This document shows positions 1 to 64,000 of a stretch of DNA of 64,000 bases, one piece after another. Positions within the stretch are counted from its first letter, which is position 1, and each line of letters begins with the position of its first letter. This stretch comes from Kribbella soli. GTDB taxonomy: Bacteria; Actinomycetota; Actinomycetes; Propionibacteriales; Kribbellaceae. The position numbers were made by a program, and so were the translations under genes. The stretch covers positions 1,550,001-1,614,000 of the forward strand of contig NZ_SJJZ01000002.1 of assembly GCF_004331345.1 (NCBI RefSeq). Direction: 5' to 3'. The notes beneath the pieces are model-generated. The model was not told where the DNA came from. It saw only the letters and a list, made by a program, of their open reading frames with translations, and ran no database searches.

Positions 1-193
1 CCGGTGGCAGATCGCCGTTCTCCAGATAGGCCCGGCAAGCCGTTGTCCCGATCGTGAAACCCGGCGGGACCGGCAGCCCCAGGCGGGTCATCTCGGCGAG
101 ATTGGCGCCCTTGCCGCCGAGCAGGTCCTTCTGGTCCATGCTTCCTTCGGCGAAGTCGAACACGTAGCGGGCAGTCGTCAGCGTTGCGGTCAT
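1..193 (-). CDS. ppdK: Pyruvate phosphate dikinase, N-terminal part (runs off the window)
   Basis: The reverse strand from the ATG at 193 encodes a PPDK amino terminus: [20 protein letters not shown], then a [19 protein letters not shown] block that is typical of the ATP-grasp domain of PPDK. Known role: interconversion of pyruvate, ATP and phosphate with PEP, AMP and pyrophosphate. Only about 64 codons are present and the gene continues beyond base 1. A strong ribosome site (GGAGGTGG) lies just before the start. A perfect copy of the island operator sits 59 bp upstream. The enzyme fits pyrophosphate-linked glycolysis or gluconeogenesis during energy shortage. Identification is secure although the catalytic histidine domain is outside the window. 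Confidence 0.93.
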
Positions 194-244
194 GGGATAT
201 GCCACCTCCATCTCCCAGGCTCCAGCGACCGGCACGACGTCCAC

Positions 245-282
245 AGGGCCGAAGGTCCCGCCTGGATCAGACGCTCTGCCCT
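245..282. promoter_or_regulatory. Operator pair (DosR-box-like) before ppdK
   Basis: AGGGCCGAAGGTCCC at 245-259 is the perfect 15/15 form of the recurring island motif (complement GGGACCTTCGGCCCT). A weak second copy at 268-282 (10/15) has its centre 23 bp away. The spacing matches other pairs in the window. Function as a binding site is inferred. Confidence 0.7.
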
Positions 283-358
283 CGCCGATGTCGAGGGAGA
301 CGACGGCGACCTTCGGCCAAGGCTCGAAGAGCTCCTGGTCCGGTGACGGTCATGGGAG

Positions 359-988
359 CTACTGACTCTTGAGGAATCTGGATGGATCGCCGGCGGCGCT
401 GGCGGAGGACGCGAGCCACGCCTGCAGGCCCTCAGGGTCGCGCCGGTCAAGCTCGTCGAGGCAGCGCTGGCGCTCCAAGACGATGTGGAGACGCTGGTTA
501 TCTGTCCTCGCTTGCCGCAGTGCTTCGTAGCTGTCGCGCCATTGGCGGCAGAGGTCCGCAGTACTGCGTTGCGGTACGTCGAGGCGCTCGATCGCTGTAC
601 TGGTTCCAAGTCGCACGCCATACCAGTGCACCGCAGCAGGCGAGGTGACCGCCAAGAGAACGGCCAGCCACAGCACGCTCGGGCCGAGAACGACGGTAAG
701 GCCGAGGACCAAGGTAGTCGCTGCAGTTGCTGCAGCGACGGCAGTGACGACCTGTCCTCTCGTCCGGCGGGCAGCGTCTCCGCCGTCATACAGACCAAAA
801 GCTGCCGCGGCAGCGACGACAACCGCCAGGAGTGCCACGCCCAGAATCTCCGCTGGCAGCAACACCGCGGCGGCAACGACGCCGAGCGCAACAGCCACGC
901 CTCGAAAGGCCCGCCAAACGGCTCGGTAGGCCGCCAATCGCGGACCCACCACGTCCCTACCCTCGAACGAGGAGCCTTCTGCCCCCAT
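359..988 (-). CDS. Membrane protein of unknown function with four predicted helices
   Basis: No family recognised. With the ATG at 988 the product is about 209 residues. Two closely spaced hydrophobic pairs (four transmembrane segments) occupy roughly residues 25-110 and are followed by about 85 charged, helical residues rich in Arg, Glu and Gln that should be cytosolic. An in-frame GTG at 1054 would add 22 residues and has an equally plausible AGAGG upstream, so the start is uncertain. The gene points towards ppdK 165 bp away and is divergent from the BtrH-like gene. The operator at 1145-1159 could serve both directions. Confidence 0.6.
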   Translation of the reverse strand: MGAEGSSFEGRDVVGPRLAAYRAVWRAFRGVAVALGVVAAAVLLPAEILGVALLAVVVAAAAAFGLYDGGDAARRTRGQVVTAVAAATAATTLVLGLTVVLGPSVLWLAVLLAVTSPAAVHWYGVRLGTSTAIERLDVPQRSTADLCRQWRDSYEALRQARTDNQRLHIVLERQRCLDELDRRDPEGLQAWLASSASAAGDPSRFLKSQ

Positions 989-1144
989 GGCCGAGCCCCC
1001 TGCCCCAGGCCGATCCCCTCCGCTTGCCGGACGACCGGCCGCGTCATGTTCCACCTTCGGCAGAGACCTCTGCCGCACGCCAGAGTCTGAAGACCTATTA
1101 GTTGGGGGTACGACGTCCCTGCAATCCAGGGCGGACGCGATGAC

Positions 1145-1159
1145 GGGACTTTCGGCACT
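1145..1159. promoter_or_regulatory. DosR-box-like operator before the BtrH-like gene
   Basis: GGGACTTTCGGCACT matches the island motif at 13/15 positions and is also close to the mycobacterial DosR core. Its centre lies 69 bp before the ATG at 1221. A second GGG-N9-CCC palindrome (GGGTACGACGTCCCT, 1106-1120, 10/15) lies 39 bp further upstream, outside the usual spacing. Confidence 0.6.
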
Positions 1160-1220
1160 GTGCCTGTACCTCGGTCCACAGCACGCTGGACGCGAAGTCG
1201 GGTGATCAGGAGGCACTGAG

Positions 1221-2282
1221 ATGGCGACCACGGTCAGCGGGCATCCCGCGGTTCGGCCCTTCCCGGAAGTCCGCAGCTATCCAACACACCATTGCGTGAC
1301 CGGGTCGCTGAAGCACGTGTACGACTTCCACGGCTATCGCATCAGCGAGGACCTGCTGTTCGGCCTCGGGACGGGGCTCGGGTTCGCGTACTTCCACATC
1401 AAGGACACCGATCCCTTCTACGGTGGCCGCGCCAACACCGCCGGCCCCAAGCAAGAAGGCCTGGAGAAGACAGCGGGCCGACGTACGGGCGTCGCCGTCG
1501 CATCTCACGCCACGTCCAGCACGCGCGTTGCTCAAGCGGAGCTGCGCCTACTTCTGGAGGCCGGCGAGCCGACACTCGTGTACGTCGACATGGGATTCCT
1601 GCCGTACTTTGACCTCCCAGCCAACTACCACTTCGGCGGCCATGTCGTGGTCGTGGCAGGCTACGACCCTCAGGCCGGGCAGGTGCTGATCGCGGACCGG
1701 GATCAGCAACTTCATCCAGTCGACTGGGACGTGCTGGAGCAGGCGCGCGGATCCACCTATCGGCCGTTTCCACCCCGGCACACCTGGTACACCTTCGACT
1801 TCAGCAACGCACGCGAGCCACGCCCGGCCGACGTCCGCGCCGCGATCATCGAGGTGTGCGACGGCATGCTGAAGCCGCCGATCACCAATCTCGGCGTACG
1901 CGGGATCCGCAAGGCGATCCGGGAGACACTGCGGTGGCCCGATGCGCTGGACACCGACGCGCTACGCCGTACCTGCTTCAACACAGCGATGTTCATCGAC
2001 GCGCGCGGAGGCACCGGCGGCGGCATCTTCAGGTACATGTACGCACGCTTCCTCGGCGAAGCCGCCATCATCACCGGCGAGGCCCGACTCGACGAACTCG
2101 GCAATGAGCTGAACGCGATCGGCGATCTCTGGGAAGACGTCGCCGCTACCTTCTCCGCAGCTGCCGAACTCGAGGACCCTGCCGACCTGCTGGAGCCGGC
2201 AACCACACCCATGCACGAGATCGCCGACCGCGAAGAGTTCCTCTGGCAAAGCCTGAAAACCCTGACCACGGATCACACCTGA
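1221..2282 (+). CDS. BtrH N-terminal domain / DUF4872-type protein
   Basis: 353 residues. The amino half resembles the BtrH_N fold (BtrH is the acyl carrier protein:aminoglycoside acyltransferase of butirosin synthesis): YPTHHCVTGSLKHVYDFHG near the start has the Cys-containing motif (HHCVTGS), then GLGTGLGFAYF and a cysteine-protease-like HFGGHVVVVAGYD block around residue 140. The C-terminal 150 residues are helical and match the DUF4872 arrangement. No aminoglycoside genes are nearby, so a biosynthetic role is unlikely. A papain-like acyl-transfer or peptidase activity is inferred from the Cys and His blocks. Preceded by GGAGG and by an operator 69 bp upstream, so probably part of the dormancy regulon. 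Confidence 0.75.
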   Translation: MATTVSGHPAVRPFPEVRSYPTHHCVTGSLKHVYDFHGYRISEDLLFGLGTGLGFAYFHIKDTDPFYGGRANTAGPKQEGLEKTAGRRTGVAVASHATSSTRVAQAELRLLLEAGEPTLVYVDMGFLPYFDLPANYHFGGHVVVVAGYDPQAGQVLIADRDQQLHPVDWDVLEQARGSTYRPFPPRHTWYTFDFSNAREPRPADVRAAIIEVCDGMLKPPITNLGVRGIRKAIRETLRWPDALDTDALRRTCFNTAMFIDARGGTGGGIFRYMYARFLGEAAIITGEARLDELGNELNAIGDLWEDVAATFSAAAELEDPADLLEPATTPMHEIADREEFLWQSLKTLTTDHT

Positions 2283-2312
2283 CTACTGGGCGCGCGCACC
2301 GACAGGTGGGCC

Positions 2313-2351
2313 GGGCCTTAAGGCACGAGACGGCTCGGGACTATCGGCCCT
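2313..2351. promoter_or_regulatory. Operator pair before the lipoprotein gene
   Basis: GGGACTATCGGCCCT at 2337-2351 matches the island motif at 13/15. A degenerate copy GGGCCTTAAGGCACG at 2313-2327 (9/15) has its centre 24 bp away. The stronger copy lies 84 bp before the ATG at 2428. Confidence 0.6.
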
Positions 2352-2427
2352 AGTCGCAGGGAGTGACGGCCAATACGGTGATCTTGATCCCGAGGGGGGC
2401 TCGGGGACAAGAACGGGGGACTTATCC

Positions 2428-3042
2428 ATGAATAAACGTATGTCTGTTGCCGTCGCTATGGCCGCAACGTTGCTCGTCGGCTGCGGCGCCGTTGCCGACC
2501 CGATCAGCGGCGAAGCGACGCCCACGACTCAGGTCACGACGGCGCCCACCGTTGCTCCGAGCAGCGAGCCGACGACCGCGGAGCCGCCGGCCACCGAGGA
2601 ACCGGCAGCCACCGAGGAGCCGAGCGCCGAGCCGGCAAAGGACACGGCGGTGATCGGCAAGACCCTGACCTACAAGTCCGGCCTGGCCGTCCGCGTCGTG
2701 TCGGTGAAGGTCTTCAACGCCGGCTCTTACGCCTTCGGACTGGTTGCGGGGCACAAGGCCGTTAAGGTGACCTGGACGATCACCAATGGCACGTCGGCCA
2801 ACGTCGACCTGAGTGGGGCCGAGGCGCGGCTCACATACGGCGCCGACGGCATCCAGGCAGAGAATGTCTACACCGACGGCGTCGGCGGGCAGTACCCGTT
2901 CGAAGGCAGCCTGCAACCCGGCAAACGCAAGACCGCGACGACAGCGTTCTCGGTCCCGAAGTCAGGTCTCGCGAAGATCAGCATCGAGGTCGAGCCCGAA
3001 TTCATGAGCGAGACCGCCTTCTTCACCGGCAAAGCCAACTGA
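2428..3042 (+). CDS. Secreted lipoprotein with DUF4352-like domain
   Basis: 204 residues. The first 19 form a lipoprotein signal ending in the lipobox LVGC, so Cys19 should be acylated and the protein anchored outside the membrane. Residues 25-70 are a Thr/Pro/Glu linker made of repeated ATEEP units. The rest is a beta-rich domain with LTYKSGLAVRVVSVKVF and a VTWTITNGTSANVDL strand, as in DUF4352 / antigen MPT63-like immunoglobulin folds. Function unknown; a role at the cell surface is inferred. Operator pair upstream, good ATG but weak ribosome site (GGGGGACTTATCC). Confidence 0.7.
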   Translation: MNKRMSVAVAMAATLLVGCGAVADPISGEATPTTQVTTAPTVAPSSEPTTAEPPATEEPAATEEPSAEPAKDTAVIGKTLTYKSGLAVRVVSVKVFNAGSYAFGLVAGHKAVKVTWTITNGTSANVDLSGAEARLTYGADGIQAENVYTDGVGGQYPFEGSLQPGKRKTATTAFSVPKSGLAKISIEVEPEFMSETAFFTGKAN

Positions 3043-3049
3043 CTCCCGC

Positions 3050-3064
3050 AGAGCCGAAAGTCCC
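3050..3064. promoter_or_regulatory. DosR-box-like operator before the PPOX gene
   Basis: AGAGCCGAAAGTCCC matches the island motif at 13/15. It lies just after the lipoprotein stop codon and about 147 bp before the PPOX ATG at 3204. Confidence 0.5.
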
Positions 3065-3203
3065 GACCACGCAGGCCCGCTGCCAGGCGGCGGATCTCAA
3101 GTGCGATATCGCCGTCTGCCGCGGTGTAGGTCGGACGGCCCACACCCACTCCCCCATCGCCATCGTCCGCCTACCGGTCCGCGCGGTGCATTAAGGATGT
3201 CCG

Positions 3204-3649
3204 ATGACCACTCCGCGTCTGCGGTTCGACCGTTCTCGGCTCGCGATCCTCGCACAGGCCGAGTGCCGTCGCATGCTCCGGTCGGTTGCGCTCGGGCGGC
3301 TGGTGTACACGGCGGGGGTCTGCCCGCGGTCCGGCTGGTGAACTTCGTCCTGGACGACGACACGATTGTGCTCGGCACGGGCCAGGGCGACAAGTTCCGG
3401 GCCGCCGAACGAGGCGACCTGATCGCATTCGAGGCTGACGAAGCGGACAGGGAACGTCATGTCGGCTGGACCGTCACGGCGATCGGACACCTGTCGGTCA
3501 TCACGGACGACGAGGCCGACGAGTTGCGTCGTACGCTGCCGCTCCACACGTGGATGCCGATGGACGATCCGCGACTGGTTCGGCTCGGGATCGAGTCTGT
3601 TCAGGGTCGGCGTCTGCTGCCGTGGGGACAGCGACCACGATTTCAGTAG
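3204..3649 (+). pseudogene. Pyridoxamine 5'-phosphate oxidase-family protein, frameshifted
   Basis: Starting at ATG 3204 the frame encodes an opening typical of dormancy-type PPOX proteins: LAQAECRRMLRSVALGRLVY, then TAG. It then hits a stop near 3342. The remaining barrel (GLPAVRLVNFVLDDDTIVLG, then [13 protein letters not shown]) is in the next frame. The two parts join at the G-run 3314-3318: one extra G restores ECRR...VYTAGGLPAVRLVNF and a product of about 148 residues, the usual family length. The family binds FMN or F420 and includes DosR-regulon members Rv0080 and Rv3129. Either a real lesion, slippage at the G-run, or a homopolymer error in the assembly. Confidence 0.75.
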
Positions 3650-3678
3650 CGTCGATGAGCCGAACGGCCCGCCAGGTC

Positions 3679-3693
3679 GGGACTGTTGCCCGC
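3679..3693. promoter_or_regulatory. Weak DosR-box-like site before the helical-protein/MBL operon
   Basis: GGGACTGTTGCCCGC keeps the first half-site but matches the motif only at 9/15. Its centre lies 65 bp before the ATG at 3751, the usual distance. Confidence 0.3.
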
Positions 3694-3750
3694 AGCGCCA
3701 TCTGCCTTCCCAGGGCGAGCCTGAAGGTGAGACAAGTGGGAGGAGCAGTC

Positions 3751-4107
3751 ATGAGCACGTTGCGTCAGGAGATCGACCGCTGGGAGGCCGACCTCGAGAA
3801 CCTCGCCGAGACCAGCTTGTCCGACAACTGGTTCCTCGAAGAGCGTCGGCTGGCCGAGGCGCAGCACACCCTCGTCGCCTTCCGCGGTCACATCCTGCCG
3901 ATGCTCGCCGCTCAGCGGCCGTACGACGTGATCGTCGTCGACGAGATCGAGCATCTCCTCGACGGCCTGGAGGACCTCCGCAACGACCTCTTCCGGACCG
4001 TCCACCCGACGAGTTCCCATCGGGAGATCGCCGAGACGGTCGCCGCGCTCCGCGCTCTCAGCCGGGTCGCCCTCCGCTTCGAGCAAAGCCTCGAAAACGC
4101 CTCATGA
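3751..4107 (+). CDS. Small acidic helical protein of unknown function
   Basis: 118 residues; no family recognised. Predicted almost wholly alpha-helical and acidic, beginning [20 protein letters not shown], with heptad-like Leu/Ile spacing throughout, so a helical bundle or dimer is likely. The ATG follows GTGGGAGGAGC, a strong ribosome site, which fixes this start over longer in-frame possibilities. Its stop overlaps the ATG of the metallo-beta-lactamase gene (ATGA), so the two are translationally coupled and may act together, for example as a partner or regulator of the nuclease-like enzyme. That link is inferred only from the overlap. Confidence 0.7.
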
Positions 4108-5468
4108 GCGTGCTCACCTTCCTCGGCGCGGCCGGAACGGTGACCGGCAGCAAGTTCCTGCTCGAGCACGACCGCCAGCGGATCCTGCTCGACTGCGGCC
4201 TGTTCCAAGGCGAGGCGCAGTGGCGCCGCCGCAACTGGGACCCGTTCCCGGTCGACCCGGCCTCGCTCGACGCCGTCCTCCTCACCCACGCACACCTCGA
4301 CCACTGCGGCTACCTGCCGAGCCTGGTCAGGCAAGGGTTCCGCGGTCCGGTGATCTGCACCCCAGGTACGGCGGACGTCGCAGGGATCGTGCTCCGCGAC
4401 GCCGCCCACCTCCAGATGGAAGACGCCCAGCACGCCCGCGCCGGCGGCTACTCCCGGCACGATCCGCCGCAACCGCTCTTCGACACCGAGGACGCGGAAC
4501 GGGCCATCAGACTGTTCCGCCCCACCGACGGCCGCACGGAGCTGGGCGCGGCAACGGTGACTCTCCACCGCGCCGGCCACATCCTCGGCTCGGCCTTCGC
4601 CGAACTGGAGATCGACGGCCGACGACTGCTGGTCAGCGGCGATCTCGGCCGGCAAGAGCACCCCTTGCTCCGCCCGCCGGAGCCTCCGCCGGCCGTCGAC
4701 ACGATCCTGGTCGAGGCGACGTACGGCGATCGGCACCACCAGCCCCTCGACCACGCCGAGCTCGGCCACCTGATCAGCACAACCGCAACGCGAGGCGGCG
4801 TCGTCCTGATGCCTGCCTTCGCGATCGACCGCACAGCGGTCCTGCTGCACGAGCTCGCCGGCCTCATGCGCGCCGACCTGATTCCACACCTGCCCGTCTA
4901 CGTCAACAGCCCGATGGCCCTGGCCGCCCTGAACGTCTACCGCGCTGCCGTCACGAACAAGTCACCCGAGCTCCGTCCCGAGATCCTCGGCGGGCCGGAC
5001 CCGTTCGACCCCGGCACCCTGCGCCTGGTCCACTCCGTCGAGGAATCGATGCGGATCAGCGATCCCGGCCGTCCGTCGATCGTCATCTCGGCGTCCGGTA
5101 TGGCGACCGGCGGGAGGGTCCTGTACCACCTGGCTCGGCTCCTGCCGAGCAAGCGGAATACCGTGATCCTCCCCGGCTTCCAAGTCCCCGGCACCCGCGG
5201 CCGGGCGCTGCTCGACGGCGCCCGCTCGGTCAAGATCCACGGCCGCTACATACCGGTCCGCGCACAGGTAGTCGGGCTGTCCGAATTCTCCGCCCACGCC
5301 GACTCCGACGAACTCATCAGCTGGCTGTCGGCGGTGCCGAGCGCACCGGAAACCGTGTACGTCGTCCACGGAGAGGACCACGCCCGTGCCGAGCTGGCCC
5401 GCCGGATCCACGACGAGCTCGACTGGACCGCAGTCACGCCGAGTCACCTCGAGCGGGTCAGGGTCTGA
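4104..5468 (+). CDS. Metallo-beta-lactamase/beta-CASP RNase-type protein (YSH1/CPSF-like)
   Basis: 454 residues. The amino domain opens with [15 protein letters not shown], the hallmark of the YSH1/CPSF-type beta-CASP family, and has the zinc motif THAHLDHCG at residues 61-69 and VSGDLGRQ further on. The central beta-CASP domain has ATYGDR, NSPMA and [15 protein letters not shown]. The carboxy end has [12 protein letters not shown] and YVVHGE. These are the metal and phosphate ligands of the family, all present, so it should be an active RNA endo/exonuclease or related hydrolase. Substrate unknown. Coupled to the preceding helical protein. RNA turnover during dormancy is a reasonable inference. 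Confidence 0.88.
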
Positions 5469-5810
5469 TCAGGAATCGCGTCGTGGACCGCGGCTCTCTC
5501 GCGCTCAGAACCCTTGCTCGCCGAACAGTGCGACCTTCAGCGCTCCCGTGGTGGCCGGCGACCGTCCCGCCCGGACGTACGACGCGGGTGCACAGCTCGT
5601 CCGCTGCCCGGGACCGTTGTACTTCATCACAAACCTCCCTGAACGAGACTTCCCACCCTCGACTCTCGTCCCCGCGGCCCTCCGGGACAGCGGTTGAACA
5701 GCACCCGTGCACCGGGACCTTCGGTACTCCTCCTCGGGACCTTCTGTCCTGCCCACGCCTCCGCCGTACGACTTGACTGGAGCTGCAGGACTACAAGCCC
5801 GGGAGGTGTC
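5469..5810. other. 342-bp non-coding stretch before the stress-protein gene
   Basis: No convincing reading frame. It holds the tandem operators at 5714-5750 and a weaker copy GGGACCGTTGTACTT at 5610-5624 (10/15). The remainder shows nothing I can name. Confidence 0.6.
5714..5750. promoter_or_regulatory. Tandem operators before the stress-protein/ABC operon
   Basis: GGGACCTTCGGTACT (5714-5728) and GGGACCTTCTGTCCT (5736-5750), each 13/15, lie in the same orientation with centres exactly 22 bp apart. This is two helical turns, which favours side-by-side dimer binding. The nearer one is 68 bp before the ATG at 5811. Confidence 0.7.
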
Positions 5811-6380
5811 ATGTCCGCAGAGCTGCCGGTACTGGTAGGAATCGACGGATCCCGCGACGGCCTGATCGCACTGACCTGGGCAACGGCGTACGCCGAACTA
5901 CACCAGGCACCGCTCCACGCCGTGTACGTCCTCGACGACGAAGGCGAAGTAGGCGGCGGCCCGCCACCCACCGAAGCCGACGACGGCAGCGAGGTCCTCG
6001 ACGACGCCCTGCAAGAGCTCGGGCGGCTGGGATTCCGCGACGCGTCGCTCGAGGTCCGCCACGGCCATCCGGCACAGGCCCTCCTCGAGCTCTCCGAACG
6101 GTCCATCGCCTTGGTCGTCGGCCGGCGCGGCATGGGCGGCTTCGCCGAACTAGTACTCGGCTCCACCTCCCAGACCTGCACGGCGCTCGCCACGAAGGTC
6201 CCCCTGATCGTCGTCCCCGACACCTGGAACCCCGCGACGGCCGCACACCAGCGGATCGTGGTCGGAGTCGGCGGCCTCGGCCGTACGGCGTTCTCCGAAC
6301 TACGCATGGGCTCCGTGGCCCGCGGCCTGCTCCACCACTCATACTGCCCGGTCGCCGTCGTACACCACCCGGAGCCCTGA
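5811..6380 (+). CDS. Universal stress protein, one full and one truncated domain
   Basis: 189 residues from the ATG after GGGAGGTGTC. Residues 1-145 form a complete Usp domain: VLVGIDGSRDGLIALTWA at the start and the ATP-binding loop VGRRGMGGFAELVLGSTS near residues 105-122. What follows is only the first strand (IVVGVGG) and the last helix and strand (ELRMGSVARGLLHHSYCP) of a second Usp domain, with about 100 residues missing in between. It therefore looks like a tandem Usp whose second domain has collapsed. Usp proteins bind ATP and act in dormancy (Rv2623, Rv2005c in mycobacteria). First gene of an operon with the ABC transporter. Confidence 0.85.
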   Translation: MSAELPVLVGIDGSRDGLIALTWATAYAELHQAPLHAVYVLDDEGEVGGGPPPTEADDGSEVLDDALQELGRLGFRDASLEVRHGHPAQALLELSERSIALVVGRRGMGGFAELVLGSTSQTCTALATKVPLIVVPDTWNPATAAHQRIVVGVGGLGRTAFSELRMGSVARGLLHHSYCPVAVVHHPEP

Positions 6381-6381
6381 C

Positions 6382-7272
6382 ATGGACCACGTCATCAGAA
6401 CCCGCAACCTCACCAAACGGTTCGGTCACCGGACCGCGCTCGACGGGCTGAATCTCGACGTATCCGCCGGCATCATCCTCGGCTACCTCGGGCCGAACGG
6501 CGCCGGGAAGACCACCACGATCCGGCTGCTGGCCGGGTTGATCCGCCCGACCTCCGGGTCGGCGGTCGTGTTCGGCTTCGACGCCTCCGACCAGTACGAC
6601 GCTCTCCAACGGCGCATCGGCTACCTGCCAGGTGACTTCGTGGCCTACCCGGACCTCACCGGTGCGCAGTACCTGAGCTACTTCGCCCATCTTTACGGCG
6701 GCGTGGACCGGGCCCGGATCGACCTCCTCACCAAGCGTTTCGACCTGGATCTCGGCGTCCGGATCGGCGCCTTGTCCCGCGGCAACCGGCAGAAGGTCGG
6801 CATCGTGCAGGCGTTCATGCACGACCCCGACCTGCTCATCCTCGACGAGCCGACGACCGGGCTGGACCCGTTGATGCAACGCGAGTTCCGTGAGCTGCTA
6901 CGAGAGACCCGGGACGCTGGCCGGACCGTCTTCCTCTCGTCGCACGTCTTGTCGGAGGTCGAGGCGGTCGCCGACACCGTCGCGATCCTGCGCGCAGGAC
7001 GGCTGGTCACCGTCCAATCGGTGCAGGCGCTGCGCGACAAGGCCCGGCGCCGGCTCGACCTGACGTTCGCCACGACCCCGCCGACGGACCTCGTTCGGGC
7101 CGTAGCGGGTGTGCAGCAGTTGTCGATCGACGGCCGAGTCGCCCACGTCGTCGTCACCGGATCGACGGCCGAACTGATCAAGACGGTCGCGGCGTACGGC
7201 GTGACGAACGTCGTCAGCCACGAGGCGGACCTCGAAGCCGCGTTCCTCGACTACTACGACGGACAGGGGTGA
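6382..7272 (+). CDS. ABC-2 type transporter, ATP-binding subunit
   Basis: 296 residues. Walker A GPNGAGKTTT (about residues 39-48), signature LSRGNRQKVGI and Walker B LLILDEPTTGLDP, D-loop and switch His (SSHVLSEVE) are all present. The C-terminal 70 residues form the usual accessory domain of drug or lipid exporters of the CcmA type. The start lies 1 bp after the stress-protein stop and the end overlaps the permease start, so the three genes are one transcript. Works as a homodimer on the cytosolic face with the following permease. Substrate unknown. The signature Ser-Arg-Gly-Asn variant replaces the common LSGGQ but keeps its Gly. Confidence 0.92.
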   Translation: MDHVIRTRNLTKRFGHRTALDGLNLDVSAGIILGYLGPNGAGKTTTIRLLAGLIRPTSGSAVVFGFDASDQYDALQRRIGYLPGDFVAYPDLTGAQYLSYFAHLYGGVDRARIDLLTKRFDLDLGVRIGALSRGNRQKVGIVQAFMHDPDLLILDEPTTGLDPLMQREFRELLRETRDAGRTVFLSSHVLSEVEAVADTVAILRAGRLVTVQSVQALRDKARRRLDLTFATTPPTDLVRAVAGVQQLSIDGRVAHVVVTGSTAELIKTVAAYGVTNVVSHEADLEAAFLDYYDGQG

Positions 7273-8081
7273 GAGTCGTGTTCCGCAACGTCTATCTCAA
7301 GTCGCTGTACGACGCGCGCCGCGGACTGATCGGCTGGTCGGTCGCGATCGCCGCACTGGTCCTGCTGGAGTGCGCACTGTGGCCCTCGGTCCGGGACATG
7401 CCCGACCTGGCAGAGCTGTACAAGTCGTTCCCCGAGCAGCTGCGCAAGTTCTTCAACCTGGAGGCGATGACCACCGGCGTCGGCTTCCTCAACGCCGAGC
7501 TCTTCACGCTGCTGCTGCCCAGCCTGTTCCTCGTCTACGGCATCGGCCACGGCGCACGGACGATCGCCGGCGAGGAGGAACGCGGAACACTCGAACTGTT
7601 GCTCGTCACCCCGGTCTCCGGCGCCCGCATCATCATCGACAAGGCACTCGCCCTGCTGACCTCGATCGCGGTCCTCGGGCTCGCACTCTTCACCGCCACG
7701 ATCGTCGGCAGCTTGACCTTCGGCCTCGGCATCTCCGCAGCCGACGCCGCCAGCGGGGCCCTCGCGATGACATTGCTCGGCCTCGAGTACGGCGTACTCG
7801 CCCTGGCCGTCGGCGCCCTCACCGGCCGCCGCGCCACCGCCATCGCCCTCTCGGCGTCCGCAGCGACCGCGGCCTACGTCGTGTACGCCGCCGGCCTCAT
7901 CCTGCCGCGCTTCGAGCCCTGGCAGCCCTACTCCCCCATCTACCAGGCCTTCCACAACGGCCCCCTCGGCGCCGGCCTCCAACTGACCCACCTCTGGCTC
8001 CTCGCAGGCTCCGCACTGCTGCTCGCCCTCGCCCTGCCAACCCTGGACGGCCGCGACATCTCAACCGCTCACGGCGGGTAA
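7269..8081 (+). CDS. ABC-2 type transporter, membrane subunit
   Basis: 270 residues with six predicted transmembrane segments: about residues 20-40, 75-100, 120-150, 160-180, 190-215 and 240-260. The EEERGTLELLLVTPVSG motif after the second helix is the cytosolic coupling element of ABC-2 permeases. The GTG at 7269 overlaps the ATPase stop; an in-frame GTG at 7278 with GGGGTGAGA before it is an equally good start and shortens the protein by three residues. Exports an unknown small molecule or lipid. Control by the operators upstream of the stress-protein gene is inferred from the operon structure. Confidence 0.88.
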   Translation: MRVVFRNVYLKSLYDARRGLIGWSVAIAALVLLECALWPSVRDMPDLAELYKSFPEQLRKFFNLEAMTTGVGFLNAELFTLLLPSLFLVYGIGHGARTIAGEEERGTLELLLVTPVSGARIIIDKALALLTSIAVLGLALFTATIVGSLTFGLGISAADAASGALAMTLLGLEYGVLALAVGALTGRRATAIALSASAATAAYVVYAAGLILPRFEPWQPYSPIYQAFHNGPLGAGLQLTHLWLLAGSALLLALALPTLDGRDISTAHGG

Positions 8082-8107
8082 GAGCAATGCCGGTTCGCCG
8101 GAAACGC

Positions 8108-8599
8108 TCAGCGGCGGGCGGCCCAGTTGCTCCAACTGGCCTTGGCGCCGGAGTCTCCGATCCGAACCACGTCGTACATGGCGGCGCCCGCGACCAGAAC
8201 GGCGACCACGGTCAACGCCGCGGTGAAGACCTTCGAGGCAGGAGCGAGGAACGTGCGCTTTGCCGGCGTCCGCCCGGTACTCTCCCGCTGCCGCCACCAC
8301 AGGATCACCGCCAGGGCTGCGACCCCGATGGCCGCGTAGATGGCGGTGTCTCCGAGCTCGGCATGCCGATGGATCAGCGGGTTCGGTGAGACGCGGCTCT
8401 CCAGCCACTCGCCGGCGCTCGTCGTGATCGGCACCAGCACGACGACAAGCACCGACAGGATCGCATTCGGACCGGCCAGGCGGCGCCTGGCCGGCGGCCA
8501 CAGTGCGGTGAGCACCAGGAGAGCCGCCGCGAGCGGGAGCAGGACGACGATGGCGTGCACGAGCAGCACGTGGGCGGGAAGACCGTTGACAGTCTGCAT
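8108..8599 (-). CDS. DUF2231-like membrane protein
   Basis: 163 residues with four predicted transmembrane helices. The opening GLPAHVLLVHAIVVLLPLAA carries the family pattern GLP-x-H-x-LLVH with two histidines in the first helix that could hold heme or metal. DUF2231 proteins often sit beside redox or cytochrome genes. Here it closes the flavin electron-transfer operon, 69 bp after the second FMN-binding gene, so a role as a membrane redox partner is inferred. The ATG follows GAAGGAA. Confidence 0.75.
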   Translation of the reverse strand: MQTVNGLPAHVLLVHAIVVLLPLAAALLVLTALWPPARRRLAGPNAILSVLVVVLVPITTSAGEWLESRVSPNPLIHRHAELGDTAIYAAIGVAALAVILWWRQRESTGRTPAKRTFLAPASKVFTAALTVVAVLVAGAAMYDVVRIGDSGAKASWSNWAARR

Positions 8600-8668
8600 G
8601 CGGGTTCCTTCGAGTCGGGTCAGGGAGATCAGGCTGGCAGCCGCTTCTTGGGGAATTCTTGGAGGACT

Positions 8669-9121
8669 TCAGCCCGCCGCACGGAAGTGTGCGGCGTCCA
8701 GCGCGGATTGCAGCGAGCGGCGGTACCCGTCCGACGTGAAAGTTGCCCCCGACACCGTGTCGATCCGGGCGCTCTGAGCCGCGATCGCCTCCTGCTCGAG
8801 CTGCGGAAGCGCGAACGAGCTGATCTCCCGGTCCCGGCCGCCAGACGAGGGATACACCACCGCCGTCACCGTGATCAGTCGATGGCCGCGGACCGTGATC
8901 CGGACCTGCACCGGCCCGTACCGCGTACCCTCCGACGTCCCGTTCACGGTCAGGTCACTGGTGCCCGGCGAAGTACTGACGACGCCAGGCGTTGCTGCGG
9001 GCACCGATGGGCCCGACACGTGGTTCCTGCTCGTCGGGTACAGGAACAACAGCACCAGCAGTACGCCGGTGCTCCCGCCGACCACGAGATTGCGCCGCAG
9101 CCGCACCGAATGCGCTGTCAC
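8669..9121 (-). CDS. FMN-binding domain protein (membrane-anchored, flavinylation substrate) 1
   Basis: 150 residues. An amino-terminal helix (about residues 11-28) anchors it with the rest outside the cell. After a Pro/Ser/Thr linker comes an FMN_bind domain with YGPVQVRITVRG and the flavinylation motif DTVSGATFTSDGY. Thr127 of SGAT is the expected site for covalent FMN attached by ApbE. The GTG start overlaps the stop of its paralogue (GTGA). Together they look like a duplicated pair of electron carriers taking electrons from the flavocytochrome-type reductase upstream. Domains of this type are known in extracytosolic flavin-based electron transfer. Confidence 0.88.
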   Translation of the reverse strand: MTAHSVRLRRNLVVGGSTGVLLVLLFLYPTSRNHVSGPSVPAATPGVVSTSPGTSDLTVNGTSEGTRYGPVQVRITVRGHRLITVTAVVYPSSGGRDREISSFALPQLEQEAIAAQSARIDTVSGATFTSDGYRRSLQSALDAAHFRAAG

Positions 9122-9660
9122 CGCGCACCGGCCTGGTGCGCGGCGTCGAGTGCCGACTGCAACGACTGGCGATACCCGTCGGACGTGAACGTTGCCCCGG
9201 ACACAGTGTCGATGTTCGCGCTCTGCGCCGCCAGGGTCTCGTGGTCGAGTTGCGGGACCGCGTAGCTGTTGATCTGGTCGGTTTCCCCACCTCCGCTCGG
9301 GTGCTGCAGCGCACGTGCCTTGGCGATCCGCCCACCGCGCACGGTCACCTCGACCTGCACCGGCCCGTACTGGGTGTCGACCACACCGCCCGCCACAACG
9401 ACCGAAGACGGGGTCGGGGTACTCGCCCGAGGGACAGTTGGCGTGCTACGCCGAGGGGACGCGCTCGAACGGGCGGACGGTGGTTTTCGTCTGCTGTCGC
9501 GGCTGGACTCCGATGGTCGAGCCGACGGGTCTCTCGCGGGGCCCGAGCTGACCACGGTCGCCTGTCCGCTGGTCGTGTTCGGCTGCGCACTCGCCCGGAA
9601 CGCGACCGCGACCACCGCCGTGGTCGCCACCGTCATCAGCAGCTTGATCCCGCGCCTCAC
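9118..9660 (-). CDS. FMN-binding domain protein (membrane-anchored, flavinylation substrate) 2
   Basis: 180 residues. Signal or anchor helix at residues 8-22, a long Ser/Arg/Pro linker (residues 25-88), then an FMN_bind domain nearly identical in its core to the next gene: YGPVQVEVTVRGG and DTVSGATFTSDGYRQSLQSA with Thr157 as the expected FMN attachment residue. The GTG start follows AAAGGAGTAGG. The longer linker suggests it reaches further from the membrane than its paralogue. It lies 13 bp after the reductase gene and overlaps the second FMN protein, so all three should be made together. Confidence 0.88.
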   Translation of the reverse strand: MRRGIKLLMTVATTAVVAVAFRASAQPNTTSGQATVVSSGPARDPSARPSESSRDSRRKPPSARSSASPRRSTPTVPRASTPTPSSVVVAGGVVDTQYGPVQVEVTVRGGRIAKARALQHPSGGGETDQINSYAVPQLDHETLAAQSANIDTVSGATFTSDGYRQSLQSALDAAHQAGAR

Positions 9661-9673
9661 CTACCTACTCCTT

Positions 9674-11095
9674 TCACCACGAGAACCGTTCCTGGTGCAA
9701 CTGCGCGGCCGGCAGCCCGGCGGCGAGAACAGCCGCACACATCGCATCCATCCAGCGGTCCGGTCCGCAGACATAGACGTCGTACTGCGAGATCCCGGGC
9801 ACCAGGCGCCGTACGGCGTCCTCGTCGGACGAGAAGCGGGCGCGCTCGGGCAACCACGACTCCCGCGCCGCCAGTCGCGGGCCGAGCAGGTAGTGCAGGG
9901 TGATGCCGCGACGATGGGCCAACTGCTCGAGCTCGTCGCGGAACACCAGGTCCGCCACACTGTGCGCGCGGTACACGAGCACCGCGTCGCCAGGCCGGTA
10001 GTCGAGTTCCTCGAGCAGCGCCCGCAGTGGGGTGATACCGATGCCGCAGGCAAACATCGCGACGCGGTCGGTGACCCGTCGCTCCGCGGTCAGCCGGCCG
10101 TACGGCCCTTCGACCGCAACCCGTGTACCCGGCCGCAACCGGGCGAGCCGGCTGCTGCCGTCGCCCGCGGACTTCGCGGTCACCCGGAGCCGGTCCGGCG
10201 CCGGAGACGCCGACAACGAGTACGGGTTGCCCCGTGACCAGCCCGGACCGTCGAGGAACCGGAACACGAAGTACTGGCCCGCCCGGACCGGCATCCGGTG
10301 CAGCCCGCGCCCGCCGAGCAGCACGGTCACCACGCCGGGCGCCTCGCGGATCACGTCTCGCACGGTGAGCCCGTGCCGAAGCGTGCGCCAGAGCGGCAGC
10401 GCCAGGCGGTACAGCACGATCGCGCCGAGTGCGACGCCGTACGCCGACCACCAGTAGAGGCGCGCCACGCGCGAGGTCGTGAAGTCCGCACCGGTCCAGA
10501 TCTCGTGCGGAACCGACAGCCCGACTCCGACGTACGCATACAGGTGGAGCAGGTGCCAAGACTCGTACCGGAGCGCCCTTCGCGCCACCTTGATCGATGT
10601 GAGCACCACGACCGTCAGTGCGGCACTCGCAGCGACCGCGAGCAGCATCCCGCCGTACGTCGTGACGACCGTCCACGTCTCACGCAGCAGGTTGTTGTGA
10701 TCGCGCAACGTGTACCCGGCGAGGATCAAGGCAATGTGCGCCAGCAGAAGGTTGAACGACCAGAAGCCGACCAGCCGGTGGCGACGCGCCAGCTCGTCCT
10801 GCCCGTAGCTCCGCTCGATCATCGGCACCCGTGCCATCAGGAACACCTGCACCAGCAACAGATCCGCGGCCACCAGCCCGGACAGCCGCCCGAGCGAGGT
10901 GAGCAAGTCGGCCGTCCCAGTCACGAGTGTCTGCAACCCGCGGCCCGAAACCCACAGCGCAACGACCACCAGCACGCTGGACCAGCACAGCACCCCGGCA
11001 ACGTCGCGCCACCACACCGGAGTCGGGCGCGGTCGCCGCCGGGCGTGCATCGTCCGCGGCCGAATCGCCTCTCGTACTGGTCCGCGGTACGTCAT
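9674..11095 (-). CDS. Ferric-reductase-like transmembrane flavocytochrome (FAD/NAD(P)H oxidoreductase)
   Basis: 473 residues. Six predicted helices in the first 250 residues carry histidines spaced for two hemes: His106 and His120, and His181/184 with His197. The second half is a ferredoxin-reductase-type module: GQYFVFRF and NPYSLSASP bind FAD, FACGIGITPLRALLEEL binds NAD(P), VYVCGPDRWMDA and the terminal HQERFSW close the fold. It should move electrons from cytosolic NAD(P)H across the membrane. The adjacent extracytosolic FMN proteins and the ApbE gene upstream are the natural acceptors and maturation factor. Preceded by the sensor kinase with a 23-bp gap. Confidence 0.88.
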   Translation of the reverse strand: MTYRGPVREAIRPRTMHARRRPRPTPVWWRDVAGVLCWSSVLVVVALWVSGRGLQTLVTGTADLLTSLGRLSGLVAADLLLVQVFLMARVPMIERSYGQDELARRHRLVGFWSFNLLLAHIALILAGYTLRDHNNLLRETWTVVTTYGGMLLAVAASAALTVVVLTSIKVARRALRYESWHLLHLYAYVGVGLSVPHEIWTGADFTTSRVARLYWWSAYGVALGAIVLYRLALPLWRTLRHGLTVRDVIREAPGVVTVLLGGRGLHRMPVRAGQYFVFRFLDGPGWSRGNPYSLSASPAPDRLRVTAKSAGDGSSRLARLRPGTRVAVEGPYGRLTAERRVTDRVAMFACGIGITPLRALLEELDYRPGDAVLVYRAHSVADLVFRDELEQLAHRRGITLHYLLGPRLAARESWLPERARFSSDEDAVRRLVPGISQYDVYVCGPDRWMDAMCAAVLAAGLPAAQLHQERFSW

Positions 11096-11118
11096 GCTCC
11101 GACGATGACCGCCGATTC

Positions 11119-12351
11119 TTAGTGCTTCCTTGGACCGCCTTCTGCGATGGCGGGCAGGACGAGCTCGAAGGTGGCACCGATCTCGCTCGGGGCGAGCCGG
11201 AGCTGGCCACCGAGCCGGTTCGCGACGTCATGCGCCAGCGCCAGACCGAGGCCGTAGTGCTTGCGCCCGGCTCGGTGGCCGCCTGAGTCGAACCTGCGCA
11301 GGACCCGCTGCGCCGCCTCCGGGTCGATCCCAGGACCCGTGTCGCTGACCGCAAGGATCACGTCGCCGCGCTGTCGTCGTACGGCGATCCGTACCTCCCC
11401 GTCGGCTGGTGTGTGGTCGATCGCGTTGTCGACCAGCGCGACAGTGGCCCGCCGAATCGCGCTCGGCGAGCCGAGAGCACGCGCAGCGTCGTCGTCGGCG
11501 GCCCAGTGGAGCCGTACTCCTGCCTGCGCCGCATGAGCTCCTGCAGCATCGGCCACGTCCCGCGCAATCCGAGCCAGATCTACCGGCTCGTGGCTGTCGG
11601 CACCGCGCGGATCGGCCGCGGCCAGCAGGTCATCGACGATCTCCGCGAGCCGGCGGGTGTCCGCCACAACGCCATCCACGTCGCCAACGATCTCGTCACT
11701 GGCACCAGTGCGACGCAGGGCCCGCCCGAGGACCTGCGCTCGTGTGCTCAGCAACGTCAACGGCGTCCGCAGCTCATGCCCCGCGTCGGCCACGAAGGCG
11801 CGCTGCAACGTCAGCGCCTGCGCAAGCGGCCGTACGGCGCGTCGTCCGATCACCACGCCGAGCAGGCCGGCCAACAGCAGTCCCAACGCCGCAGCCGATC
11901 CCATCGCCTGCAGCAGCCTGGCACGTTCCTTGTGCGCAGTCGCCAGATTCAGAACGGCCTGCACCGGCCTGCCTTCAACCAAACCACTGGCAACGCGGTA
12001 CTCGCCGTCGTCGTTCTCCACGGTGACCAACCTGACCTGTCCAGCGGCTCGCGCCCGTAACGCGGCCAGCTCCGGTAGCAGCTCCGCCGGGAGCCCAGGT
12101 GAGCTGGTGGTTCCCGACGGACCGGTCATGACCAACCAGGCCCCGGCCGGCGGATCGCCGACATCGTCTGCTGTGGCGACAGCTGACCGGAGCAGATCAT
12201 CCGCTGCACCCGCCTGCCCACGCACGACCACGACGGTGACCAGGCCCATCAACAGCAGCATCGCCACCGCGACCAACGCGGCTGCCTGTACGGCGACCCC
12301 GCGCGCGGCCCGACGTACGAGCACCTCGTCGCCGATCGGCCGGCCGGTCAC
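11119..12351 (-). CDS. Sensor histidine kinase
   Basis: 410 residues. Two transmembrane helices (about residues 20-43 and 150-168) enclose a sensory domain of roughly 105 residues outside the cell. A short HAMP-like stretch leads to the H-box FVADAGHELRTPLTLLS (His192), then an N-box VDNAIDHTPADG, G1 SDTGPGI and G2 HYGLGLALA. All catalytic elements are present. GTG start overlaps the response-regulator stop. Located inside the flavin electron-transfer operon, so it probably senses the envelope redox state or a substrate of that system and controls it. The signal is not evident from sequence. Confidence 0.9.
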   Translation of the reverse strand: MTGRPIGDEVLVRRAARGVAVQAAALVAVAMLLLMGLVTVVVVRGQAGAADDLLRSAVATADDVGDPPAGAWLVMTGPSGTTSSPGLPAELLPELAALRARAAGQVRLVTVENDDGEYRVASGLVEGRPVQAVLNLATAHKERARLLQAMGSAAALGLLLAGLLGVVIGRRAVRPLAQALTLQRAFVADAGHELRTPLTLLSTRAQVLGRALRRTGASDEIVGDVDGVVADTRRLAEIVDDLLAAADPRGADSHEPVDLARIARDVADAAGAHAAQAGVRLHWAADDDAARALGSPSAIRRATVALVDNAIDHTPADGEVRIAVRRQRGDVILAVSDTGPGIDPEAAQRVLRRFDSGGHRAGRKHYGLGLALAHDVANRLGGQLRLAPSEIGATFELVLPAIAEGGPRKH

Positions 12352-13007
12352 AACTTCCCCAGCCGGTACCCGAGCCCACGCACCGTACTGATCACTCCCC
12401 GCCCGAGCTTCCGGCGGCAGTAGTGAACATAGGTGTCGACGACTGTCTCCGACTCGGCGTCACCGAAGACCCGATCGAGCAGCTCGGCCCGGGTGAACAC
12501 AGCACCAGGTCGTGCCGCCAGCAAGCCGAGCAGGGCCGCCTCCCGCTCCGACAGTTCCACGGATCCGCCGTCGATCCGTCGTACCGTCCGGGTCGCCAGG
12601 TCCAGGGAGCCACCCGGTACGGCGAGGTGGACAGCATGATCCAGGTGCCGACGAAGCAGGGCACGGACGCGCGCGAGCAGTTCGGTGAGCTCGAACGGCT
12701 TGGTCAGGTAGTCCTCGGCCCCGGCATCGAGACCTTCGACCCGATCCTCCGTGCTGTTCCGCGCGGACAGCACCAGGATCGGCGTACCGACTCCCCGGCT
12801 CCGTAGCCGCGCGATCAGATCGAGGCCTTCGACGGCCGGCAGGCCACGGTCGACGATCATCGCGTCGACCGGCCGCGTGAGGGCGAGGTGCAGGCCGGTG
12901 TGTCCGTCGCCTGCCAGCGTCACGGCGTACCCCTCGTCAGTAAGCACGCGGTCGAGCAGCCGGGCCAGGTCGGCGTCGTCCTCGACCAGCAGGATGCTCG
13001 ACGTCAC
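12348..13007 (-). CDS. OmpR-family response regulator
   Basis: 219 residues. Receiver domain (1-115) with acidic pair at residues 10-11, phospho-acceptor Asp53 in MIVDRGLP, and Lys103 in LTKPFE. The winged-helix domain (125-219) has the OmpR pattern LSEREAALLGLLA, then TVVDTYVHYCRRKLGR and STVRGLGYRL. GTG start; overlaps ApbE upstream and the kinase downstream by 4 bp each. It is the cognate regulator of the kinase. It is not of the NarL type used by DosR, so it is not a candidate for the island operator. Confidence 0.93.
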   Translation of the reverse strand: MTSSILLVEDDADLARLLDRVLTDEGYAVTLAGDGHTGLHLALTRPVDAMIVDRGLPAVEGLDLIARLRSRGVGTPILVLSARNSTEDRVEGLDAGAEDYLTKPFELTELLARVRALLRRHLDHAVHLAVPGGSLDLATRTVRRIDGGSVELSEREAALLGLLAARPGAVFTRAELLDRVFGDAESETVVDTYVHYCRRKLGRGVISTVRGLGYRLGKL

Positions 13008-13753
13008 AGCCGGCCCCAGCCGGCCGTCGCGGACAGGTTGCCATCGGCAAGAACACCGAGCCCTTCGTACCCCGCAAGCAACATTTTGGGCCAGTCGTCA
13101 CCGGCGACGAAAGCCGCAGTCGCCAGCACGTCGGCGTACTCCAGAGACGGGCCGCTGACCGATACCGACAACCATCGGCTCGCCACCGACTGTCCGGTCC
13201 GTGGGTCGTACAGGTGTGCTCCGCGCGCCGCGGTCCCGCTCGTCGCCACCGCTCCGCCGATTCGTGGCACGCTCGCGACCACCCTTCCCGGATCTCGCGG
13301 ATCCTGGACGCCCACGGTGAACGGCTCGCCGCTCGGGCACACCACCAGCACGTCGCCGCCCGCGTTCAGGCACCAGTCCACGTCGACGACCTCCCGCAAC
13401 CGCTCACCGGCCCGCTCGACCGCCCACCCTTTCACCAGCCCGGAAGGATCCCACGTACCGCCAGGCACGTCCGCATCGAAGAGCCCATCGGTCGACTGCC
13501 GCGCGACAGCACACCGCTCCGCGACCTCCCGCACCACCGGATCGACACGATCCCAAGTCATCTCGCCCCGCGCGAGCAGACTCACCGCGCTGCCGGCTTT
13601 GTACGGCGAGAACACCCGATCAACCTCGGTCAGCTCGGCGAAGACCTCCCGCACCGCTGCGTCGGCCCGCAGCGACTCGGCGCCGTCCCCGCGGGCGAGC
13701 ACACTGATGGGCAGCCCCATGATCTGCTCGACCCAACTCCGCCGCGACACCAT
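13004..13753 (-). CDS. apbE: FAD:protein FMN transferase (ApbE family)
   Basis: 249 residues from the ATG at 13753; a TTG 51 bp further out is less likely. The family motifs appear in order: MGLPISV at the start, DRVFSPYKAGSAVS, DPSGLVKGWAVER, CLNAGGDVLV and AVATSGTAARGAHLYDPRTG. ApbE splits FAD and attaches FMN to the Thr of SGAT motifs in extracytosolic proteins. Two such substrates are encoded in the same operon. Most ApbE proteins are exported, but I see no signal peptide here, so it may act in the cytosol or use an unannotated start. It heads the run of overlapping genes leading to the kinase and reductase. Confidence 0.88.
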   Translation of the reverse strand: MVSRRSWVEQIMGLPISVLARGDGAESLRADAAVREVFAELTEVDRVFSPYKAGSAVSLLARGEMTWDRVDPVVREVAERCAVARQSTDGLFDADVPGGTWDPSGLVKGWAVERAGERLREVVDVDWCLNAGGDVLVVCPSGEPFTVGVQDPRDPGRVVASVPRIGGAVATSGTAARGAHLYDPRTGQSVASRWLSVSVSGPSLEYADVLATAAFVAGDDWPKMLLAGYEGLGVLADGNLSATAGWGRL

Positions 13754-13808
13754 GCCGCAACCGTACGTCGGCGTACTCACCGGCTGCCGTGAGGGACGGT
13801 GCAAGTTG

Positions 13809-14486
13809 TCAGTAGAAGACTCCGCCTGGAGCGCGTGCTGTGTCGTCGAACGCCCAGGTCAACTGGTTGCGTACGGCGATGACACCGTCGACGGCTGCGA
13901 TGAGCTGTTCGGCGACGGCGGCGGTGCTGCGCTTCTCCACCTGGCCTGTCAGCGTCACGACGCCGTCCACCACCGACACGTCCACGGCTCGTGGGTCGTC
14001 CCACAGGTGACGCTCGATGACGTCGCGCCGTACCCGGGCGAGAGTCTCCTGGTCCGAGGCGAGATACGCGCTGAGTAGATCGGAGCGCGCCACGATCCCG
14101 ACCAGCTTGCCGCCGTCGGTCACGACCAGGCGGGTGATCCCCCGGGCCGCCATCAGCCGTGCGGCCTCGTCCAGCGTGCAGCCGCCTTCCACGGTCACCG
14201 CGGGACTGGTCATCAACTGCTCAGGGGTCAACGCCTCGGCCTTCGAGTGCGCCTTGCGGTGGGCCAAGTGGACTGTATGTCGCGGTGACCGCTGGAACTC
14301 CTCCTTGCGCAGAAGGTCCGTTTCGGACACCACGCCGACAACCCGGCCGAACACATCGCGGACCGGAACCGCGCTGATGTGATGCTCGGCAAGGATCGCG
14401 GCAACGGCCTTGTACGGCGTGTCTTTCTCGACGGTGATGACGTCCCGGGTCATCACGTCGGAGACTGTCAGGAAGTTGCGCATCAT
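13809..14486 (-). CDS. CBS-pair and BON domain protein
   Basis: 225 residues. Two CBS motifs (about residues 8-65 and 92-145), TVSDVMTRDVITVEKDTPY and QLMTSPAVTVEGG, then a BON domain (about 150-212) with VSVVDGVVTLTGQVEKR. CBS pairs bind adenine nucleotides and sense energy charge. BON domains bind membranes or lipid. A two-CBS protein (Hrp1, Rv2626c) is a strong DosR-regulon member in mycobacteria, but it lacks the BON part. Start overlaps the stop of the stress-protein gene upstream, so it is in the aldolase/stress-protein operon. Two ATGs are adjacent (14486 or 14483). Confidence 0.88.
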   Translation of the reverse strand: MMRNFLTVSDVMTRDVITVEKDTPYKAVAAILAEHHISAVPVRDVFGRVVGVVSETDLLRKEEFQRSPRHTVHLAHRKAHSKAEALTPEQLMTSPAVTVEGGCTLDEAARLMAARGITRLVVTDGGKLVGIVARSDLLSAYLASDQETLARVRRDVIERHLWDDPRAVDVSVVDGVVTLTGQVEKRSTAAVAEQLIAAVDGVIAVRNQLTWAFDDTARAPGGVFY

Positions 14487-15331
14487 GACTCCTCGTGCCG
14501 GCGGACGATCGCGACAGGCGAGTCCGCGTGGTGCAGAAGGCTCTGGCTGACGGAACCCATCAGCAGGCCGGCGACGCCGCCACGGCCGCGCGAGCCGACG
14601 ACGACCAGCGAGGCGGTTTTCGACATCTTGATCAATCGCGTACTGGCTCGGCCCTCGGCAACGGAAGCGCGTACGTCGACCATCGGGTACTTGTCCCGGT
14701 ACGCCGCGAGACTCTCGGCGAGCCAGGTCTTCAGCAGAGCCTTGGCGCCGGCGACCGACGCCGCGTGCTCCGCCTGCGGCTGCCAGCAGTACACGACCCG
14801 CAGCGGCTGTCCGCTCCGCGATGCCTCCTCGAACCCGAACAGCACTGCGTCCTCGGAGTCAGGCGAACCGTCCGTGCCGACGACGATCGGTCCGGTACGG
14901 CGTTCGCCGCGCACCACGACCACCGGACACGCAGCCTTGGCCGCGACCGCCGTCGCCACAGAGCCGAGCACCGCAGCCGACATCCTGCTCCGCGACCGTG
15001 AGCCGACCACGACCATCTCGGCCCCGCCAGCCTCCATCAAGAGCGCGTTCTGCGGGTCCTCGGCCGCGAGCCACCCGGACCCGCCCTCGTACCCGAGCCG
15101 GTCACGTGCGAACTGCACTGCCTCGTCGAGCTCGTGCTGCAACGTACCCAGCGGCATCCGCGGCGGTACGTAGCCGTCCATGCCGACCGCGGGCCAGCGC
15201 TTGAGATCATCCAGGTACGCCCGCACGACCCGCACCGGCAGGTCCCACTGTTCGGCCGCGTCCACGGCCCAGCGCAGCGCGATCTGTGCCTCGGGCGTGT
15301 CGTCCACACCGACGAGGATGTACTTCGTCAT
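14483..15331 (-). CDS. Universal stress protein, tandem domain
   Basis: 282 residues from ATG 15331 after GAAGGGA. Two Usp domains. The second has a standard nucleotide loop, VGSRGRGGVAGLLMGSVSQS, and starts VVGTDGSPDSEDAV. The first opens VGVDDTPEAQIALRWA, but its loop is VGSRSRSRMSAAVLGSVA, with Ser/Arg in place of two loop glycines, so it may bind ATP poorly. Tandem Usps such as Rv2623 bind ATP and slow growth in mycobacteria. Sits between the class I aldolase (13-bp gap) and the CBS-BON gene (overlap). It is the closest relative in the window of the degraded Usp at 45.8-46.0 kb. Confidence 0.92.
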   Translation of the reverse strand: MTKYILVGVDDTPEAQIALRWAVDAAEQWDLPVRVVRAYLDDLKRWPAVGMDGYVPPRMPLGTLQHELDEAVQFARDRLGYEGGSGWLAAEDPQNALLMEAGGAEMVVVGSRSRSRMSAAVLGSVATAVAAKAACPVVVVRGERRTGPIVVGTDGSPDSEDAVLFGFEEASRSGQPLRVVYCWQPQAEHAASVAGAKALLKTWLAESLAAYRDKYPMVDVRASVAEGRASTRLIKMSKTASLVVVGSRGRGGVAGLLMGSVSQSLLHHADSPVAIVRRHEES

Positions 15332-15344
15332 GGCCGGATTCCCT

Positions 15345-16238
15345 TCATTCACTGGGGTGCTGGACGAGGATTTCCTTCAGCGCGTCGACGAAGGCCAGCG
15401 ACTCGTCGTACCCGCGCTGCCACACGTTCCGCCCGAAGATCAGGCCCAGACCGCCGGCGTCCATCGCCTGCTCGGCCTTGCGGTACATCGTGTCGTCGCC
15501 GGCCTTCGAGCCGCCGGACACCAGCACCAGCGTGCGGTTCGCGGACCGGACCACGCCGTCGATCGCCTGCTGCGGACTGAAGATCTCTTCGTACGGCGGC
15601 TTTACGTTGTCACGCTTGGCCGGATGCGGGAAGTTCACCTTCACCACGTCCGCGCCGAGTTCGCTCGCGACCCGAGCGGCGTAGTCGACGGCATAGAACG
15701 AGTCCTTGCCACCCTTCGCCTCGATCGCTTCGCCCCGCGGATACGCCCACACGACCAGCGGCATCCCGAGCCGCTCGGCGTCCGCGCGGATCTGGCGGTA
15801 CTGCGCAAAATCGGTCTCCTGCGCCGGCGATCCGACGTACAGCGTGTAGCCGACCGCGTCGGCGCCCAGCCGTACTGCGTCCTCGACACTCGCGTGCACC
15901 GGCGACAGCGCCGCCGCGTCGGACGGGATGTCGGTCTTGCCGTTCAGCTTGAGGATCAGCGGGATCTCACCGGCGTAGTCCCAGAAGAACTTCTCCGCCA
16001 GCCCGATCTGGATCGCGACACCGTTGAACTCCCCGGCGACCGCCAGCTTCATGATGTACGCCGGATCGGACGCCTTCGGGTTCGCGAAGAAGTCCCGCGG
16101 CCCGTGCTCGAGCCCTTGGTCGTACGGCAGGAACAACGCCGTGCCGTTCCGCAGACCGTGGTCGAACAGGATCCTGCGCAGCCGGGCCTTCTTCCCGGTG
16201 CTCAGGCCGAGCTCGTTGAGCGATGCCCGTTTCTGCAT
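15345..16238 (-). CDS. Class I fructose-bisphosphate aldolase (DhnA/FbaB type)
   Basis: About 297 residues. Metal-independent DhnA-type aldolase: FLPYDQGLEHGPRDFF near residue 40, GADVVKVNFPHP with the Schiff-base Lys, LVLVSGGSKAGDD and GLGLIFGRNVWQR for phosphate binding. Cleaves or forms fructose 1,6-bisphosphate. Three in-frame ATGs overlap (16247, 16244, 16238); the last is best spaced from GGGAG. An operator lies 80 bp upstream. Heads the run with the stress protein and CBS-BON genes. A second, inducible aldolase beside PPDK, GAPDH and PFOR fits a glycolytic programme for hypoxia, which is inferred. Confidence 0.9.
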   Translation of the reverse strand: MQKRASLNELGLSTGKKARLRRILFDHGLRNGTALFLPYDQGLEHGPRDFFANPKASDPAYIMKLAVAGEFNGVAIQIGLAEKFFWDYAGEIPLILKLNGKTDIPSDAAALSPVHASVEDAVRLGADAVGYTLYVGSPAQETDFAQYRQIRADAERLGMPLVVWAYPRGEAIEAKGGKDSFYAVDYAARVASELGADVVKVNFPHPAKRDNVKPPYEEIFSPQQAIDGVVRSANRTLVLVSGGSKAGDDTMYRKAEQAMDAGGLGLIFGRNVWQRGYDESLAFVDALKEILVQHPSE

Positions 16239-16310
16239 GATCATCATCTCCCATTACCAATCTCACGCTGCCAGGCCCGCCAAGGGAGTGCCGTCAGCCC
16301 TCGATCCACA

Positions 16311-16325
16311 GGGACCTTCGGCCAC
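16311..16325. promoter_or_regulatory. DosR-box-like operator before the aldolase operon
   Basis: GGGACCTTCGGCCAC, 13/15, centre 80 bp before the aldolase start. No second copy at 21-24 bp that I can defend. Confidence 0.6.
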
Positions 16326-16416
16326 CGTGTGCCGACCAGAGCGGAAGCGACCATGACGTCACGCCATTGAGGTACGCATGCCCCTCCGCGACCAGCGCCG
16401 AGCGACGTTCCAGGTC

Positions 16417-17307
16417 CTACCGCACCACTGCGATCGGGCATGCGGCGTCGTGGAGGACCGCGCGGCTGACTGAACCCAGCAAGAGGCTGCGGATCCGTCC
16501 TCGGCCGCGGGAGCCGACGACCAGCAATCCGGCGTCGCGGGACTCGTCCACCAGAACTTTCGACGGCATGCCGTGGACGAGCTTCTCAGTGACCTTCACG
16601 TCCGGATGATCAACACCCCGGCCCGCCACCGCCTCGCCGAGAACCGCGGCGCTGTCCTCCGCGAGGGCGTCGACGTCGTACACAGGAAACTGCATGTCGC
16701 CCGGCTGCACGCTCTGCGGGTCGTGCCACGCGAGCACGGCCCTGACGGACGCCCCTGTCTGCTCTGCGAACTGGAACGCGGAATCGATCGCCTTCCGGCT
16801 CTGCTCCGATCCGTCCACGCCGACGACCACGTCGCCCCGCCGGGGTGACCACCCCGCAGGCACGACGACCACCGGGCAGGAAGCGTGGGTCGCGATGCTC
16901 GCCGTCGCCGTTCCATCGGCGAGCTCACGGATCTCCCCACAGCCTGGGGATCCGAGGACCAGCAAGGACCCACCTTCCGCTTCACGCAACAGAGTCGGCA
17001 CGAGATCGCCGAGCGACACCTCGGCCTCGATCGCCACGCCTGGATACTCGGTGCGGACGTGCAGGCAGGACGTGTCCACCAACCGCTGCGCCGCCTGCCA
17101 GAGCACATCTCCGCCGACCAGCACCCCTGTACCGCCGGCACTACGGAGGATCGGCCAGGGCATCACATGGACCATCCGGATGCCGCGCCCGAGGAGTTGC
17201 GCCGTACCGGCCGCCCAGCGAGCAGCCGCATCACTCTCCGACGATCCGTCGCACCCGACCACGATCGGGCGGCCGCCCACCGCATGCACCACACCGGACT
17301 CGTCCAT
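16417..17307 (-). CDS. Universal stress protein, tandem domain
   Basis: 296 residues from ATG 17307, preceded by GAGAGGGGG. Domain 1 opens IVVGCDGSSESDAAARWA and has a loop LGSPGCGEIRELADGTAT. Domain 2 opens VVGVDGSEQSRKAIDSA and has a textbook loop VGSRGRGRIRSLLLGSVS. Both are complete, unlike the shortened Usps at 5.8 and 44 kb. Monocistronic: 91 bp separate its stop from the aldolase operator. Tandem operators lie 74-96 bp upstream. Role as for other ATP-binding stress proteins of dormancy; the exact partner is unknown. Confidence 0.92.
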   Translation of the reverse strand: MDESGVVHAVGGRPIVVGCDGSSESDAAARWAAGTAQLLGRGIRMVHVMPWPILRSAGGTGVLVGGDVLWQAAQRLVDTSCLHVRTEYPGVAIEAEVSLGDLVPTLLREAEGGSLLVLGSPGCGEIRELADGTATASIATHASCPVVVVPAGWSPRRGDVVVGVDGSEQSRKAIDSAFQFAEQTGASVRAVLAWHDPQSVQPGDMQFPVYDVDALAEDSAAVLGEAVAGRGVDHPDVKVTEKLVHGMPSKVLVDESRDAGLLVVGSRGRGRIRSLLLGSVSRAVLHDAACPIAVVR

Positions 17308-17373
17308 GGGATCCCCCTCTCGCCTGCGCGTACGTCTGCTCTCGATAGTGACGCTCGTGACGTGGTAGGCAGC

Positions 17374-17410
17374 AGAGGCCAACGACCCTGTTTCGACCCC
17401 CAACGGACCC
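17374..17410. promoter_or_regulatory. Weak tandem operators before a stress-protein gene
   Basis: AGAGGCCAACGACCC (17374-17388) and ACCCCCAACGGACCC (17396-17410) are individually degenerate. Their centres are 22 bp apart and the nearer is 74 bp before the ATG, which matches the geometry of the strong pairs. Confidence 0.4.
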
Positions 17411-17464
17411 GTCGCTGGAGTCATGTCGCGCGCGTCTTCTGGTCGCCGTGGCAGCCAGAGGCGG

Positions 17465-19099
17465 TCAGGAGCGTTCGCGGATCATGGTGATGGCTCCGCT
17501 GGGGCATTCGGCAGCGCAGAGGCCGCAGCCTTTGCAGAAGTCCAGGTCAATCTCGTAGCCCTGGCCGGGGCCGAGCTTGATGATCGCGTTGTCGGGGCAG
17601 ACTCCGAAGCAGTTGTCGCACTCGAGGCAGTTGCCGCAGGACATGCAGCGCCGGGCCTCGAACAACGCGTTCTCCGCCGTCAGCCCTTGGGTGACCTCGT
17701 CGAACGAGGTGATCCGGCGCGCGACGTCGAGCTGTGGTCGCAGGGTGGCCGGAGCGTCCGCGTAGTACCACGTGTTCAAGCGGTCGTACGTCGCAAGCTC
17801 GGGCCGCTCGGGGTGCTCGTACGTCGCACTGCGCAGCCAGGCGTCGATATTCCGCGCAGCCTGCTTGCCATGCCCGACGGCGACCGTGACGGTCCGTTCG
17901 CCCGGCACCATGTCGCCACCGGCGAACAGGCCCGCGTGCCCGGTCATCATCCGCCCGTCGACCTGCACCACGCCGTCGGCGATCTCGACGCCGGGCAGGT
18001 CGCGCACCAGTGCGAGGTCCGCCTGCTGGCCGAGCGCCAGCACCACCGAGTCCGCGTCCAGTTCCTCGAATTCCCCGGTCGGCTGCGGGAAGCCGGATTC
18101 GTCGAGCCGCATCTTCTCGATCCGGACGCGGTCGGCACCGGCGTACACGATGGTCGACAGCCACCGCATCCGGACGCCCTCGTCCAGTGCCTCTCGGACC
18201 TCGATGTCGTGCGCCGGCATCCGCTCGCGGGTACGCCGATACACAACGATCGCGTCCGAGGCTCCGAGCCGACGTGCCGTCCGGGCGACGTCCATGGCCG
18301 TGTTGCCGCCGCCGTACACCGCGACCCGTCGACCGAGCAGCGGCTGCTCGCCCTTCGCCAGACCAGCGAGCATCGAGACCGCGTCCACGATCCGCGCCGA
18401 GTCGCCCGCCGGGATATCCGCCCGCCGCCCGACGTGCGCCCCGACCGCGAGGAACACCGCGTCGAAGTCGACGAGCGCATCACCGAGGTCGGTCACCGAC
18501 GTACCGAGCTCCAGCCGCACACCCATCTCGACGATCCGCTGGATCTCGGCGTCCACCACGTCCCTCGTCAGCCGGTACGACGGTATGCCGTAGCGCATCA
18601 TGCCCCCGGCCTCCGGCGAGTCGTCTCGCACCGTCACCTGATGACCGCGCAACGCCAGGTGGTACGCCGCCGACAACCCCGAAGGACCCGCTCCGACGAC
18701 CAGCACGTTCTTGCCGGTCGGCGGTGCCTCGACCACGACCGACCAGCCCCGGCTGATCGCCTCGTCGCCCAGGAACCGCTCGATCGAGTTGATACCGACC
18801 GGCTCGTCCAGGGTCGCCCGGTTGCAGGCGGTCTCACACGGCCGGTAGCAGACCCGGCCCATGATCGCCGGGAACGGATTGTCGACCATGATCTGCCGCC
18901 AGGCGGCCTCGTAGTCACCTTCCTCGGCCCGCGCCACCCACTCCTGCACGTTCTCGCCGGCCGGGCACGCGTCGTTGCACGGCGGCAGCCGGTCGAGGTA
19001 GACCGGGCGCTCGGTGCGCCACGATCCGGTCTTGTTCGCGAGGCTGGAGCCGACGTCCAGCGTGATCGCGTACGGATGGTGACTGTTTGCCTCGGGCAT
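17465..19099 (-). CDS. GltD-like FAD/NAD(P) oxidoreductase with C-terminal 2[4Fe-4S] ferredoxin domain
   Basis: 544 residues. Amino-terminal Fe-S domain of the glutamate synthase small-subunit type (PPCNDACPAGENVQEW, then CYRPCETACNR), FAD site VLVVGAGPSGLSAAYHLA, NAD(P) site VAVYGGGNTAMDVART and GLFAGGDMV. The tail (about 470-540) is a bacterial two-cluster ferredoxin with CMSCGNCLECDNCFGVCP and CKGCGLCAAECPSGA. It lies 0 bp after the porB stop, so it is the electron-handling subunit of the PFOR operon, linking ferredoxin-level electrons to NAD(P). The ferredoxin tail takes the place of a separate delta subunit, none of which is seen here. Confidence 0.88.
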   Translation of the reverse strand: MPEANSHHPYAITLDVGSSLANKTGSWRTERPVYLDRLPPCNDACPAGENVQEWVARAEEGDYEAAWRQIMVDNPFPAIMGRVCYRPCETACNRATLDEPVGINSIERFLGDEAISRGWSVVVEAPPTGKNVLVVGAGPSGLSAAYHLALRGHQVTVRDDSPEAGGMMRYGIPSYRLTRDVVDAEIQRIVEMGVRLELGTSVTDLGDALVDFDAVFLAVGAHVGRRADIPAGDSARIVDAVSMLAGLAKGEQPLLGRRVAVYGGGNTAMDVARTARRLGASDAIVVYRRTRERMPAHDIEVREALDEGVRMRWLSTIVYAGADRVRIEKMRLDESGFPQPTGEFEELDADSVVLALGQQADLALVRDLPGVEIADGVVQVDGRMMTGHAGLFAGGDMVPGERTVTVAVGHGKQAARNIDAWLRSATYEHPERPELATYDRLNTWYYADAPATLRPQLDVARRITSFDEVTQGLTAENALFEARRCMSCGNCLECDNCFGVCPDNAIIKLGPGQGYEIDLDFCKGCGLCAAECPSGAITMIRERS

Positions 19100-20089
19100 C
19101 TAACTCACCTCGGTGGTCTCGACCAGGCCGAACGTCCGGATGTTCCGGTCCGCTTCCGCCTGGATACTGCTGATCACGTCGCCGCGCGGCGTGTCGCCGA
19201 ACAGGTGCGCGAAGCGCCCTTGCGGTCGCAAGTAGTCCTCGACCGGACGCAGCCGCCGGATCCGGGTCACATCGGTCACCTCACCGTCGACCGCCTCGAA
19301 GACCGGAAAGCTGCCGGTTTCCGTGGCCAGCCGGGCGATCTGGATGGTCTCGCTGGAGGCGGTGCGCCACCCCAGTGGGCACGGCACGAGCACGTGCAGG
19401 TAGCGCGCTCCGTGGAACTCCATCGCCCGGGTCGCCTTGTACTCGAGGTCGCGCAGATCCGCCACGGTCGCGGTGGCGACGTACGGGATCCGGTGCGCCA
19501 TCGCGATCAACGGCAGGCTCTTGCCCTGCCGGAACGAGTTCCCCGCCGGCGTCGTGGTGGTCACCGCGCCGTGCGGCGTCGCGCCGGACCGCTGTACGCC
19601 GGTGTTCATGTAACCACCGTTGTCGTAGCAGACGTACAGCACGTCGTCGTTACGCTCGAACATCCCCGACAGACAGCCCAAGCCGATGTCGACCGTGCCG
19701 CCGTCGCCGCCCTGGCCGACGACGCGAACGTCGGTCCGCCCTTTCGCCTTCAGCGCCGCGGCGACCCCGGTCGCGACCGCCGGCGCGTTGCCGAACAGCG
19801 AGTGCAGCCAGGGCACTCGCCACGACGACTCGGGGAACGGCGTGGAGAAGACCTCGAGACATCCGGTCGCGTTGACCGTCACCGCATGGTTGCCGGTGGC
19901 ACGCATCACCGCGTCGAGTACGTAACGGGCGCCGAGCGCCTCACCGCATCCCTGGCAGGCGCGGTGGCCCATGGTGAGTGAGTTCGTCCGTTCGGTGTCG
20001 GCCTGCACGGACCGCTGATCCGGGTCCAGCAGGCGGTTCCCGACGGCGAAGCTGCCGGTCTGGTAGAACTTGATCCGTTGTACTGGCAT
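19100..20089 (-). CDS. porB: Pyruvate:ferredoxin oxidoreductase, beta (TPP-binding) subunit
   Basis: 329 residues. HRACQGCGEALGARYVLDAV has the Cys pair and Gly-Glu of the beta subunit. VGQGGDGGTVDIGLGCLSG plus CYDNGGYMNTGVQRSGATP form the thiamine diphosphate site (GDG...NGGYMNTG). This exact block is typical of pyruvate and 2-ketoisovalerate oxidoreductases. Oxidises pyruvate with CoA to acetyl-CoA and CO2, reducing ferredoxin. It requires low oxygen in most relatives. Follows porA by 12 bp. Unusual to find in an otherwise aerobic actinobacterium, but consistent with a hypoxic island. Confidence 0.92.
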   Translation of the reverse strand: MPVQRIKFYQTGSFAVGNRLLDPDQRSVQADTERTNSLTMGHRACQGCGEALGARYVLDAVMRATGNHAVTVNATGCLEVFSTPFPESSWRVPWLHSLFGNAPAVATGVAAALKAKGRTDVRVVGQGGDGGTVDIGLGCLSGMFERNDDVLYVCYDNGGYMNTGVQRSGATPHGAVTTTTPAGNSFRQGKSLPLIAMAHRIPYVATATVADLRDLEYKATRAMEFHGARYLHVLVPCPLGWRTASSETIQIARLATETGSFPVFEAVDGEVTDVTRIRRLRPVEDYLRPQGRFAHLFGDTPRGDVISSIQAEADRNIRTFGLVETTEVS

Positions 20090-20101
20090 CGTCCGGTCCT
20101 C

Positions 20102-21268
20102 TCAGCTCAGCTCTCGCTCGACCACGTCATGCTTGAGATCCAGGAAGGTCAGCGGTTCGAGCCGATCGGCGACGGCATCGGTGAGCAGGCCGCGCAACGA
20201 CTTCTTCGTCACCGGCCGGCCGCCGAGTCCCGCGATCACCGTGGTGATCGGTTTGTCCGGCACACTGCCGCAGACGTCGGCCGTGACGATCCCACCCATT
20301 CCGGCCGCGAGCGCCCGTTCGAGTACGACGACCCGTCGCGCACCGCGCAGCGCTGCCCGAACAGCGTCGTACGGGAACGGCCGGAACGTCGTCAGCCCCA
20401 GTACGCCGATGCTCACGCCCTCGGCGCGGAGCTCGTCGACGGTGTCCTTGACCGTTCCGAGTACAGATCCGAGCGCGACCACGACCGTGTCGGCGCCGAG
20501 GCAGCCGTACGGCCGAACCAGGCCGCCGGAGCTCCGCCAGAAGGTCGTCGCGAACTCGTCCGCCACCCGGGGAATCACCTCGAGAGCCCGCAGATGCTTC
20601 GCATGGGCCAGGTAGCGGACCTCGGTGAAGGCATCGGGGCCGACCATCGCCCCGATCGTCATCGGATCGTCCGGGTCAAGCACCTGTTGCGGCCCGAACG
20701 GCGGCAGGAACGCGTCCACCTGCTCCTGCGACGGCACGTCGATCCCCTCGACGGCATGCGTCAGGACGAATCCGTCCATACACACCATCACCGGCAGCGA
20801 CAGCTCCTCGGCGATCCGGAACGCCTGGACGTGCAGGTCGGCTGCCTCCTGATTGGTCTCGGCGTACAACTGGATCCAGCCCGAGTCGCGCTGTGACATC
20901 GAGTCGCTGTGGTCGTTCCAGATGTTGATCGGGGCACCGATCGCACGGTTCGCGACCGTCATCACGATCGGCAGACCGAGCCCGGAGGCGTTGTAGAGCG
21001 CCTCGGCCATGTACAACAGGCCCTGGCTGGCGGTCGCCGTGTAGGCACGGGCGCCGGCCGCGGACGCGCCGATCGCAACCGACATCGCACCGAACTCCGA
21101 CTCGACGTTCACGAACTCGCACGGCGCCAGCTCACCGGAGGCGACCAGCACGCTGAGCGCTTCGACGATGTGCGTCTGCGGAGAGATCGGATAGGCGCAG
21201 ACGACCTCGGGCCGGCACCGTGCGACGGTCTCGGCGACGGCGCGCGAGCCTTCAATCTGTGATCGCAT
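20102..21268 (-). CDS. porA: Pyruvate:ferredoxin oxidoreductase, alpha subunit
   Basis: 388 residues from ATG 21268, preceded by AGGAGGCTGCTC. Contains AYPISPQTHIVEALS near residue 27, EFGAMSVAIGASAAGARAYTAT, and a C-terminal transketolase-like domain with VVVALGSVLGTVKDTVDEL. These match the alpha chain of four-subunit-type 2-oxoacid:ferredoxin oxidoreductases. Start overlaps the gamma stop by 17 bp. Forms the active site with PorB. Confidence 0.92.
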   Translation of the reverse strand: MRSQIEGSRAVAETVARCRPEVVCAYPISPQTHIVEALSVLVASGELAPCEFVNVESEFGAMSVAIGASAAGARAYTATASQGLLYMAEALYNASGLGLPIVMTVANRAIGAPINIWNDHSDSMSQRDSGWIQLYAETNQEAADLHVQAFRIAEELSLPVMVCMDGFVLTHAVEGIDVPSQEQVDAFLPPFGPQQVLDPDDPMTIGAMVGPDAFTEVRYLAHAKHLRALEVIPRVADEFATTFWRSSGGLVRPYGCLGADTVVVALGSVLGTVKDTVDELRAEGVSIGVLGLTTFRPFPYDAVRAALRGARRVVVLERALAAGMGGIVTADVCGSVPDKPITTVIAGLGGRPVTKKSLRGLLTDAVADRLEPLTFLDLKHDVVERELS

Positions 21269-21833
21269 GAGCAGCCTCCTGAAGGGATCGGCGAGCCAGG
21301 TCGTACGCGTCGCGAACCGCCGCGACGTTGCCAGTGGCAACGGAACCGGAGAACCGCTCCCGGACGGCCGCGATGACGGACTCGACCCGCACCTGCGCTG
21401 TGAGGGCGGCGAAAGCGCCCAGCAGTACGGCGCCGGGCAACGGCCGGCCAAGGTGAGTGAGCGCCAGCTCGGTGGCCGGAACGGTCAGCACCCGGTCAGG
21501 CCGGTCGACCGCGTCCAGACCGAGCTCGGCCAGCGATCGGGACGTGTTGACGAGCAGATAACCATCGGCCCGGAGGCCGGCCAGGACGTCGGGCTGGTGA
21601 ATCAGCGTCGCGTCCTGAATGATCACCGCATCCGGCGCGGCGATCGGTTCGTGGCTCCGGATCGGCTGGTCGGCGATCCGGCAGAAGCCGACCACCGGCG
21701 CACCGGTCCGCTCCGAGCCGAAGGTCGGAAACGCCTGCGCCTGCCGGCCCTCGTTGAACGCCGCGACGGAGAGCAGCTCGGCTGTCGTGACCACTCCCTG
21801 GCCGCCGCGGCCGTGGATCCGCACCTCGAACAT
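21252..21833 (-). CDS. porC: Pyruvate:ferredoxin oxidoreductase, gamma subunit
   Basis: 193 residues. FEVRIHGRGGQGVVTTAELL at the start is the signature of the gamma chain (CoA-proximal domain), followed by FPTFGSERTGAPVVGFCRI and VTGN-like ATGNVAAVRDAYD near the end. A GTG at 21842, overlapping the upstream stop, would add three residues. Completes the PFOR complex with alpha and beta. The delta ferredoxin chain is replaced by the ferredoxin-tailed oxidoreductase at the operon end. Confidence 0.9.
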   Translation of the reverse strand: MFEVRIHGRGGQGVVTTAELLSVAAFNEGRQAQAFPTFGSERTGAPVVGFCRIADQPIRSHEPIAAPDAVIIQDATLIHQPDVLAGLRADGYLLVNTSRSLAELGLDAVDRPDRVLTVPATELALTHLGRPLPGAVLLGAFAALTAQVRVESVIAAVRERFSGSVATGNVAAVRDAYDLARRSLQEAAHAITD

Positions 21834-21838
21834 CGCGC

Positions 21839-22834
21839 TCACCGGAGCCGTGACGCGGACGGCTGGAAGACAGCTCGGCCGCGGGACCGGATCGTCACCG
21901 CGGGTGCCACACCCGGCCGGACCTCGAGCAGGTACAGCTCGCCGGTGTGTCCGTCCTTCGCCCAGTCGAGCGTCGTCGGACGGCGGAAGTGTTTGTCGGC
22001 CACGACCGACCAGCGGGCGAGTTCCTGAAGCTCCTCGTCGGTCAGCACGAGGGCGGCGCGTTCGGCGGGCGTCGTCGGAACAGGCCGCGTCCCGCGCGGG
22101 TCGGCGTACACGGTCTTGGTGAGTTTGGCGCCGCGGTGCCGCACGATCAGCGGACGCGCGCCGGGGTGGACCGAGTACAGGTCGGCATCGGCCTGCGGTG
22201 GTTCGCCCAGGCCCCAGGACGCGCGGACCCGGACGAAGGTGTTCTCGCCGCGGGCCGTGCCCGAGCCACCGACGTCGGCACGCACCATCCGCTGCACGGT
22301 CACCGGCATCACGGCCTTCAGGTGGTCGATCGCCTCGGCCTCCCGGTTGCCGACGGCAACGGCGTTGTAGAGCGACGCGAAGCACCGCCGGCAGGCCGCG
22401 ACGACATCTGCGCCGCTGGTGAGGTGCAGGAAGACGTCGTCCTGGACGGCGTCCGCGGACGCCACCGGGCTGCAGCGGACCGCAACCTCCGTGCCGTCAC
22501 CACCCAGCTCCTCATACGCGTCGAGGATCTCGTCGGCCACTGCTGCGGGCAACGACGCGTCGCAGAAGGCCGAGCGGATCTTGGCCGCTGCCACGACGAG
22601 GTCGCGACCGGCGCGGAATCTGCGGATCTCTTGGGCGATCGTCGGGGCGAGCCCAGCGTGGTGGACGAATTCGCGGTACGCCTTAGCGGTCACCGCGAAC
22701 CCCTCGGGGACGCGGATGCCTTCACGCGCAAGCTCGGCCAGCCGGGCTGCCTTCACACCGATCTGCTCCGGATCAACGTCCGCCTCGAACCGCATCGGTT
22801 CACCGTCGAGCCGTACGACGTACTCGCTGTTCAT
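21839..22834 (-). CDS. Stand-alone PEP-synthase/PPDK-type ATP-grasp domain protein
   Basis: 331 residues, matching only the nucleotide- and pyruvate-binding half of PEP synthase or PPDK: IGVKAARLAELAREGIRVPE at the start, a VAVRCSPVASADAVQDDVFL block that corresponds to the VRSSATAED element, and a closing GELYLLEVRPGVAP that matches the EWAxD-xGxxxxLQARPE end. The phospho-histidine and PEP-utilising domains are absent, so it cannot be a complete synthase. In PFOR operons it may act with a separate phosphotransfer protein or regulate pyruvate entry. Strong ribosome site (AGGAGGATG). 5 bp before porC and 18 bp after the GAPDH remnant. Confidence 0.8.
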   Translation of the reverse strand: MNSEYVVRLDGEPMRFEADVDPEQIGVKAARLAELAREGIRVPEGFAVTAKAYREFVHHAGLAPTIAQEIRRFRAGRDLVVAAAKIRSAFCDASLPAAVADEILDAYEELGGDGTEVAVRCSPVASADAVQDDVFLHLTSGADVVAACRRCFASLYNAVAVGNREAEAIDHLKAVMPVTVQRMVRADVGGSGTARGENTFVRVRASWGLGEPPQADADLYSVHPGARPLIVRHRGAKLTKTVYADPRGTRPVPTTPAERAALVLTDEELQELARWSVVADKHFRRPTTLDWAKDGHTGELYLLEVRPGVAPAVTIRSRGRAVFQPSASRLR

Positions 22835-22852
22835 CTCATCCTCCTGAACTGC

Positions 22853-23165
22853 TCACAGTGAGGCGGCGACGAGCTCGGTCAGGTCGACCAGGCGGCTCGT
22901 GTAGCCCCACTCGTTGTCGTACCAACCGAAGACCTTGACCAGGTGGCCCTGGACCTGGGTGAGCTGCGCCTCGAAGATGCACGACGCCGGATCACCGACG
23001 ATGTCACGCGACACGATCGGATCCGTCGTGTAGCGCAGGATTCCCTTGAGCGGACCGGCCGCGGCATCGGCGAACGCCTGGTTCACCTGCTCGACCGTGA
23101 CCGGCTCCGAGAGCTCCACCGACAGGTCGGTGAGCGAACCCGTTGATCCCAACCCGTACGCTCAT
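22853..23165 (-). pseudogene. gap: Glyceraldehyde-3-phosphate dehydrogenase, internally deleted
   Basis: The ATG at 23165 gives MSVRVGINGF, a textbook GAPDH amino terminus. Immediately afterwards the sequence is the family's last 95 residues, but in another frame: SLTDLSVELSEPVTVEQVNQ, GPLKGILRYTTDPIVSRDIV, LVKVFGWYDNEWGYTSRLVD. A normal GAPDH has about 335 residues, so roughly 230 codons including the catalytic Cys are missing. The junction lies in GGGTTCG at about 23135-23141, a likely short-repeat deletion. The operator (14/15) 72 bp upstream and ribosome region are intact, so this was the first gene of the PFOR operon. Not functional as GAPDH. Confidence 0.85.
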
Positions 23166-23198
23166 GATCGACCCTTCAGTCGGTGGTATCCGTCGTAC

Positions 23199-23405
23199 TC
23201 ATTCCACCCGCGCCGGTGGTGGTGCTTGCAGGGGCGAAGGTCCCGCCTTCGGCTGCCGGACGACCGCCAGCGTCACGAGGACCAGTCCCAGCAGGAGCGT
23301 CAGGCCCGCGCTCGTCAGCACGGCGATCCACGCCCACTCCAGCGCCGGCGCAGTCGCTCCGACATCGGCCCGGACGTCGTCGTACTCATCACGCTCTCCC
23401 GTCAC
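23199..23405 (-). CDS. Small single-helix membrane protein
   Basis: 68 residues from GTG 23405; no family recognised. One clear transmembrane helix (WAWIAVLTSAGLTLLLGLVL, about residues 22-45), a short acidic amino part and a Pro-rich tail. The start is uncertain and the ribosome site weak. The operator at 23449-23463 lies 51 bp upstream. The operator of the gap/PFOR operon overlaps its last codons, which constrains the C-terminal sequence. Confidence 0.45.
   Translation of the reverse strand: MTGERDEYDDVRADVGATAPALEWAWIAVLTSAGLTLLLGLVLVTLAVVRQPKAGPSPLQAPPPARVE
23230..23244. promoter_or_regulatory. DosR-box-like operator before the gap/PFOR operon
   Basis: AGGGGCGAAGGTCCC, 14/15, centre 72 bp before the gap ATG at 23165. 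It would place PFOR, the ATP-grasp protein and the GltD-like oxidoreductase under the island regulator. Confidence 0.65.
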
Positions 23406-23448
23406 TCGTCCATCGAGTCCAGCGTCGAACCGAATCGGCCGCGCGAGC

Positions 23449-23463
23449 AGGGCCGAACGTCCC
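23449..23463. promoter_or_regulatory. Operator between divergent small membrane-protein genes
   Basis: AGGGCCGAACGTCCC, 14/15, 85 bp before the ATG at 23541 and 51 bp from the GTG at 23405. A weak partner (ACGTCTTGCTGCCCT, 23473-23487, 9/15) is centred 24 bp away. Confidence 0.6.
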
Positions 23464-23540
23464 GCACAAGGCACGTCTTGCTGCCCTGACCGGCCGACGC
23501 CCACCGATGGACGGTGGAAGTGACGAGCAAGGAGGCAGTC

Positions 23541-23888
23541 ATGGACGACAAGACAATGCTCGACAAGACAGTGCTCGACACGACAAAGGTCGACGGGACG
23601 GCGGTCGACCGGACCGGTCCGGCGCCCACCGACGACGACCTGCGCGAACAAGCGGTGACAGAGCTGCGCAAGCGGCGTGAGCTCGCCGGTCACCTGCTCG
23701 CGTTCGTCCTGGTGAACACCTTCGTGGTGATCATCTGGTACGTCACCGGCGCCGGATTCTTCTGGCCGGTCTTCCCGATCTTCGCCTGGGGCATCGGCAT
23801 CGTCTTCCACACCTGGGACGTGCTCTGGCCCCAACCCACCGAGGCCTCGATCCGCTCCACCATGGACCGCATCGCCCGCCACCGGTGA
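23541..23888 (+). CDS. 2TM-domain membrane protein
   Basis: 115 residues from ATG 23541 after GGAGGCAGTC. An amino-terminal stretch of about 45 hydrophilic residues with repeated LDKT/LDTT units precedes a 2TM domain: ELRKRRELAGHLLAFVLVNT, first helix, short GAGFFWPVFPIFAWG turn, second helix and HTWDVL. This Arg/Glu-rich entry plus WP-x-F-PI pattern is typical of the 2TM family, otherwise found fused to kinases or regulators. Function unknown. Ends at a strong hairpin shared with the next convergent gene. Confidence 0.75.
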   Translation: MDDKTMLDKTVLDTTKVDGTAVDRTGPAPTDDDLREQAVTELRKRRELAGHLLAFVLVNTFVVIIWYVTGAGFFWPVFPIFAWGIGIVFHTWDVLWPQPTEASIRSTMDRIARHR

Positions 23889-23896
23889 CAAGTTGC

Positions 23897-23922
23897 GCGG
23901 AGCCGGCGGTGGCCGGCTCCGC
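23897..23922. terminator. Bidirectional hairpin terminator
   Basis: Perfect 11-bp inverted repeat, GCGGAGCCGGC and GCCGGCTCCGC, with a GGTG loop, exactly between convergent stop codons. No T-run, as is usual in high-GC actinobacteria. Confidence 0.7.
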
Positions 23923-24534
23923 CTACTTCTGGCCGTGGAGCCAGCGGGGAGCCACGGTGTCCCACTCGGCGTCCCAGTCCCGGGAGCGGCGGCGGTCCAG
24001 TGGCAGCCGGGCCAGGCCGAACAGGCCCCACAGAAGGAGCCACGAACCCAGCACAGTGAAGATCCCGGCCGCTACACCGAACGCGGCGCTGTCGGAGCGG
24101 GAGCGCGGCGCGGTCACGATGCTCCCGGAGCTGTCGATCCAGATGGTCACCTCGACGCCGGCTTTCGTTCCCATCGCGACACTCGCGGTGGCTTCGCGGT
24201 CCACGCCCTGCGGGTCGGTGTAGGAGACCCGGGCACGCGACAACACGTCCCCAGGGGCGCTGGGAACCATGCGCTCTGTGCTCCCCAGAGTCCGCGCCGA
24301 CACCTCGTGCAGGACGGCCCGTTGCTGCGCTGCCGTCGCGTTGAGGGAGTCCCGGACGCCTGTCCCGACCGCCGCGCCTGCCGGGGCCAACAGCAACGCC
24401 GCGATCACCGCACACCACAACAGAGCGGTCTCGGCCCGATCCGACCACCGACGCAACGGGTTGCGTCCGAATCCGAGTCGGCGGGTCTGCAGGAGCACCC
24501 ACAACTCCCCAGAACGTTGCTTTCCGGTGCTCAT
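23923..24534 (-). CDS. Rv1733c-like membrane protein 1
   Basis: 203 residues from ATG 24534 after GGAGGTCGCC. Layout as in mycobacterial Rv1733c: a short cytosolic start with the motif GFGRNPLRRWSDRAE, a first helix (about 36-58), an external domain of about 100 residues with VSYTDPQGVDREATASVAMG and TIWIDSSGSIVTAP, a second helix (about 155-178) and a short Arg-rich tail. Rv1733c is a prominent DosR-regulon antigen of unknown function. A paralogue with the same length and ends lies at 46.9-47.5 kb. Confidence 0.85.
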   Translation of the reverse strand: MSTGKQRSGELWVLLQTRRLGFGRNPLRRWSDRAETALLWCAVIAALLLAPAGAAVGTGVRDSLNATAAQQRAVLHEVSARTLGSTERMVPSAPGDVLSRARVSYTDPQGVDREATASVAMGTKAGVEVTIWIDSSGSIVTAPRSRSDSAAFGVAAGIFTVLGSWLLLWGLFGLARLPLDRRRSRDWDAEWDTVAPRWLHGQK

Positions 24535-24888
24535 GGCGACCTCCTCCAAGCCGTCCAGTCTGGATACAGGGGACCGGCTCTCCGGAGCGGGGCCGTCTTG
24601 ACGACGGTGGGTCTCGTGGCCCCTGGCCACCTCTTCCTGGTCCGCTTCCGGCGAGCCGGTAGTCCCCCTGCATGTCCAGATTCGCGCGACGAGCGATTCG
24701 TCGTCAGGGCCCAAGGTCCCGTTTTCCCCGGACCACCTGACCCGCGTACTCGGTGATCAGGACATCCTCGGCGGTACGTCCTCCGTAGCCGCCAGATCGC
24801 GTACGACGGGAATCCCGCCGGCGACCCGCGAGCCCAGGGCACCCTCCACGGCGCAACCGGGTTTGGCAGCGGCCCTCAAGTGCAGCGA
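24535..24888. other. 354-bp non-coding stretch upstream of the Rv1733c-like gene
   Basis: No reading frame with convincing content. It holds the operator pair at 24706-24743 and a weaker site CGAGCCGGTAGTCCC at 24652-24666 (10/15), which lies nearer the start codon. The leader from the strong operator to the ATG is about 170 bp, longer than elsewhere. Confidence 0.55.
24706..24743. promoter_or_regulatory. Operator pair upstream of Rv1733c-like gene 1
   Basis: AGGGCCCAAGGTCCC (24706-24720, 14/15) and CGGACCACCTGACCC (24729-24743, 10/15), centres 23 bp apart. Confidence 0.6.
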
Positions 24889-25398
24889 TCAGATGAAGAG
24901 GAGTTGGGCGCCTTCGGTCTTCTCGATGAAGTCGGCGGCGCTGATGATGGCTTCGACGTCGTCGTACAGGTCGGACTCGTCGAGATGCATCATGTCGGCC
25001 GACATCCGGCAGGCCCACAGGTGGCCGCCTGATGCGACGATCTGTTCCAGGAACTCCGGTACGTCGGGGACGCCGACGTCCTGGATCTGCTTCTTCATCT
25101 GATGAGTCGCCATCGCGGTCATGCCGGGAAGCCCGCCGAGACCTTGTGGCATGTGCGTAGCCGTGTTGCCGAGCATAGTGAATTTCAGGTCGTGCATCCG
25201 CGACTTGGTGATCATGTCGAAGCCCCAGAAGGTGAAGAACAGGTGCGTCTCAACCCCTTCGCCGAGGGCGGCGTTGGCCAGGATCAGGCCCGGGTAGGCC
25301 ATGTCGAGGTTGCCCTTCGAGCAGATGATGGCCAGTTTGCGGCCTTCGGTTGCCTCGTCGCCGAAGTTCGGGACGGTCAGCGGCATCGTCGTGGTCAT
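24889..25398 (-). CDS. DsrE/DsrF-like sulfur-carrier family protein
   Basis: 169 residues. The Rossmann-like core has KLAIICSKGNLDMAYPGLIL (Cys in the first loop), LFFTFWGFDMITKSR and the family's HLWACRMSADMM motif, whose Cys is the usual sulfane-sulfur acceptor. DsrE-type proteins pass persulfide sulfur to TusE/DsrC partners. The gene lies 14 bp after tusE and follows an SQR-like enzyme, so the three form a sulfide-oxidation and sulfur-relay set. Preceded by GAGAAGGAACCGAC. Confidence 0.82.
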   Translation of the reverse strand: MTTTMPLTVPNFGDEATEGRKLAIICSKGNLDMAYPGLILANAALGEGVETHLFFTFWGFDMITKSRMHDLKFTMLGNTATHMPQGLGGLPGMTAMATHQMKKQIQDVGVPDVPEFLEQIVASGGHLWACRMSADMMHLDESDLYDDVEAIISAADFIEKTEGAQLLFI

Positions 25399-25412
25399 GT
25401 CGGTTCCTTCTC

Positions 25413-25718
25413 TCACACGCAACCGCGGGGTTTCGGCAGGCCGGCGACGTACGCCATCTTCTTGGCCGGCTTGCCGGGGAACAGGGCGAACAACTGTTTG
25501 ACCGGGATGCCGGCCAGCGTCGACACCCGGCGCAGTGTGGCGGTCTCGCCGTGCGTCGGGTAGTCCTCGCGCAGGAAGCGGATCGCCTTCCAGTGCTCGT
25601 CGCTGAGCTCGATCCCGATCCCGGCAGCGAGCTGTACGGCGAGATCGTCGGTCCACTCGTCGTACTCGGTCAGGAACCCCTCAGCGTCGGTGTGGATCTC
25701 ACGGTGGATCGTGGTCAT
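25413..25718 (-). CDS. TusE/DsrC-family sulfur relay protein
   Basis: 101 residues from ATG 25718. Family pattern throughout: FLTEYDEWTDDLAVQLA, ELSDEHWKAIRFLREDYPTH and the flexible C-terminal arm AGLPKPRGCV with the conserved penultimate Cys. The second Cys found ten residues earlier in true DsrC is absent here (AYVAGLPKP), so it is TusE-like and should carry one persulfide but not form the DsrC trisulfide. Overlaps the SQR-like stop and precedes DsrE. Confidence 0.88.
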   Translation of the reverse strand: MTTIHREIHTDAEGFLTEYDEWTDDLAVQLAAGIGIELSDEHWKAIRFLREDYPTHGETATLRRVSTLAGIPVKQLFALFPGKPAKKMAYVAGLPKPRGCV

Positions 25719-26959
25719 GGTCGGACCTCCTCGTCCGGTCGGTGTTTGCCGCTCATGGACATCCGGCTCGGTATAGGCAACCAGCGGCCCTTGACCAGCA
25801 GATTCCAGTAGATCCACCGGAAGGCGAGCTTTCCCCAGTGATTCGCCTTCGTCTCATGGAGCAGGGACAGCGGACCGAGACGTCCGAACGGGAAGCGTCC
25901 GGGAAGTGGTTCGGTGTCGTAGTTGAAGTCGATCAGCAGGCCCTTGCCGTCGCCGGTCTCGACGAAGCAGTTGGCGTGCCCGTCGAAGCGGTGCGTCATC
26001 GCCAGGCCTTCGACGTACTGGAAGAAGTTCTCGACGAAGATCTCGCTCGAGAAGTGGGCCACGGATCCGGCCTTCGAGGTCGGTAGGTCGTTGGCGTCGC
26101 CAATGGCGAAGATGTCAGGGTGTGCGCGGGACTGCAGGGTGTGTTTGTCCACCGGCACGTAGTTCAGCTCGTCGCCCAGCCCGGACGCGCCGATGAAGTC
26201 GGCGCCCATGTTGAGCGGCACGGTGACCAGCAGGTCGTAGCCGATCTCGCGCTCGTCGTAGCTCACCAAGGTCTTGCGGTCGGCATCGACCCGTTCGACC
26301 AGGAAGTCGGTCTCGACGGTGATCTTCCGCTCGTCGAGCAGCCGGCCGAGGTACCGCGACGCGATCGGCTTGGTGAACGCGCCGTCCAGCGGCGTCACGT
26401 ACACGATCTCGACCTGATCCCGCATCTCACGCCAACGGAAGAAGGCCTCCGCGAGGAACGTGAACTCCAACGGCGCGACCGGGCACTTGATGGGTTGTTC
26501 GACCACGTGTACGACAAGCCGCCCGCCGGTGAACCCCTGCAACGCGTCGCGTAGTGCGAACGCACCGTCGTACGTGTAGAAGTCGTGGATGCTGTGACGC
26601 CACTCCGCGCCAAGCATGCCGGGTGTCTGGTCCGGCCGCGAACTGGTGCCGGTGGCGATGACAAGGTAGTCGTAGCAGACCACGTCACCGTCGAGGAGCT
26701 TGACCGACTTCCGTTCCGGGTCGACAGCCGCGACCTCACCGATCAGCAACTCGATCCCGGCACGCAACAGTCTGCGACGGGGCTTCAGCAGATCTTCCCG
26801 GCCACCGAAGGGGACGAACAGCAGCCCCGGCTGGTACAGGTGGTCCGGGACCCGGTCGATCACCGTGATCCGCCAGTCCTCGAGCACCAGCCGGCGCCGC
26901 AGCTTGTTGGCCACCACCGTGCCGGCGGTGCCACCGCCCAGGATCACCAACCGCTTCAT
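25715..26959 (-). CDS. Sulfide:quinone oxidoreductase-like flavoprotein
   Basis: 414 residues from ATG 26959. FAD site KRLVILGGGTAGTVVANKL, a YDYLVIATGTSSRPD block, one redox-type Cys in VVEQPIKCPVAPLEF (equivalent to the conserved mid-protein Cys of SQR), HPDIFAIGDANDLPTSKAGS for the second FAD contact and an aromatic, amphipathic carboxy end that could lie on the membrane. The other two SQR cysteines are not obvious, so it could be a related quinone reductase. Neighbouring TusE and DsrE support a sulfide or polysulfide substrate. It follows hsp20 by 56 bp. Confidence 0.78.
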   Translation of the reverse strand: MKRLVILGGGTAGTVVANKLRRRLVLEDWRITVIDRVPDHLYQPGLLFVPFGGREDLLKPRRRLLRAGIELLIGEVAAVDPERKSVKLLDGDVVCYDYLVIATGTSSRPDQTPGMLGAEWRHSIHDFYTYDGAFALRDALQGFTGGRLVVHVVEQPIKCPVAPLEFTFLAEAFFRWREMRDQVEIVYVTPLDGAFTKPIASRYLGRLLDERKITVETDFLVERVDADRKTLVSYDEREIGYDLLVTVPLNMGADFIGASGLGDELNYVPVDKHTLQSRAHPDIFAIGDANDLPTSKAGSVAHFSSEIFVENFFQYVEGLAMTHRFDGHANCFVETGDGKGLLIDFNYDTEPLPGRFPFGRLGPLSLLHETKANHWGKLAFRWIYWNLLVKGRWLPIPSRMSMSGKHRPDEEVRP

Positions 26960-27015
26960 TACGCGTCCTTTCACGACGGGGCCCGGCCGGAGGCGGCCGG
27001 CCGGGCCAGGGTGTG

Positions 27016-27441
27016 TCAGTCGGTGTGCTCGATCGTGATCGCGCGCGCCTCAGCAGGTTTCGCCGAGATCGGCACGGTCACCTCGAGGATCCCGGCCGTG
27101 TACTTCGCGACGACCGCCTGCTCGTCGGCTCCGTCCGGCAGCAGCACCCGGCGGGTGAGCGTGCCGTAGTGGAACTCGGAGCGGGCTGCGTCGTGCTCCT
27201 CCTGCAGACGAGTCGCGGAGATGGTCAGCATCCCGTTCGCGACCTCGACCTTGATGTCCTTCTCCGGATCCAGACCGGGCAGCTCCGCGCGTACGACGTA
27301 CTTGTCGTCGTCGGTGAACTCCTCGATCCGGACGCCGCGCATCGTGGCCGGCAACGTGAACAGATTCGGCAGGCCCTCGGCCCAGTCGAACAGATCCGCG
27401 AACTGCCGCCGAGTGTCCCGGTGCTGAATCGTCGTCACCAT
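27016..27441 (-). CDS. Small heat-shock protein (Hsp20/alpha-crystallin, HspX-like)
   Basis: 141 residues from ATG 27441 after AAGGAGACACG. Alpha-crystallin domain with VRIEEFTDDDKYVVRAELPG, NGMLTISATRLQEEH, SEFHYGTLTRRVLLPDG and the closing GILEVTVPI that contains the I-x-V motif. Length and order match mycobacterial HspX/Acr (Rv2031c), the archetypal DosR target. ATP-independent holdase. Starts a probable operon with SQR, TusE and DsrE. The operator pair upstream is shared with a divergent membrane gene. Confidence 0.92.
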   Translation of the reverse strand: MVTTIQHRDTRRQFADLFDWAEGLPNLFTLPATMRGVRIEEFTDDDKYVVRAELPGLDPEKDIKVEVANGMLTISATRLQEEHDAARSEFHYGTLTRRVLLPDGADEQAVVAKYTAGILEVTVPISAKPAEARAITIEHTD

Positions 27442-27504
27442 CGTGTCTCCTTCCGGTTGCCCGTCCTTACACCTCCACCCCACCTCGCGCAGGGTCACAG
27501 CAGC

Positions 27505-27543
27505 AGGGCCTTCCGCACCGGATCACCCCGGACCTTCGGCCCT
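27505..27543. promoter_or_regulatory. Operator pair between hsp20 and a divergent gene
   Basis: CGGACCTTCGGCCCT (27529-27543, 14/15) with a weaker AGGGCCTTCCGCACC (27505-27519, 9/15), centres 24 bp apart. Distances: 95 bp to hsp20 and 58 bp to the ATG at 27594. Confidence 0.65.
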
Positions 27544-27593
27544 CCCACACCGCCGTTCGGCCAGGCAAGCTGCATCGTGGAAGGGAGCGACCC

Positions 27594-28610
27594 ATGGACG
27601 GTGCGACCGGGCCCAGGCCCGCCTGGCACCGGTGGGTCTGGTCCGCAACTTCGCTCGTGGTCGTGTTCGCCGTGGTCGAGTACGTCGTCCTCCCGAAACT
27701 CACCTTGGCCCGCGAATCCCTCGCCCGCGTCGCACATCTCAACCCGGCCTGGGTCATCGCCGGGATCGTGCTCGAGGCCTGCTGCTTGGTCAGCTACTCG
27801 CTTTTCACTCGTGCTCTGCTGGGCAGCGGGCAGGTGCGGTTCTCCTGGATCCTGCGCACCGACGTCACGGGGTACGGCGTGAGCCACGTGATACCGGGAG
27901 GCGCGGCAACAGCGACCGCCATTCGCTTCCGGCTGCTGCAGGCCGGTGGCGCGCGACCGTCCAACATCACGGCAACCATCACGGCGGAAGCCATCGGCTC
28001 GTACGCCGCGCTGCTTCTGATCGCCTGGCTGACCTCGATCCCCGCCCTGTTCCTGCGGGACGCGACCTCGGCGTACCTGATCATGTTCCTGATCGGCCTG
28101 GCCGCCATGGCCAGTTGCGTACTCGCCGTCCGCGAACGATCCGCGCTCGAGCGACTCGCCGCACGCCTGCTGCGTGCCTCGCTCCATCGGCTTCCCCGCC
28201 GGACGCGACCCTGGATCGCCTCGGTCGCGCTCCGGCTCCGCGACCTCCTGGCCGATCACGAGGTGCGCAGGGCGTTCCTGATCTGGGCGACCTTGAACTG
28301 GCTGCTCGACGCCGCCGTCCTCTGGACGTTCCTCGCCGCCTACGGCGAGCCGCTCAACCCGATCCCGTTGCTCCTCGCGTACTGCGCCGCCAACCTGGCG
28401 GCCGCCGTACCGCTGACGCCCGGTGGCATCGCCGTGGTAGAGGGCATCGCGATCTCGACCCTCCTCGGCTTCGGCGTCGACGGCCAGGCCGCCGTACTCG
28501 CGGTTCTGTCCTGGCGTCTCGTGCAGTTCTGGGGACCAGTTCCGGTGGCCGGCCTGTGCTACCTGAGCCTGCAGGCGCAGAGCGCAACGGCCCGTGCGAA
28601 GCAGGACTAA
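27594..28610 (+). CDS. Lysylphosphatidylglycerol synthase-type flippase-like membrane protein (UPF0104)
   Basis: 338 residues with about eight predicted helices. Family markers are the RTDVTGYGVSHVIPGGAATA loop and the late AVPLTPGGIAVVEGIAIS motif. These are the paired PGG/G elements of the membrane part of MprF, without the catalytic transferase domain. Members move or regulate lipids in the membrane. A paralogue is encoded at 50.2-51.0 kb. ATG follows GAAGGGAGCGACCC. Shares the operators with hsp20. Confidence 0.85.
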   Translation: MDGATGPRPAWHRWVWSATSLVVVFAVVEYVVLPKLTLARESLARVAHLNPAWVIAGIVLEACCLVSYSLFTRALLGSGQVRFSWILRTDVTGYGVSHVIPGGAATATAIRFRLLQAGGARPSNITATITAEAIGSYAALLLIAWLTSIPALFLRDATSAYLIMFLIGLAAMASCVLAVRERSALERLAARLLRASLHRLPRRTRPWIASVALRLRDLLADHEVRRAFLIWATLNWLLDAAVLWTFLAAYGEPLNPIPLLLAYCAANLAAAVPLTPGGIAVVEGIAISTLLGFGVDGQAAVLAVLSWRLVQFWGPVPVAGLCYLSLQAQSATARAKQD

Positions 28611-28687
28611 CGCCCCGTGCGCCGAGTCCCGGCACGACAGATGCTCGAAGCGCGGAGTCTCCTCCGTACGCCGAGGAAGGAGCCATC

Positions 28688-29005
28688 ATGTCCAAGTCGT
28701 CGACCACCGAGGTCCGTCGGGCTCCGGCTTCCTCCAGCAGCTGGTTCGTCTGGATGACCGGACTGTGGATCGTCTTCTTCGTCCTGATGCAGAAGAGCCA
28801 GCTCGACGATCTCGCCACCTGGATTCGCGACCTGCCGATCGTGGTCGAGATCCTCACCTGGATCGTGTTCTTCCCCCAGGTCCTGGCCACGGCCGTCTGG
28901 ACGAGCGACTGGTCCGAGGGGCTGCGGGTCACACTGGTGGTCCTGTTCGTCTTCGTCTGGACCCTGCTGTCGCTGCCGCGACCCAAGCCATACGGCCGGC
29001 GGTAA
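28688..29005 (+). CDS. Two-helix membrane protein of unknown function
   Basis: 105 residues from ATG 28688 after GAGGAAGGAGCC. A Ser-rich start leads to a helix at about residues 20-37 (WFVWMTGLWIVFFVLM), an amphipathic middle (LDDLATWIRDLPIVVEILTW), and a helix near the end (VTLVVLFVFVWTLLSLP). No family recognised. It sits 77 bp after the flippase-like gene and 85 bp before the P-type ATPase gene, possibly in one transcript with either. Confidence 0.65.
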   Translation: MSKSSTTEVRRAPASSSSWFVWMTGLWIVFFVLMQKSQLDDLATWIRDLPIVVEILTWIVFFPQVLATAVWTSDWSEGLRVTLVVLFVFVWTLLSLPRPKPYGRR

Positions 29006-29090
29006 GTTCGGTGAGACTACGGGTTCGCGATGCCGTTGCGGTCCTTCTGCTCGACCGCGCCGGGTCGCGGCGCGACGTCGAACCTGACCG

Positions 29091-31658
29091 ATGACCGTTC
29101 GGCAGGCGCCTCCGCGCGGCCTCTCCTCGGACCAGGCCGCGCTCGCGCTGATCGAGCACGGGCCGAACACGATTCCGGCTCCCCGCCCACCGTCGACCTG
29201 GCGGCGAGTGCTGATGCAACTGCGGGACCCGATGATCCTGCTCCTCCTCGCCGCCGCGGTCCTTACCGCAAGCCTCCGTGACCTCACCGACCTGGCCGTG
29301 ATCCTGGTCGTGGTCGTGCTCAACACCACCGTCGGCGTCATCCAAGAAGTACGTGCCGAGCACGCACTCGCCGCTCTCAACCGGCTGGCCGCCCCGCAGG
29401 CGACCGTACGGCGCAACGACCGCACCGCCGTCATCCCGTCGGCCGACGTCGTACCGGAGGACGTGATCCTGCTCCAGGCCGGCGACGTCGTACCCGCCGA
29501 CCTCGAACTCTTCGACGCGATCCAGCTCCAGGCCGACGAATCCACCCTCACCGGCGAATCGGTCCCGGTCGAGAAGGACGCGACGGACGAGTTGTACGCC
29601 GGAACCGTCGTGACCCGCGGTCGCGGCGCCGGCACCGTTACCCGGACCGGATCGGGCAGCGCACTCGGGCGAATCGCCGCGCTGCTGTCGAACCAGCGGC
29701 CGCGGGCGACTCCGCTGCAACGCAGGCTGGCCGCGCTCAGCCGCATGCTGAGCATCGTGGCCGTCGCACTGTCCGCGATCGTCGCCGTCGCCGGTCTCGT
29801 CCGCGGACTCCCGTTGCCGAGCATGGTCGTGACCGCGGTCAGCCTCACGGTGGCCGCCGTACCCGAGTCGCTGCCCGCGGTCGTCACGTTGGCCCTCGCC
29901 ATTGGCGCCCACCGGATGGCGCAGCGAGCCGCGGTCGTCCGCAAGCTGCCCGCGGTCGAGACGCTCGGCGCGGTCACCATGGTCGCCACCGACAAGACCG
30001 GCACCATCACCGAAGGCCTCATGCAGGCCGAACGCCTGTGGACCGAATCCGGCACGGCAGTCGCCACCGGCACCGGCTACGACCCCGCCGGTGACCTCGT
30101 ACCACCCGGCGTCTCCCCCGACGTTCAGCATCTGCTGCGCGACGTTGCCCTGTGCAACGATGCTGCGCTGCGAGCGCCGACGGACGACGACCCGGCCTGG
30201 CGACCGATCGGTGATCCCACCGAGGCCGCGCTCCTCACGCTCGCCCACCGCGGAGCCGTCGACCCCGACGACCTCCGCGCTGCGTACCCGCGAACGCACG
30301 AGTTGCCCTTCGACAGTGCGCGCAAACGGATGACCACCTTCCACCTGTCGCCCGGATCCGACGACGTCCTCGTGATCGGCAAGGGCGCCCCGGAGGTGAT
30401 GCTCACCCCCGACGTCACGCCGTACGGCGACCTCGATCACGCCAAGGCAGTCGCGGCCGAGCTATCGGAAGCCGGCTACCGCGTACTCGCCGTCGCGGAC
30501 AAACTCGTGCCGCCGAGCGCTCCCCGTACCGAGAACGGACTGCGGCTCGTCGGCCTGATCGCGATCACAGATCCGGTACGGCGCAACGCCGCAGACGTCG
30601 TCGCCACCTTCGGCGAGGCCGGGATCGGCCTCCTGCTCATCACCGGCGACGCACCCGGCACCGCGCTCGCGGTCGCGAACCGCATCGGTGTTCACAACGG
30701 CGATGTCGTCACCGGCTCGGACATCGACAACGGGAAGGACCCGACCAGCGGGCACGTCTTCGCCCGCATCCGTCCGGAGCAGAAGCTCGACATCGTGCGC
30801 GCCTGGCAGGACCACGGTCACGTCGTCGCGATGACCGGCGACGGCGTCAACGACGCCCCAGCCCTCCGCCGCGCCGACATCGGCGTCGCGATGGGCGAAG
30901 GCGGTACCGAAGTCGCGCGGCAAGCCGCTGACCTGGTCCTCACCAACGACGACCTCGGCACCATCGAGGCCGCGATCGAGGAAGGCCGGCGGATCTACAC
31001 GAACATCCGCACGTTCCTCCGTTATGCGTTGAGCGGCGGTCTCGCCGAGGTCCTGGTGATGTTGATCGGTCCGCTGCTCGGCTTCGCCGTACCGCTGCTG
31101 CCCGGCCAGATCCTGTGGATCAACATGCTCACTCACGGTCTCCCCGGCGTCGCCATCGGCGCGGAGCCCGCCGACCCCGAGACGATGCAGCAACCACCGC
31201 GCTCACCCCAGGAACAGATCCTCGGTGCGGGCCTGTGGAAGCGAATCGCCTTGACCGGCGCACTCATTGCCACCGTCACCATGACAGCGGCCATCTGGGC
31301 CCGAAGCGTGGGAGCACCGTGGCAGACCATGAGCTACCTCGTACTCGGTCTCGCCCAGCTGGGTGTCGCCATCGCACTCCGCCGGCCGAGTCCGCCCGAC
31401 GGCAGGCGGCTGCGCTTCCTCGACCTCGCGGTGGCCGGCGCGTTGGCTGCTCAGGTGCTTCCGCTGGCGCTCGCACCACTGCGAGACCTGCTCGGCCTGC
31501 AGGTCTTGAACGTCACCGAGATCCTGTGCGCGCTTGCACTGGCCTCGGTACCAGGCCTCGCCACCGCGATCGGCTGGCACATGCGCCCCGCCCGAACCAG
31601 CCTCCACCGCACCTGGACCTGGTGGCGTGCCGGCCGCAAACGCCTCACGAAACACTGA
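29091..31658 (+). CDS. P2-type cation-transporting ATPase (CtpF-like)
   Basis: 855 residues with the complete P-type set: actuator LQADESTLTGESVPVEKD, phosphorylation site VATDKTGTITEG, hinge MTGDGVNDAPALR and transmembrane element AAVPESLPAVVTLALAIGA. Ten helices are predicted. The membrane motifs and order resemble mycobacterial CtpF (Rv1997), a DosR target that exports Ca2+, but ion specificity cannot be read with confidence. A possible weak operator, CGGTCCTTCTGCTCG (29039-29053, 10/15), lies 45 bp before the ATG. The long hairpin after the stop codon ends the transcript. Confidence 0.9.
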   Translation: MTVRQAPPRGLSSDQAALALIEHGPNTIPAPRPPSTWRRVLMQLRDPMILLLLAAAVLTASLRDLTDLAVILVVVVLNTTVGVIQEVRAEHALAALNRLAAPQATVRRNDRTAVIPSADVVPEDVILLQAGDVVPADLELFDAIQLQADESTLTGESVPVEKDATDELYAGTVVTRGRGAGTVTRTGSGSALGRIAALLSNQRPRATPLQRRLAALSRMLSIVAVALSAIVAVAGLVRGLPLPSMVVTAVSLTVAAVPESLPAVVTLALAIGAHRMAQRAAVVRKLPAVETLGAVTMVATDKTGTITEGLMQAERLWTESGTAVATGTGYDPAGDLVPPGVSPDVQHLLRDVALCNDAALRAPTDDDPAWRPIGDPTEAALLTLAHRGAVDPDDLRAAYPRTHELPFDSARKRMTTFHLSPGSDDVLVIGKGAPEVMLTPDVTPYGDLDHAKAVAAELSEAGYRVLAVADKLVPPSAPRTENGLRLVGLIAITDPVRRNAADVVATFGEAGIGLLLITGDAPGTALAVANRIGVHNGDVVTGSDIDNGKDPTSGHVFARIRPEQKLDIVRAWQDHGHVVAMTGDGVNDAPALRRADIGVAMGEGGTEVARQAADLVLTNDDLGTIEAAIEEGRRIYTNIRTFLRYALSGGLAEVLVMLIGPLLGFAVPLLPGQILWINMLTHGLPGVAIGAEPADPETMQQPPRSPQEQILGAGLWKRIALTGALIATVTMTAAIWARSVGAPWQTMSYLVLGLAQLGVAIALRRPSPPDGRRLRFLDLAVAGALAAQVLPLALAPLRDLLGLQVLNVTEILCALALASVPGLATAIGWHMRPARTSLHRTWTWWRAGRKRLTKH

Positions 31659-31674
31659 CCCCGCACCCACCCCA

Positions 31675-31741
31675 CCCGACTTTGAGAAGCCACCGACCAT
31701 TTCACTGGCGCCGAGATGGTTGGTGGCTTCTCAAAGTCGGG
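31675..31741. terminator. Long inverted repeat, probable terminator
   Basis: Two 26-base arms (31675-31700 and 31716-31741) pair with a single G-A mismatch that would be a G-U pair in one transcript, around a 15-base loop that itself contains GGCGCC. Arms begin CCCGACTTTGAGAAGCC. It starts 17 bp after the P-type ATPase stop codon. Much longer than needed for termination and without a T-run. Could also be a palindromic mobile repeat. Confidence 0.6.
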
Positions 31742-31758
31742 TCCGTCCAGCGCGGGGC

Positions 31759-31797
31759 AGGGCCGTCCGGTCCATTGGGGGCGGGAACTTCTGCTCT
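31759..31797. promoter_or_regulatory. Operator pair before two small genes
   Basis: AGGGCCGTCCGGTCC (31759-31773, 10/15) and GGGAACTTCTGCTCT (31783-31797, 12/15), centres 24 bp apart; the nearer lies 62 bp before the ATG at 31852. The first copy is identical to one before the DUF1876 gene at 32910. Confidence 0.55.
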
Positions 31798-31851
31798 GTT
31801 GGGTGAGCGCGTCGGGGTGTGTGCTGATGGTGTGAGAGGAAGGAGTCGGCC

Positions 31852-32073
31852 ATGAGCGACCTCGAGAACAGGCGCGCCCAGCGCGACGCGCAACGCTCCG
31901 CCGCAAGCCGCCGATCCAGCGGCCCGACCGCAGCCGAGAAGGCACTCATCCGCCACCTCGGCGTCGAGGCCTACAAGGAACGCCACCAAGCCGAGCCTGC
32001 GCCGGGAACGACCGGCGACGAGGCCGGCAAGTCCGAGTCCGAAAAGCCGGCGGGGCGATCGAGCGATCGGTGA
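31852..32073 (+). CDS. Small hydrophilic protein of unknown function
   Basis: 73 residues, highly charged and low in hydrophobics: SDLENRRAQRDAQRSAASRR at the start, one short helix (AAEKALIRHLGVEAYKERH), then an acidic Gly/Ser/Lys tail likely disordered. Ribosome site GAGGAAGGAG. No family recognised. Operator pair upstream, so a dormancy-induced small protein; perhaps nucleic-acid or ribosome binding by its charge, which is speculative. Confidence 0.6.
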   Translation: MSDLENRRAQRDAQRSAASRRSSGPTAAEKALIRHLGVEAYKERHQAEPAPGTTGDEAGKSESEKPAGRSSDR

Positions 32074-32129
32074 CCTTCGTCGTACAGCGGCGGGCGGGTG
32101 CCGCTCGCCGCCGATCGAAGGAGAAGCGG

Positions 32130-32270
32130 ATGAACAAGCACCGAACCGGCGCCGACACCGAGAAACTCCCCCGGTGGAGCCGACCCGTGCGGATCGGAAT
32201 CCGGCTGATCGCGATCGCCGTCATCGCGATCTTCGTCGCGCTGACCGTGGCACAGCTACTGGACTTCTGA
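32130..32270 (+). CDS. Single-helix small membrane protein
   Basis: 46 residues from ATG 32130 after CGAAGGAG. Hydrophilic 20-residue start, then one transmembrane helix (IGIRLIAIAVIAIFVALTVA) and a four-residue end. Too short for family assignment. Lies 56 bp after the small hydrophilic protein and probably shares its promoter. Confidence 0.55.
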   Translation: MNKHRTGADTEKLPRWSRPVRIGIRLIAIAVIAIFVALTVAQLLDF

Positions 32271-32571
32271 CGGGAGTCCAAGGACAGCGCGCGGCCCCGG
32301 AGGGCGTGCGGCACGACGTCATGGCGCCCGCGCGGACCCGGCCCGTGGCCGCGCTCGCGACACGTGCGACGGCTTCCAACTGTCCGGAGCCGCCAAGCGT
32401 GGAACCGTCCGGGTCCGGCGGCGTAGCCGACTCCGGTCGAACGCAGCCTGCCGCTCGGTGTCACGTGGATCGGCGCTGCGGACGACGACTGCTCGAGCTG
32501 CTTCCAGGTCTTCGTCCTCACCGCCGCCCGGTCGGGCCTGCAGGAGTCCAGCCGGCAGCGAGCATCGCGTG
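32271..32571. other. 301-bp stretch without a recognisable gene
   Basis: Both strands were read in all frames. The longest open stretches are Arg/Pro-rich and look like noncoding shadows. No operator, repeat or hairpin stands out. Confidence 0.45.
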
Positions 32572-32847
32572 TCAGCTCTTCAGGTGGACGTGCTTCTTGG
32601 TGATCTGCTCGATGTCGGACGCGGCGGCGTGGATCAGTTCGTGGGACAGATTCGACAAAGCTCGCGCGACCGCGAGCTCGTCGCCAATTTCGGCGACCTC
32701 GGCGTCCTCGGGATGGCGGTGCGCACTGCCGTGACCGACGAGATGAGTCTTGTCGTTCGTGTGCAGACGTGCCTCCGCGTTGGTGATCCGCTCGTCCTCG
32801 TGCTCGTCGATGAAGATGTCGACACTCCATCGTCTCGTCCCAGCCAT
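32572..32847 (-). CDS. DUF1876 protein (Rv1738/Rv2632c-like)
   Basis: 91 residues. Nearly collinear with mycobacterial Rv1738: SVDIFIDEHEDERITNAEAR at the start, HLVGHGSAHRHPEDAEVAEI, then GDELAVARALSNLSHELIHA and a DIEQIT element. Rv1738 is among the most strongly DosR-induced genes and has a fold like ribosome hibernation factors. A role in idling ribosomes is therefore plausible but unproven for this protein. ATG follows AAAGGGGACGGCG. Operator pair 70-93 bp upstream. Confidence 0.92.
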   Translation of the reverse strand: MAGTRRWSVDIFIDEHEDERITNAEARLHTNDKTHLVGHGSAHRHPEDAEVAEIGDELAVARALSNLSHELIHAAASDIEQITKKHVHLKS

Positions 32848-32909
32848 CGCCGTCCCCTTTCAGTCAACTCAACCTCTATCCACCCTCCGCTCCCGAGACC
32901 CTCACGACC

Positions 32910-32947
32910 AGGGCCGTCCGGTCCAGCACCACGGGCACTTCTACCCT
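32910..32947. promoter_or_regulatory. Operator pair before the DUF1876 gene
   Basis: AGGGCCGTCCGGTCC (32910-32924, 10/15) and GGGCACTTCTACCCT (32933-32947, 11/15), centres 23 bp apart. The arrangement repeats that at 31759-31797 almost base for base. Confidence 0.55.
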
Positions 32948-33171
32948 GCCGGTCCGGCTCGCTGACGACCGTCCGTGCCATTACCCGGGCAGACCCACGG
33001 TTGCCCCGTGCTCTGCCGCGCCAGCACATCCATGTGACCGTCACCGTTGTCGCCCGGCCCGGACACGGAGGTCATCGCGTTCCAGCCGCCACCGAAGCGC
33101 ATCCAGATCAGCCACCGTTGAAATCGTTGTTCTTGACGACCAGTGCGGCCGGTGCGGCCGTCCGGGCCCAT
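32941..33171 (-). pseudogene. FG-GAP/VCBS-repeat protein fragment
   Basis: The 513-bp gap between the DUF1876 and GH65 genes contains a reverse-strand remnant: GGGWNAMTSVSGPGDNGDGH, then MDVLARQSTGQPWVCPGNGT. GD-NGDGH-DVLAR-STGQ-W--PGNGT is the calcium-binding blade pattern of FG-GAP/VCBS propeller repeats common in secreted actinobacterial proteins. Only about one blade survives, with no signal peptide, and an adjoining NNDFNG element is in another frame. No function expected. The rest of the gap holds only the operators at its two ends. Confidence 0.6.
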
Positions 33172-33311
33172 CCGATTCGTTCGCAGCGGATGCCTTCGAC
33201 CCCCACCAAATCGGACTAGTGCGGAGTCGCTCTAGAGTCAAGGTCGCACAGTCCGTGACAGTGGTCCTACTCACCGCTCCGAGGCACGCCTGAGGCCCGC
33301 GAGGCCGGAAC

Positions 33312-33326
33312 AGGACCTTCGGCTCT
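33312..33326. promoter_or_regulatory. DosR-box-like operator before the GH65 gene
   Basis: AGGACCTTCGGCTCT, 13/15, centred 42 bp before the ATG at 33361, one of the closest placements in the window. Confidence 0.6.
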
Positions 33327-33360
33327 ACGCGGGTCCCGGAGGGCAGCGCACAGTCGAGGC

Positions 33361-35763
33361 ATGAGCGTCGCGCCTGAGTGGATTCTCGCGTTCAGCGGAT
33401 ACGACCCAGCGGACGAGCGCCGGCGGGAGGCGCTGTGCACGACCGGCAACGGGTACGTCGCCACGCGCGGCGCCTGGGCCGGATCGGTCGCGGGCGACCA
33501 CCACTACCCGGGAACGTACCTGGCCGGCTACTACAACCGTCTGACCGACCGGGTCGACGAGGTGGGTGTCGAGAACGAGAGCCTGGTCAACCTGCCCGAC
33601 TGGCTGCCGCTCGTGGTCGCCGTCGACGACGGGAACTGGCTGACGCCGGACAACAGTGAGGTGCTCGAGTACGACCTGGAGCTGGATGTCCGGCGCGGCG
33701 TCGCAACCCGCCGGTTCCGGCTCCGCGCCGGCGACGGCCGGGAAGTACGTGGGATCGAACGACGCTTCACCAGCATGGCCGATCCACATATCGCCGGCCA
33801 GACGCTCGCTGTCACGGTCGTAGGCTGGTCCGGCCGGCTCCGGATCGGCTCCGCGGTGCGCGGAAACATCACGAACTCCGGCGTCGAAAGGTACCGCAAG
33901 CTGGCTGCCCGCCACCTCACCGACCTCTCACCACTAATTGCCGATGGCAATCTTCTGGTCACGGCGACGACGAGCCAGTCCCGCCACCGGATCACCGTGG
34001 GCACCCGAACCGTTGCCTCCCACAACGGATCGGTCCGGCCCGACTGGAGCACCTCCACCGACGGCACCTCCGTGTACGCCGAACTCACGGTCGATGTGAC
34101 GGCAGGGGACGTTGTCACCGTCGAGAAGGTCGCAGCGATCCACGGCTCGCGTGATGTGGGGATCTCCGAACCTCAGCTGGCCGCGCAACTCGCGCTGGGC
34201 AACGCACCGTGTTTCCGCGATCTGCTGGAGGCACATGTCCTGGCGTGGTCCCAGCTGTGGCGCCGGTTCGAGCTGGCTCTCGAGGAGTCGCACGACGGGG
34301 CACTCGCCGCGCTCCGGTTGAACAACTTCCACCTGTTGCAGTCGGTCTCACCGCACAGCATCGACGCGGATGCCGGCGTACCTGCGCGTGGACTGCACGG
34401 CGAGGCCTATCGCGGACATGTCTTCTGGGACGAACTCTTCGTCTTCCCGGTCCTGACGCTCCGGACACCGGAACTCACCCGCGCCCTCCTGCGCTACCGG
34501 CACCGCCGCCTTCCCGCCGCGCGGCTGGCAGCGCGGCAGGAAGGCTTCCCGGGCGCGATGTACCCCTGGCAGTCCGGCAGCGACGGCAGGGAGGAAAGCC
34601 CGCGACTGCACCTCAATCCCTTGTCCGGACACTGGACCGAGGACGCGACCTTCCGCCAGCGGCATGTCGGCCTGGCCGTCGCCTACAGCATGTGGCAGTA
34701 CGTCGAGACCACCGGCGACGTCGACTTCCTCAGCGACCATGGCGCCGAAGTCATCATCGAGGTAGCCCGGTTCTTCGCCCACCTGGCCGAGTACGACGCG
34801 GCGCGCGACCGCTACGTGATCAAGGGCGTCGTAGGTCCCGACGAGTTCCACACGTCGTACCCGGACCGCCCGGGTCCTGGCATCGACAACAACGCCTACA
34901 CCAACGTGATGGCTGTCTGGCTGTTCGGCATGGCCGCCCGCGCACTGGATCGGCTGCCGGCCTGGCGACGGATCGAACTCGTCGAGTCACTCGGACTCCG
35001 GCAGGAAGAGCGTAACCACTGGGACGAGCTCACCCGCCGCATGTACGTGCCCTTCCACGACGGCGTGATCAGCCAGTTCGAGGGCTACGAGCAACTTGCC
35101 GAGCTCGATTGGCCGCGGTACCGGACGACGTACGGCGACATCCGGCGGCTGGATCGGATCCTCGAGGCGGAAGGCCACGATGTGTCGTCGTACCAGGTCT
35201 CCAAACAGGCCGACGTCCTGATGCTGCTCTACCTCTTGCCGCGCCGGGACCTCTACAGCTCGATGGAGCGGCTCGGATACCCGCTGTCCGCCGCCCTCAT
35301 CCGCCGGACGGTCAAGTACTACCTCGCGCGCACCTGCCACGGCTCCTCGCTGAGCGCCGTCGTCCATGCCTGGGGCCTGGCGGCCTTTGATCCCGACCGC
35401 GCACTGGCCTTCCTCGAGCAGGCCCTGCACAGTGACGCCGGCGACGCACCGCATACCGGAACCACCGCCGAGGGCATCCACCTCGCCGCGATGGCAGGCA
35501 GCGCCGACCTGATCCAGCGCTGCTTCACCGGACTGACGACGTCCAACGACGTCCTGCGATTCGGCCCCCGCTGGCCGGCCAAGCTCGGCACACTCCGCAT
35601 GGCCTTGCGCTACCGCGGCCACAGGCTGGTGGCGGAGGTCTCGAGCACGGCCGTCACCGTCACCGTCGATCCGGGGCCGGGCCTTGCCATCGCCGTCCGA
35701 TGCTACGGACACACACGACTGCTCAAGCCGGGCGACGCCCACACCTGGACGGCCCCGGGCTGA
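33361..35763 (+). CDS. Glycoside hydrolase family 65 protein (trehalose/maltose phosphorylase or hydrolase type)
   Basis: 800 residues: beta-sandwich amino domain (1-270), linker, (alpha/alpha)6 barrel (about 310-690) and C-terminal beta domain. Barrel motifs are LHGEAYRGHVFWDELFVFP, AMYPWQSGSDGREE, VVGPDEFHTSYP with the general acid Glu495, and YQVSKQADVLMLLYLL. DosR-regulon protein Rv2006 (OtsB1) carries a GH65 region fused to phosphatase domains; here the GH65 part stands alone. Probable substrate trehalose, a trehalose derivative or another alpha-glucoside; phosphorolysis versus hydrolysis cannot be decided by eye. Confidence 0.88.
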   Translation: MSVAPEWILAFSGYDPADERRREALCTTGNGYVATRGAWAGSVAGDHHYPGTYLAGYYNRLTDRVDEVGVENESLVNLPDWLPLVVAVDDGNWLTPDNSEVLEYDLELDVRRGVATRRFRLRAGDGREVRGIERRFTSMADPHIAGQTLAVTVVGWSGRLRIGSAVRGNITNSGVERYRKLAARHLTDLSPLIADGNLLVTATTSQSRHRITVGTRTVASHNGSVRPDWSTSTDGTSVYAELTVDVTAGDVVTVEKVAAIHGSRDVGISEPQLAAQLALGNAPCFRDLLEAHVLAWSQLWRRFELALEESHDGALAALRLNNFHLLQSVSPHSIDADAGVPARGLHGEAYRGHVFWDELFVFPVLTLRTPELTRALLRYRHRRLPAARLAARQEGFPGAMYPWQSGSDGREESPRLHLNPLSGHWTEDATFRQRHVGLAVAYSMWQYVETTGDVDFLSDHGAEVIIEVARFFAHLAEYDAARDRYVIKGVVGPDEFHTSYPDRPGPGIDNNAYTNVMAVWLFGMAARALDRLPAWRRIELVESLGLRQEERNHWDELTRRMYVPFHDGVISQFEGYEQLAELDWPRYRTTYGDIRRLDRILEAEGHDVSSYQVSKQADVLMLLYLLPRRDLYSSMERLGYPLSAALIRRTVKYYLARTCHGSSLSAVVHAWGLAAFDPDRALAFLEQALHSDAGDAPHTGTTAEGIHLAAMAGSADLIQRCFTGLTTSNDVLRFGPRWPAKLGTLRMALRYRGHRLVAEVSSTAVTVTVDPGPGLAIAVRCYGHTRLLKPGDAHTWTAPG

Positions 35764-35932
35764 AAGTCCTCCGTGGAGGTGACGTTTGCCCCTCCGGTGC
35801 GGCGGCTGTCCGAGGTGTACTGAAGGTGGGCGAGGGAAGTCAGGCATAAGGGTCCGGAGCAGCGGTTCCCCAGCCGTTCACCGTACATCTCGGCCCGCTG
35901 CTGTAGCGGCGGTTGGTTTCCCCCGCTCCTTT

Positions 35933-36421
35933 CTATTGGGGCAGCGACGTCAGCTCGCGGACCACGGCGTGAACGAGTCCGGGCAGGGCTGCCGCGACCG
36001 GGGCTGAGAGCTCGGTGCCGAAGGCGACGTCGGCTGCCTCGACCGCATAGACGACGAGCCGCTGTGGCACGCGATCCAGCGCCTGTCCGAGCCTCAGGGC
36101 GTCAGGGATGCCGAGGCTGTGCGAACCAGCCGTATGCGGGTGGCTCTCGAGGTCCGGGGCGTCCTGGTGACCGTGGTCGTGGAGGGGCACGTCGGTGCGG
36201 TAGAACGCGCCTGGTGTCGACGGTTCGCACAGGACGGCGTCGACGACGATCACCAGCGGCACACCGACCCAGTCGTCGATCAGTCTTGCCGGCTCGCCGT
36301 CGGAGACGAGCAGCTTCACGTCGGGTAGCCAGCGGTCTTCGAGCGCGGCGATGAGGGCGGGCCCGATGCCGTCGTCGCGGCGGTACTCGTTGCCGACCCC
36401 GATCACCACAGCTGTCCTCAC
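35933..36421 (-). CDS. Hydrogenase maturation protease (HycI/HyaD type)
   Basis: 162 residues from GTG 36421, overlapping the large-subunit stop. Opens with the family motif [20 protein letters not shown] and has the metal-site Asp/His elements [15 protein letters not shown] and [10 protein letters not shown]. It trims the C-terminal peptide of the hydrogenase large subunit after nickel insertion; that peptide is present in the adjoining gene. No hyp insertion genes are in the window, so these must be elsewhere. Confidence 0.88.
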
Positions 36422-37713
36422 TTCCGCTCCACAGTGAGGTCCAGGAAGTGGGTCGAGCAGGAGATGCACGGGTCGTAGTTGCGGATCGTCCGCTCGCACA
36501 ACCGGGTCAGCGGCTCGTCGGCGAGATGCAGGTTGGCCGACACTGTCCGCCGGAGGTCGTCCTCGATCGCGGCCTGGTTCTGCGAGGTCGGCGGCACGAT
36601 GGTCGCCGACCGGACCTGGCCGTCGGCCCCGATCCCGTACCGGTGGTACAGCAGGCCCCGCGGCGCTTCGCTGACACCGTGCCCCACCCCGTCCCTGGCC
36701 GGTACGTCGACGTACGACGGCACCGGCGGGTAGTACGACTCGATCAGCCGCAGCGCCTCCTCGACGGCGTACACGGTCTCGACCGCCCGGACCACGATGC
36801 TCCGGAACGGGTTGCGGCACTCATCTCCGAGACCCGCGTCAGCCGCGAGGCCGAGCGCCAGCGGTGACAGTCGTTCGTGATTGAGCGTGTAGCGGGCCAA
36901 TGGACCGGTGAGATACCGGCCGTCGTCGAGGCTGGCGTGCAGCGCGGTCGAGCGCTGAACGTGTTCCTCGACGACATGGTTGCTGAAGGCATCGACCGCG
37001 AAGGAGGCGCCGGCGGTGCGGCGCAGCGTCGTACCGCCCTCGATCGCGTAGCGGGCCGGATCGTGAACGGCAAGCAGTTCGTGGTCCAGCTCGAGGTCGG
37101 GGAAGTCGAATCCGGCCACCCAGTGGACCGTTGCGATCGCGGCGTCGAGCGCCGGTCGCAGTTGCTCGGCCAACCGGTCGAGTTGGGCACGCGTCGGCGC
37201 CGCGTAGAAGCCGCCGACGCGGACGTTGATCGGGTGGATCGCCCGGCCGCCGACCAGCTCCAGGATCGCGTTGCTGGCCTTCTTCAGCATCAGGCCACGT
37301 TCGACGAGGTCGCGATGGTCGGTCGCCAGGGCGATCGCGTCCGGGTAGCCGAGGAAGTCCGGCGCGTGCAGCAGGTAGATGTGCAGCGCATGGCTGGAGA
37401 TCCATTCGCCGCAGTACAGCAACCGCCGCAGTTCGCGGATCGCGCCGCCGACCGGAACCCCGCAGGCGTCCTCGATCGCAGTGCACGCACTCGTCTGATA
37501 GGCGACCGGGCAGATCCCGCAGATCCGCGCGGTGATGTCCGGCGGCTCGGTGTAGCTCCGGCCACGCAACAGTGCCTCGAAGAACCGCGGGGGTTCGTAG
37601 ATCTGCAGGTCCGCGCGCTCCACGTCACCGTCTCGCACGATGACGTGGAGCGCGCCCTCCCCCTCCACCCTGGCCAGCGAGCTCACCTTCAGCTGCCTCG
37701 CGCGGTGACTCAT
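36418..37713 (-). CDS. hyhL: [NiFe] hydrogenase large subunit, group 3b-like
   Basis: 431 residues. Both nickel motifs are intact: RICGICPV with Cys65 and Cys68, and DPCISCSTH with Cys416 and Cys419. After His422 follows FLDLTVERK, the short tail removed by the protease. [17 protein letters not shown] is the usual opening and [15 protein letters not shown] a core element. Start overlaps the small-subunit stop. The set of subunits matches NADP-linked group 3b enzymes such as Hyh of Mycobacterium smegmatis, which makes H2 during hypoxia. Confidence 0.93.
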
Positions 37714-38459
37714 GACGACCAGCCTCCAGACGCGGCGTTGAAGGTGAGGAACACCCGTTCGACATCGCCCTCGCTCATCCCGCACTCCTGCAGCCGTGGG
37801 ATCAGCGCTGCCACGTTGGGCTTCGTCATTGGGCCGAAGCAACCGAAACAACCACGTTTGTACGCCGGACACAGCGCACCGCACCCGGCATGGGTGACCG
37901 GACCGAGGCACGGCGTACCATCCGCAACCATCACGCAGGTCAGGCCGCGGCGCTTGCACTCGGTGCACACCGAGGTGTCCGGCAGGTCCGGCTTGCGGCC
38001 GGCCAGGAAGGCCGTCAGCACCTCGAGCAACTGGCGGCGGTCGATCGGGCAACCGCGCAACTCGAAGTCGACCGGGACATGATCGGCGATCGCCGTCGAG
38101 GTGGCCAGCGTCTCGATGTAGTCCGGCCGGGCGTACACCACCGACGCGAACTCGGCGACATCGCCGAAGTTCCGCAACGCCTGGATCCCGCCGGCGGTCG
38201 CACAGGCGCCGATCGCCACCAAAACGCGCGACTCCGCCCGGATCTGCCGGATCCGCTCTGCGTCCGCCGGCGTGGTGATCGAGCCCTCGACCAGCGTGAC
38301 GTCGTACGGACCGGGCCGGACCGCGCTGGACGCCTCCAGGAAGTGCGTGATCCGCACCCTCCCGGCCAGCGTGAGCAGCTCGTCCTCGCAGTCCAGCACA
38401 GTGAGCTGGCAACCGTCACACGAGGCGAGTTTGAAGACCGCTAGCGTCGGAGTGTTCAT
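37710..38459 (-). CDS. hyhS: [NiFe] hydrogenase small subunit, group 3b-like
   Basis: 249 residues. [20 protein letters not shown] carries the proximal cluster cysteines (Cys14, Cys17), with later cluster ligands in [41 protein letters not shown] and [20 protein letters not shown]. No signal peptide, so the enzyme is cytosolic as expected for group 3. First gene of the minus-strand half of the divergent hydrogenase locus, 44 bp from an operator. Confidence 0.93.
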
Positions 38460-38495
38460 CCCTGCGAGCACACCAGGTGGCGGGCGTGTCCACCA

Positions 38496-38532
38496 GGGAC
38501 CGACGGCCGCCTCTGCCGGGACCTTCGACCCT
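38496..38532. promoter_or_regulatory. Tandem operators between the divergent hydrogenase operons
   Basis: GGGACCGACGGCCGC (38496-38510, 11/15) and GGGACCTTCGACCCT (38518-38532, 14/15), centres 22 bp apart. Each lies 42-44 bp from its nearer start codon, so both operons can be controlled from one 37-bp element. Confidence 0.7.
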
Positions 38533-38566
38533 GGAGTGGTACGGCGGGACGCAGCACGATCACGGC

Positions 38567-39650
<1,084 letters not shown>

Positions 39651-39658
<8 letters not shown>

Positions 39659-40088
39659 CGCCGGCCTGTTCGACGGTCTGACCGCGACTGAGCGGGAGGC
39701 ACTGCTCCGCGCTTCTCATGAGGAGTTCTACGAGGACGGCGACCGGCTGTTCGAGGAGGGCGGCCACGCCGGGTACTGCTGGCTGATCCGGAACGGGCGC
39801 GTCGCACTCGACACGACGGTTCCCGGCCGCGGTCATGTGGTGATCCAGACTCTCGGAGCCGGCGACCTGCTCGGCTGGTCGTGGCTGATCCCGCCGTACC
39901 GCTGGCACTTCGGCGCCCGCGCGGTCGGCACTGTCGAGGCGACGGTGTTCGACGCCGCACAGCTGAAGGTGCTCGCGGACCAGGATCCGCGGCTCGGCTA
40001 CCTGCTGACGCAGCAGTTGCTGGCCGTCGTACTCGACCGGCTGCAATCCACGCGGGCACGGTTGCTGGACCTGTACAGCCATGACTGA
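39651..40088 (+). CDS. Cyclic nucleotide-binding domain protein without DNA-binding domain
   Basis: 145 residues, all taken up by one Crp-type cNMP-binding domain: GLFDGLTATEREALLRA, the RLFEEGGHAGYCWLIRNGRV strand and HVVIQTLGAGDLLGWSWLIP in the phosphate-cassette position. The Gly-Glu-x-x-Arg-Ser anchor of true cAMP binders is not conserved (it reads LLGWSWLIPP), so the ligand is doubtful. No helix-turn-helix. Lies between the two electron-transfer subunits with overlaps on both sides, so it is probably a regulatory subunit of the hydrogenase. The same gene order occurs in the mycobacterial hyh locus. Confidence 0.82.
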
Positions 40089-40902
40089 GCCAATGCTGCC
40101 CGTCGGCTACCGGGTGATCGACCGCACGGTAGAGACCCACGACTCGGCCACGATTCAGCTGGAGCCGATCGACCGGTCGCTGGATCGCTTCCGGCCGGGC
40201 CAGTTCGCGATGATGTACGCGTACGGCGTCGGCGAGGTGCCGATCTCGATCAGCGGCATCGGCGACGACGGCACCTTGACCCACACCATCCGGTCCGTCG
40301 GAGCGGTCAGCCGGGCACTGCACGACGCACGGCCCGGGACCGTGATCGGTGTCCGCGGTCCGTTCGGTACGACGTGGGCACCAGAAGGTGCTGCTGGCAA
40401 CGATCTCGTGGTGGTGGCCGGCGGCGTCGGACTGGCACCACTGCGTCCGGTCGTGCTGTCCGCGCTCGCCGCGCGATCGGCGTACAGCAGAGTCGTGGTG
40501 ATCGCCGGGGCGCGGACGCCGGACGAATTCTTGTTCCGTGCCGAGCTGGATGCCTGGACAGCACGCGACGACCTCGACGTCGAGCTCACCGTCGACCAGC
40601 CGGCCGCGGGCTGGGACGGTACCGTCGGCTTCGTCACCGAACCGCTAGCCCGGCTCCGGCTCGATCCGGAGCGAACTGTCGCGTTCCTCTGCGGCCCGGA
40701 GCCGATGATGCGCTTCAGCGCCCGCGTCCTGCTCCGCGCACAGATGCCATCCGACCGGATCCACGTGTCGCTCGAGCGCTCGATGAAATGCGGAATCGCG
40801 TTGTGCGGTCACTGCCAGCTCGGACCCCTGCTGGTCTGCCGCGACGGCCCGGTAGTGACCTACACCGTCGCCGAGCCCTTGCTGACAGTACCGGAGCTCT
40901 GA
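40081..40902 (+). CDS. hyhG: Hydrogenase diaphorase subunit, FAD/NAD(P) and 2Fe-2S (HydG/HyhG-like)
   Basis: 273 residues. FAD half: FRPGQFAMMYAYGVGEVPIS and a HTIRSVGAVSRAL strand. NAD(P) half: LVVVAGGVGLAPLRPVVLSA and AFLCGPEPMMRF. The end has a 2Fe-2S motif of dihydroorotate dehydrogenase electron-transfer type, MKCGIALCGHCQLGPLLVCR. It connects the hydrogenase to NAD(P)H. The last clear gene of the plus-strand hydrogenase operon. Confidence 0.9.
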   Translation: MTEPMLPVGYRVIDRTVETHDSATIQLEPIDRSLDRFRPGQFAMMYAYGVGEVPISISGIGDDGTLTHTIRSVGAVSRALHDARPGTVIGVRGPFGTTWAPEGAAGNDLVVVAGGVGLAPLRPVVLSALAARSAYSRVVVIAGARTPDEFLFRAELDAWTARDDLDVELTVDQPAAGWDGTVGFVTEPLARLRLDPERTVAFLCGPEPMMRFSARVLLRAQMPSDRIHVSLERSMKCGIALCGHCQLGPLLVCRDGPVVTYTVAEPLLTVPEL

Positions 40903-40908
40903 GCCGCG

Positions 40909-41184
40909 ATGAGTTCGCGGTGGCCGCACAAGTTCGACCGATGGATGTACCGCGGTGGCCGGCCGAACCGGGTGGCGCGGATCCTGAACCGGATCAGTGC
41001 GATCCAGTACGCGACCGGGATCGCCGTACCTCAGCGGGCGCCCAGTACCCCGTCTTTCGCATCACGCCCGCTCCAGCCCCCTGACGTGGTGCTCGACGGC
41101 CGGCGGGGATACAAGTTTCCACCGAGCAACGGTTTCTTTCCCCGCCGGGGCCGGCCGGGGCGAACGGTTCTTCAGACGGTGTGA
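40909..41184 (+). pseudogene. Truncated Ddn-like nitroreductase fragment (tentative)
   Basis: 91 codons. Residues 1-43, KFDRWMYRGGRPNRVARILN then RISAIQYATGIAVP, look like the beginning of an F420-dependent (Ddn-like) nitroreductase. The remainder is Pro/Arg-rich and unlike the family, so the barrel is missing. The ending also overlaps a GC-rich inverted repeat (CCGGCGGGGA at 41100-41109 with TCCCCGCCGG at 41139-41148) that could terminate the hydrogenase transcript. Family call is from memory of the pattern. Alternatively a small unrelated protein. Confidence 0.35.
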
Positions 41185-41187
41185 CGG

Positions 41188-43761
41188 TCATCCCCGACTA
41201 CCTCTGCGGCGGAGGAGCTTGGTTGAGGTGTCGACGAGGAGGAGGGCGATCACCCCCATGCCGGCGAACAGCCAGCCCTGCGCGGACGGCCAGCCGCCGC
41301 CCAGCAGGTCGGCCACCGGCGGGACGCCGAGGAAGACCGCCAGCAGGACCAGCTCGATGGCAAGTGCCAGCAACAAGGTCCGGTTGGTGGTGAAGCCGAC
41401 CTTGAAGATCGTGCTTCGCTCACTACGGCACGCAAGCGCGTTCGCCATCTGCATCAAAGCGATCACCGCGAACGCAGTCCCGGACGCGACCGCCAGTGCC
41501 GCGCCGGACGGTTCGGCCCCGAAGTGCCAGCCGTGACCCGACAAGATCACGACGAACGCCGTCATCGCCACCACGGCTTCTGTCAACCCGAGCACACCGA
41601 ACGCCCTGACCAGCAGCGCCCGATCGACGAGCCGGTGATGACGTGCCGGGCCGTCCAGAACGTTCGGCCCCGGCCGCTCGACTCCCAGCGCGAGCGCCGG
41701 CAGTACGTCGGTGCCGATGTCCAGTGCCAGCACCTGCAGTACGCCGATCGCAAGCGGAATCGAACTGCCGGTCAGCGCCCAGGCCACGAACGGCGCGAGC
41801 TCCGCCACGTTGTCGGCGAGGTGGTAGGTGAGAAACCGCCGTACGTTGGAGAAGGTCGCGCGGCCGAGGCGGATCGCGGTCACGATGCTGGCGAAGTGAT
41901 CGTCCAGCAGGACCAGGTCGGCCGAGGCGCGGGCGACATCGCTGCCCGAGGCGCCCATCGCGATGCCGACATCGGCCTCGCGCAGCGCCGGCGCGTCGTT
42001 GACGCCGTCACCGGTCATAGCCACCACGTGACCGCGCTTGCGTAACGCCCGCGCGATCCGCAGCTTGTCCTCCGGTGTCACCCTGGCGACCACGACCCCG
42101 TCGTCACGGTCGAGCAGCTCACCCAGGCGCTCGTCGTCGTCCGGCAGCTCATTGCCAGTGACAACCAGTCCATCAGGTCCGAGCAGGCCGACCTCCCGAG
42201 CGATGACCTCCGCGGTCGCCGCGTGATCGCCGGTGACCACCGCGATCCGCACCCCGGCCCGCCGGCAGGCCGCGAGGGCGGCGTGAACATCGGTTCGTGG
42301 CGGATCCTCCAGCCCGACCACGGCCAGCAGTTCGAGAGCGTCGGCGCTGAGCTCCAACTGGCCGTCGTGCACCAGTACGCCGGATGCCTGCGCCACGGCG
42401 AGCACACGCCGTCCGCGACTGGCCAGACTGTCCACCGCCGCCGTCGCATCCGGACCGCCGTTCGTCCGGCAGTACGGCATCAGCGCGTCCGGAGCACCGA
42501 TCACCACAGTGTTGCCGCTGACAACTACCGCGCTGTACCTCGTCTCGCTGGTGAACGTGACCCGATGGGTAATGGTCGCCCGATCCACCGGCGGCACACC
42601 GAGGCGGCGGGCGAGCACGTCGACGGCGACCTCCATCGGATCGCCTTCCGCGACCCAGCGGTCCTTGGACCGCACCGCCCTGCCCCTGATGCAGGCGATC
42701 GCCGACGCGGCGGCCCTCGCTGTGGCCTGGATCGCCGCCCGGTCCCCCTCGGCCGTACTCTCTGGATCGTAACCGTGACTCTTCATGGTGACCGATCCAC
42801 TCGGGGTCCAGACCTCCAGCACCTCCATCTGGTTCATCGTCAGCGTGCCGGTCTTGTCGGTACACACGTACGACGTCGCGCCGAGCGTCTCGACCGCGTC
42901 CAGCCGTCTGACCAGAGCGTTGCCGTGTGCCATCCGTTGCGCGCCCCTGGCCAGGGACAGCGTCACTGTCGGCAACAGGCCCTCGGGTACGAGCGCCACC
43001 ATCACACCTACGCCGAACAGAAGTGCCTTCGAGACGCTCAGACCGAGCAGCATCGACGCCACCGTCAGCGAGATGCCGACGGCAACGGCAATCACCGCGA
43101 TGACCCGGATCAGGCGATGCAGCTCGACAGTCAACGGACTCGGCGGGCGCGCCGCGCTCTCGGTCAGAGACTGGATCCCGGCCAACCGGGTGTTCCCGGC
43201 GACCGCGGTCACAACAGCGTCAGCCTCTCCCTGAACCACGAACGTCCCCGCGAACACCTGTTTGCCGGACGACGGGCGGACCGGAACAGACTCGCCGGTG
43301 AGCATGGATTCGTCGACCGCGAGGGCATGCACGGTGGCCAGGCGCAGATCGGCCGATACCCGATCACCCGCGCTGAGCACGACAAGATCGTCGAGGACGA
43401 GCTGTGTCGCGTCGACACTCGTGACTTCGCCGTCACGGATCACCTGGACGCGGGCCGGCAGCAAGTCGCGCAGTCGTTCGGCAGCGCGGTCGGCGCGGTA
43501 CTCCTGGGCGAACGCGAAGACGCCGTTCAGGACGATGATGACCACGATCGCGACCGCGAGCGGCGCCAGTCCCGCGGCCAGCGCCAGTCCCGCGGCAACC
43601 CACAGCATCAGCGCGAACAGGTGCGTCAGCTGCCCGGCGAGGATCCTCCAGGTCGGCGTACGTCGCGGCGCGGGCAACTCGTTCGGCCCGTCGGCGACGA
43701 GCCGTCGCGCCGCTTCCGCCGCAGACAAGCCGTGAACGATCGGTGCCTGAACGCTGGGCAT
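41188..43761 (-). CDS. P2-type cation-transporting ATPase 2
   Basis: 857 residues from ATG 43761 after GGGGGAGGTGGTC. Complete catalytic set: LAVDESMLTGESVPVRPS, YVCTDKTGTLTMNQME, VAMTGDGVNDAPALR and the helix element LVPEGLLPTVTLSLARGAQR, which is nearer to the Na+/K+ or PAT2 type than to the CtpF form at 29 kb. Ten helices predicted. Exported ion unknown. Faces the hydrogenase operon end-to-end with 3 bp between stops. Operator upstream. Confidence 0.9.
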   Translation of the reverse strand: MPSVQAPIVHGLSAAEAARRLVADGPNELPAPRRTPTWRILAGQLTHLFALMLWVAAGLALAAGLAPLAVAIVVIIVLNGVFAFAQEYRADRAAERLRDLLPARVQVIRDGEVTSVDATQLVLDDLVVLSAGDRVSADLRLATVHALAVDESMLTGESVPVRPSSGKQVFAGTFVVQGEADAVVTAVAGNTRLAGIQSLTESAARPPSPLTVELHRLIRVIAVIAVAVGISLTVASMLLGLSVSKALLFGVGVMVALVPEGLLPTVTLSLARGAQRMAHGNALVRRLDAVETLGATSYVCTDKTGTLTMNQMEVLEVWTPSGSVTMKSHGYDPESTAEGDRAAIQATARAAASAIACIRGRAVRSKDRWVAEGDPMEVAVDVLARRLGVPPVDRATITHRVTFTSETRYSAVVVSGNTVVIGAPDALMPYCRTNGGPDATAAVDSLASRGRRVLAVAQASGVLVHDGQLELSADALELLAVVGLEDPPRTDVHAALAACRRAGVRIAVVTGDHAATAEVIAREVGLLGPDGLVVTGNELPDDDERLGELLDRDDGVVVARVTPEDKLRIARALRKRGHVVAMTGDGVNDAPALREADVGIAMGASGSDVARASADLVLLDDHFASIVTAIRLGRATFSNVRRFLTYHLADNVAELAPFVAWALTGSSIPLAIGVLQVLALDIGTDVLPALALGVERPGPNVLDGPARHHRLVDRALLVRAFGVLGLTEAVVAMTAFVVILSGHGWHFGAEPSGAALAVASGTAFAVIALMQMANALACRSERSTIFKVGFTTNRTLLLALAIELVLLAVFLGVPPVADLLGGGWPSAQGWLFAGMGVIALLLVDTSTKLLRRRGSRG

Positions 43762-43806
43762 GACCACCTCCCCCACGAGGATCCCGGCACTGGCTGCCTC
43801 CGCAGC

Positions 43807-43842
43807 AGGGCCCAACGTCCCGACTTGGTCGCCGAACGGACC
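43807..43842. promoter_or_regulatory. Operator pair before P-type ATPase 2
   Basis: AGGGCCCAACGTCCC (43807-43821, 13/15) and the weak GTCGCCGAACGGACC (43828-43842, 9/15), centres 21 bp apart; 53 bp to the ATG. Confidence 0.6.
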
Positions 43843-43958
43843 TGCCGGCGGGCTCCTCGCCGTACGACGACGGGCACCGGAGCACAGTTGCACCCCCGCG
43901 CCCAGCGCTCCTGGGCACACGGTCCCGTCCTCGGCGGACCGTTTGACCAAGATCCCGC

Positions 43959-44597
43959 TCAGTCCGCGAGGCCGTGAACGACTGCGAGCGGACAGTCGGC
44001 GACATTGATCGCGTCCCAGCTGTACAGGGCCGGCAGATCCCAGACGTGAACCAGCCGAATCGGCAGTCCACGTGCGGTCGCCGCGGCGACCGCGAACTCC
44101 ATCACCGCGACGTTGCGATCCACGTCGTCCAGTGCCACCACGACCGGTCCTGCGTGATCGGACGGCTTCCAATGCTCCGGCACGATCACGACCGGGACCG
44201 TCGCCTGGACCACAACAGCGTCCGAGGTCGATCCGATCAGCAGCCGCTTGAAAGTCCCGATCCCCCGGCGGCCGACGACCAGCATCCGGCTGTCAGCCGC
44301 TGCCTGCGTCAGTTTCCTGGCCGGCGGACCGACCATCAGATCAGCCTCGTTGTCCAGGGCACCCGGGCTTTCGTCCAGGTACTTCTGGACATCGTTGACG
44401 AGTTCCATCGACGCGTCGTCGACCGCGTCACCCTCCCATCCGGGAACGTGCCGGAGCTTGTCGTCGATGACGTGCACCACCTGGAGGGGCTCTCGCCGGA
44501 GCAACGACTCCTGCAAGGCCCACTCCAGGGCACCGGTGTCGCGCCAGGCGCCGTCAACCCCAACGTGGATAACCGGCTTCACAGACGTCGAGCTCAC
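43959..44597 (-). CDS. Universal stress protein, one full and one truncated domain
   Basis: 212 residues from GTG 44597; another GTG at 44582 is possible, neither with a strong ribosome site. Domain 1 is complete: VIHVGVDGAWRDTGALEWA and the loop VGRRGIGTFKRLLIGSTS. Domain 2 has its first half (VVVALDDVDRNVAVMEFAVA, then LVHVWDLPALYSW), then jumps straight to the final strand DAINVADCPLAVVHG, missing the nucleotide loop. This is the same kind of shortened second domain as in the Usp at 5.8 kb, but broken at a different point. Confidence 0.82.
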   Translation of the reverse strand: MSSTSVKPVIHVGVDGAWRDTGALEWALQESLLRREPLQVVHVIDDKLRHVPGWEGDAVDDASMELVNDVQKYLDESPGALDNEADLMVGPPARKLTQAAADSRMLVVGRRGIGTFKRLLIGSTSDAVVVQATVPVVIVPEHWKPSDHAGPVVVALDDVDRNVAVMEFAVAAATARGLPIRLVHVWDLPALYSWDAINVADCPLAVVHGLAD

Positions 44598-44703
44598 CGG
44601 AGCCAGGGGTACTTGCGAACGAAGTCCAGACCGCTCCACCACTTACCCAGACCCCACACGTTGCCAGCAGCAACCAGCGCCAGGGCGACAACCCCAGCTC
44701 CAG

Positions 44704-44741
44704 GAGTCGAACGGCCCTCTCCTTCAGGGACGTACGCCGCT
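44704..44741. promoter_or_regulatory. Weak operator pair between divergent genes
   Basis: GAGTCGAACGGCCCT (44704-44718, 10/15) and GGGACGTACGCCGCT (44727-44741, 11/15), centres 23 bp apart, between the stress-protein gene and the gene at 44833. Confidence 0.45.
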
Positions 44742-44832
44742 GTCCGATACGCCGCCGCCGGCGGACGGTGGAATCGGGAGATGTCTGCGCAGGACGTACC
44801 GCTCCTCATCGACCAGACAGGAGGCACGTGCC

Positions 44833-45333
44833 ATGACAACCACACTCGCGCTCCCACTGCGGCCCAGTGCCGAGATGGCCAGGCTGGCCCGCTTCCACCG
44901 CGACGTCGACTGGACCGGCACGATCCAGGCCGGCACCACCGGCCCTGACAGTCCTGCGATGACCGCGATCGGACAGGCCCGGTATCACATCATCCAGGAC
45001 GGGCTCTGGATCGTCGGCGACCACGATCAGGACCTGTACCTGACCGATGGCACGTTCGTCCGTCACTCGCAGCTTCACTGGGTAGCCGGCTGGGATCCCG
45101 AGGCCCGCGAGTACCGCGCATCGTCCGCCGACAGCGACGGTCACTTCAACTTCCTGTCCGGCACCATCGGCGGCAGATTGCTCACGTTCGAGACTGTCGG
45201 CCGCCCGCGCGTCCGCACTCGCCTGTTCTGGCACGTCGCCGACGCCGAATCGATGACCTGGCGCAACGAGGTCTCCGTCGACGGCGGGCCCTTCCACCTG
45301 GTCGAACGCTATGCCTGCACAAGCCACACCTGA
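44833..45333 (+). CDS. DUF1579-like beta-barrel protein
   Basis: 166 residues from ATG 44833 (GGAGGCACGTGCC upstream). The order of strands, SPAMTAIGQARYHIIQDGLW, then LHWVAGWDPEAREYRASSAD and GRLLTFETVG, fits the THAP4/DUF1579 lipocalin-like family. Function unknown; some members bind heme or small hydrophobic ligands. 12 bp before an SRPBCC gene, so the pair of ligand-binding-type proteins forms an operon. Confidence 0.6.
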   Translation: MTTTLALPLRPSAEMARLARFHRDVDWTGTIQAGTTGPDSPAMTAIGQARYHIIQDGLWIVGDHDQDLYLTDGTFVRHSQLHWVAGWDPEAREYRASSADSDGHFNFLSGTIGGRLLTFETVGRPRVRTRLFWHVADAESMTWRNEVSVDGGPFHLVERYACTSHT

Positions 45334-45345
45334 GCCGGCGACGCT

Positions 45346-45792
45346 ATGACTCACATCACCGGACAGGTCACTATCGAGGCGCCTATCGACGAGGTTTTCG
45401 ACATGGTCGCCGACGAGCGGAACGAGCCTAGGTACAACCCTCGGATCGTGCGGGCCGAGAAGGTGAGCGAAGGACCGATCGGCACCGGCTCGCGCTTCGC
45501 GGCCACACCCAAGGGCATGGGCGCGAAGGGCGAGATGACCCTGGAGATCGTGGAGTACGACAGACCGCATCGTCTGCACAATGTCGTGCGCTCGTCGTAC
45601 CTGCGCGTCGACGGAACGCTGACCTTCGGCGAGATCGAGGGCGGGACGCGCCTGAGGTGGGACTGGGACATGGTTCTGCTCGGCCCGATGCGGGTGCTGT
45701 CCCCGGTGCTGAGCTTGATCGGTCCCGGCTGGGAGCGCCGGAACTGGGTTGGGCTCAAGAAGTACCTGGAGTCCGGCTCGGCCGGCCGTTGA
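45346..45792 (+). CDS. SRPBCC-family (polyketide cyclase/START-like) protein
   Basis: 148 residues. Helix-grip signature: ITGQVTIEAPIDEVFDMVAD, RYNPRIVRAEKV, GPIGTGSRFAATPKG and a final amphipathic helix GWERRNWVGLKKYLES. Binds hydrophobic ligands in a deep cavity. Its ligand is unknown. The 3' end overlaps the reverse-strand remnant of a stress-protein gene by about 10 bp. Confidence 0.85.
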   Translation: MTHITGQVTIEAPIDEVFDMVADERNEPRYNPRIVRAEKVSEGPIGTGSRFAATPKGMGAKGEMTLEIVEYDRPHRLHNVVRSSYLRVDGTLTFGEIEGGTRLRWDWDMVLLGPMRVLSPVLSLIGPGWERRNWVGLKKYLESGSAGR

Positions 45793-46021
45793 GCACCGAC
45801 GCCCGTACGTTGACGGTCGGGTACTTCTGCCGGTACGCCGTGAGGCTTTCGACGAGCCAGTTCTTCAACAGCTGCCTGGTACTCGCGACCGGTGAGATGT
45901 GCTGGTCCGGCGCGTGCCAGCAATGGACGACCTTCAGCGACTGTCCGGTCCGTGCCGCCTCCGCGACCGGGAGCCGAGCACGACCATCTCCGCATCCGCA
46001 GCGTCGGTCAGGATCGCTCAA
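45780..46021 (-). pseudogene. Universal stress protein remnant
   Basis: Two pieces of a tandem Usp like the one at 14.5-15.3 kb are joined out of frame. From 46021 one frame reads AILTDAADAEMVVLGSRS, the end of domain 1. After a frame change comes EAARTGQSLKVVHCWHAPDQ, then LLKNWLVESLTAYRQKYPTV and NVRASVLNGRPS, the middle of domain 2. The rest of both domains is missing. No start, loop or end remains, so it is a dead fragment, downstream of the lipoprotein-like gene that is itself frameshifted. Confidence 0.75.
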
Positions 46022-46883
46022 TCTGCTGTGCGAATCGCCGTGACCGCGAAGGCCTCGACGCCCTGGTAGTGGCCACCGGTCGAAGCGACGATCACCACGG
46101 CCGGATCAGTTGCTCCCTGGAAGGTGACCTGTGCCGACCACGGCTGTCCTTCGCCGCCGGCGGCCACGCAGCAGAACGTCCCGAGCCGTGCGCCCGTGGA
46201 CGCCTGGCGTACGTCGACGCGAATCGCCTCGTCCACACCGGTGATCCGCCCGCCGACGGTCAACGGCGAGCCGGCGACGTGCCGTACCGCGGCTGTGTCA
46301 GCGTCAGGCTGCTGTCGCGCGTCCCGACGACCTCCCACGGCGCGTCGTCGCCCTGGCCCACCCGGGCGAGGTGAATGACGGCAGCGACCGACGGCGGGTT
46401 CTTGTCCGCCCGGTAGCCGACCGATACGAAGGCTTCGTCACCGCGGACGGACTTCGACACGACCAACCCGATCTCGTCGAAACCCAGGAATCCGTTCGTG
46501 AACGACAGCGCGGTCTGTGCCGGGTCCAGGTGCCAGGGCTGCGTGCCGCCACTGCGATACGCCTGCTGCCAGACCGCCGCGGCGCTCTCGGAGGTGAACG
46601 GCCACAACGGCTGGTAGCGGAATGTCCGGTGGTCAGGGCTCGTCGTCGACGTCCGCGAAGGCGTGGGTTTCGGCGTGGCAGTGATTGTCACCGTCGGGCC
46701 GGGCTGCGTGACGGTCGTGCTGGGCGCAGGCACCGTACTGGACGGCTCGTCGTCGTTGTTGAGCACGACGACCGTCAGCACCGCGACCGCGACGATCGCC
46801 AGACCCGCGAGCACGATCGCCCACCGAGTACCCGACCTGACGGGCCGGCCATCCGGAGATGCCGCAGGACGATTGTCAGTCAT
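46018..46883 (-). pseudogene. Membrane-anchored Gmad2-like protein, frameshifted
   Basis: The ATG at 46883 opens a frame with an anchor helix (WAIVLAGLAIVAVAVLTVVV, residues 21-40), a Thr/Pro linker and a domain of about 120 residues, ending at a stop near 46260. The natural continuation is in the next frame: GSPLTVGGRITGVDEAIRVD, GTFCCVAAGGEGQPWSAQVT and GVEAFAVTAIRT, a Gmad2 (immunoglobulin-like, spore-germination type) domain. The frames meet around 46293-46299; one lost base explains it. Joined, the protein would have about 287 residues. Lies 12 bp after the second Rv1733c-like gene, so co-transcribed. Lesion or assembly error. Confidence 0.7.
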
Positions 46884-46895
46884 GGTCTTGCTCCT

Positions 46896-47507
46896 CTACT
46901 TCTGGCCGCGGAGCCAGCGAGGTGCGACATCGAGCCATTCGGCGGCCCAGTCGTGCGCGCGACGGCGGTCCAGCGGGACCCGCGCGAGGCGCACAGCGCC
47001 CCACAGGAGGAGCCAGGAGCCCGTGACCATGAGAATCCCGATCCAGCTGCCCACCGCGGCGTTGTCGCCTCGCGATCGCGGTGCCGCAACGATGTCGCCG
47101 GCCCGGTTGAGCCAAACCGTCACCTCCGCATCGGCCTTGGTCCCGATCACGACATTCGTCGATCCCTGGCGCTGGAGACCCGAAGGATCGACGTAGCTGA
47201 TCTGAACCCGCGTCAGTACATTGCCGGGAGTCGTCGGCACCTGACCCTCGGTGCTCTCCAGCGTCCGCGCCCGCACCTCGTGCAGACTCACGCGTTGCCG
47301 TTCCGCCGAGGCGTCGCTCGCGTTGCGGTACGACGTGCCCACGGCCGCCCCGATCGGGACCAGCAACAGCGCGGCCATCAGTGCGCACCACAGCACGGCC
47401 ATCTCGATCCGGTCGGATCGGCGACGGAGCGGATTCCGCCTGAACCCCAGCCGACGGGCCAGCATCAGCACCCACAGCTCCCCGGACCGCTTCTTCCCGG
47501 TGCCCAT
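46896..47507 (-). CDS. Rv1733c-like membrane protein 2
   Basis: 203 residues, the same length as the copy at 23.9 kb and aligned end to end: GFRRNPLRRRSDRIE, first helix, an external domain with ISYVDPSGLQRQGSTNVVIG and VTVWLNRAGDIVAAPRSRGD, second helix and the ending PRWLRGQK. A clear paralogue. Family known from the DosR regulon, function unknown. The two-helix, external-domain layout suggests a sensor or cell-envelope role, which is inferred. A 14/15 operator is centred 72 bp upstream. Confidence 0.85.
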   Translation of the reverse strand: MGTGKKRSGELWVLMLARRLGFRRNPLRRRSDRIEMAVLWCALMAALLLVPIGAAVGTSYRNASDASAERQRVSLHEVRARTLESTEGQVPTTPGNVLTRVQISYVDPSGLQRQGSTNVVIGTKADAEVTVWLNRAGDIVAAPRSRGDNAAVGSWIGILMVTGSWLLLWGAVRLARVPLDRRRAHDWAAEWLDVAPRWLRGQK

Positions 47508-47571
47508 GACAACCTCCCCAACCCGGCGAACGACGTACCGCCAGAGTCACCCCGGTGCCACTGCGTAGGTC

Positions 47572-47586
47572 AGGGCCTAAGGTCCC
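47572..47586. promoter_or_regulatory. DosR-box-like operator before Rv1733c-like gene 2
   Basis: AGGGCCTAAGGTCCC, 14/15, centred 72 bp before the ATG at 47507. Confidence 0.65.
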
Positions 47587-47596
47587 GATCCGGCCG

Positions 47597-47630
47597 GCCC
47601 GTCGGCCCCGCGATGACGGGGCCGACGGGC
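47597..47630. terminator. Hairpin terminator of the aldehyde dehydrogenase gene
   Basis: Perfect 14-bp stem, GCCCGTCGGCCCCG with CGGGGCCGACGGGC, around a six-base loop, starting 6 bp beyond the dehydrogenase stop codon. Separates it from the operator of the next gene. Confidence 0.75.
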
Positions 47631-47636
47631 AGTTGG

Positions 47637-49157
47637 TCAGAACAGACCGAGGGGCTCGTCGCTGTAGCTGACGAGGAGGTTCTTGGTCTGGCTGTAGTGG
47701 TCGAGCATCATCCGGTGGTTCTCGCGACCGATGCCGGAGATCTTGTACCCGCCGAACGCCGCGCCCGCTGGGTACTGGTGGTAGCAGTTCGTCCACACCC
47801 GGCCGGCCTTGATGCCACGACCCATGCGGTACGCGCGGCTCCCGTCGCGGGTCCAGACGCCGGCGCCGAGCCCGTACAGGGTGTCGTTGGCAATCTCCAG
47901 CGCCTCCGGCTCGTCCTTGAACGTCGTGACCGCGAGGACCGGCCCGAAGATCTCCTCCTGGAAGACCCGCATCTTGTTGTGACCCCGCAGTACGGTCGGC
48001 TGGAAGTAGTAACCCTCGGCGAAGTCGCCCTCGATCTTCGCCCGCTCGCCGCCGATCAGCACCTCGGCCCCTTCTTCACGGCCGATCTGGACGTACGACG
48101 TGATCTTGTCGAGCTGCCCCTGCGACACCTGCGCGCCGACCTGGGTCTCGGTGTCCAGCGGGTTGCCCTGCTTGATCGCGGCGATCCGGTCCAGGCAGCG
48201 GCTCATGAACGCGTCGTAGATGTCCTCCTGGATCAGCGCCCGCGACGGGCACGTGCAGACCTCGCCCTTGTTGAACGCGTAGAGCACGAGCCCTTCGACC
48301 GCCTTGTCCAGGAACTTGTCGTCGTGCGCCATCACGTCGCCGAAGAAGATATTCGGGCTCTTGCCACCGAGCTCGACCGTCGACGGGATCAGGTTCTGCG
48401 CGGCGTACTGCATGATCAGCCGGCCGGTGACGGTCTCACCGGTGAAGCCGATCTTGGCGATCCGCCCGCTCGTGGCCAGCGCCTTGCCGATCTCGGCGCC
48501 CGGTCCGGTGATCACGTTCATCACGCCGGACGGCACGATGTCACCGATCACTTCGGCCAGCTTGAGGATCGACCACGGCGTCGGCGACGCGGGCTTCATC
48601 ACCGAGCAGTTGCCCGCGGCCCAGGCCGGCGCCAGCTTCCAGGCCGCCATCAGCAGCGGGAAGTTGAACGGGATGATCTGACCGACGACACCGAGCGGCT
48701 CGCGGAAATGGTACGCGACCAGGTCCTTGTCGATCTCCGTCGTCCGCCCTTCCTCGGCCCGTACGGCGCCGGCGAAGTAACGGAAGTGGTCGACGACCAG
48801 TGGGATGTCCGCGTTCAGGGTCTCGCGGACCGGCTTGCCGTTCTCCCAGCTCTCGGCGACGGCCAGCATCTCCTTGTTCGCTTCGACCGCGTCGGCGACC
48901 GCGTTCAGGACCTCGGCCCGCTCGGTCGCGGACTTCTCACCCCAGGCGTCCTTGGCCGCGTGCGCGGCGTCCAGCGCCAGTTCCACGTCCGCCTCGGTCG
49001 ACTGTGCGACCTCCGTGATCGGATCGGCCGTGGCCGGCGTCAGGTCGACCCGATAGCGCCCCTCCGACGGCGCCACCCAGCGACCACCGATGAAGTTCTC
49101 GTACCGCGGCTTGACCTCGACCGGACTGCCTTCTTTGCCAGGTGCGACGTACTGCAT
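47637..49157 (-). CDS. NAD+-dependent aldehyde (acetaldehyde) dehydrogenase, AldA/ExaC type
   Basis: 506 residues from ATG 49157 after [33 protein letters not shown], the catalytic Glu in [14 protein letters not shown] and catalytic Cys in [15 protein letters not shown] are the marks of acetaldehyde/aldehyde dehydrogenases that work beside alcohol dehydrogenases. The DUF779 protein that commonly partners this family is encoded 7 kb away next to the alcohol dehydrogenase, and both units share an upstream sequence module. Converts acetaldehyde to acetate with NAD+. Confidence 0.9.
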
Positions 49158-49224
49158 GATGCATCTCCTTCGACTCGACCGACCCCAGGCCCTTCGAGCG
49201 AACGCCTGTCCTCTTGCCGCCCGT

Positions 49225-49239
49225 AGGGCCGAAAGACCC
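49225..49239. promoter_or_regulatory. Operator before the aldehyde dehydrogenase gene
   Basis: AGGGCCGAAAGACCC, 13/15, centred 75 bp before the ATG. The 43 bp ending here (from 49196) closely resemble those ending at 56889 before the DUF779/alcohol dehydrogenase operon. Confidence 0.6.
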
Positions 49240-49258
49240 ATCGGCACCAGGACGCGAG

Positions 49259-49981
49259 CTATCTCACGTCGCGAGCTCGCGGCGGACGCCTGCCGATGCG
49301 GGTCGCCACGAACAAGCCGAAGAGGGCAAGGGCGCCGCCGACCAGGCCGTCGAACAGGTAGTGGTTGGCGGTCAGGACGATCGCCGCGAGCATCAGCAGC
49401 GGCATCAGCCAACCGAACAAGCGGATGAGCCAATGACCGCCGAGGCCGGCCACCGCGATCCCCATCAGCAGGTTCCAGCCGAAGTGCAGGCTCGGTACGG
49501 CGGCGTATTGGTTGACGAACGCCGGTGGCTGCAACACCCGGTACGCCGAGGTCCGCTCGGTGACCGTGTCGACGAAGCCGTACATCGTCAGGAACCGCGG
49601 CGGTGCGACCGGGAACACGGCGAAGATCACCAGACCGATCCCGCCGGAGATCAGCATCGCGTTGCGAAACCGCAGGTAGGCCTCGCGATGCCGGAAGAGC
49701 AACCACCCCAAGGTCGCCAGCAGCACCGGCCAATGGCCGTAGATGTAGATGTAGCCGACCAGCTCGGCCAGCCAACTGTGCGCGGTCACGGCCCGCTGCA
49801 GTCTCGGCTCGACGAACACGCCCGCGGAGCGTTCGAGATCCGCGACGTACTCGGCATTCCGGTAGGCGACATCGACCCGGGTCGTGATCAGCCCGCGAAC
49901 ACCGAAGTACAGGACGATCGCAGCCGTGATGACCGTCGTCTCCCGGAAGACGTGCCGCCTGCGGCTGCTCACGCGCAACAC
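49259..49981 (-). CDS. PAP2-superfamily membrane phosphatase (inositol phosphorylceramide synthase-like)
   Basis: 240 residues from GTG 49981, chosen because AGGGGGG lies just upstream. Six predicted helices. The catalytic motifs are [26 protein letters not shown] and [12 protein letters not shown], which supply the Arg/His residues of the PAP2 active site in the Aur1-like subfamily. It should dephosphorylate or transfer lipid phosphates at the outer membrane face. Divergent from a flippase-like gene and the GDPD gene, so this locus looks devoted to lipid turnover. Confidence 0.82.
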
Positions 49982-50043
49982 CGTCGCCCCCCTGTCCTGT
50001 CGGTACTCCTTGTCCAGACTCGCGAGGACGGGCGAGCCGGAAC

Positions 50044-50080
50044 AGGGCCGGACCGCCCGTCGATCCGCGGCAAAGGTCCA
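50044..50080. promoter_or_regulatory. Operator pair between divergent lipid genes
   Basis: AGGGCCGGACCGCCC (50044-50058, 11/15) and CGCGGCAAAGGTCCA (50066-50080, 10/15), centres 22 bp apart, 70 and 77 bp from the two start codons. Confidence 0.5.
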
Positions 50081-50149
50081 TAACGGCAGGCCTTGCGCAG
50101 GCCGGTTATCTTCCGGATAGTGAAAGGCCAGGCCCGGAAGGAACCCCTC

Positions 50150-51046
50150 ATGCAATTGGGCCGTCAACAACTCCTGCGCGGTGTGCGCGCGCTCGTCACC
50201 CATCGTGGCCTTCGCGTCGCCGCGCTGGTCGTTGCGGTTGCGCTCTCGCTGTGGAACGTCGAACGTGTCCCGCACACCGCGCTACTTCCAGCCGTCGTCG
50301 GTCTGCTCCCGTTCGCGATCGGCAAGTACCTGCTGTGCCCGTTGCGCTGGCATGCGATCTCGACCAGCGGCCGAACGCGGCGATGGCACCTCCGCGCCTA
50401 CGCGGAGAGTGAGGTCCTCGGCCTCATCTCCCCCTGGCACGCCGGAGCCGATCTGTGGCGCGTCCACCGGTTGGAGACGATCGGCGTACGGCGGTCCAGC
50501 GCCGCCGCCGAAGTCGCGCTGGACCGCTTCGTCGGTGCGGTCGGCCTCGTCGCCGCCGTGGTGATCACCGGGGTGACCTTGCCGGTCACGGTGATCGCGG
50601 TCGCCGCCGGTGCCGCCGCTGCGGTACTCGTGGTGGCACTCGTCGTACGGCGCCGCCGCCCGAGCCTCACGGGTCGCTGGCCTTGGCCGTCGCCGAAGGT
50701 GTTCGCGTTCGGCATCCTGTTGTCGATCGGCTACCAGGCCACGATCCTCGGCCTGCTGCTCGGGTCCATCGACGCGGTCGGGGGCTCGGTGCCCGCTCTC
50801 CAGCTGATCGCGGTCTTCGGCGCCAGCCAGATCGCCGGAGTACTTCCGGGTGTGCACGGAGCCAGTCCCCGAGAGGGTGCTCTCGTCGCGGGCCTGGCCT
50901 CCATCGGAGTGTCGTGGACCGCCGCATTCGGTGCGGTCGCCCTGACGGCCTTGCTGTACTGGGTCCCCGCGCTTCTGCTGGGCGGTAGCTGTCTGTTCCT
51001 GCGGTGGCGCGGCTGGTTCACCGAACCACGGACGGGTACGCCATGA
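50150..51046 (+). CDS. Flippase-like membrane protein 2 (UPF0104/LPG-synthase membrane domain)
   Basis: 298 residues from ATG 50150 after GGAAGGAACCCC. Seven or eight predicted helices. LRWHAISTSGRTRRWHLRAY, then ISPWHAGADLWRVHRLETIG and GVLPGVHGASPREGALVAGL correspond to the conserved loops of the family, with the PG-GASPREG element replacing the more common TPGGIGV. A distant paralogue of the protein at 27.6 kb. Its stop overlaps the start of the GDPD gene. Confidence 0.78.
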   Translation: MQLGRQQLLRGVRALVTHRGLRVAALVVAVALSLWNVERVPHTALLPAVVGLLPFAIGKYLLCPLRWHAISTSGRTRRWHLRAYAESEVLGLISPWHAGADLWRVHRLETIGVRRSSAAAEVALDRFVGAVGLVAAVVITGVTLPVTVIAVAAGAAAAVLVVALVVRRRRPSLTGRWPWPSPKVFAFGILLSIGYQATILGLLLGSIDAVGGSVPALQLIAVFGASQIAGVLPGVHGASPREGALVAGLASIGVSWTAAFGAVALTALLYWVPALLLGGSCLFLRWRGWFTEPRTGTP

Positions 51047-51672
51047 GACGTCCGCTCGTGATCGCGCACCGCGCCGGCAACGACCTCGACACGCTGCGGT
51101 CGGCGCTCGACCACGGCGCCGACCTGGTCGAGGCGGACGTGCATGCTTATCGCGGCCGCCTCGAGGTCCGGCATCACAAGACCCTCGGGCCTTGGTGGCT
51201 GTGGGAACGGGGCGAGCTCGTCCGTCGCCGCAAGGTTCCCGAAGTCCGTGAACTGCTGGCGGCGGCCGCTGGTGACCCGCGGCTGATGCTCGATCTCAAA
51301 GGGCTCCATCCGCGCCTCGCGCCCAGGCTGGCCGAAATCCTGCCGGCCACGACCACGGTCACCGTGTGCACGCAGCATTGGTGGATGCTGTCGGCATTCC
51401 GTGACCGGGCGAGCGTACGACTCGTTCTGTCGGCCGGTAGCCGCCTCGGACTCCGGCGGCTGAGATCCCGCCTTCGCCGGCAATCGACGTACGGCGTCTG
51501 CGTCCACCGGCGGCTGCTCACGCCTCAGGTCGTCACCGAGCTCCGGCGCGGCGCCGAGGTAGTCCTCACCTGGCCGGTGGACACTGCCGACGCCTTGGCC
51601 GACGCCCGTCGTCTCGGCGTCGACGGCGTGATCGGTCGCGATGTCCACGACTCAAGACCAACACCGAACTAA
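51043..51672 (+). CDS. Glycerophosphodiester phosphodiesterase-family protein
   Basis: 209 residues. LVIAHRAGNDLDTLRSALDH, then GADLVEADVHAYRGRLEVRH give the family's HR, E-x-D and H catalytic elements; RLMLDLKGL and the final WPVDTADALADARRLGVDGV complete the TIM-barrel. Releases alcohols from glycerophosphodiesters. Shorter than the usual 240-260 residues and the substrate-loop insertion is small. Overlap with the flippase-like gene suggests joint membrane-lipid recycling. Confidence 0.82.
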   Translation: MRRPLVIAHRAGNDLDTLRSALDHGADLVEADVHAYRGRLEVRHHKTLGPWWLWERGELVRRRKVPEVRELLAAAAGDPRLMLDLKGLHPRLAPRLAEILPATTTVTVCTQHWWMLSAFRDRASVRLVLSAGSRLGLRRLRSRLRRQSTYGVCVHRRLLTPQVVTELRRGAEVVLTWPVDTADALADARRLGVDGVIGRDVHDSRPTPN

Positions 51673-51743
51673 CCCGTGAGATCCGCCGGCTCACCGAGGA
51701 GATCCACCGCTCCGTCGTCAGGCGACCGTGAGCCGGGCGCGGC

Positions 51744-51779
51744 GGGACCAACGGCCCTGATTCAGGGTCCAACGGACCT
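51744..51779. promoter_or_regulatory. Tandem operators before the Rv0079-like gene
   Basis: GGGACCAACGGCCCT (51744-51758, 13/15) and GGGTCCAACGGACCT (51765-51779, a near-perfect palindrome), centres 21 bp apart; 80 bp to the ATG. One of the clearest pairs. Confidence 0.7.
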
Positions 51780-51851
51780 GTACCGGTTCCGGTGTGTGGT
51801 GGCAGCGTGAAGCCATTGGCACCGACGCTGAGGCGCCTTTACGGGGGGATT

Positions 51852-52652
51852 ATGAGCACGGAAGGCCAGATTGTCCTGCCGCTGCGGTCGCCGACCATCA
51901 TTCCGGTCAGTACGACGGGGATCGTTCCGACCGACGCCGCGACAGTGATCCACGAACACCTCGCGCCGATCCTCGGTCCATGGGCGGCGCACAGCCGAGT
52001 CCGGCTCACCCGGCTGGCGGAGCCCGGTCTGCGCAGACCGCTGGTCGCGCAGATCGACGTACAACTGACTGCCGGCCACCGCGTTCGGGCTCAGACGGCC
52101 GCCGCGACCATGTCCGAGCTCGTCGCCGTGCTCGCGATGCGCACGATCGAGCAACTGCGGGTGTACCCGCACGCGCTGGCGGCATGTCTCCGAGGGCACG
52201 TCGTCACTGATCGCCTGCCCTCTCCGCCGGAGCTGCTGCCTCCTGAACGGCGCCGGCTGGCCCGCTGGAAGATCTGCCGCCCGGCTCCGACGACGGTCGC
52301 CGAGGCCATCGTCGTGCTCAACGCGATGGACTACCGGTTTCATCTGTTCCGGGAGAAGTTCAGCCGCCAGGACGGCATCGTGGTCCGGAGCGGATTCGGT
52401 CGGTACCGCGTCATTCAGTCCCGACCTAATCCGATCGGTCTCGAGGTCACCTCGCCGCCGATCGCGCTCACCGCGGCCGAGCGCCGAAGCGTCACCGAGG
52501 CGACATCACGGCTCGACCTCACCGGGGCACCGTTCGACATCTTCACAGACCAGGCGACCGGCCGCCTGCATGCCTTGTACGCGAGGTACGACGGGCACTA
52601 CGGCCTCCTCGGCTCCGAGGCAGCCATCAGAGGCGCCCGCCGATCCTGGTGA
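51852..52652 (+). CDS. Rv0079-like dormancy translation inhibitor (HPF-related)
   Basis: 266 residues from ATG 51852. Collinear with mycobacterial Rv0079: VRLTRLAEPG and PLVAQIDVQLTAGHRVRAQT in an HPF/S30AE-like amino part, AIVVLNAMDYRFHLFREKFS in the middle, and a C-terminal FDIFTDQATGRLHALYARYD then GHYGLL, which matches the shared signature LPF-x-FFTDQATGRGQ-LYSRYDGN-GL. Rv0079 is DosR-controlled and reported to bind ribosomes and inhibit translation. Operators upstream fit. Confidence 0.9.
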   Translation: MSTEGQIVLPLRSPTIIPVSTTGIVPTDAATVIHEHLAPILGPWAAHSRVRLTRLAEPGLRRPLVAQIDVQLTAGHRVRAQTAAATMSELVAVLAMRTIEQLRVYPHALAACLRGHVVTDRLPSPPELLPPERRRLARWKICRPAPTTVAEAIVVLNAMDYRFHLFREKFSRQDGIVVRSGFGRYRVIQSRPNPIGLEVTSPPIALTAAERRSVTEATSRLDLTGAPFDIFTDQATGRLHALYARYDGHYGLLGSEAAIRGARRSW

Positions 52653-52658
52653 CCGAAC

Positions 52659-54056
52659 TCAGCGAACGTACGCCTGGAGTTCGCGGATCAGCGCGGTCAG
52701 TACGGCCTTCGCGTCGCCGAACAGCATTGCGGTGCGTGGGTTGGTGTAGAGCTCGTTGTCGACTCCGGCGTACCCGTGCCCGAGCGACCGCTTGACCACG
52801 ATCACGCTGCGGGCCTTGTCCACGTCCAGGATCGGCATTCCGGACACAGCATTACCCGGTCGGCGGGCGGCCGGATTGGTCACGTCGTTCGCGCCGACGA
52901 CCAGGACGACGTCGGTCGCCGCGAACTGCGGGTTGATCTCGTCCAGGTCCTTGAGCTGCGGGTACGGCGCGTTCGCCTCGGCCAGCAGCACGTTCATGTG
53001 CCCGGGCATCCGGCCGGCCACCGGGTGGATGCCGTAACTGACATCCGCACCGTGCTCGGTCAGCGCTTGGGCGAGCTCCACCACCTCGTGCTGGGCCTGC
53101 GCGGCCGCGAGGCCGTAACCAGGAACGATGACGACCTTCCCGGCGTACGCCAACTGCAGCGCGGCGTCATCGGCAGTCACGGTGCGGACTGTGCCGGTCG
53201 CCGCGATGGCTGGCGCAGTCTGCTCGTCACCCGTCCCGAAGCCGCCGGCGACGATGCTCAGCAGCGAGCGGTTCATGGCGACGGCCATCAGCTTGGTCAG
53301 GATGCCGCCGGCCGCGCCGACGAGCGCGCCCGCGATGATCAGCGGCGTACTGCCGATCACGAACCCGGCCATGGCCACAGCTGTGCCGGTGCAGGCGTTC
53401 AGCAGGGAGATCACCACCGGCATATCGGCGCCGCCGATCGGCAGCGTCATCAGTACACCGATGACCAGAGCGGTACCGGTCAGAACACCGAGCGTTCCCA
53501 GTCCGCCGATGCGGGCCGTGTAAAGGACACCGGCGCCCAGGGCAGTCAGGGCGAGCAACAGGTTGAGCGCACGGCTGCCCCGGAACGTCAGTGGACGACC
53601 TGGTACGACGCCGGCAAGCTTGCCCGCGGCAACCAGGGATCCCGAGAACGTGATCGCGCCGATCAGCACGTCCAGGAACGTGGTGAGTGTCGTGCTGATC
53701 GCCTCGTCAGCCGCTCCAGGGAGTGCGTCGGTAAACGCGATCAGGGCCGCCGCGCCACCGCCCACCGCGTTGAACAAACTGACCAGCTGCGGCATCGCGG
53801 TCATCTTCACCCGCCGCGCGGCGACGAGTCCTGCCATTGCCCCGGCGAGTACGCCGACGGCGAGAACAACCGCGGCGGTGGCCGTGATCGTTCCGTCGTC
53901 GACCAGCACGACGACGGTCAGTGCGATCGCGACCGCCATCCCGAACGCGGACAGTTGGTTGCCCCGTCGCGCGGTCGCCGGCGAATTCATCAGATGCAAA
54001 CCGAGCACGAAGCAGACCGCCGTACCCAGATAGAGAAGGTGCGTCGTGGTGTTCAT
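52659..54056 (-). CDS. pntB: NAD(P) transhydrogenase beta subunit
   Basis: 465 residues, full family length. Eight or nine helices in the first 280 residues, then the NADP-binding domain with VVIVPGYGLAAAQAQHEVVE, SYGIHPVAGRMPGHMNVLLA, VVLVGANDVTNPAA and RSVIVVKRSLGHGYAGVDN. Uses the proton gradient to drive hydride transfer between NADH and NADP+. Last gene of the operon with an alcohol dehydrogenase. Convergent with the Rv0079-like gene, 6 bp apart. Confidence 0.95.
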   Translation of the reverse strand: MNTTTHLLYLGTAVCFVLGLHLMNSPATARRGNQLSAFGMAVAIALTVVVLVDDGTITATAAVVLAVGVLAGAMAGLVAARRVKMTAMPQLVSLFNAVGGGAAALIAFTDALPGAADEAISTTLTTFLDVLIGAITFSGSLVAAGKLAGVVPGRPLTFRGSRALNLLLALTALGAGVLYTARIGGLGTLGVLTGTALVIGVLMTLPIGGADMPVVISLLNACTGTAVAMAGFVIGSTPLIIAGALVGAAGGILTKLMAVAMNRSLLSIVAGGFGTGDEQTAPAIAATGTVRTVTADDAALQLAYAGKVVIVPGYGLAAAQAQHEVVELAQALTEHGADVSYGIHPVAGRMPGHMNVLLAEANAPYPQLKDLDEINPQFAATDVVLVVGANDVTNPAARRPGNAVSGMPILDVDKARSVIVVKRSLGHGYAGVDNELYTNPRTAMLFGDAKAVLTALIRELQAYVR

Positions 54057-54349
54057 CGTTGACCCTTCGGCTTCGCGTGGAACATCTCGAGCATCCGGTC
54101 GGTGACGACGTACCCGCCGACCACGTTCGCGGCCGCGAACGCCGCGGCAACGAACAGCAGCACGTAGCCGATCGTGGTGTCGATGCTTGCGGCGATGATC
54201 ATCACGCCGATCACCACCACGCCGTGGATCGCGTTCGCGCCGGACATCAGCGGGGTGTGCAGGGTGGCCGGGACCTTCGAGATGACCTCGAACCCGACCA
54301 GCACGCTGAGCACGAAGACCGTGATGTCAGCAAGCAGAACAGCTGTCAT
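54053..54349 (-). CDS. pntA2: NAD(P) transhydrogenase alpha2 (membrane) subunit
   Basis: 98 residues from ATG 54349. Three helices with the family motif STLHTPLMSGANAIHG present as PATLHTPLMSGANAIHGVVV and GGYVVTDRMLEMF near the end. Overlaps both neighbours by 4 bp. Splitting of the alpha chain into two genes is the usual actinobacterial arrangement. Confidence 0.95.
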   Translation of the reverse strand: MTAVLLADITVFVLSVLVGFEVISKVPATLHTPLMSGANAIHGVVVIGVMIIAASIDTTIGYVLLFVAAAFAAANVVGGYVVTDRMLEMFHAKPKGQR

Positions 54350-55428
54350 GACACTGCCTCCTTCGTACGCACGAGCAGGCCGGCCGTGACCTCGTCTTCG
54401 GGATCGAGTACGACGGAACCGTCGTGGATCAGGTGCTCGAGCAAGGCCGCGACGTTGCGCGCCCACGCGGACGACGCGGCACGTGGAACCTGCGCCGGGA
54501 GATTGCCGGCGCCGAGCACGACGACACCGTTCTCGGTCTCCGTCCGGCTGCCCGGCACCGAACCCGCCACATTGCCGCCCAGCGGACCAGATGCCAGGTC
54601 GACGACGACCGAACCGGGCGCTAGCGCCGCTAACGCTTCGGCAGGTACCAACGCCGGCGGACGGTGTCCCGGCACCTGAGCGGTCGTGATGACGACGTCG
54701 AAGTCCCGGATCGCGTCCACCAGAGCCTTCTGCTGCTCCGCCTGTTCGTCCGCGGTCAGCGTCCGCGCATAGCCGCCCTCCCCTTCGGCTGTGACCTTCA
54801 GATCCAGTACGGCGGCACCGGTCGAGGCGATGTCGGCGCGTGCAGCCGCGCGGACGTCGTACCCGGTCACCAGCGCGCCGAGGCGCCGCGCCGTACCGAT
54901 CGCCTGCAGCCCCGCGACTCCCCCACCGAGGACGAGCACCTTGGCCGGACGTACCGTCCCGGCCGCGGTCATCATCATCGGGAAGAAGCCGCCGAAGGTG
55001 TCCGCGGCGAGTACTGCGGCCTTGTATCCGGCCACGTTGGCCTGCGAGGTGAGCACGTCCATCGACTGCGCCCGGCTGAGGGTGCGCGGTAGCCCTTCGA
55101 AGCTGAGCGCCGTAACCTCCGACAGTTCCTCAGGAGCTTCATACGGGCCGAGCAGACCGATCACGATCTGACCGGCGCGCAGTCGCTGACAGTCCGGTCG
55201 GTGGATGACCGCCAGGATGTCCGGCTGTGTGAAGACCTCCAGCCGATCCCCGACGCGCGCGCCGGCCGCGACGTACGCCTCGTCCGGAAAACCGGCCCTG
55301 CGTCCCGCACCGGCCTCGACGACCACGTCGAGGCCGATCCGGCGCAGCCGCCCCACCACTTCGGGTGTGACGGCTACGCGGCTCTCGTGCCACTCGGTCT
55401 CGGCCGGGCAGCCGATCAGCAGGTTCAT
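54346..55428 (-). CDS. pntA1: NAD(P) transhydrogenase alpha1 (NAD-binding) subunit
   Basis: 360 residues. Alanine dehydrogenase-like: ESRVAVTPEVVGRLRRIGLD, the mobile-loop region SRAQSMDVLTSQANVAGYKA, NAD site VLVLGGGVAGLQAIGTARRL with YDVRAA, and TTAQVPGHRPPALVP. ATG overlaps the dehydrogenase stop by one base (TGATG), tightly coupling it to the alcohol dehydrogenase. Confidence 0.95.
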   Translation of the reverse strand: MNLLIGCPAETEWHESRVAVTPEVVGRLRRIGLDVVVEAGAGRRAGFPDEAYVAAGARVGDRLEVFTQPDILAVIHRPDCQRLRAGQIVIGLLGPYEAPEELSEVTALSFEGLPRTLSRAQSMDVLTSQANVAGYKAAVLAADTFGGFFPMMMTAAGTVRPAKVLVLGGGVAGLQAIGTARRLGALVTGYDVRAAARADIASTGAAVLDLKVTAEGEGGYARTLTADEQAEQQKALVDAIRDFDVVITTAQVPGHRPPALVPAEALAALAPGSVVVDLASGPLGGNVAGSVPGSRTETENGVVVLGAGNLPAQVPRAASSAWARNVAALLEHLIHDGSVVLDPEDEVTAGLLVRTKEAVS

Positions 55429-56441
55429 CAGAACTGGAAGACGACACGGGCCGGGATGTCACCGGCCAGGACGTCGGTGATCGCCTGGTTGACGTCGTCG
55501 AGCTTGCGGTCGACAGCGATGACCCGGGTCCGTCCCGCGGCGTGCAGGGCGAACACGTCGGCGAGATCGTTGCGCGTACCAACGATCGAACCAATCACGC
55601 TCTTCCCGTTCAGCACGGTGTCGAAGATCGGCAGACTCATCGCACCGTCGTCCGCGGGCAACGCCACGCAGACGAGACGCCCACCACGGCGCAGCGACTG
55701 GAACGCCTGATCGAACACCCGCGGGTTCACGGCCAGTACGACGGCCACATCGGCACCACCGAGGGCCTGGATCGCCTCCACCGGATCTGTCTTCGCCGCG
55801 TTCACGACGTGGTCTGCGCCGAGCTCCGTGGCCATCTTCAGCTTGCTGTCCTCGATGTCGACGCCGATGGTGATGCCGCCCACGATCCGCGCGTACTGCA
55901 GGGCCAGGTGTCCCAGTCCCCCGACGCCGAAGATCGCGACCGTCTCGGCCGGCACCACATTGGCCACCCGGATCGCCTTGTACGTCGTCACTCCGGCACA
56001 CGTCAGCGGTGCGGCGTCCCGTGACGAAATACCGTCCGGCACCAGGGTCGCAAAGGCCGCGGGTACGACGGCGTACTCGGCGAAGCTGCCGTTCACCGAA
56101 TACCCCGAGTTGCGCTGCTCCAGGCACAGGGTTTCCCAGCCGCTGATGCAGTACTCGCACTTGCCACACGCGTAGCCCAGCCAGGCGATCGCGACGCGGT
56201 CGCCGACGGTGCGTTCGGTCACGTCGGCGCCCAACCGCTCCACCACACCGATCCCTTCGTGCCCCGGGACGAACGGCGGCGTCGGCTTCACCGGCCAGTC
56301 CCCATGAGCGGCATGGATGTCGGTGTGACACAGTCCGCTGGTCTCCATCCGGACCAGGACCTCGCCCGGGCCAGGCTCGGGGATCGGCAGCTCCTGGATC
56401 TCGAGAGGCTTGCTGAAGTCGGTGACGACCGCTGCTTTCAT
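55428..56441 (-). CDS. Zinc-dependent alcohol dehydrogenase (AdhP type)
   Basis: 337 residues from ATG 56441 after GAAAGGACAG. Catalytic zinc ligands in SGLCHTDIHAAHGDW and PGHEGIGVVERLG, structural zinc site CGKCEYCISGWETLC and NAD site IFGVGGLGHLALQYA. The frame is open upstream through the DUF779 gene with no stop, so a fused 460-residue product is also possible. Interconverts ethanol and acetaldehyde; placed directly ahead of transhydrogenase, it could balance NADH and NADPH while disposing of reducing power. Confidence 0.92.
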   Translation of the reverse strand: MKAAVVTDFSKPLEIQELPIPEPGPGEVLVRMETSGLCHTDIHAAHGDWPVKPTPPFVPGHEGIGVVERLGADVTERTVGDRVAIAWLGYACGKCEYCISGWETLCLEQRNSGYSVNGSFAEYAVVPAAFATLVPDGISSRDAAPLTCAGVTTYKAIRVANVVPAETVAIFGVGGLGHLALQYARIVGGITIGVDIEDSKLKMATELGADHVVNAAKTDPVEAIQALGGADVAVVLAVNPRVFDQAFQSLRRGGRLVCVALPADDGAMSLPIFDTVLNGKSVIGSIVGTRNDLADVFALHAAGRTRVIAVDRKLDDVNQAITDVLAGDIPARVVFQF

Positions 56442-56810
56442 GACTGTCCTTTCAGATACACGCGTGATGGATTCGGGGACACAGCTGGCGGAGCGCGTGA
56501 CGAAATGCCCTCCGAGCCCAGCAGGAAGGGAGAATCCCTCCGGCCCGCCGGGCGCAACGTCGAGCAGGAAGGTCGTCTCACCCCAGGCCTGGTCGAGGTG
56601 CCGGTCGATGTAGAACGGGCTGCCCTCGACCTCACCGAGCAGAACGTCACCGGGGCCTACCAGGAACTCGTGTTCCGGGTAGCACATCGGCGTACTTCCG
56701 GCGCAACAGCCGCCGGACTGGACGAACATCACCGGCGCGCCGCGGCTGTCGCTCAGATGACGGATCGCCTCGCGAGCAACCGCGGTGGCCGTGATCCGGA
56801 TGCTTGGCAT
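56442..56810 (-). CDS. DUF779 protein, lacking its own stop codon and in frame with the alcohol dehydrogenase
   Basis: 123 codons from ATG 56810 after AAGGAGGACCC. Matches DUF779 (for example Rv0459): FVQSGGCCAGSTPMCYPEHE, FLVGPGDVLLGEVEGSPFYI and FLLDVAPGGPEGFSLPAG. Family members accompany aldehyde dehydrogenases. The expected stop after FVTRSASC is absent and the frame continues directly into the dehydrogenase ATG, so it is made either as an amino-terminal fusion or as a mix with internal initiation. Listed separately because the two parts are different families. Confidence 0.82.
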
Positions 56811-56875
56811 CGGGTCCTCCTTCAGCTCGACGGGCCTTTCCCCTTTGAGCCAACGCCTGCCCGGCCGACACCCAT

Positions 56876-56890
56876 AGGGCCGAAAGACCT
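56876..56890. promoter_or_regulatory. Operator before the DUF779/alcohol dehydrogenase/pnt operon
   Basis: AGGGCCGAAAGACCT, 12/15, centred 73 bp before the ATG at 56810. Embedded in the module shared with the aldehyde dehydrogenase promoter. Confidence 0.55.
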
Positions 56891-56935
56891 CACTGCCGGA
56901 GTGACCCCTGTGATCCGGACGACATGCGAGACCGA

Positions 56936-56973
56936 GGGTCCAAAGGTCCCGCATCGCAGGGACCGAACGGCAG
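56936..56973. promoter_or_regulatory. Operator pair before the flavodoxin operon
   Basis: GGGTCCAAAGGTCCC (56936-56950, 12/15) and GGGACCGAACGGCAG (56959-56973, 11/15), centres 23 bp apart, 63 bp before the ATG at 57029. Confidence 0.6.
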
Positions 56974-57028
56974 GTGTGCGCGCCCGCCGAACAGCCGATG
57001 CTCGAAGGAGAGCAGCTCAGGAGGAGGC

Positions 57029-57151
57029 ATGAGGCACAAGCCTGTGGCGCTGATGCTGTTCGGCTGGGGCTTCTGGCTCTGGTGCATCCCCGCCCTGGCC
57101 TTCGCCATACCAGCGGCCCGTCACACCTTCGGGGATCCAAGGAGCATCTGA
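57029..57151 (+). CDS. Small hydrophobic protein ahead of the flavodoxin gene
   Basis: 40 residues from ATG 57029 after CAGGAGGAGGC, an excellent ribosome site. One helix (VALMLFGWGFWLWCIPALAF) rich in Trp. The stop overlaps the flavodoxin ATG (TGATG), so the two are translationally coupled. No family recognised; may dock the flavodoxin to the membrane, which is a guess. Confidence 0.6.
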   Translation: MRHKPVALMLFGWGFWLWCIPALAFAIPAARHTFGDPRSI

Positions 57152-57648
57152 TGTCCAAGAACGTACTGGTCGCCTACGCCACCAAGATGGGCGCGACCGC
57201 GAGCATCGCCGCCGCCGTCGGAGCCGAACTCCGCGCCGCGGGTATCCAGGTCGACGTCCACGAGATCGGAGCGGTTCAAGCCGTCACGCCGTACGACGCC
57301 GTCGTCCTGGGCAGCGCGATCTACCAAGGCTGCTGGCTGCCCGAGGCGGTCCGCTTCCTCCGCCGGCACGAGCGCCAGCTCCGCACCCGCCAAGTCTGGC
57401 TCTTCCACTCCGGCCCGATCGGCGCCGGCCGCGACGAGGAGCAACCTGTCCCACCCGACGTGAACCGCCTGGCCCGCGCGTTCCACGCACCACCGATCAA
57501 AACCTTCGCCGGCAACCTCCAAGCGGACGCCGTCCTACACAACCACGACCTCGAACGCCTGGTCGGCGACTCCCGAGACTGGCGCGACATCCGCACCTGG
57601 TCCCACCACATAGCCACCACCCTCACAACCCCGGAACCCGCAACCTGA
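57151..57648 (+). CDS. Flavodoxin-domain protein (HemG/protoporphyrinogen oxidase-like)
   Basis: 165 residues. VLVAYATKMGATASIAAAVG is the phosphate-binding loop of flavodoxins (T-x-x-G-x-T/S). YDAVVLGSAIYQGCWLPEAV and VWLFHSGPIGAG resemble the flavin-ring loops of the HemG-type menaquinone-dependent enzymes. Binds FMN and carries electrons. Could accept electrons from PFOR or support heme synthesis without oxygen. Operator pair upstream. Confidence 0.82.
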   Translation: MSKNVLVAYATKMGATASIAAAVGAELRAAGIQVDVHEIGAVQAVTPYDAVVLGSAIYQGCWLPEAVRFLRRHERQLRTRQVWLFHSGPIGAGRDEEQPVPPDVNRLARAFHAPPIKTFAGNLQADAVLHNHDLERLVGDSRDWRDIRTWSHHIATTLTTPEPAT

Positions 57649-57756
57649 GCCACCGACGCGATCGACGACAACAACCACGCGGAACTCTTGCGGGCCGCGA
57701 CCGGGAATGCCGCCGCATCCTGGTGCCCGGGGTCACCTGGCACACATCATGGAATT

Positions 57757-58269
57757 GTGGACAGGACTCCGGTGCACGAGGAACTCGAGCGGGTTCGTGC
57801 CGATTTCCGCCAGCTGGTCGAGTCGGCCGACGACGAGGTACTGCAGAGGCAATCGAACGGCACGCGGTGGAACAACCGCCAACTGCTGTTTCACATGCTG
57901 CTGGGCTACCTGATCATGCGCGCGCTGCTCGGGCTGGTTCGTGTCTTCGGTCGGCTGCCCCGCGGAGCAAGTCGCGCGTATGCGCGCTTGCTGAATGCAG
58001 GAACCCGACCGTTCGACGAAGTCAACTTCCTCGGTTCGTACGCCGCCGGCCGCACGGTCAGCCCGGCTCGCATGGTCGTGATGTTCGACCATGTCGTCGA
58101 CAAGCTTCACCGGCGGCTCGACGCCGAAAGCGACGCAGACCTGGCACGGGGGATGCACTACCCGACCCGATGGGATCCGTTCTTCAAGGACTACATGACC
58201 CTGGCTGACGTCTATCACTTCCCGACCCAGCACTACGACTTCCACCGTGAGCAGCTCACGCTGGGCTGA
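57757..58269 (+). CDS. DinB-superfamily protein
   Basis: 170 residues from GTG 57757 (GTG 57772 is an alternative). Four-helix bundle pattern with RADFRQLVESADDEVLQRQS, WNNRQLLFHMLLGYLIMRAL and YHFPTQHYDFHREQL. The three metal histidines typical of the family are plausibly in LLFHML, DVYHFP and HYDFHR. Often thiol- or DNA-damage-related. No operator upstream. Confidence 0.7.
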   Translation: MDRTPVHEELERVRADFRQLVESADDEVLQRQSNGTRWNNRQLLFHMLLGYLIMRALLGLVRVFGRLPRGASRAYARLLNAGTRPFDEVNFLGSYAAGRTVSPARMVVMFDHVVDKLHRRLDAESDADLARGMHYPTRWDPFFKDYMTLADVYHFPTQHYDFHREQLTLG

Positions 58270-58271
58270 GG

Positions 58272-58611
58272 TCAGCAGCAGGTTTTCAGGTAGGCCTGGA
58301 GGTCGGACAGTGCCGTGGTTGCGCCGTCGCGGTCGGCTCGGTAGAGGACGGTTTTGCCTTCGCGGCGGGAGGTGACGATGCCGCCGCGGCGGAGGATGTC
58401 GAGTTGCTGGGAGGCGGTGGACTGGCCGATGCCGGCTTGGGCGGCGACCTCGTTGACGGAGAGTTCGGCGCCGCCGGGCGAACAGGAGAATGATGCGCTG
58501 GCGCGTCGGGCTCGACAGGGCCTTCAGAAACTCGTGGGTCGCGGCGCTCAGCTCGACGGCATCGGTGGGCGCGCACGACGGCCTGCTCTGTGTCTCCGCT
58601 TCCTGCGCCAT
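58272..58611 (-). pseudogene. ArsR-family transcriptional regulator, frameshifted
   Basis: From ATG 58611 the frame reads SAATHEFLKALSSPTRQRII then LLFAR, the first helices of ArsR regulators. It then goes out of frame at GCCCGGCGGCGCC (about 58469-58481). The next frame carries the whole winged helix: GAELSVNEVAAQAGIGQSTA, SQQLDILRRGGIVTSRREGK and TVLYRADRDG, ending in KTCC. Two missing bases or one extra base explain it. Intact it would have about 112 residues. The terminal Cys pair could be a metal or redox site. Faces the DinB gene end-to-end. Confidence 0.8.
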
Positions 58612-58739
58612 GCCGCGGAACGCCGGGCCCACCGTTGTGCCTCCGTTCACGAGGCTTTCGCCTCTACGCGCCATACCGGGGCGGGGCGACGGTGAAGGAG
58701 TTGGGACCGCGTTCCGACATGAGGCCCACGGAGGCGAAG

Positions 58740-60257
58740 ATGCACGTCCGCAAAGAAGGGTTCGACAATCTCAGTCCCGCCCAAACGCGCACTCGAGCGT
58801 TAGAAGCGGGGGCAGTCGCCGGGATGGCGGGCGTGGTCGCGGGCTGGCTGATTCCCCGGGGTCCCGTGACAACCGTTGAGGCGCTCATCACTGTGGTGGC
58901 GGCGCTTGCGGTCGGGTTCGCGGCCGGATGGCTGATGCGATCGCGTTGGGCCATGCTACTGGCGCCGGCGGTGTTCATGCTCGTATTCGAGCTGGCCCGG
59001 ATGCGTGTTCAGGGCCCAACTGTCGATGGCATCCGTCTCGACAACCTTTACGGCGTGATGGCACTGGTCGCCGGTCGGGGGGTCGACGCCCTCCTCGTGC
59101 TGCTGCCCATGGTCGTGGGTCTTGTCTACGGCATCGCGCTGGCGAAGCGGCTCCAAGGACCGCCGGAGCCGGTCCGCAAACGCCACTGGCTGCGCCGCGG
59201 TTTCCTCGCCCTTCCCACTCTGGCCGTCGTCGCGCTGGTTGCCGGCATCCTGCGGCCGGCCTCCACCGAAGCGATCCTCGGGGAGGACGGCGAACCACTG
59301 ACGGGCAGCGTCGCCGAGCTCGTCGATGTGCAGATCGGAGGACACGACCAGTCGATCATGCTGCGTGGCGTCTCCGCGCAGTCCCCCGTGCTCCTGTTCC
59401 TCGAAGGGGGTCCCGGCGGGACCGCACTCGGCCGAATCCGCAATTCCGGTGAGGACCTGGAACAGAACTTCGTCGTCGCCACCTGGGACCAACGCGGCAC
59501 CGGCAAGTCCTACGACGCGCTCGAGCCACGCTCGACCCTCACCGTGGAGCAGATGGTCGACGACACCTTGGCGGTCACCAACTATCTGCGCGACCGCTTC
59601 GACGAGCAGAAGATCTACCTGGTGGGGAGCTCATGGGGCACCATCATCGGCACGCTCGCAGTGCAGCGCTCACCTGAGCTGTTTCACGCCTACGTCGGGA
59701 CCGGTCAGATGGTGGACCCGTTCGAGACCGACAAGCTGATGTACGCCGAAAGCCTGGCCGACGCAGTGGCCAGCGGTGATGACGGCACGGCCGACACACT
59801 GCGTCAGCTCGGCGAGCCGCCGTACGCCGACACACTCGACTATCCCGTCGCGATCGCCTCGAATGCCAAGTGGATGGACTTCGAGCATGGCGAGGACTAC
59901 AACGCCGCCGCGGAGTACCCGGCCAGCCTGTTTGTCGGGGAGTACACGCTCGTCGAGCAGCTTCGCGGTATGGCCGCGATCGCCGAGACGTTCAACGTGC
60001 TCTACCCCCAGCTCAGCAACAGTGACTTCCGTGTCGACGTGCCGCGCCTCGGCGTCCCGGTCTACCTCGTGGAGGGCAGCCACGAGGCCGCCGGCCGCGA
60101 AACCCTGGCGCGTGAGTGGTTCAACCTCATCTCGGCACCCAGCAAGAAGTACGTGGTCTTCGAGAGCTCAGGACACACCCCGCCGTTCGACGAGCCCGGC
60201 CGCTTCGCCGTCCTCATGGACGACGTTCGCATCGCCGCAGCGACTGCGGCTGGTTAG
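58740..60257 (+). CDS. Alpha/beta hydrolase (S33 peptidase-like) with membrane amino domain
   Basis: 505 residues from ATG 58740, placed after GGAGGCGAAG; in-frame starts at 58692 or 58719 are possible. Residues 20-150 hold four hydrophobic helices. Then a hydrolase domain: LLFLEGGPGGTALGRI (oxyanion loop HGGPG-type), WDQRGTGKSYD, nucleophile VGSSWGTIIGTLAV and His in SSGHTPPFDEPGRF. This set is that of proline iminopeptidase-like enzymes. Probably acts on peptides or esters at the membrane. Outside the operator-bearing region. Confidence 0.82.
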   Translation: MHVRKEGFDNLSPAQTRTRALEAGAVAGMAGVVAGWLIPRGPVTTVEALITVVAALAVGFAAGWLMRSRWAMLLAPAVFMLVFELARMRVQGPTVDGIRLDNLYGVMALVAGRGVDALLVLLPMVVGLVYGIALAKRLQGPPEPVRKRHWLRRGFLALPTLAVVALVAGILRPASTEAILGEDGEPLTGSVAELVDVQIGGHDQSIMLRGVSAQSPVLLFLEGGPGGTALGRIRNSGEDLEQNFVVATWDQRGTGKSYDALEPRSTLTVEQMVDDTLAVTNYLRDRFDEQKIYLVGSSWGTIIGTLAVQRSPELFHAYVGTGQMVDPFETDKLMYAESLADAVASGDDGTADTLRQLGEPPYADTLDYPVAIASNAKWMDFEHGEDYNAAAEYPASLFVGEYTLVEQLRGMAAIAETFNVLYPQLSNSDFRVDVPRLGVPVYLVEGSHEAAGRETLAREWFNLISAPSKKYVVFESSGHTPPFDEPGRFAVLMDDVRIAAATAAG

Positions 60258-60335
60258 GTTGGAGGAGCATCGGAAGCCACCACGCCCAACTGAGGGCGAA
60301 GGCCAGCAAGAAACAGCACCACACGACCTCTCGCA

Positions 60336-61223
60336 TCACCGGACCTCAACCGCACCTGCCGCGGGGCTCACCCTGGCGCTCCGCAGAAGGAGCACCAAAG
60401 CCATGAGCGCGATGACGAACAGAACGCCCAAGGGCGCCATGACCGTCCAGCCAGGTTTGTGGCCTCGGCTGTCGGCCACAAACGGACCGACCAGAATCGG
60501 CAGGCACGTCAGTACAACCCAGCTGAGCTGAGCGGGAGCCGTGGCGTAGCCGACGGGGTGCCGGCGCAGTAACAGGACCCCACTGGCCAGGGCCGCAGGA
60601 AGAAAGAAGGCCAGATCCAGTACGTGGACCGGACTGGTCGGGACCTTCCATTCCGTCGCGCTGGTCGACGGATTTCCCGCCAGCAGGTCCGGCACGATCT
60701 CGCTCAGCCAAAGGACGGCGAACAGCGCCGCGACCACGATCAGGAACCAGGCTGGCAGCGGCTCTCCTCGATCCCGGAAATGTTCCTTCACGGATGCGGT
60801 GTCCAGCGTCGCCAGGCCGCCGATCATCGCGAACAGCGACAGACCGAGCACTGCGACCCACACCAGAAACAGCGGTCCGAAGTGAATCGAGAACGCGTAA
60901 ATCGCATAGTTGTAGACGGTGAACGCCACAAAACCCAGCCAGCACAGGTAGGCCCGCAAGGAACCGCGCGACGCCAACACCCCAAGCACGGCCGTTAGAG
61001 GCGCGACCAGGAAGAGGTTGACGATGTCCTGCGCGGTGGACGCATCAGCAAGCACGGCCGTCTCTTGGTGATAGATGCTGCCGGGGACTGCCAACCCCGC
61101 GACACTGCCCGCTGCTGCGAGCACTGCCGCGGTCACTGAAAGCCAAAGCCAGAGCCGGGACAGCTGCACCGAGGGCCGGCGATCCCCGACCGACTCACGT
61201 GTCCGGCCAGTCAGGCTAGTCAT
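60336..61223 (-). CDS. Multi-pass membrane protein of unknown function
   Basis: 295 residues with about eight predicted helices, for example LWLWLSVTAAVLAAAGSVAG, FLVAPLTAVLGVLASRGSLR and VMAPLGVLFVIALMALVLLL. No motif tying it to a known transporter or enzyme. ATG at 61223 overlaps the stop of the coiled-coil gene upstream by 8 bp, so they are co-expressed. Confidence 0.65.
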   Translation of the reverse strand: MTSLTGRTRESVGDRRPSVQLSRLWLWLSVTAAVLAAAGSVAGLAVPGSIYHQETAVLADASTAQDIVNLFLVAPLTAVLGVLASRGSLRAYLCWLGFVAFTVYNYAIYAFSIHFGPLFLVWVAVLGLSLFAMIGGLATLDTASVKEHFRDRGEPLPAWFLIVVAALFAVLWLSEIVPDLLAGNPSTSATEWKVPTSPVHVLDLAFFLPAALASGVLLLRRHPVGYATAPAQLSWVVLTCLPILVGPFVADSRGHKPGWTVMAPLGVLFVIALMALVLLLRSARVSPAAGAVEVR

Positions 61224-61623
61224 CGTCGGGCTCTGGCCTCACCAGGTCATCTCGGGTCAGATTGCTGCGGTCATCGGCGGCCGAGAGTCGGTCGTCCTTC
61301 GAATCCACCCGGTCCATACCGGCTGACATCCTTGCCTTGTGTCCAGGGCTGTAGTCAGCGTCCCGGAGAAATGATTCCAGGCTGGCAGCCTTGTCGCGCT
61401 CATCGGCGACCGCGTCGCGGCCGTCAGCCGCCCTATCGCGCTCGTCGGCGGCCGCAAGGATGGCTTGATTCTCCTGGTCACGGCCCGCCTGCGCAGACTC
61501 CCCGGCCTCGACGGCTCTCTCACGCGTGTCCAACGCCGCCTCTCTCAAGTCAGCGTCGTGCTCGCGCTCATCGGCTCTACCTGAATCATCAGACCGCACT
61601 GAAGGTGTGGGTAGCTCGTCCAT
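61216..61623 (-). CDS. Charged repeat (coiled-coil) protein
   Basis: 135 residues from ATG 61623 after GAGGGAAGC. The middle is made of near-repeats of A-x-ERD-x-A: AADERDRAADGRDAVADERD follows ALDTRERAVEAGES. Alternating acidic and basic residues with a heptad rhythm predict a long helix or coiled coil. Similar ADERDRAA strings precede sensor domains in other actinobacteria. Function unknown. Confidence 0.6.
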   Translation of the reverse strand: MDELPTPSVRSDDSGRADEREHDADLREAALDTRERAVEAGESAQAGRDQENQAILAAADERDRAADGRDAVADERDKAASLESFLRDADYSPGHKARMSAGMDRVDSKDDRLSAADDRSNLTRDDLVRPEPDDD

Positions 61624-61757
61624 CAGCTTCCCTCTCATCGGCAATGCACGCTGCCTGCAGGCCACGAACTCGCTGCTCACGGTCACTGCCACTCGCACAC
61701 TGCCCTCCGAGACTACGCCCGCAGCCGCTTCTCGGCGCTCGGCCAATCCAGGAACAC

Positions 61758-62654
61758 TCACAAGCCACGGTCGAATTCTCGGTCCTCCGTGTCGAGAGGC
61801 AGCGGCTCGGTTCTCACCTTGCCAGGTAGCACCTGCGGCGTTGGCAAGTGCCTCTCTGTGGCCCCGATCAGACGTCCCGCAGTAGCGGCAACTCGGCCGC
61901 CCAGCGTCTCGACAAGCCGGACCGGTGGGTTTCGGCCGATCGTTCCGGCGGCGCTGGCCATCTGGTGCGCTGGCAGGGCACCGAATCTCGCGAGCGTCGT
62001 GTACGCAACCGACTCAGCCTCCAGCCTGGCAAGACCATGGCAGCCTGAATCACGAGACAGCTTGTGCATGCGGAGATGAGCCAACTCATGAGCGAGTCTC
62101 ATCGCGGCAACAGCGCCATCGAGCTCGTCGCTCACGAAGACTCGCCGCCGCCGGCGGTCAGTCATCGCACCATTCGGTTCGTCCGGCAACGGCCGTCGCT
62201 GGACGCGGTACCCAGCATCGAGCGCAACTCGCGCCAACGCGGCATACACATCGTCTGGCCGCAGGTCCGCGAGCGTTCCGATCGGAGGCATCGCGCCGCC
62301 ATCTGTCTGGCTGACGTCCCAGACCGTCGCAACTCCGTGCCCCTGCACCGGCCCCGCGGCGCGATCGACATCCCGCGCCGACGCAACAATCCTGATGCCG
62401 GAGGCACCACGCACGATTCGACGTCCCTGACGTTGCCACCCGGGCCGACCATCAACCCACACGGCATCAGGCATCTGCAACTTGATCAGAACGACATTCC
62501 TGAACGACTGACCATGCAGAACCGCTGCCGCGCCCAGCCAGCGCATCCACTGACGGTCAGACCAGTTCCGCCGTACCTCCGCGTCGACAGCTCTGCGGAG
62601 ATCATCAACGGTCACCCGAAAGCGGTTCCCTGCTCCCCAATTGCTGCTACCCAT
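61758..62654 (-). CDS. ArdC-like ssDNA-binding and ImmA/IrrE-type metallopeptidase-like protein
   Basis: 298 residues. The amino part, SFRNVVLIKLQMPDAVWVDG then GWQRQGRRIVRGASGIRIVA, is the ArdC amino-terminal pattern (antirestriction, ssDNA binding). The middle has the zinc-peptidase helix AMRLAHELAHLRMH with HELAH and a following ARLEAESVAY glutamate. Such proteins are often plasmid- or integrative-element-borne, so it may mark past transfer. Start ATG 62654. Confidence 0.72.
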   Translation of the reverse strand: MGSSNWGAGNRFRVTVDDLRRAVDAEVRRNWSDRQWMRWLGAAAVLHGQSFRNVVLIKLQMPDAVWVDGRPGWQRQGRRIVRGASGIRIVASARDVDRAAGPVQGHGVATVWDVSQTDGGAMPPIGTLADLRPDDVYAALARVALDAGYRVQRRPLPDEPNGAMTDRRRRRVFVSDELDGAVAAMRLAHELAHLRMHKLSRDSGCHGLARLEAESVAYTTLARFGALPAHQMASAAGTIGRNPPVRLVETLGGRVAATAGRLIGATERHLPTPQVLPGKVRTEPLPLDTEDREFDRGL

Positions 62655-62711
62655 GACACGAGGGTCATCAGCAGCGGACGCCTCTTGAACCCGGCAGAGA
62701 GAATCCAGGAC

Positions 62712-63149
62712 CTAGTCGAACGCGAGCAATGGGACGTTGTACAGGTCCGCTTGGCGCGGTCGCGAGAAGGCCGGCGCCTTCACCTCAACCAGGTACGTCT
62801 CGGTGAGGAACTGGATCTTCGCGCCAAGCAGATGGCTGGTGTGAGCCGTCGCCGAATGGGCCTTGAGGCCGACCGACACGTGAATGTGAGGCAGGACGGT
62901 TCCGGACTCCGCGTCGTAGGCGAGCGATCCGCCACCGACCGCCTCGACGTTCTCCAGGTGTACGGCGCTCCAAACCGGCGCGTCCGGATCCTCGAGTTTC
63001 TCGCAGGTGCCGACGAGTTGGACGTCCCGCATGCCGGCGATGAACATTGGGATGAACCCCTGTCGTACACCGTACTGCGCGCAGAACTCGGCCAGTACCG
63101 GATAGAAGTCGTCACCATGGTCGAACTGGACCGCGAAGGTGCGGCCCAT
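62712..63149 (-). CDS. PPC/DUF296-domain protein
   Basis: 145 residues from ATG 63149; upstream in-frame TTG codons are less likely. FAVQFDHGDDFYPVLAEFCA, then GVRQGFIPMFIAGMRDVQLV, AVGGGSLAYDAESGTVLPHI and HVSVGL form the PPC (DUF296) fold, which is trimeric and often linked to DNA-binding regulators. Lone PPC proteins in bacteria are of unknown function. 31 bp after the interrupted regulator gene. Confidence 0.8.
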   Translation of the reverse strand: MGRTFAVQFDHGDDFYPVLAEFCAQYGVRQGFIPMFIAGMRDVQLVGTCEKLEDPDAPVWSAVHLENVEAVGGGSLAYDAESGTVLPHIHVSVGLKAHSATAHTSHLLGAKIQFLTETYLVEVKAPAFSRPRQADLYNVPLLAFD

Positions 63150-63180
63150 CGTCAGTTCAGCGGCGCGCAAGCTCAGCTCC

Positions 63181-64000
63181 TCAGATGTCGTTGATGTAAG
63201 CAACGTACCGAATCGCGGTGTTCAGGCCCTGCGTCGACAGCAGGCGGCTACGTGGGTGAGCGATGTCGTCCACGCCGACGGTGGCGAGTCCCTCGCAACG
63301 CCTGCGGAACCACTGCCACGGAACGTTCAGATAGCCGGCGAGCGCCCCCAACCGCCGCTCCGATGTCGTCTCGCCGATCAGAGACTCCGCAGACACCTGT
63401 CATTGACGCGACGGTGGCACGCTCGAGTCGACGTACCACAGCCCAGAGCCGCCCAGCCAGTTCGCGACAATCGCCTCCTCGCCGAGAACGAAGCCTTCGA
63501 CCTCTGCATGCTCGGGCTCGGCACTCAGCTCGACGATGATCCCGAAGGCCTCCATTAGTGCCGCAGCGAGCAGCAGTAGGACTCGCTCATACATCGGAGA
63601 CTCGGCGACGTCTGCCTCCGAGATGCAGAAACCTCGACGCATGCCCGGGAACCAACGCGACGTACGGCGAAGGTAGTCGTACTTGTGCCGCCACAGCAGC
63701 CAGGACGCAGCCTCCTCGCCGCGTGTCTCCCGTGTCCAGAAGAACGGCTGCCCCGACAACCGCTCAAGGTTCCGCGTGATGTGCCGAGCACAGAACCTGG
63801 ACCCCAACCACTGGCTCGCGACCGCATTCAGTGTCGGGACCTCGCTCAGCGGCACATCCGACGTACGGCGTCCTTCGTGGTGCGCCAGCCGAGCTTGACT
63901 GCTCATCAACAGTGCATCGTCGGCCAACAGCGCGACGTCGGTGTTTGTCGTTGCCCAGATGATGCCCACTGTCAGATCGTCGAGGATCGCCGCTGACGAG
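63181..64000 (-). pseudogene. Actinobacterial regulator (C-terminal part) interrupted by an in-frame stop
   Basis: Enters the window at 64000 in an open frame (SSAAILDDLTVGIIWATTNT), so the amino-terminal (probably helix-turn-helix) part is outside. Residues TLNAVASQWLGSRFCARHIT, FFWTRETRGEEAASWLLWRH and GFVLGEEAIVANWLGGSGLW resemble the ligand or sensor region of XRE-type regulators from memory. A single TGA at 63400-63402 interrupts the same frame, which continues QVSAESLIGETTSERRLGAL, then AGYLNVPWQWFRRRC and AHPRSRLLSTQGLN to a stop at 63181. Without that stop it is one protein. Alternatively a GTG at 63396 restarts a 71-residue peptide. Confidence 0.6.

Follow-up and report, generated by a model that had tools for sequence, protein, structure and literature searches.

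Flavinylation gene clusters of the 'MsrQ-like' kind are, according to the sections of the survey by Meheust et al. (2021, PMC8238504) on which we draw, broadly conserved in Actinobacteria and mostly derived from them; the same sections indicate that clusters having at least one predicted signal peptide were pooled in that survey. A homologous carrier, SaFMN3, contains threonyl-FMN with a potential of -184 mV, and the flavin transferases were taken to be extracellular and membrane-bound in the study that described it (PMC10339131). Most of the characterized ApbE flavin transferases are exported lipoproteins, and cytosolic ones also exist (PMC12052999). Here we describe a related locus of Kribbella soli, which was analyzed within a stretch of 64,000 nucleotides (the window). 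We think it reasonably probable that this locus encodes a flavinylation-based transmembrane electron export unit, consisting of a reductase, two FMN carriers loaded by ApbE and a two-component system that controls them, and with such a parts list electron export becomes testable in a soil genus of Gram-positive bacteria.

Organization and Conservation of the Unit

The original prediction had placed a set of seven genes, overlapping or separated by short gaps, on the minus strand of the window (13753-8108), and all of them were confirmed there with Pfam support for each (Table 1). Overlaps of 4 bases are present at three junctions (ApbE/response regulator, response regulator/kinase, and FMNa/FMNb), and the remaining genes are separated by 23 (kinase-reductase), 13 (reductase-FMNa) and 69 bases (FMNb-DUF2231).

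Table 1. Features of the flavinylation unit of K. soli and of the region upstream of it (positions in the window)
Feature	Position	Strand	Basis
apbE, FAD:protein FMN transferase, 249 aa	13004..13753	-	Pfam ApbE (PF02424) 5.5e-33; motifs DPRTG, YADVLATA
OmpR/PhoB-type response regulator	12348..13007	-	Pfam Response_reg and Trans_reg_C
Sensor histidine kinase, two membrane segments and extracytoplasmic loop	11119..12351	-	Pfam HisKA, HATPase_c; alignment of 18 homologues
NOX/MsrQ-like transmembrane reductase, two b-heme sites and FAD/NAD(P)H domain	9674..11095	-	Pfam Ferric_reduct 7.6e-14, NAD_binding_1 4.2e-07
FMNa, membrane-anchored FMN-binding carrier, long basic Pro/Ser/Thr linker, Thr157	9118..9660	-	Pfam FMN_bind
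FMNb, membrane-anchored FMN-binding carrier, short linker, Thr127	8669..9121	-	Pfam FMN_bind
DUF2231 membrane protein, facultative last gene; motifs GLPxHxLxxH, HxxLG	8108..8599	-	Pfam 2.8e-07
Probable -10 element TACGGT for a leaderless start, 6 bases upstream of the apbE ATG	13760..13765	-	Kribbella upstream alignment
DeoC/FBA-like aldolase, universal stress protein (USP) and CBS-BON genes, mutually overlapping	13809..16247	-	Coordinates, Pfam
DevR/OsdR-type box GGGACCTTCGGCCA, located 64 bases upstream of the aldolase gene	16311..16324	+	Kept in L128 and L129

A close orthologue of the reductase (73-92% identity) is encoded in 15 of 37 other Kribbella genomes, and the order ApbE-response regulator-kinase-reductase-FMNa-FMNb is kept in all 15, one copy being devoid of FMNb. 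The identical six-gene order was also observed in one Frankiaceae metagenome-assembled genome (MAG; L116/L040), and partial copies of the unit are located at contig edges in other MAGs. The recurrence of the gene order in these Kribbella genomes and the Frankiaceae MAG indicates that the arrangement is not due to chance, and, as judged from the sequences, the real unit is made up of these six genes and is conserved in Kribbella and Frankiaceae MAGs.

The Reductase and the Fate of the Electrons

The alignment of 21 homologues of the reductase revealed four invariant histidines (H106, H120, H184 and H197), the predicted heme ligands, which accompany a PF00175 match, and the motifs for FAD and NAD do not vary either; an NPYSLS-type FAD motif, the dehydrogenase GxG..P and CG motifs and a conserved C-terminal ERF were recognized. 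Pfam and structure searches showed a ferric reductase domain fused to an FNR-type dehydrogenase in a NOX fold, and the best PDB fold for the AlphaFold model (pLDDT 80) was SpNOX, which matched over the length of the reductase with an E value of 1.4e-16. Moreover, the gene of this PF01794 protein lies no more than five genes from FMN_bind or ApbE, the arrangement by which MsrQ-like flavinylation systems are recognized. The Pfam matches, the invariant heme, FAD and NAD residues and the SpNOX-like model support the view that the locus holds a complete set, as had been proposed, with a predicted electron source, a transmembrane path, two carriers and the enzyme that loads them. In the mechanism that we propose, the reductase would oxidize NAD(P)H in the cytosol and pass the electrons via FAD and two b-hemes across the membrane, and would hand them to the two membrane-tethered carriers, FMNb and FMNa. 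There is no acceptor gene within the unit, and the acceptor would be Fe(III), O2 or an envelope partner.

The reductase might instead work mainly as a bacterial NADPH oxidase, the electrons ending on O2 and the carriers acting as an O2-consuming sink or as a source of peroxide, a possibility that we regard as quite unlikely. Its best structural match, SpNOX, is indeed a bacterial NADPH oxidase, but it is one chain without FMN_bind carriers, and we know of no case in which SpNOX works with flavinylated carriers. Although the reduced form of SaFMN3 reacts with O2 (PMC10339131), the retention of two anchored carriers suggests that the electrons are transferred further out.

That the unit serves assimilatory ferric reduction, providing the cell with Fe(II), is also unlikely, if slightly less so. 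A VIT1 gene is reported in 153 MsrQ-like clusters in the sections of the survey used here (PMC8238504), and a second reductase, a second DUF2231 protein and VIT1-like and Dps-like proteins are encoded about 12 kb beyond the unit. The unit itself, however, lacks genes of the iron transporter, siderophore or Fur type, and only two of the other reductases in the sampled loci (L062 and L069) had VIT1-like genes nearby. A NOX-like reductase gene just before the window (L073, G000:C3 at about 1538000-1546800), the second of this genome, has as neighbors DUF2231, VIT1-like and Dps-like genes and those of an MsrP-like molybdopterin protein and an FNR-type reductase, a gene set that suggests a link to iron.

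Two Diverged FMN Carriers

The flavinylation sites named in the original prediction were found in both carriers, the corresponding threonines (Table 1) being predicted from the motif DTVSGATFTS that surrounds each of them. The Pfam FMN_bind matches of the two carriers have E values of 1.2e-10 and 5e-08, FMNb matches the solved domain of SaFMN3 (8p2a) at 7.6e-23, and a genome search retrieved no FMN_bind genes besides these two. The carriers had been said to differ mainly in linker length. The linkers are indeed long and short, respectively, and their length is retained in each paralogue, but the shared region is only 57% identical (over 110 residues) and the type of anchor is paralogue-specific. 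In the tree, Kribbella FMNa forms a separate clade (support 100/98), and the FMNa/FMNb pair therefore appears to be older than the genus; from their sequences, FMNa and FMNb are diverged paralogues that have been retained as a pair. Both of them carry an N-terminal hydrophobic segment (KD15 values of 2.28 and 2.39). The short tether would keep FMNb near the membrane, and with its long tether FMNa could reach into the cell wall.

Location of ApbE and Site of Flavin Attachment

The most interesting part of the system is the location of ApbE. Signal peptides were judged by hydrophobicity, taking the best KD15 value within the first 60 amino acids and E. coli Ftp, a known lipoprotein, as a positive control. 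Whereas Ftp cleared the cut-off used for ApbEs with a value of 1.99, the ApbE of the unit reached 1.15, and the usual N-terminal lipoprotein or signal peptide of an exported ApbE was not found in it by this measure. A hydrophobic stretch was likewise absent from the 60 in-frame residues before the ApbE domain in 55 out of 55 cluster-linked ApbEs (a number that includes a few duplicate records of one genome), and a hydrophobic N terminus was missing from 30 further ApbEs of the class Actinomycetes and from both ApbEs encoded by this genome. In contrast, 76 of 82 carriers have a hydrophobic segment at the N terminus, in most cases following basic residues. The simplest reading of these two sets of data is, therefore, that flavinylation precedes export, and ApbE would probably load the carriers with FMN in the cytosol, unlike the usual exported ApbE. 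The tacit assumption of the original prediction, namely loading of the carriers by an extracellular ApbE in the usual way, is not supported, since ApbE has no export signal.

The sampled Actinomycetes ApbEs, about 85 in number (L182-L211, FRD-linked loci included), are all devoid of an N-terminal export signal. The genome contains a second ApbE cluster (L074, G000:C7 at about 470500-473500), whose products include a NuoF-like protein and a small membrane protein of the heme type. A short Ser-rich protein of this cluster has RRRW at its N terminus and lacks an FMN_bind domain.

A signal-less ApbE would also fit FMN domains that face the cytosol, with nothing being exported. This arrangement is very improbable, because the Arg-rich N termini and single hydrophobic segment of the carriers predict an N-in/C-out topology, the carrier linkers resemble cell-wall spacers, and a reductase serving cytosolic domains would not need transmembrane hemes.

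Regarding the export of carriers that would already be loaded in the cytosol, 60 of the 76 carriers have an RR pair in front of the hydrophobic core, KR, RS and LR variants also occurring, and export by the Tat (twin-arginine) system is possible. The presence of TatC was discarded as proof of such a route, since TatC is found nearly everywhere (44 of 45 genomes) and is uninformative. We tentatively extend this reading to Actinomycetes in general, giving a little less than an even chance that their carriers are flavinylated in the cytosol and then exported with covalent FMN, possibly by Tat. If true, cytosolic loading would avoid the export of FAD, unlike the situation in other bacteria, where ApbE is exported. 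A limited literature search retrieved no paper stating cytosolic flavinylation for Actinobacteria, which is weak evidence of novelty. The lack of an export signal in ApbE raises the question of where actinobacterial carriers receive their flavin, and it does so for the entire sample of the class.

The Embedded Two-component System and the DUF2231 Protein

That the unit has its own two-component system was borne out, and this system is conserved in the Kribbella/Frankiaceae lineage. Response regulators from clusters of the same type in Kribbella and in Frankiaceae MAGs are 70-96% identical to that of the unit, those encoded beside other reductase clusters show 46% identity or less, and the best matches in four other genomes (55-61%) are not adjacent to the reductase. 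By sequence comparison, orthology of the two-component system is confined to the clusters of this lineage, and other reductase clusters carry different ones. A single ancestral system for all reductase clusters was rejected, since Streptomyces and others have unrelated systems and the closest relatives of the response regulator are located at other loci. The alignment of 18 kinase homologues revealed a conserved TADDVGDPP in the extracytoplasmic loop and no conserved Cys or His within this loop. In the proposed mechanism, the embedded system would sense an envelope or redox state and would regulate the unit through a leaderless apbE promoter. It offers a handle on when such electron export systems switch on. 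A direct repeat near CTCAGC-N5-CTCAGC with an 11-base period was observed upstream of apbE in L140, L141 and L142 and is a possible OmpR-type operator for the embedded regulator.

The DUF2231 gene is the last gene of the locus here, as had been noted, but it is not a regular part of the operon and was discarded as a core gene, being present in just 8 of 16 Kribbella copies (this one counted). In one genome of another family, a response regulator-kinase pair from among the 55-61% matches lies directly beside a DUF2231 gene with no reductase, and in a second genome of that other genus DUF2231 is beside the kinase. Since DUF2231 adjoins the orthologous two-component system where there is no reductase, it may belong to this system rather than to electron transfer. 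Its AlphaFold model (pLDDT 51.9) was too poor for a structure search. DUF2231 genes were also observed beside USP or CBS genes in other genomes (L154, L159 and L163), and this membrane protein may be linked to stress or hypoxia.

Expression of the Unit and Its Possible Link to Hypoxia

The CBS-BON gene ends 55 bases before apbE, and no terminator-like hairpin was found between the two genes in this genome. A ten-gene operon starting from the box at 16311 was initially favored, but this proposal was weakened by the comparison with sister species. The aldolase-USP-CBS arrangement is found upstream of apbE in only 4 of 16 Kribbella copies; two of the four have a strong hairpin before apbE, and in a third (L129, 9984-12692) a P-type ATPase gene inserted between CBS and apbE parts the two units. 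Furthermore, of 14 Kribbella upstream regions that were aligned, 9 have TAC[CG]GT (once TACCTT) at the position of the -10-like element, the sequence further upstream being mostly different. Because of the hairpins and the inserted gene in the sister copies and the conservation of this element, an autonomous leaderless promoter at apbE is favored as the probable one, and read-through from CBS into apbE is possible in this genome, which is devoid of the hairpin. Scans for sigma-70 promoters and terminators gave results at chance level.

With such read-through, the unit would be an arm of a DevR/OsdR-type hypoxia or dormancy regulon and would remove surplus reductant under O2 limitation, which we consider somewhat unlikely. 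The OsdR consensus is AGGGCCGATCGGCCCT (PMC5069765). Exact GGGACNTTNGGCCC sites number 12 in the 8.785-Mb genome, 5 of them being within the window, compared with one site for the reversed control pattern. In addition to the box before the aldolase gene, USP, HSP20 and PFOR genes are among the neighbors of the unit. However, the restriction of this neighborhood to a few Kribbella copies, the barriers found in three of them and the promoter-like element of apbE itself argue against such control, and no DevR/OsdR-type box was found directly before apbE, one being that of the aldolase gene three genes upstream. This explanation bears on the conditions under which the unit operates and does not conflict with electron export through the FMN carriers; Fe(III), O2 and hypoxic disposal of reductant are rivals of similar weight.

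The DevR/OsdR-type boxes of the window, located, e.g., at 246-259, 23450-23463, 24707-24720, 43808-43821 and 47573-47586, form an island within which the unit lies, and USPs, HSP20, PFOR, PntB and hydrogenase-type FeS/FNR genes are the neighbors of this island, which is likely a hypoxia/dormancy region. A frame of 99 amino acids at 22853-23152 matches only the C-terminal half of GAPDH, and beside it (21839-22834) is encoded a protein with only the PPDK N-domain; both are possible gene fragments.

Comparison with Known Systems

The boxes of the window resemble the DevR/OsdR dormancy regulon (PMC5069765) in their closeness to AGGGCCGATCGGCCCT and in their clustering near USP genes, but there is no box directly before apbE and the association is limited to some Kribbella. 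SpNOX (8qt6, 8qq7) is the best full-length fold match of the reductase and also ranks among its best matches by sequence, and yet the two proteins share only about 18% identity. SaFMN3, the multi-flavinylated protein of Streptomyces azureus (PMC10339131, PDB 8p2a), has a homologous FMN domain, an N-terminal anchor and a flavin transferase gene nearby, but it combines three FMN domains in one chain, whereas Kribbella has two separate single-domain carriers. As far as the sections of the survey used here go, this kind of system has already been described (PMC8238504), and the unit is therefore less novel than the original prediction implied; what stands is a variant of the MsrQ-like clusters, from which the Kribbella unit differs by having an orthologous two-component system and a conserved carrier pair inside. 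Neither a signal-less ApbE nor an embedded two-component system is described for MsrQ-like clusters in the searched passages of that work (PMC8238504).
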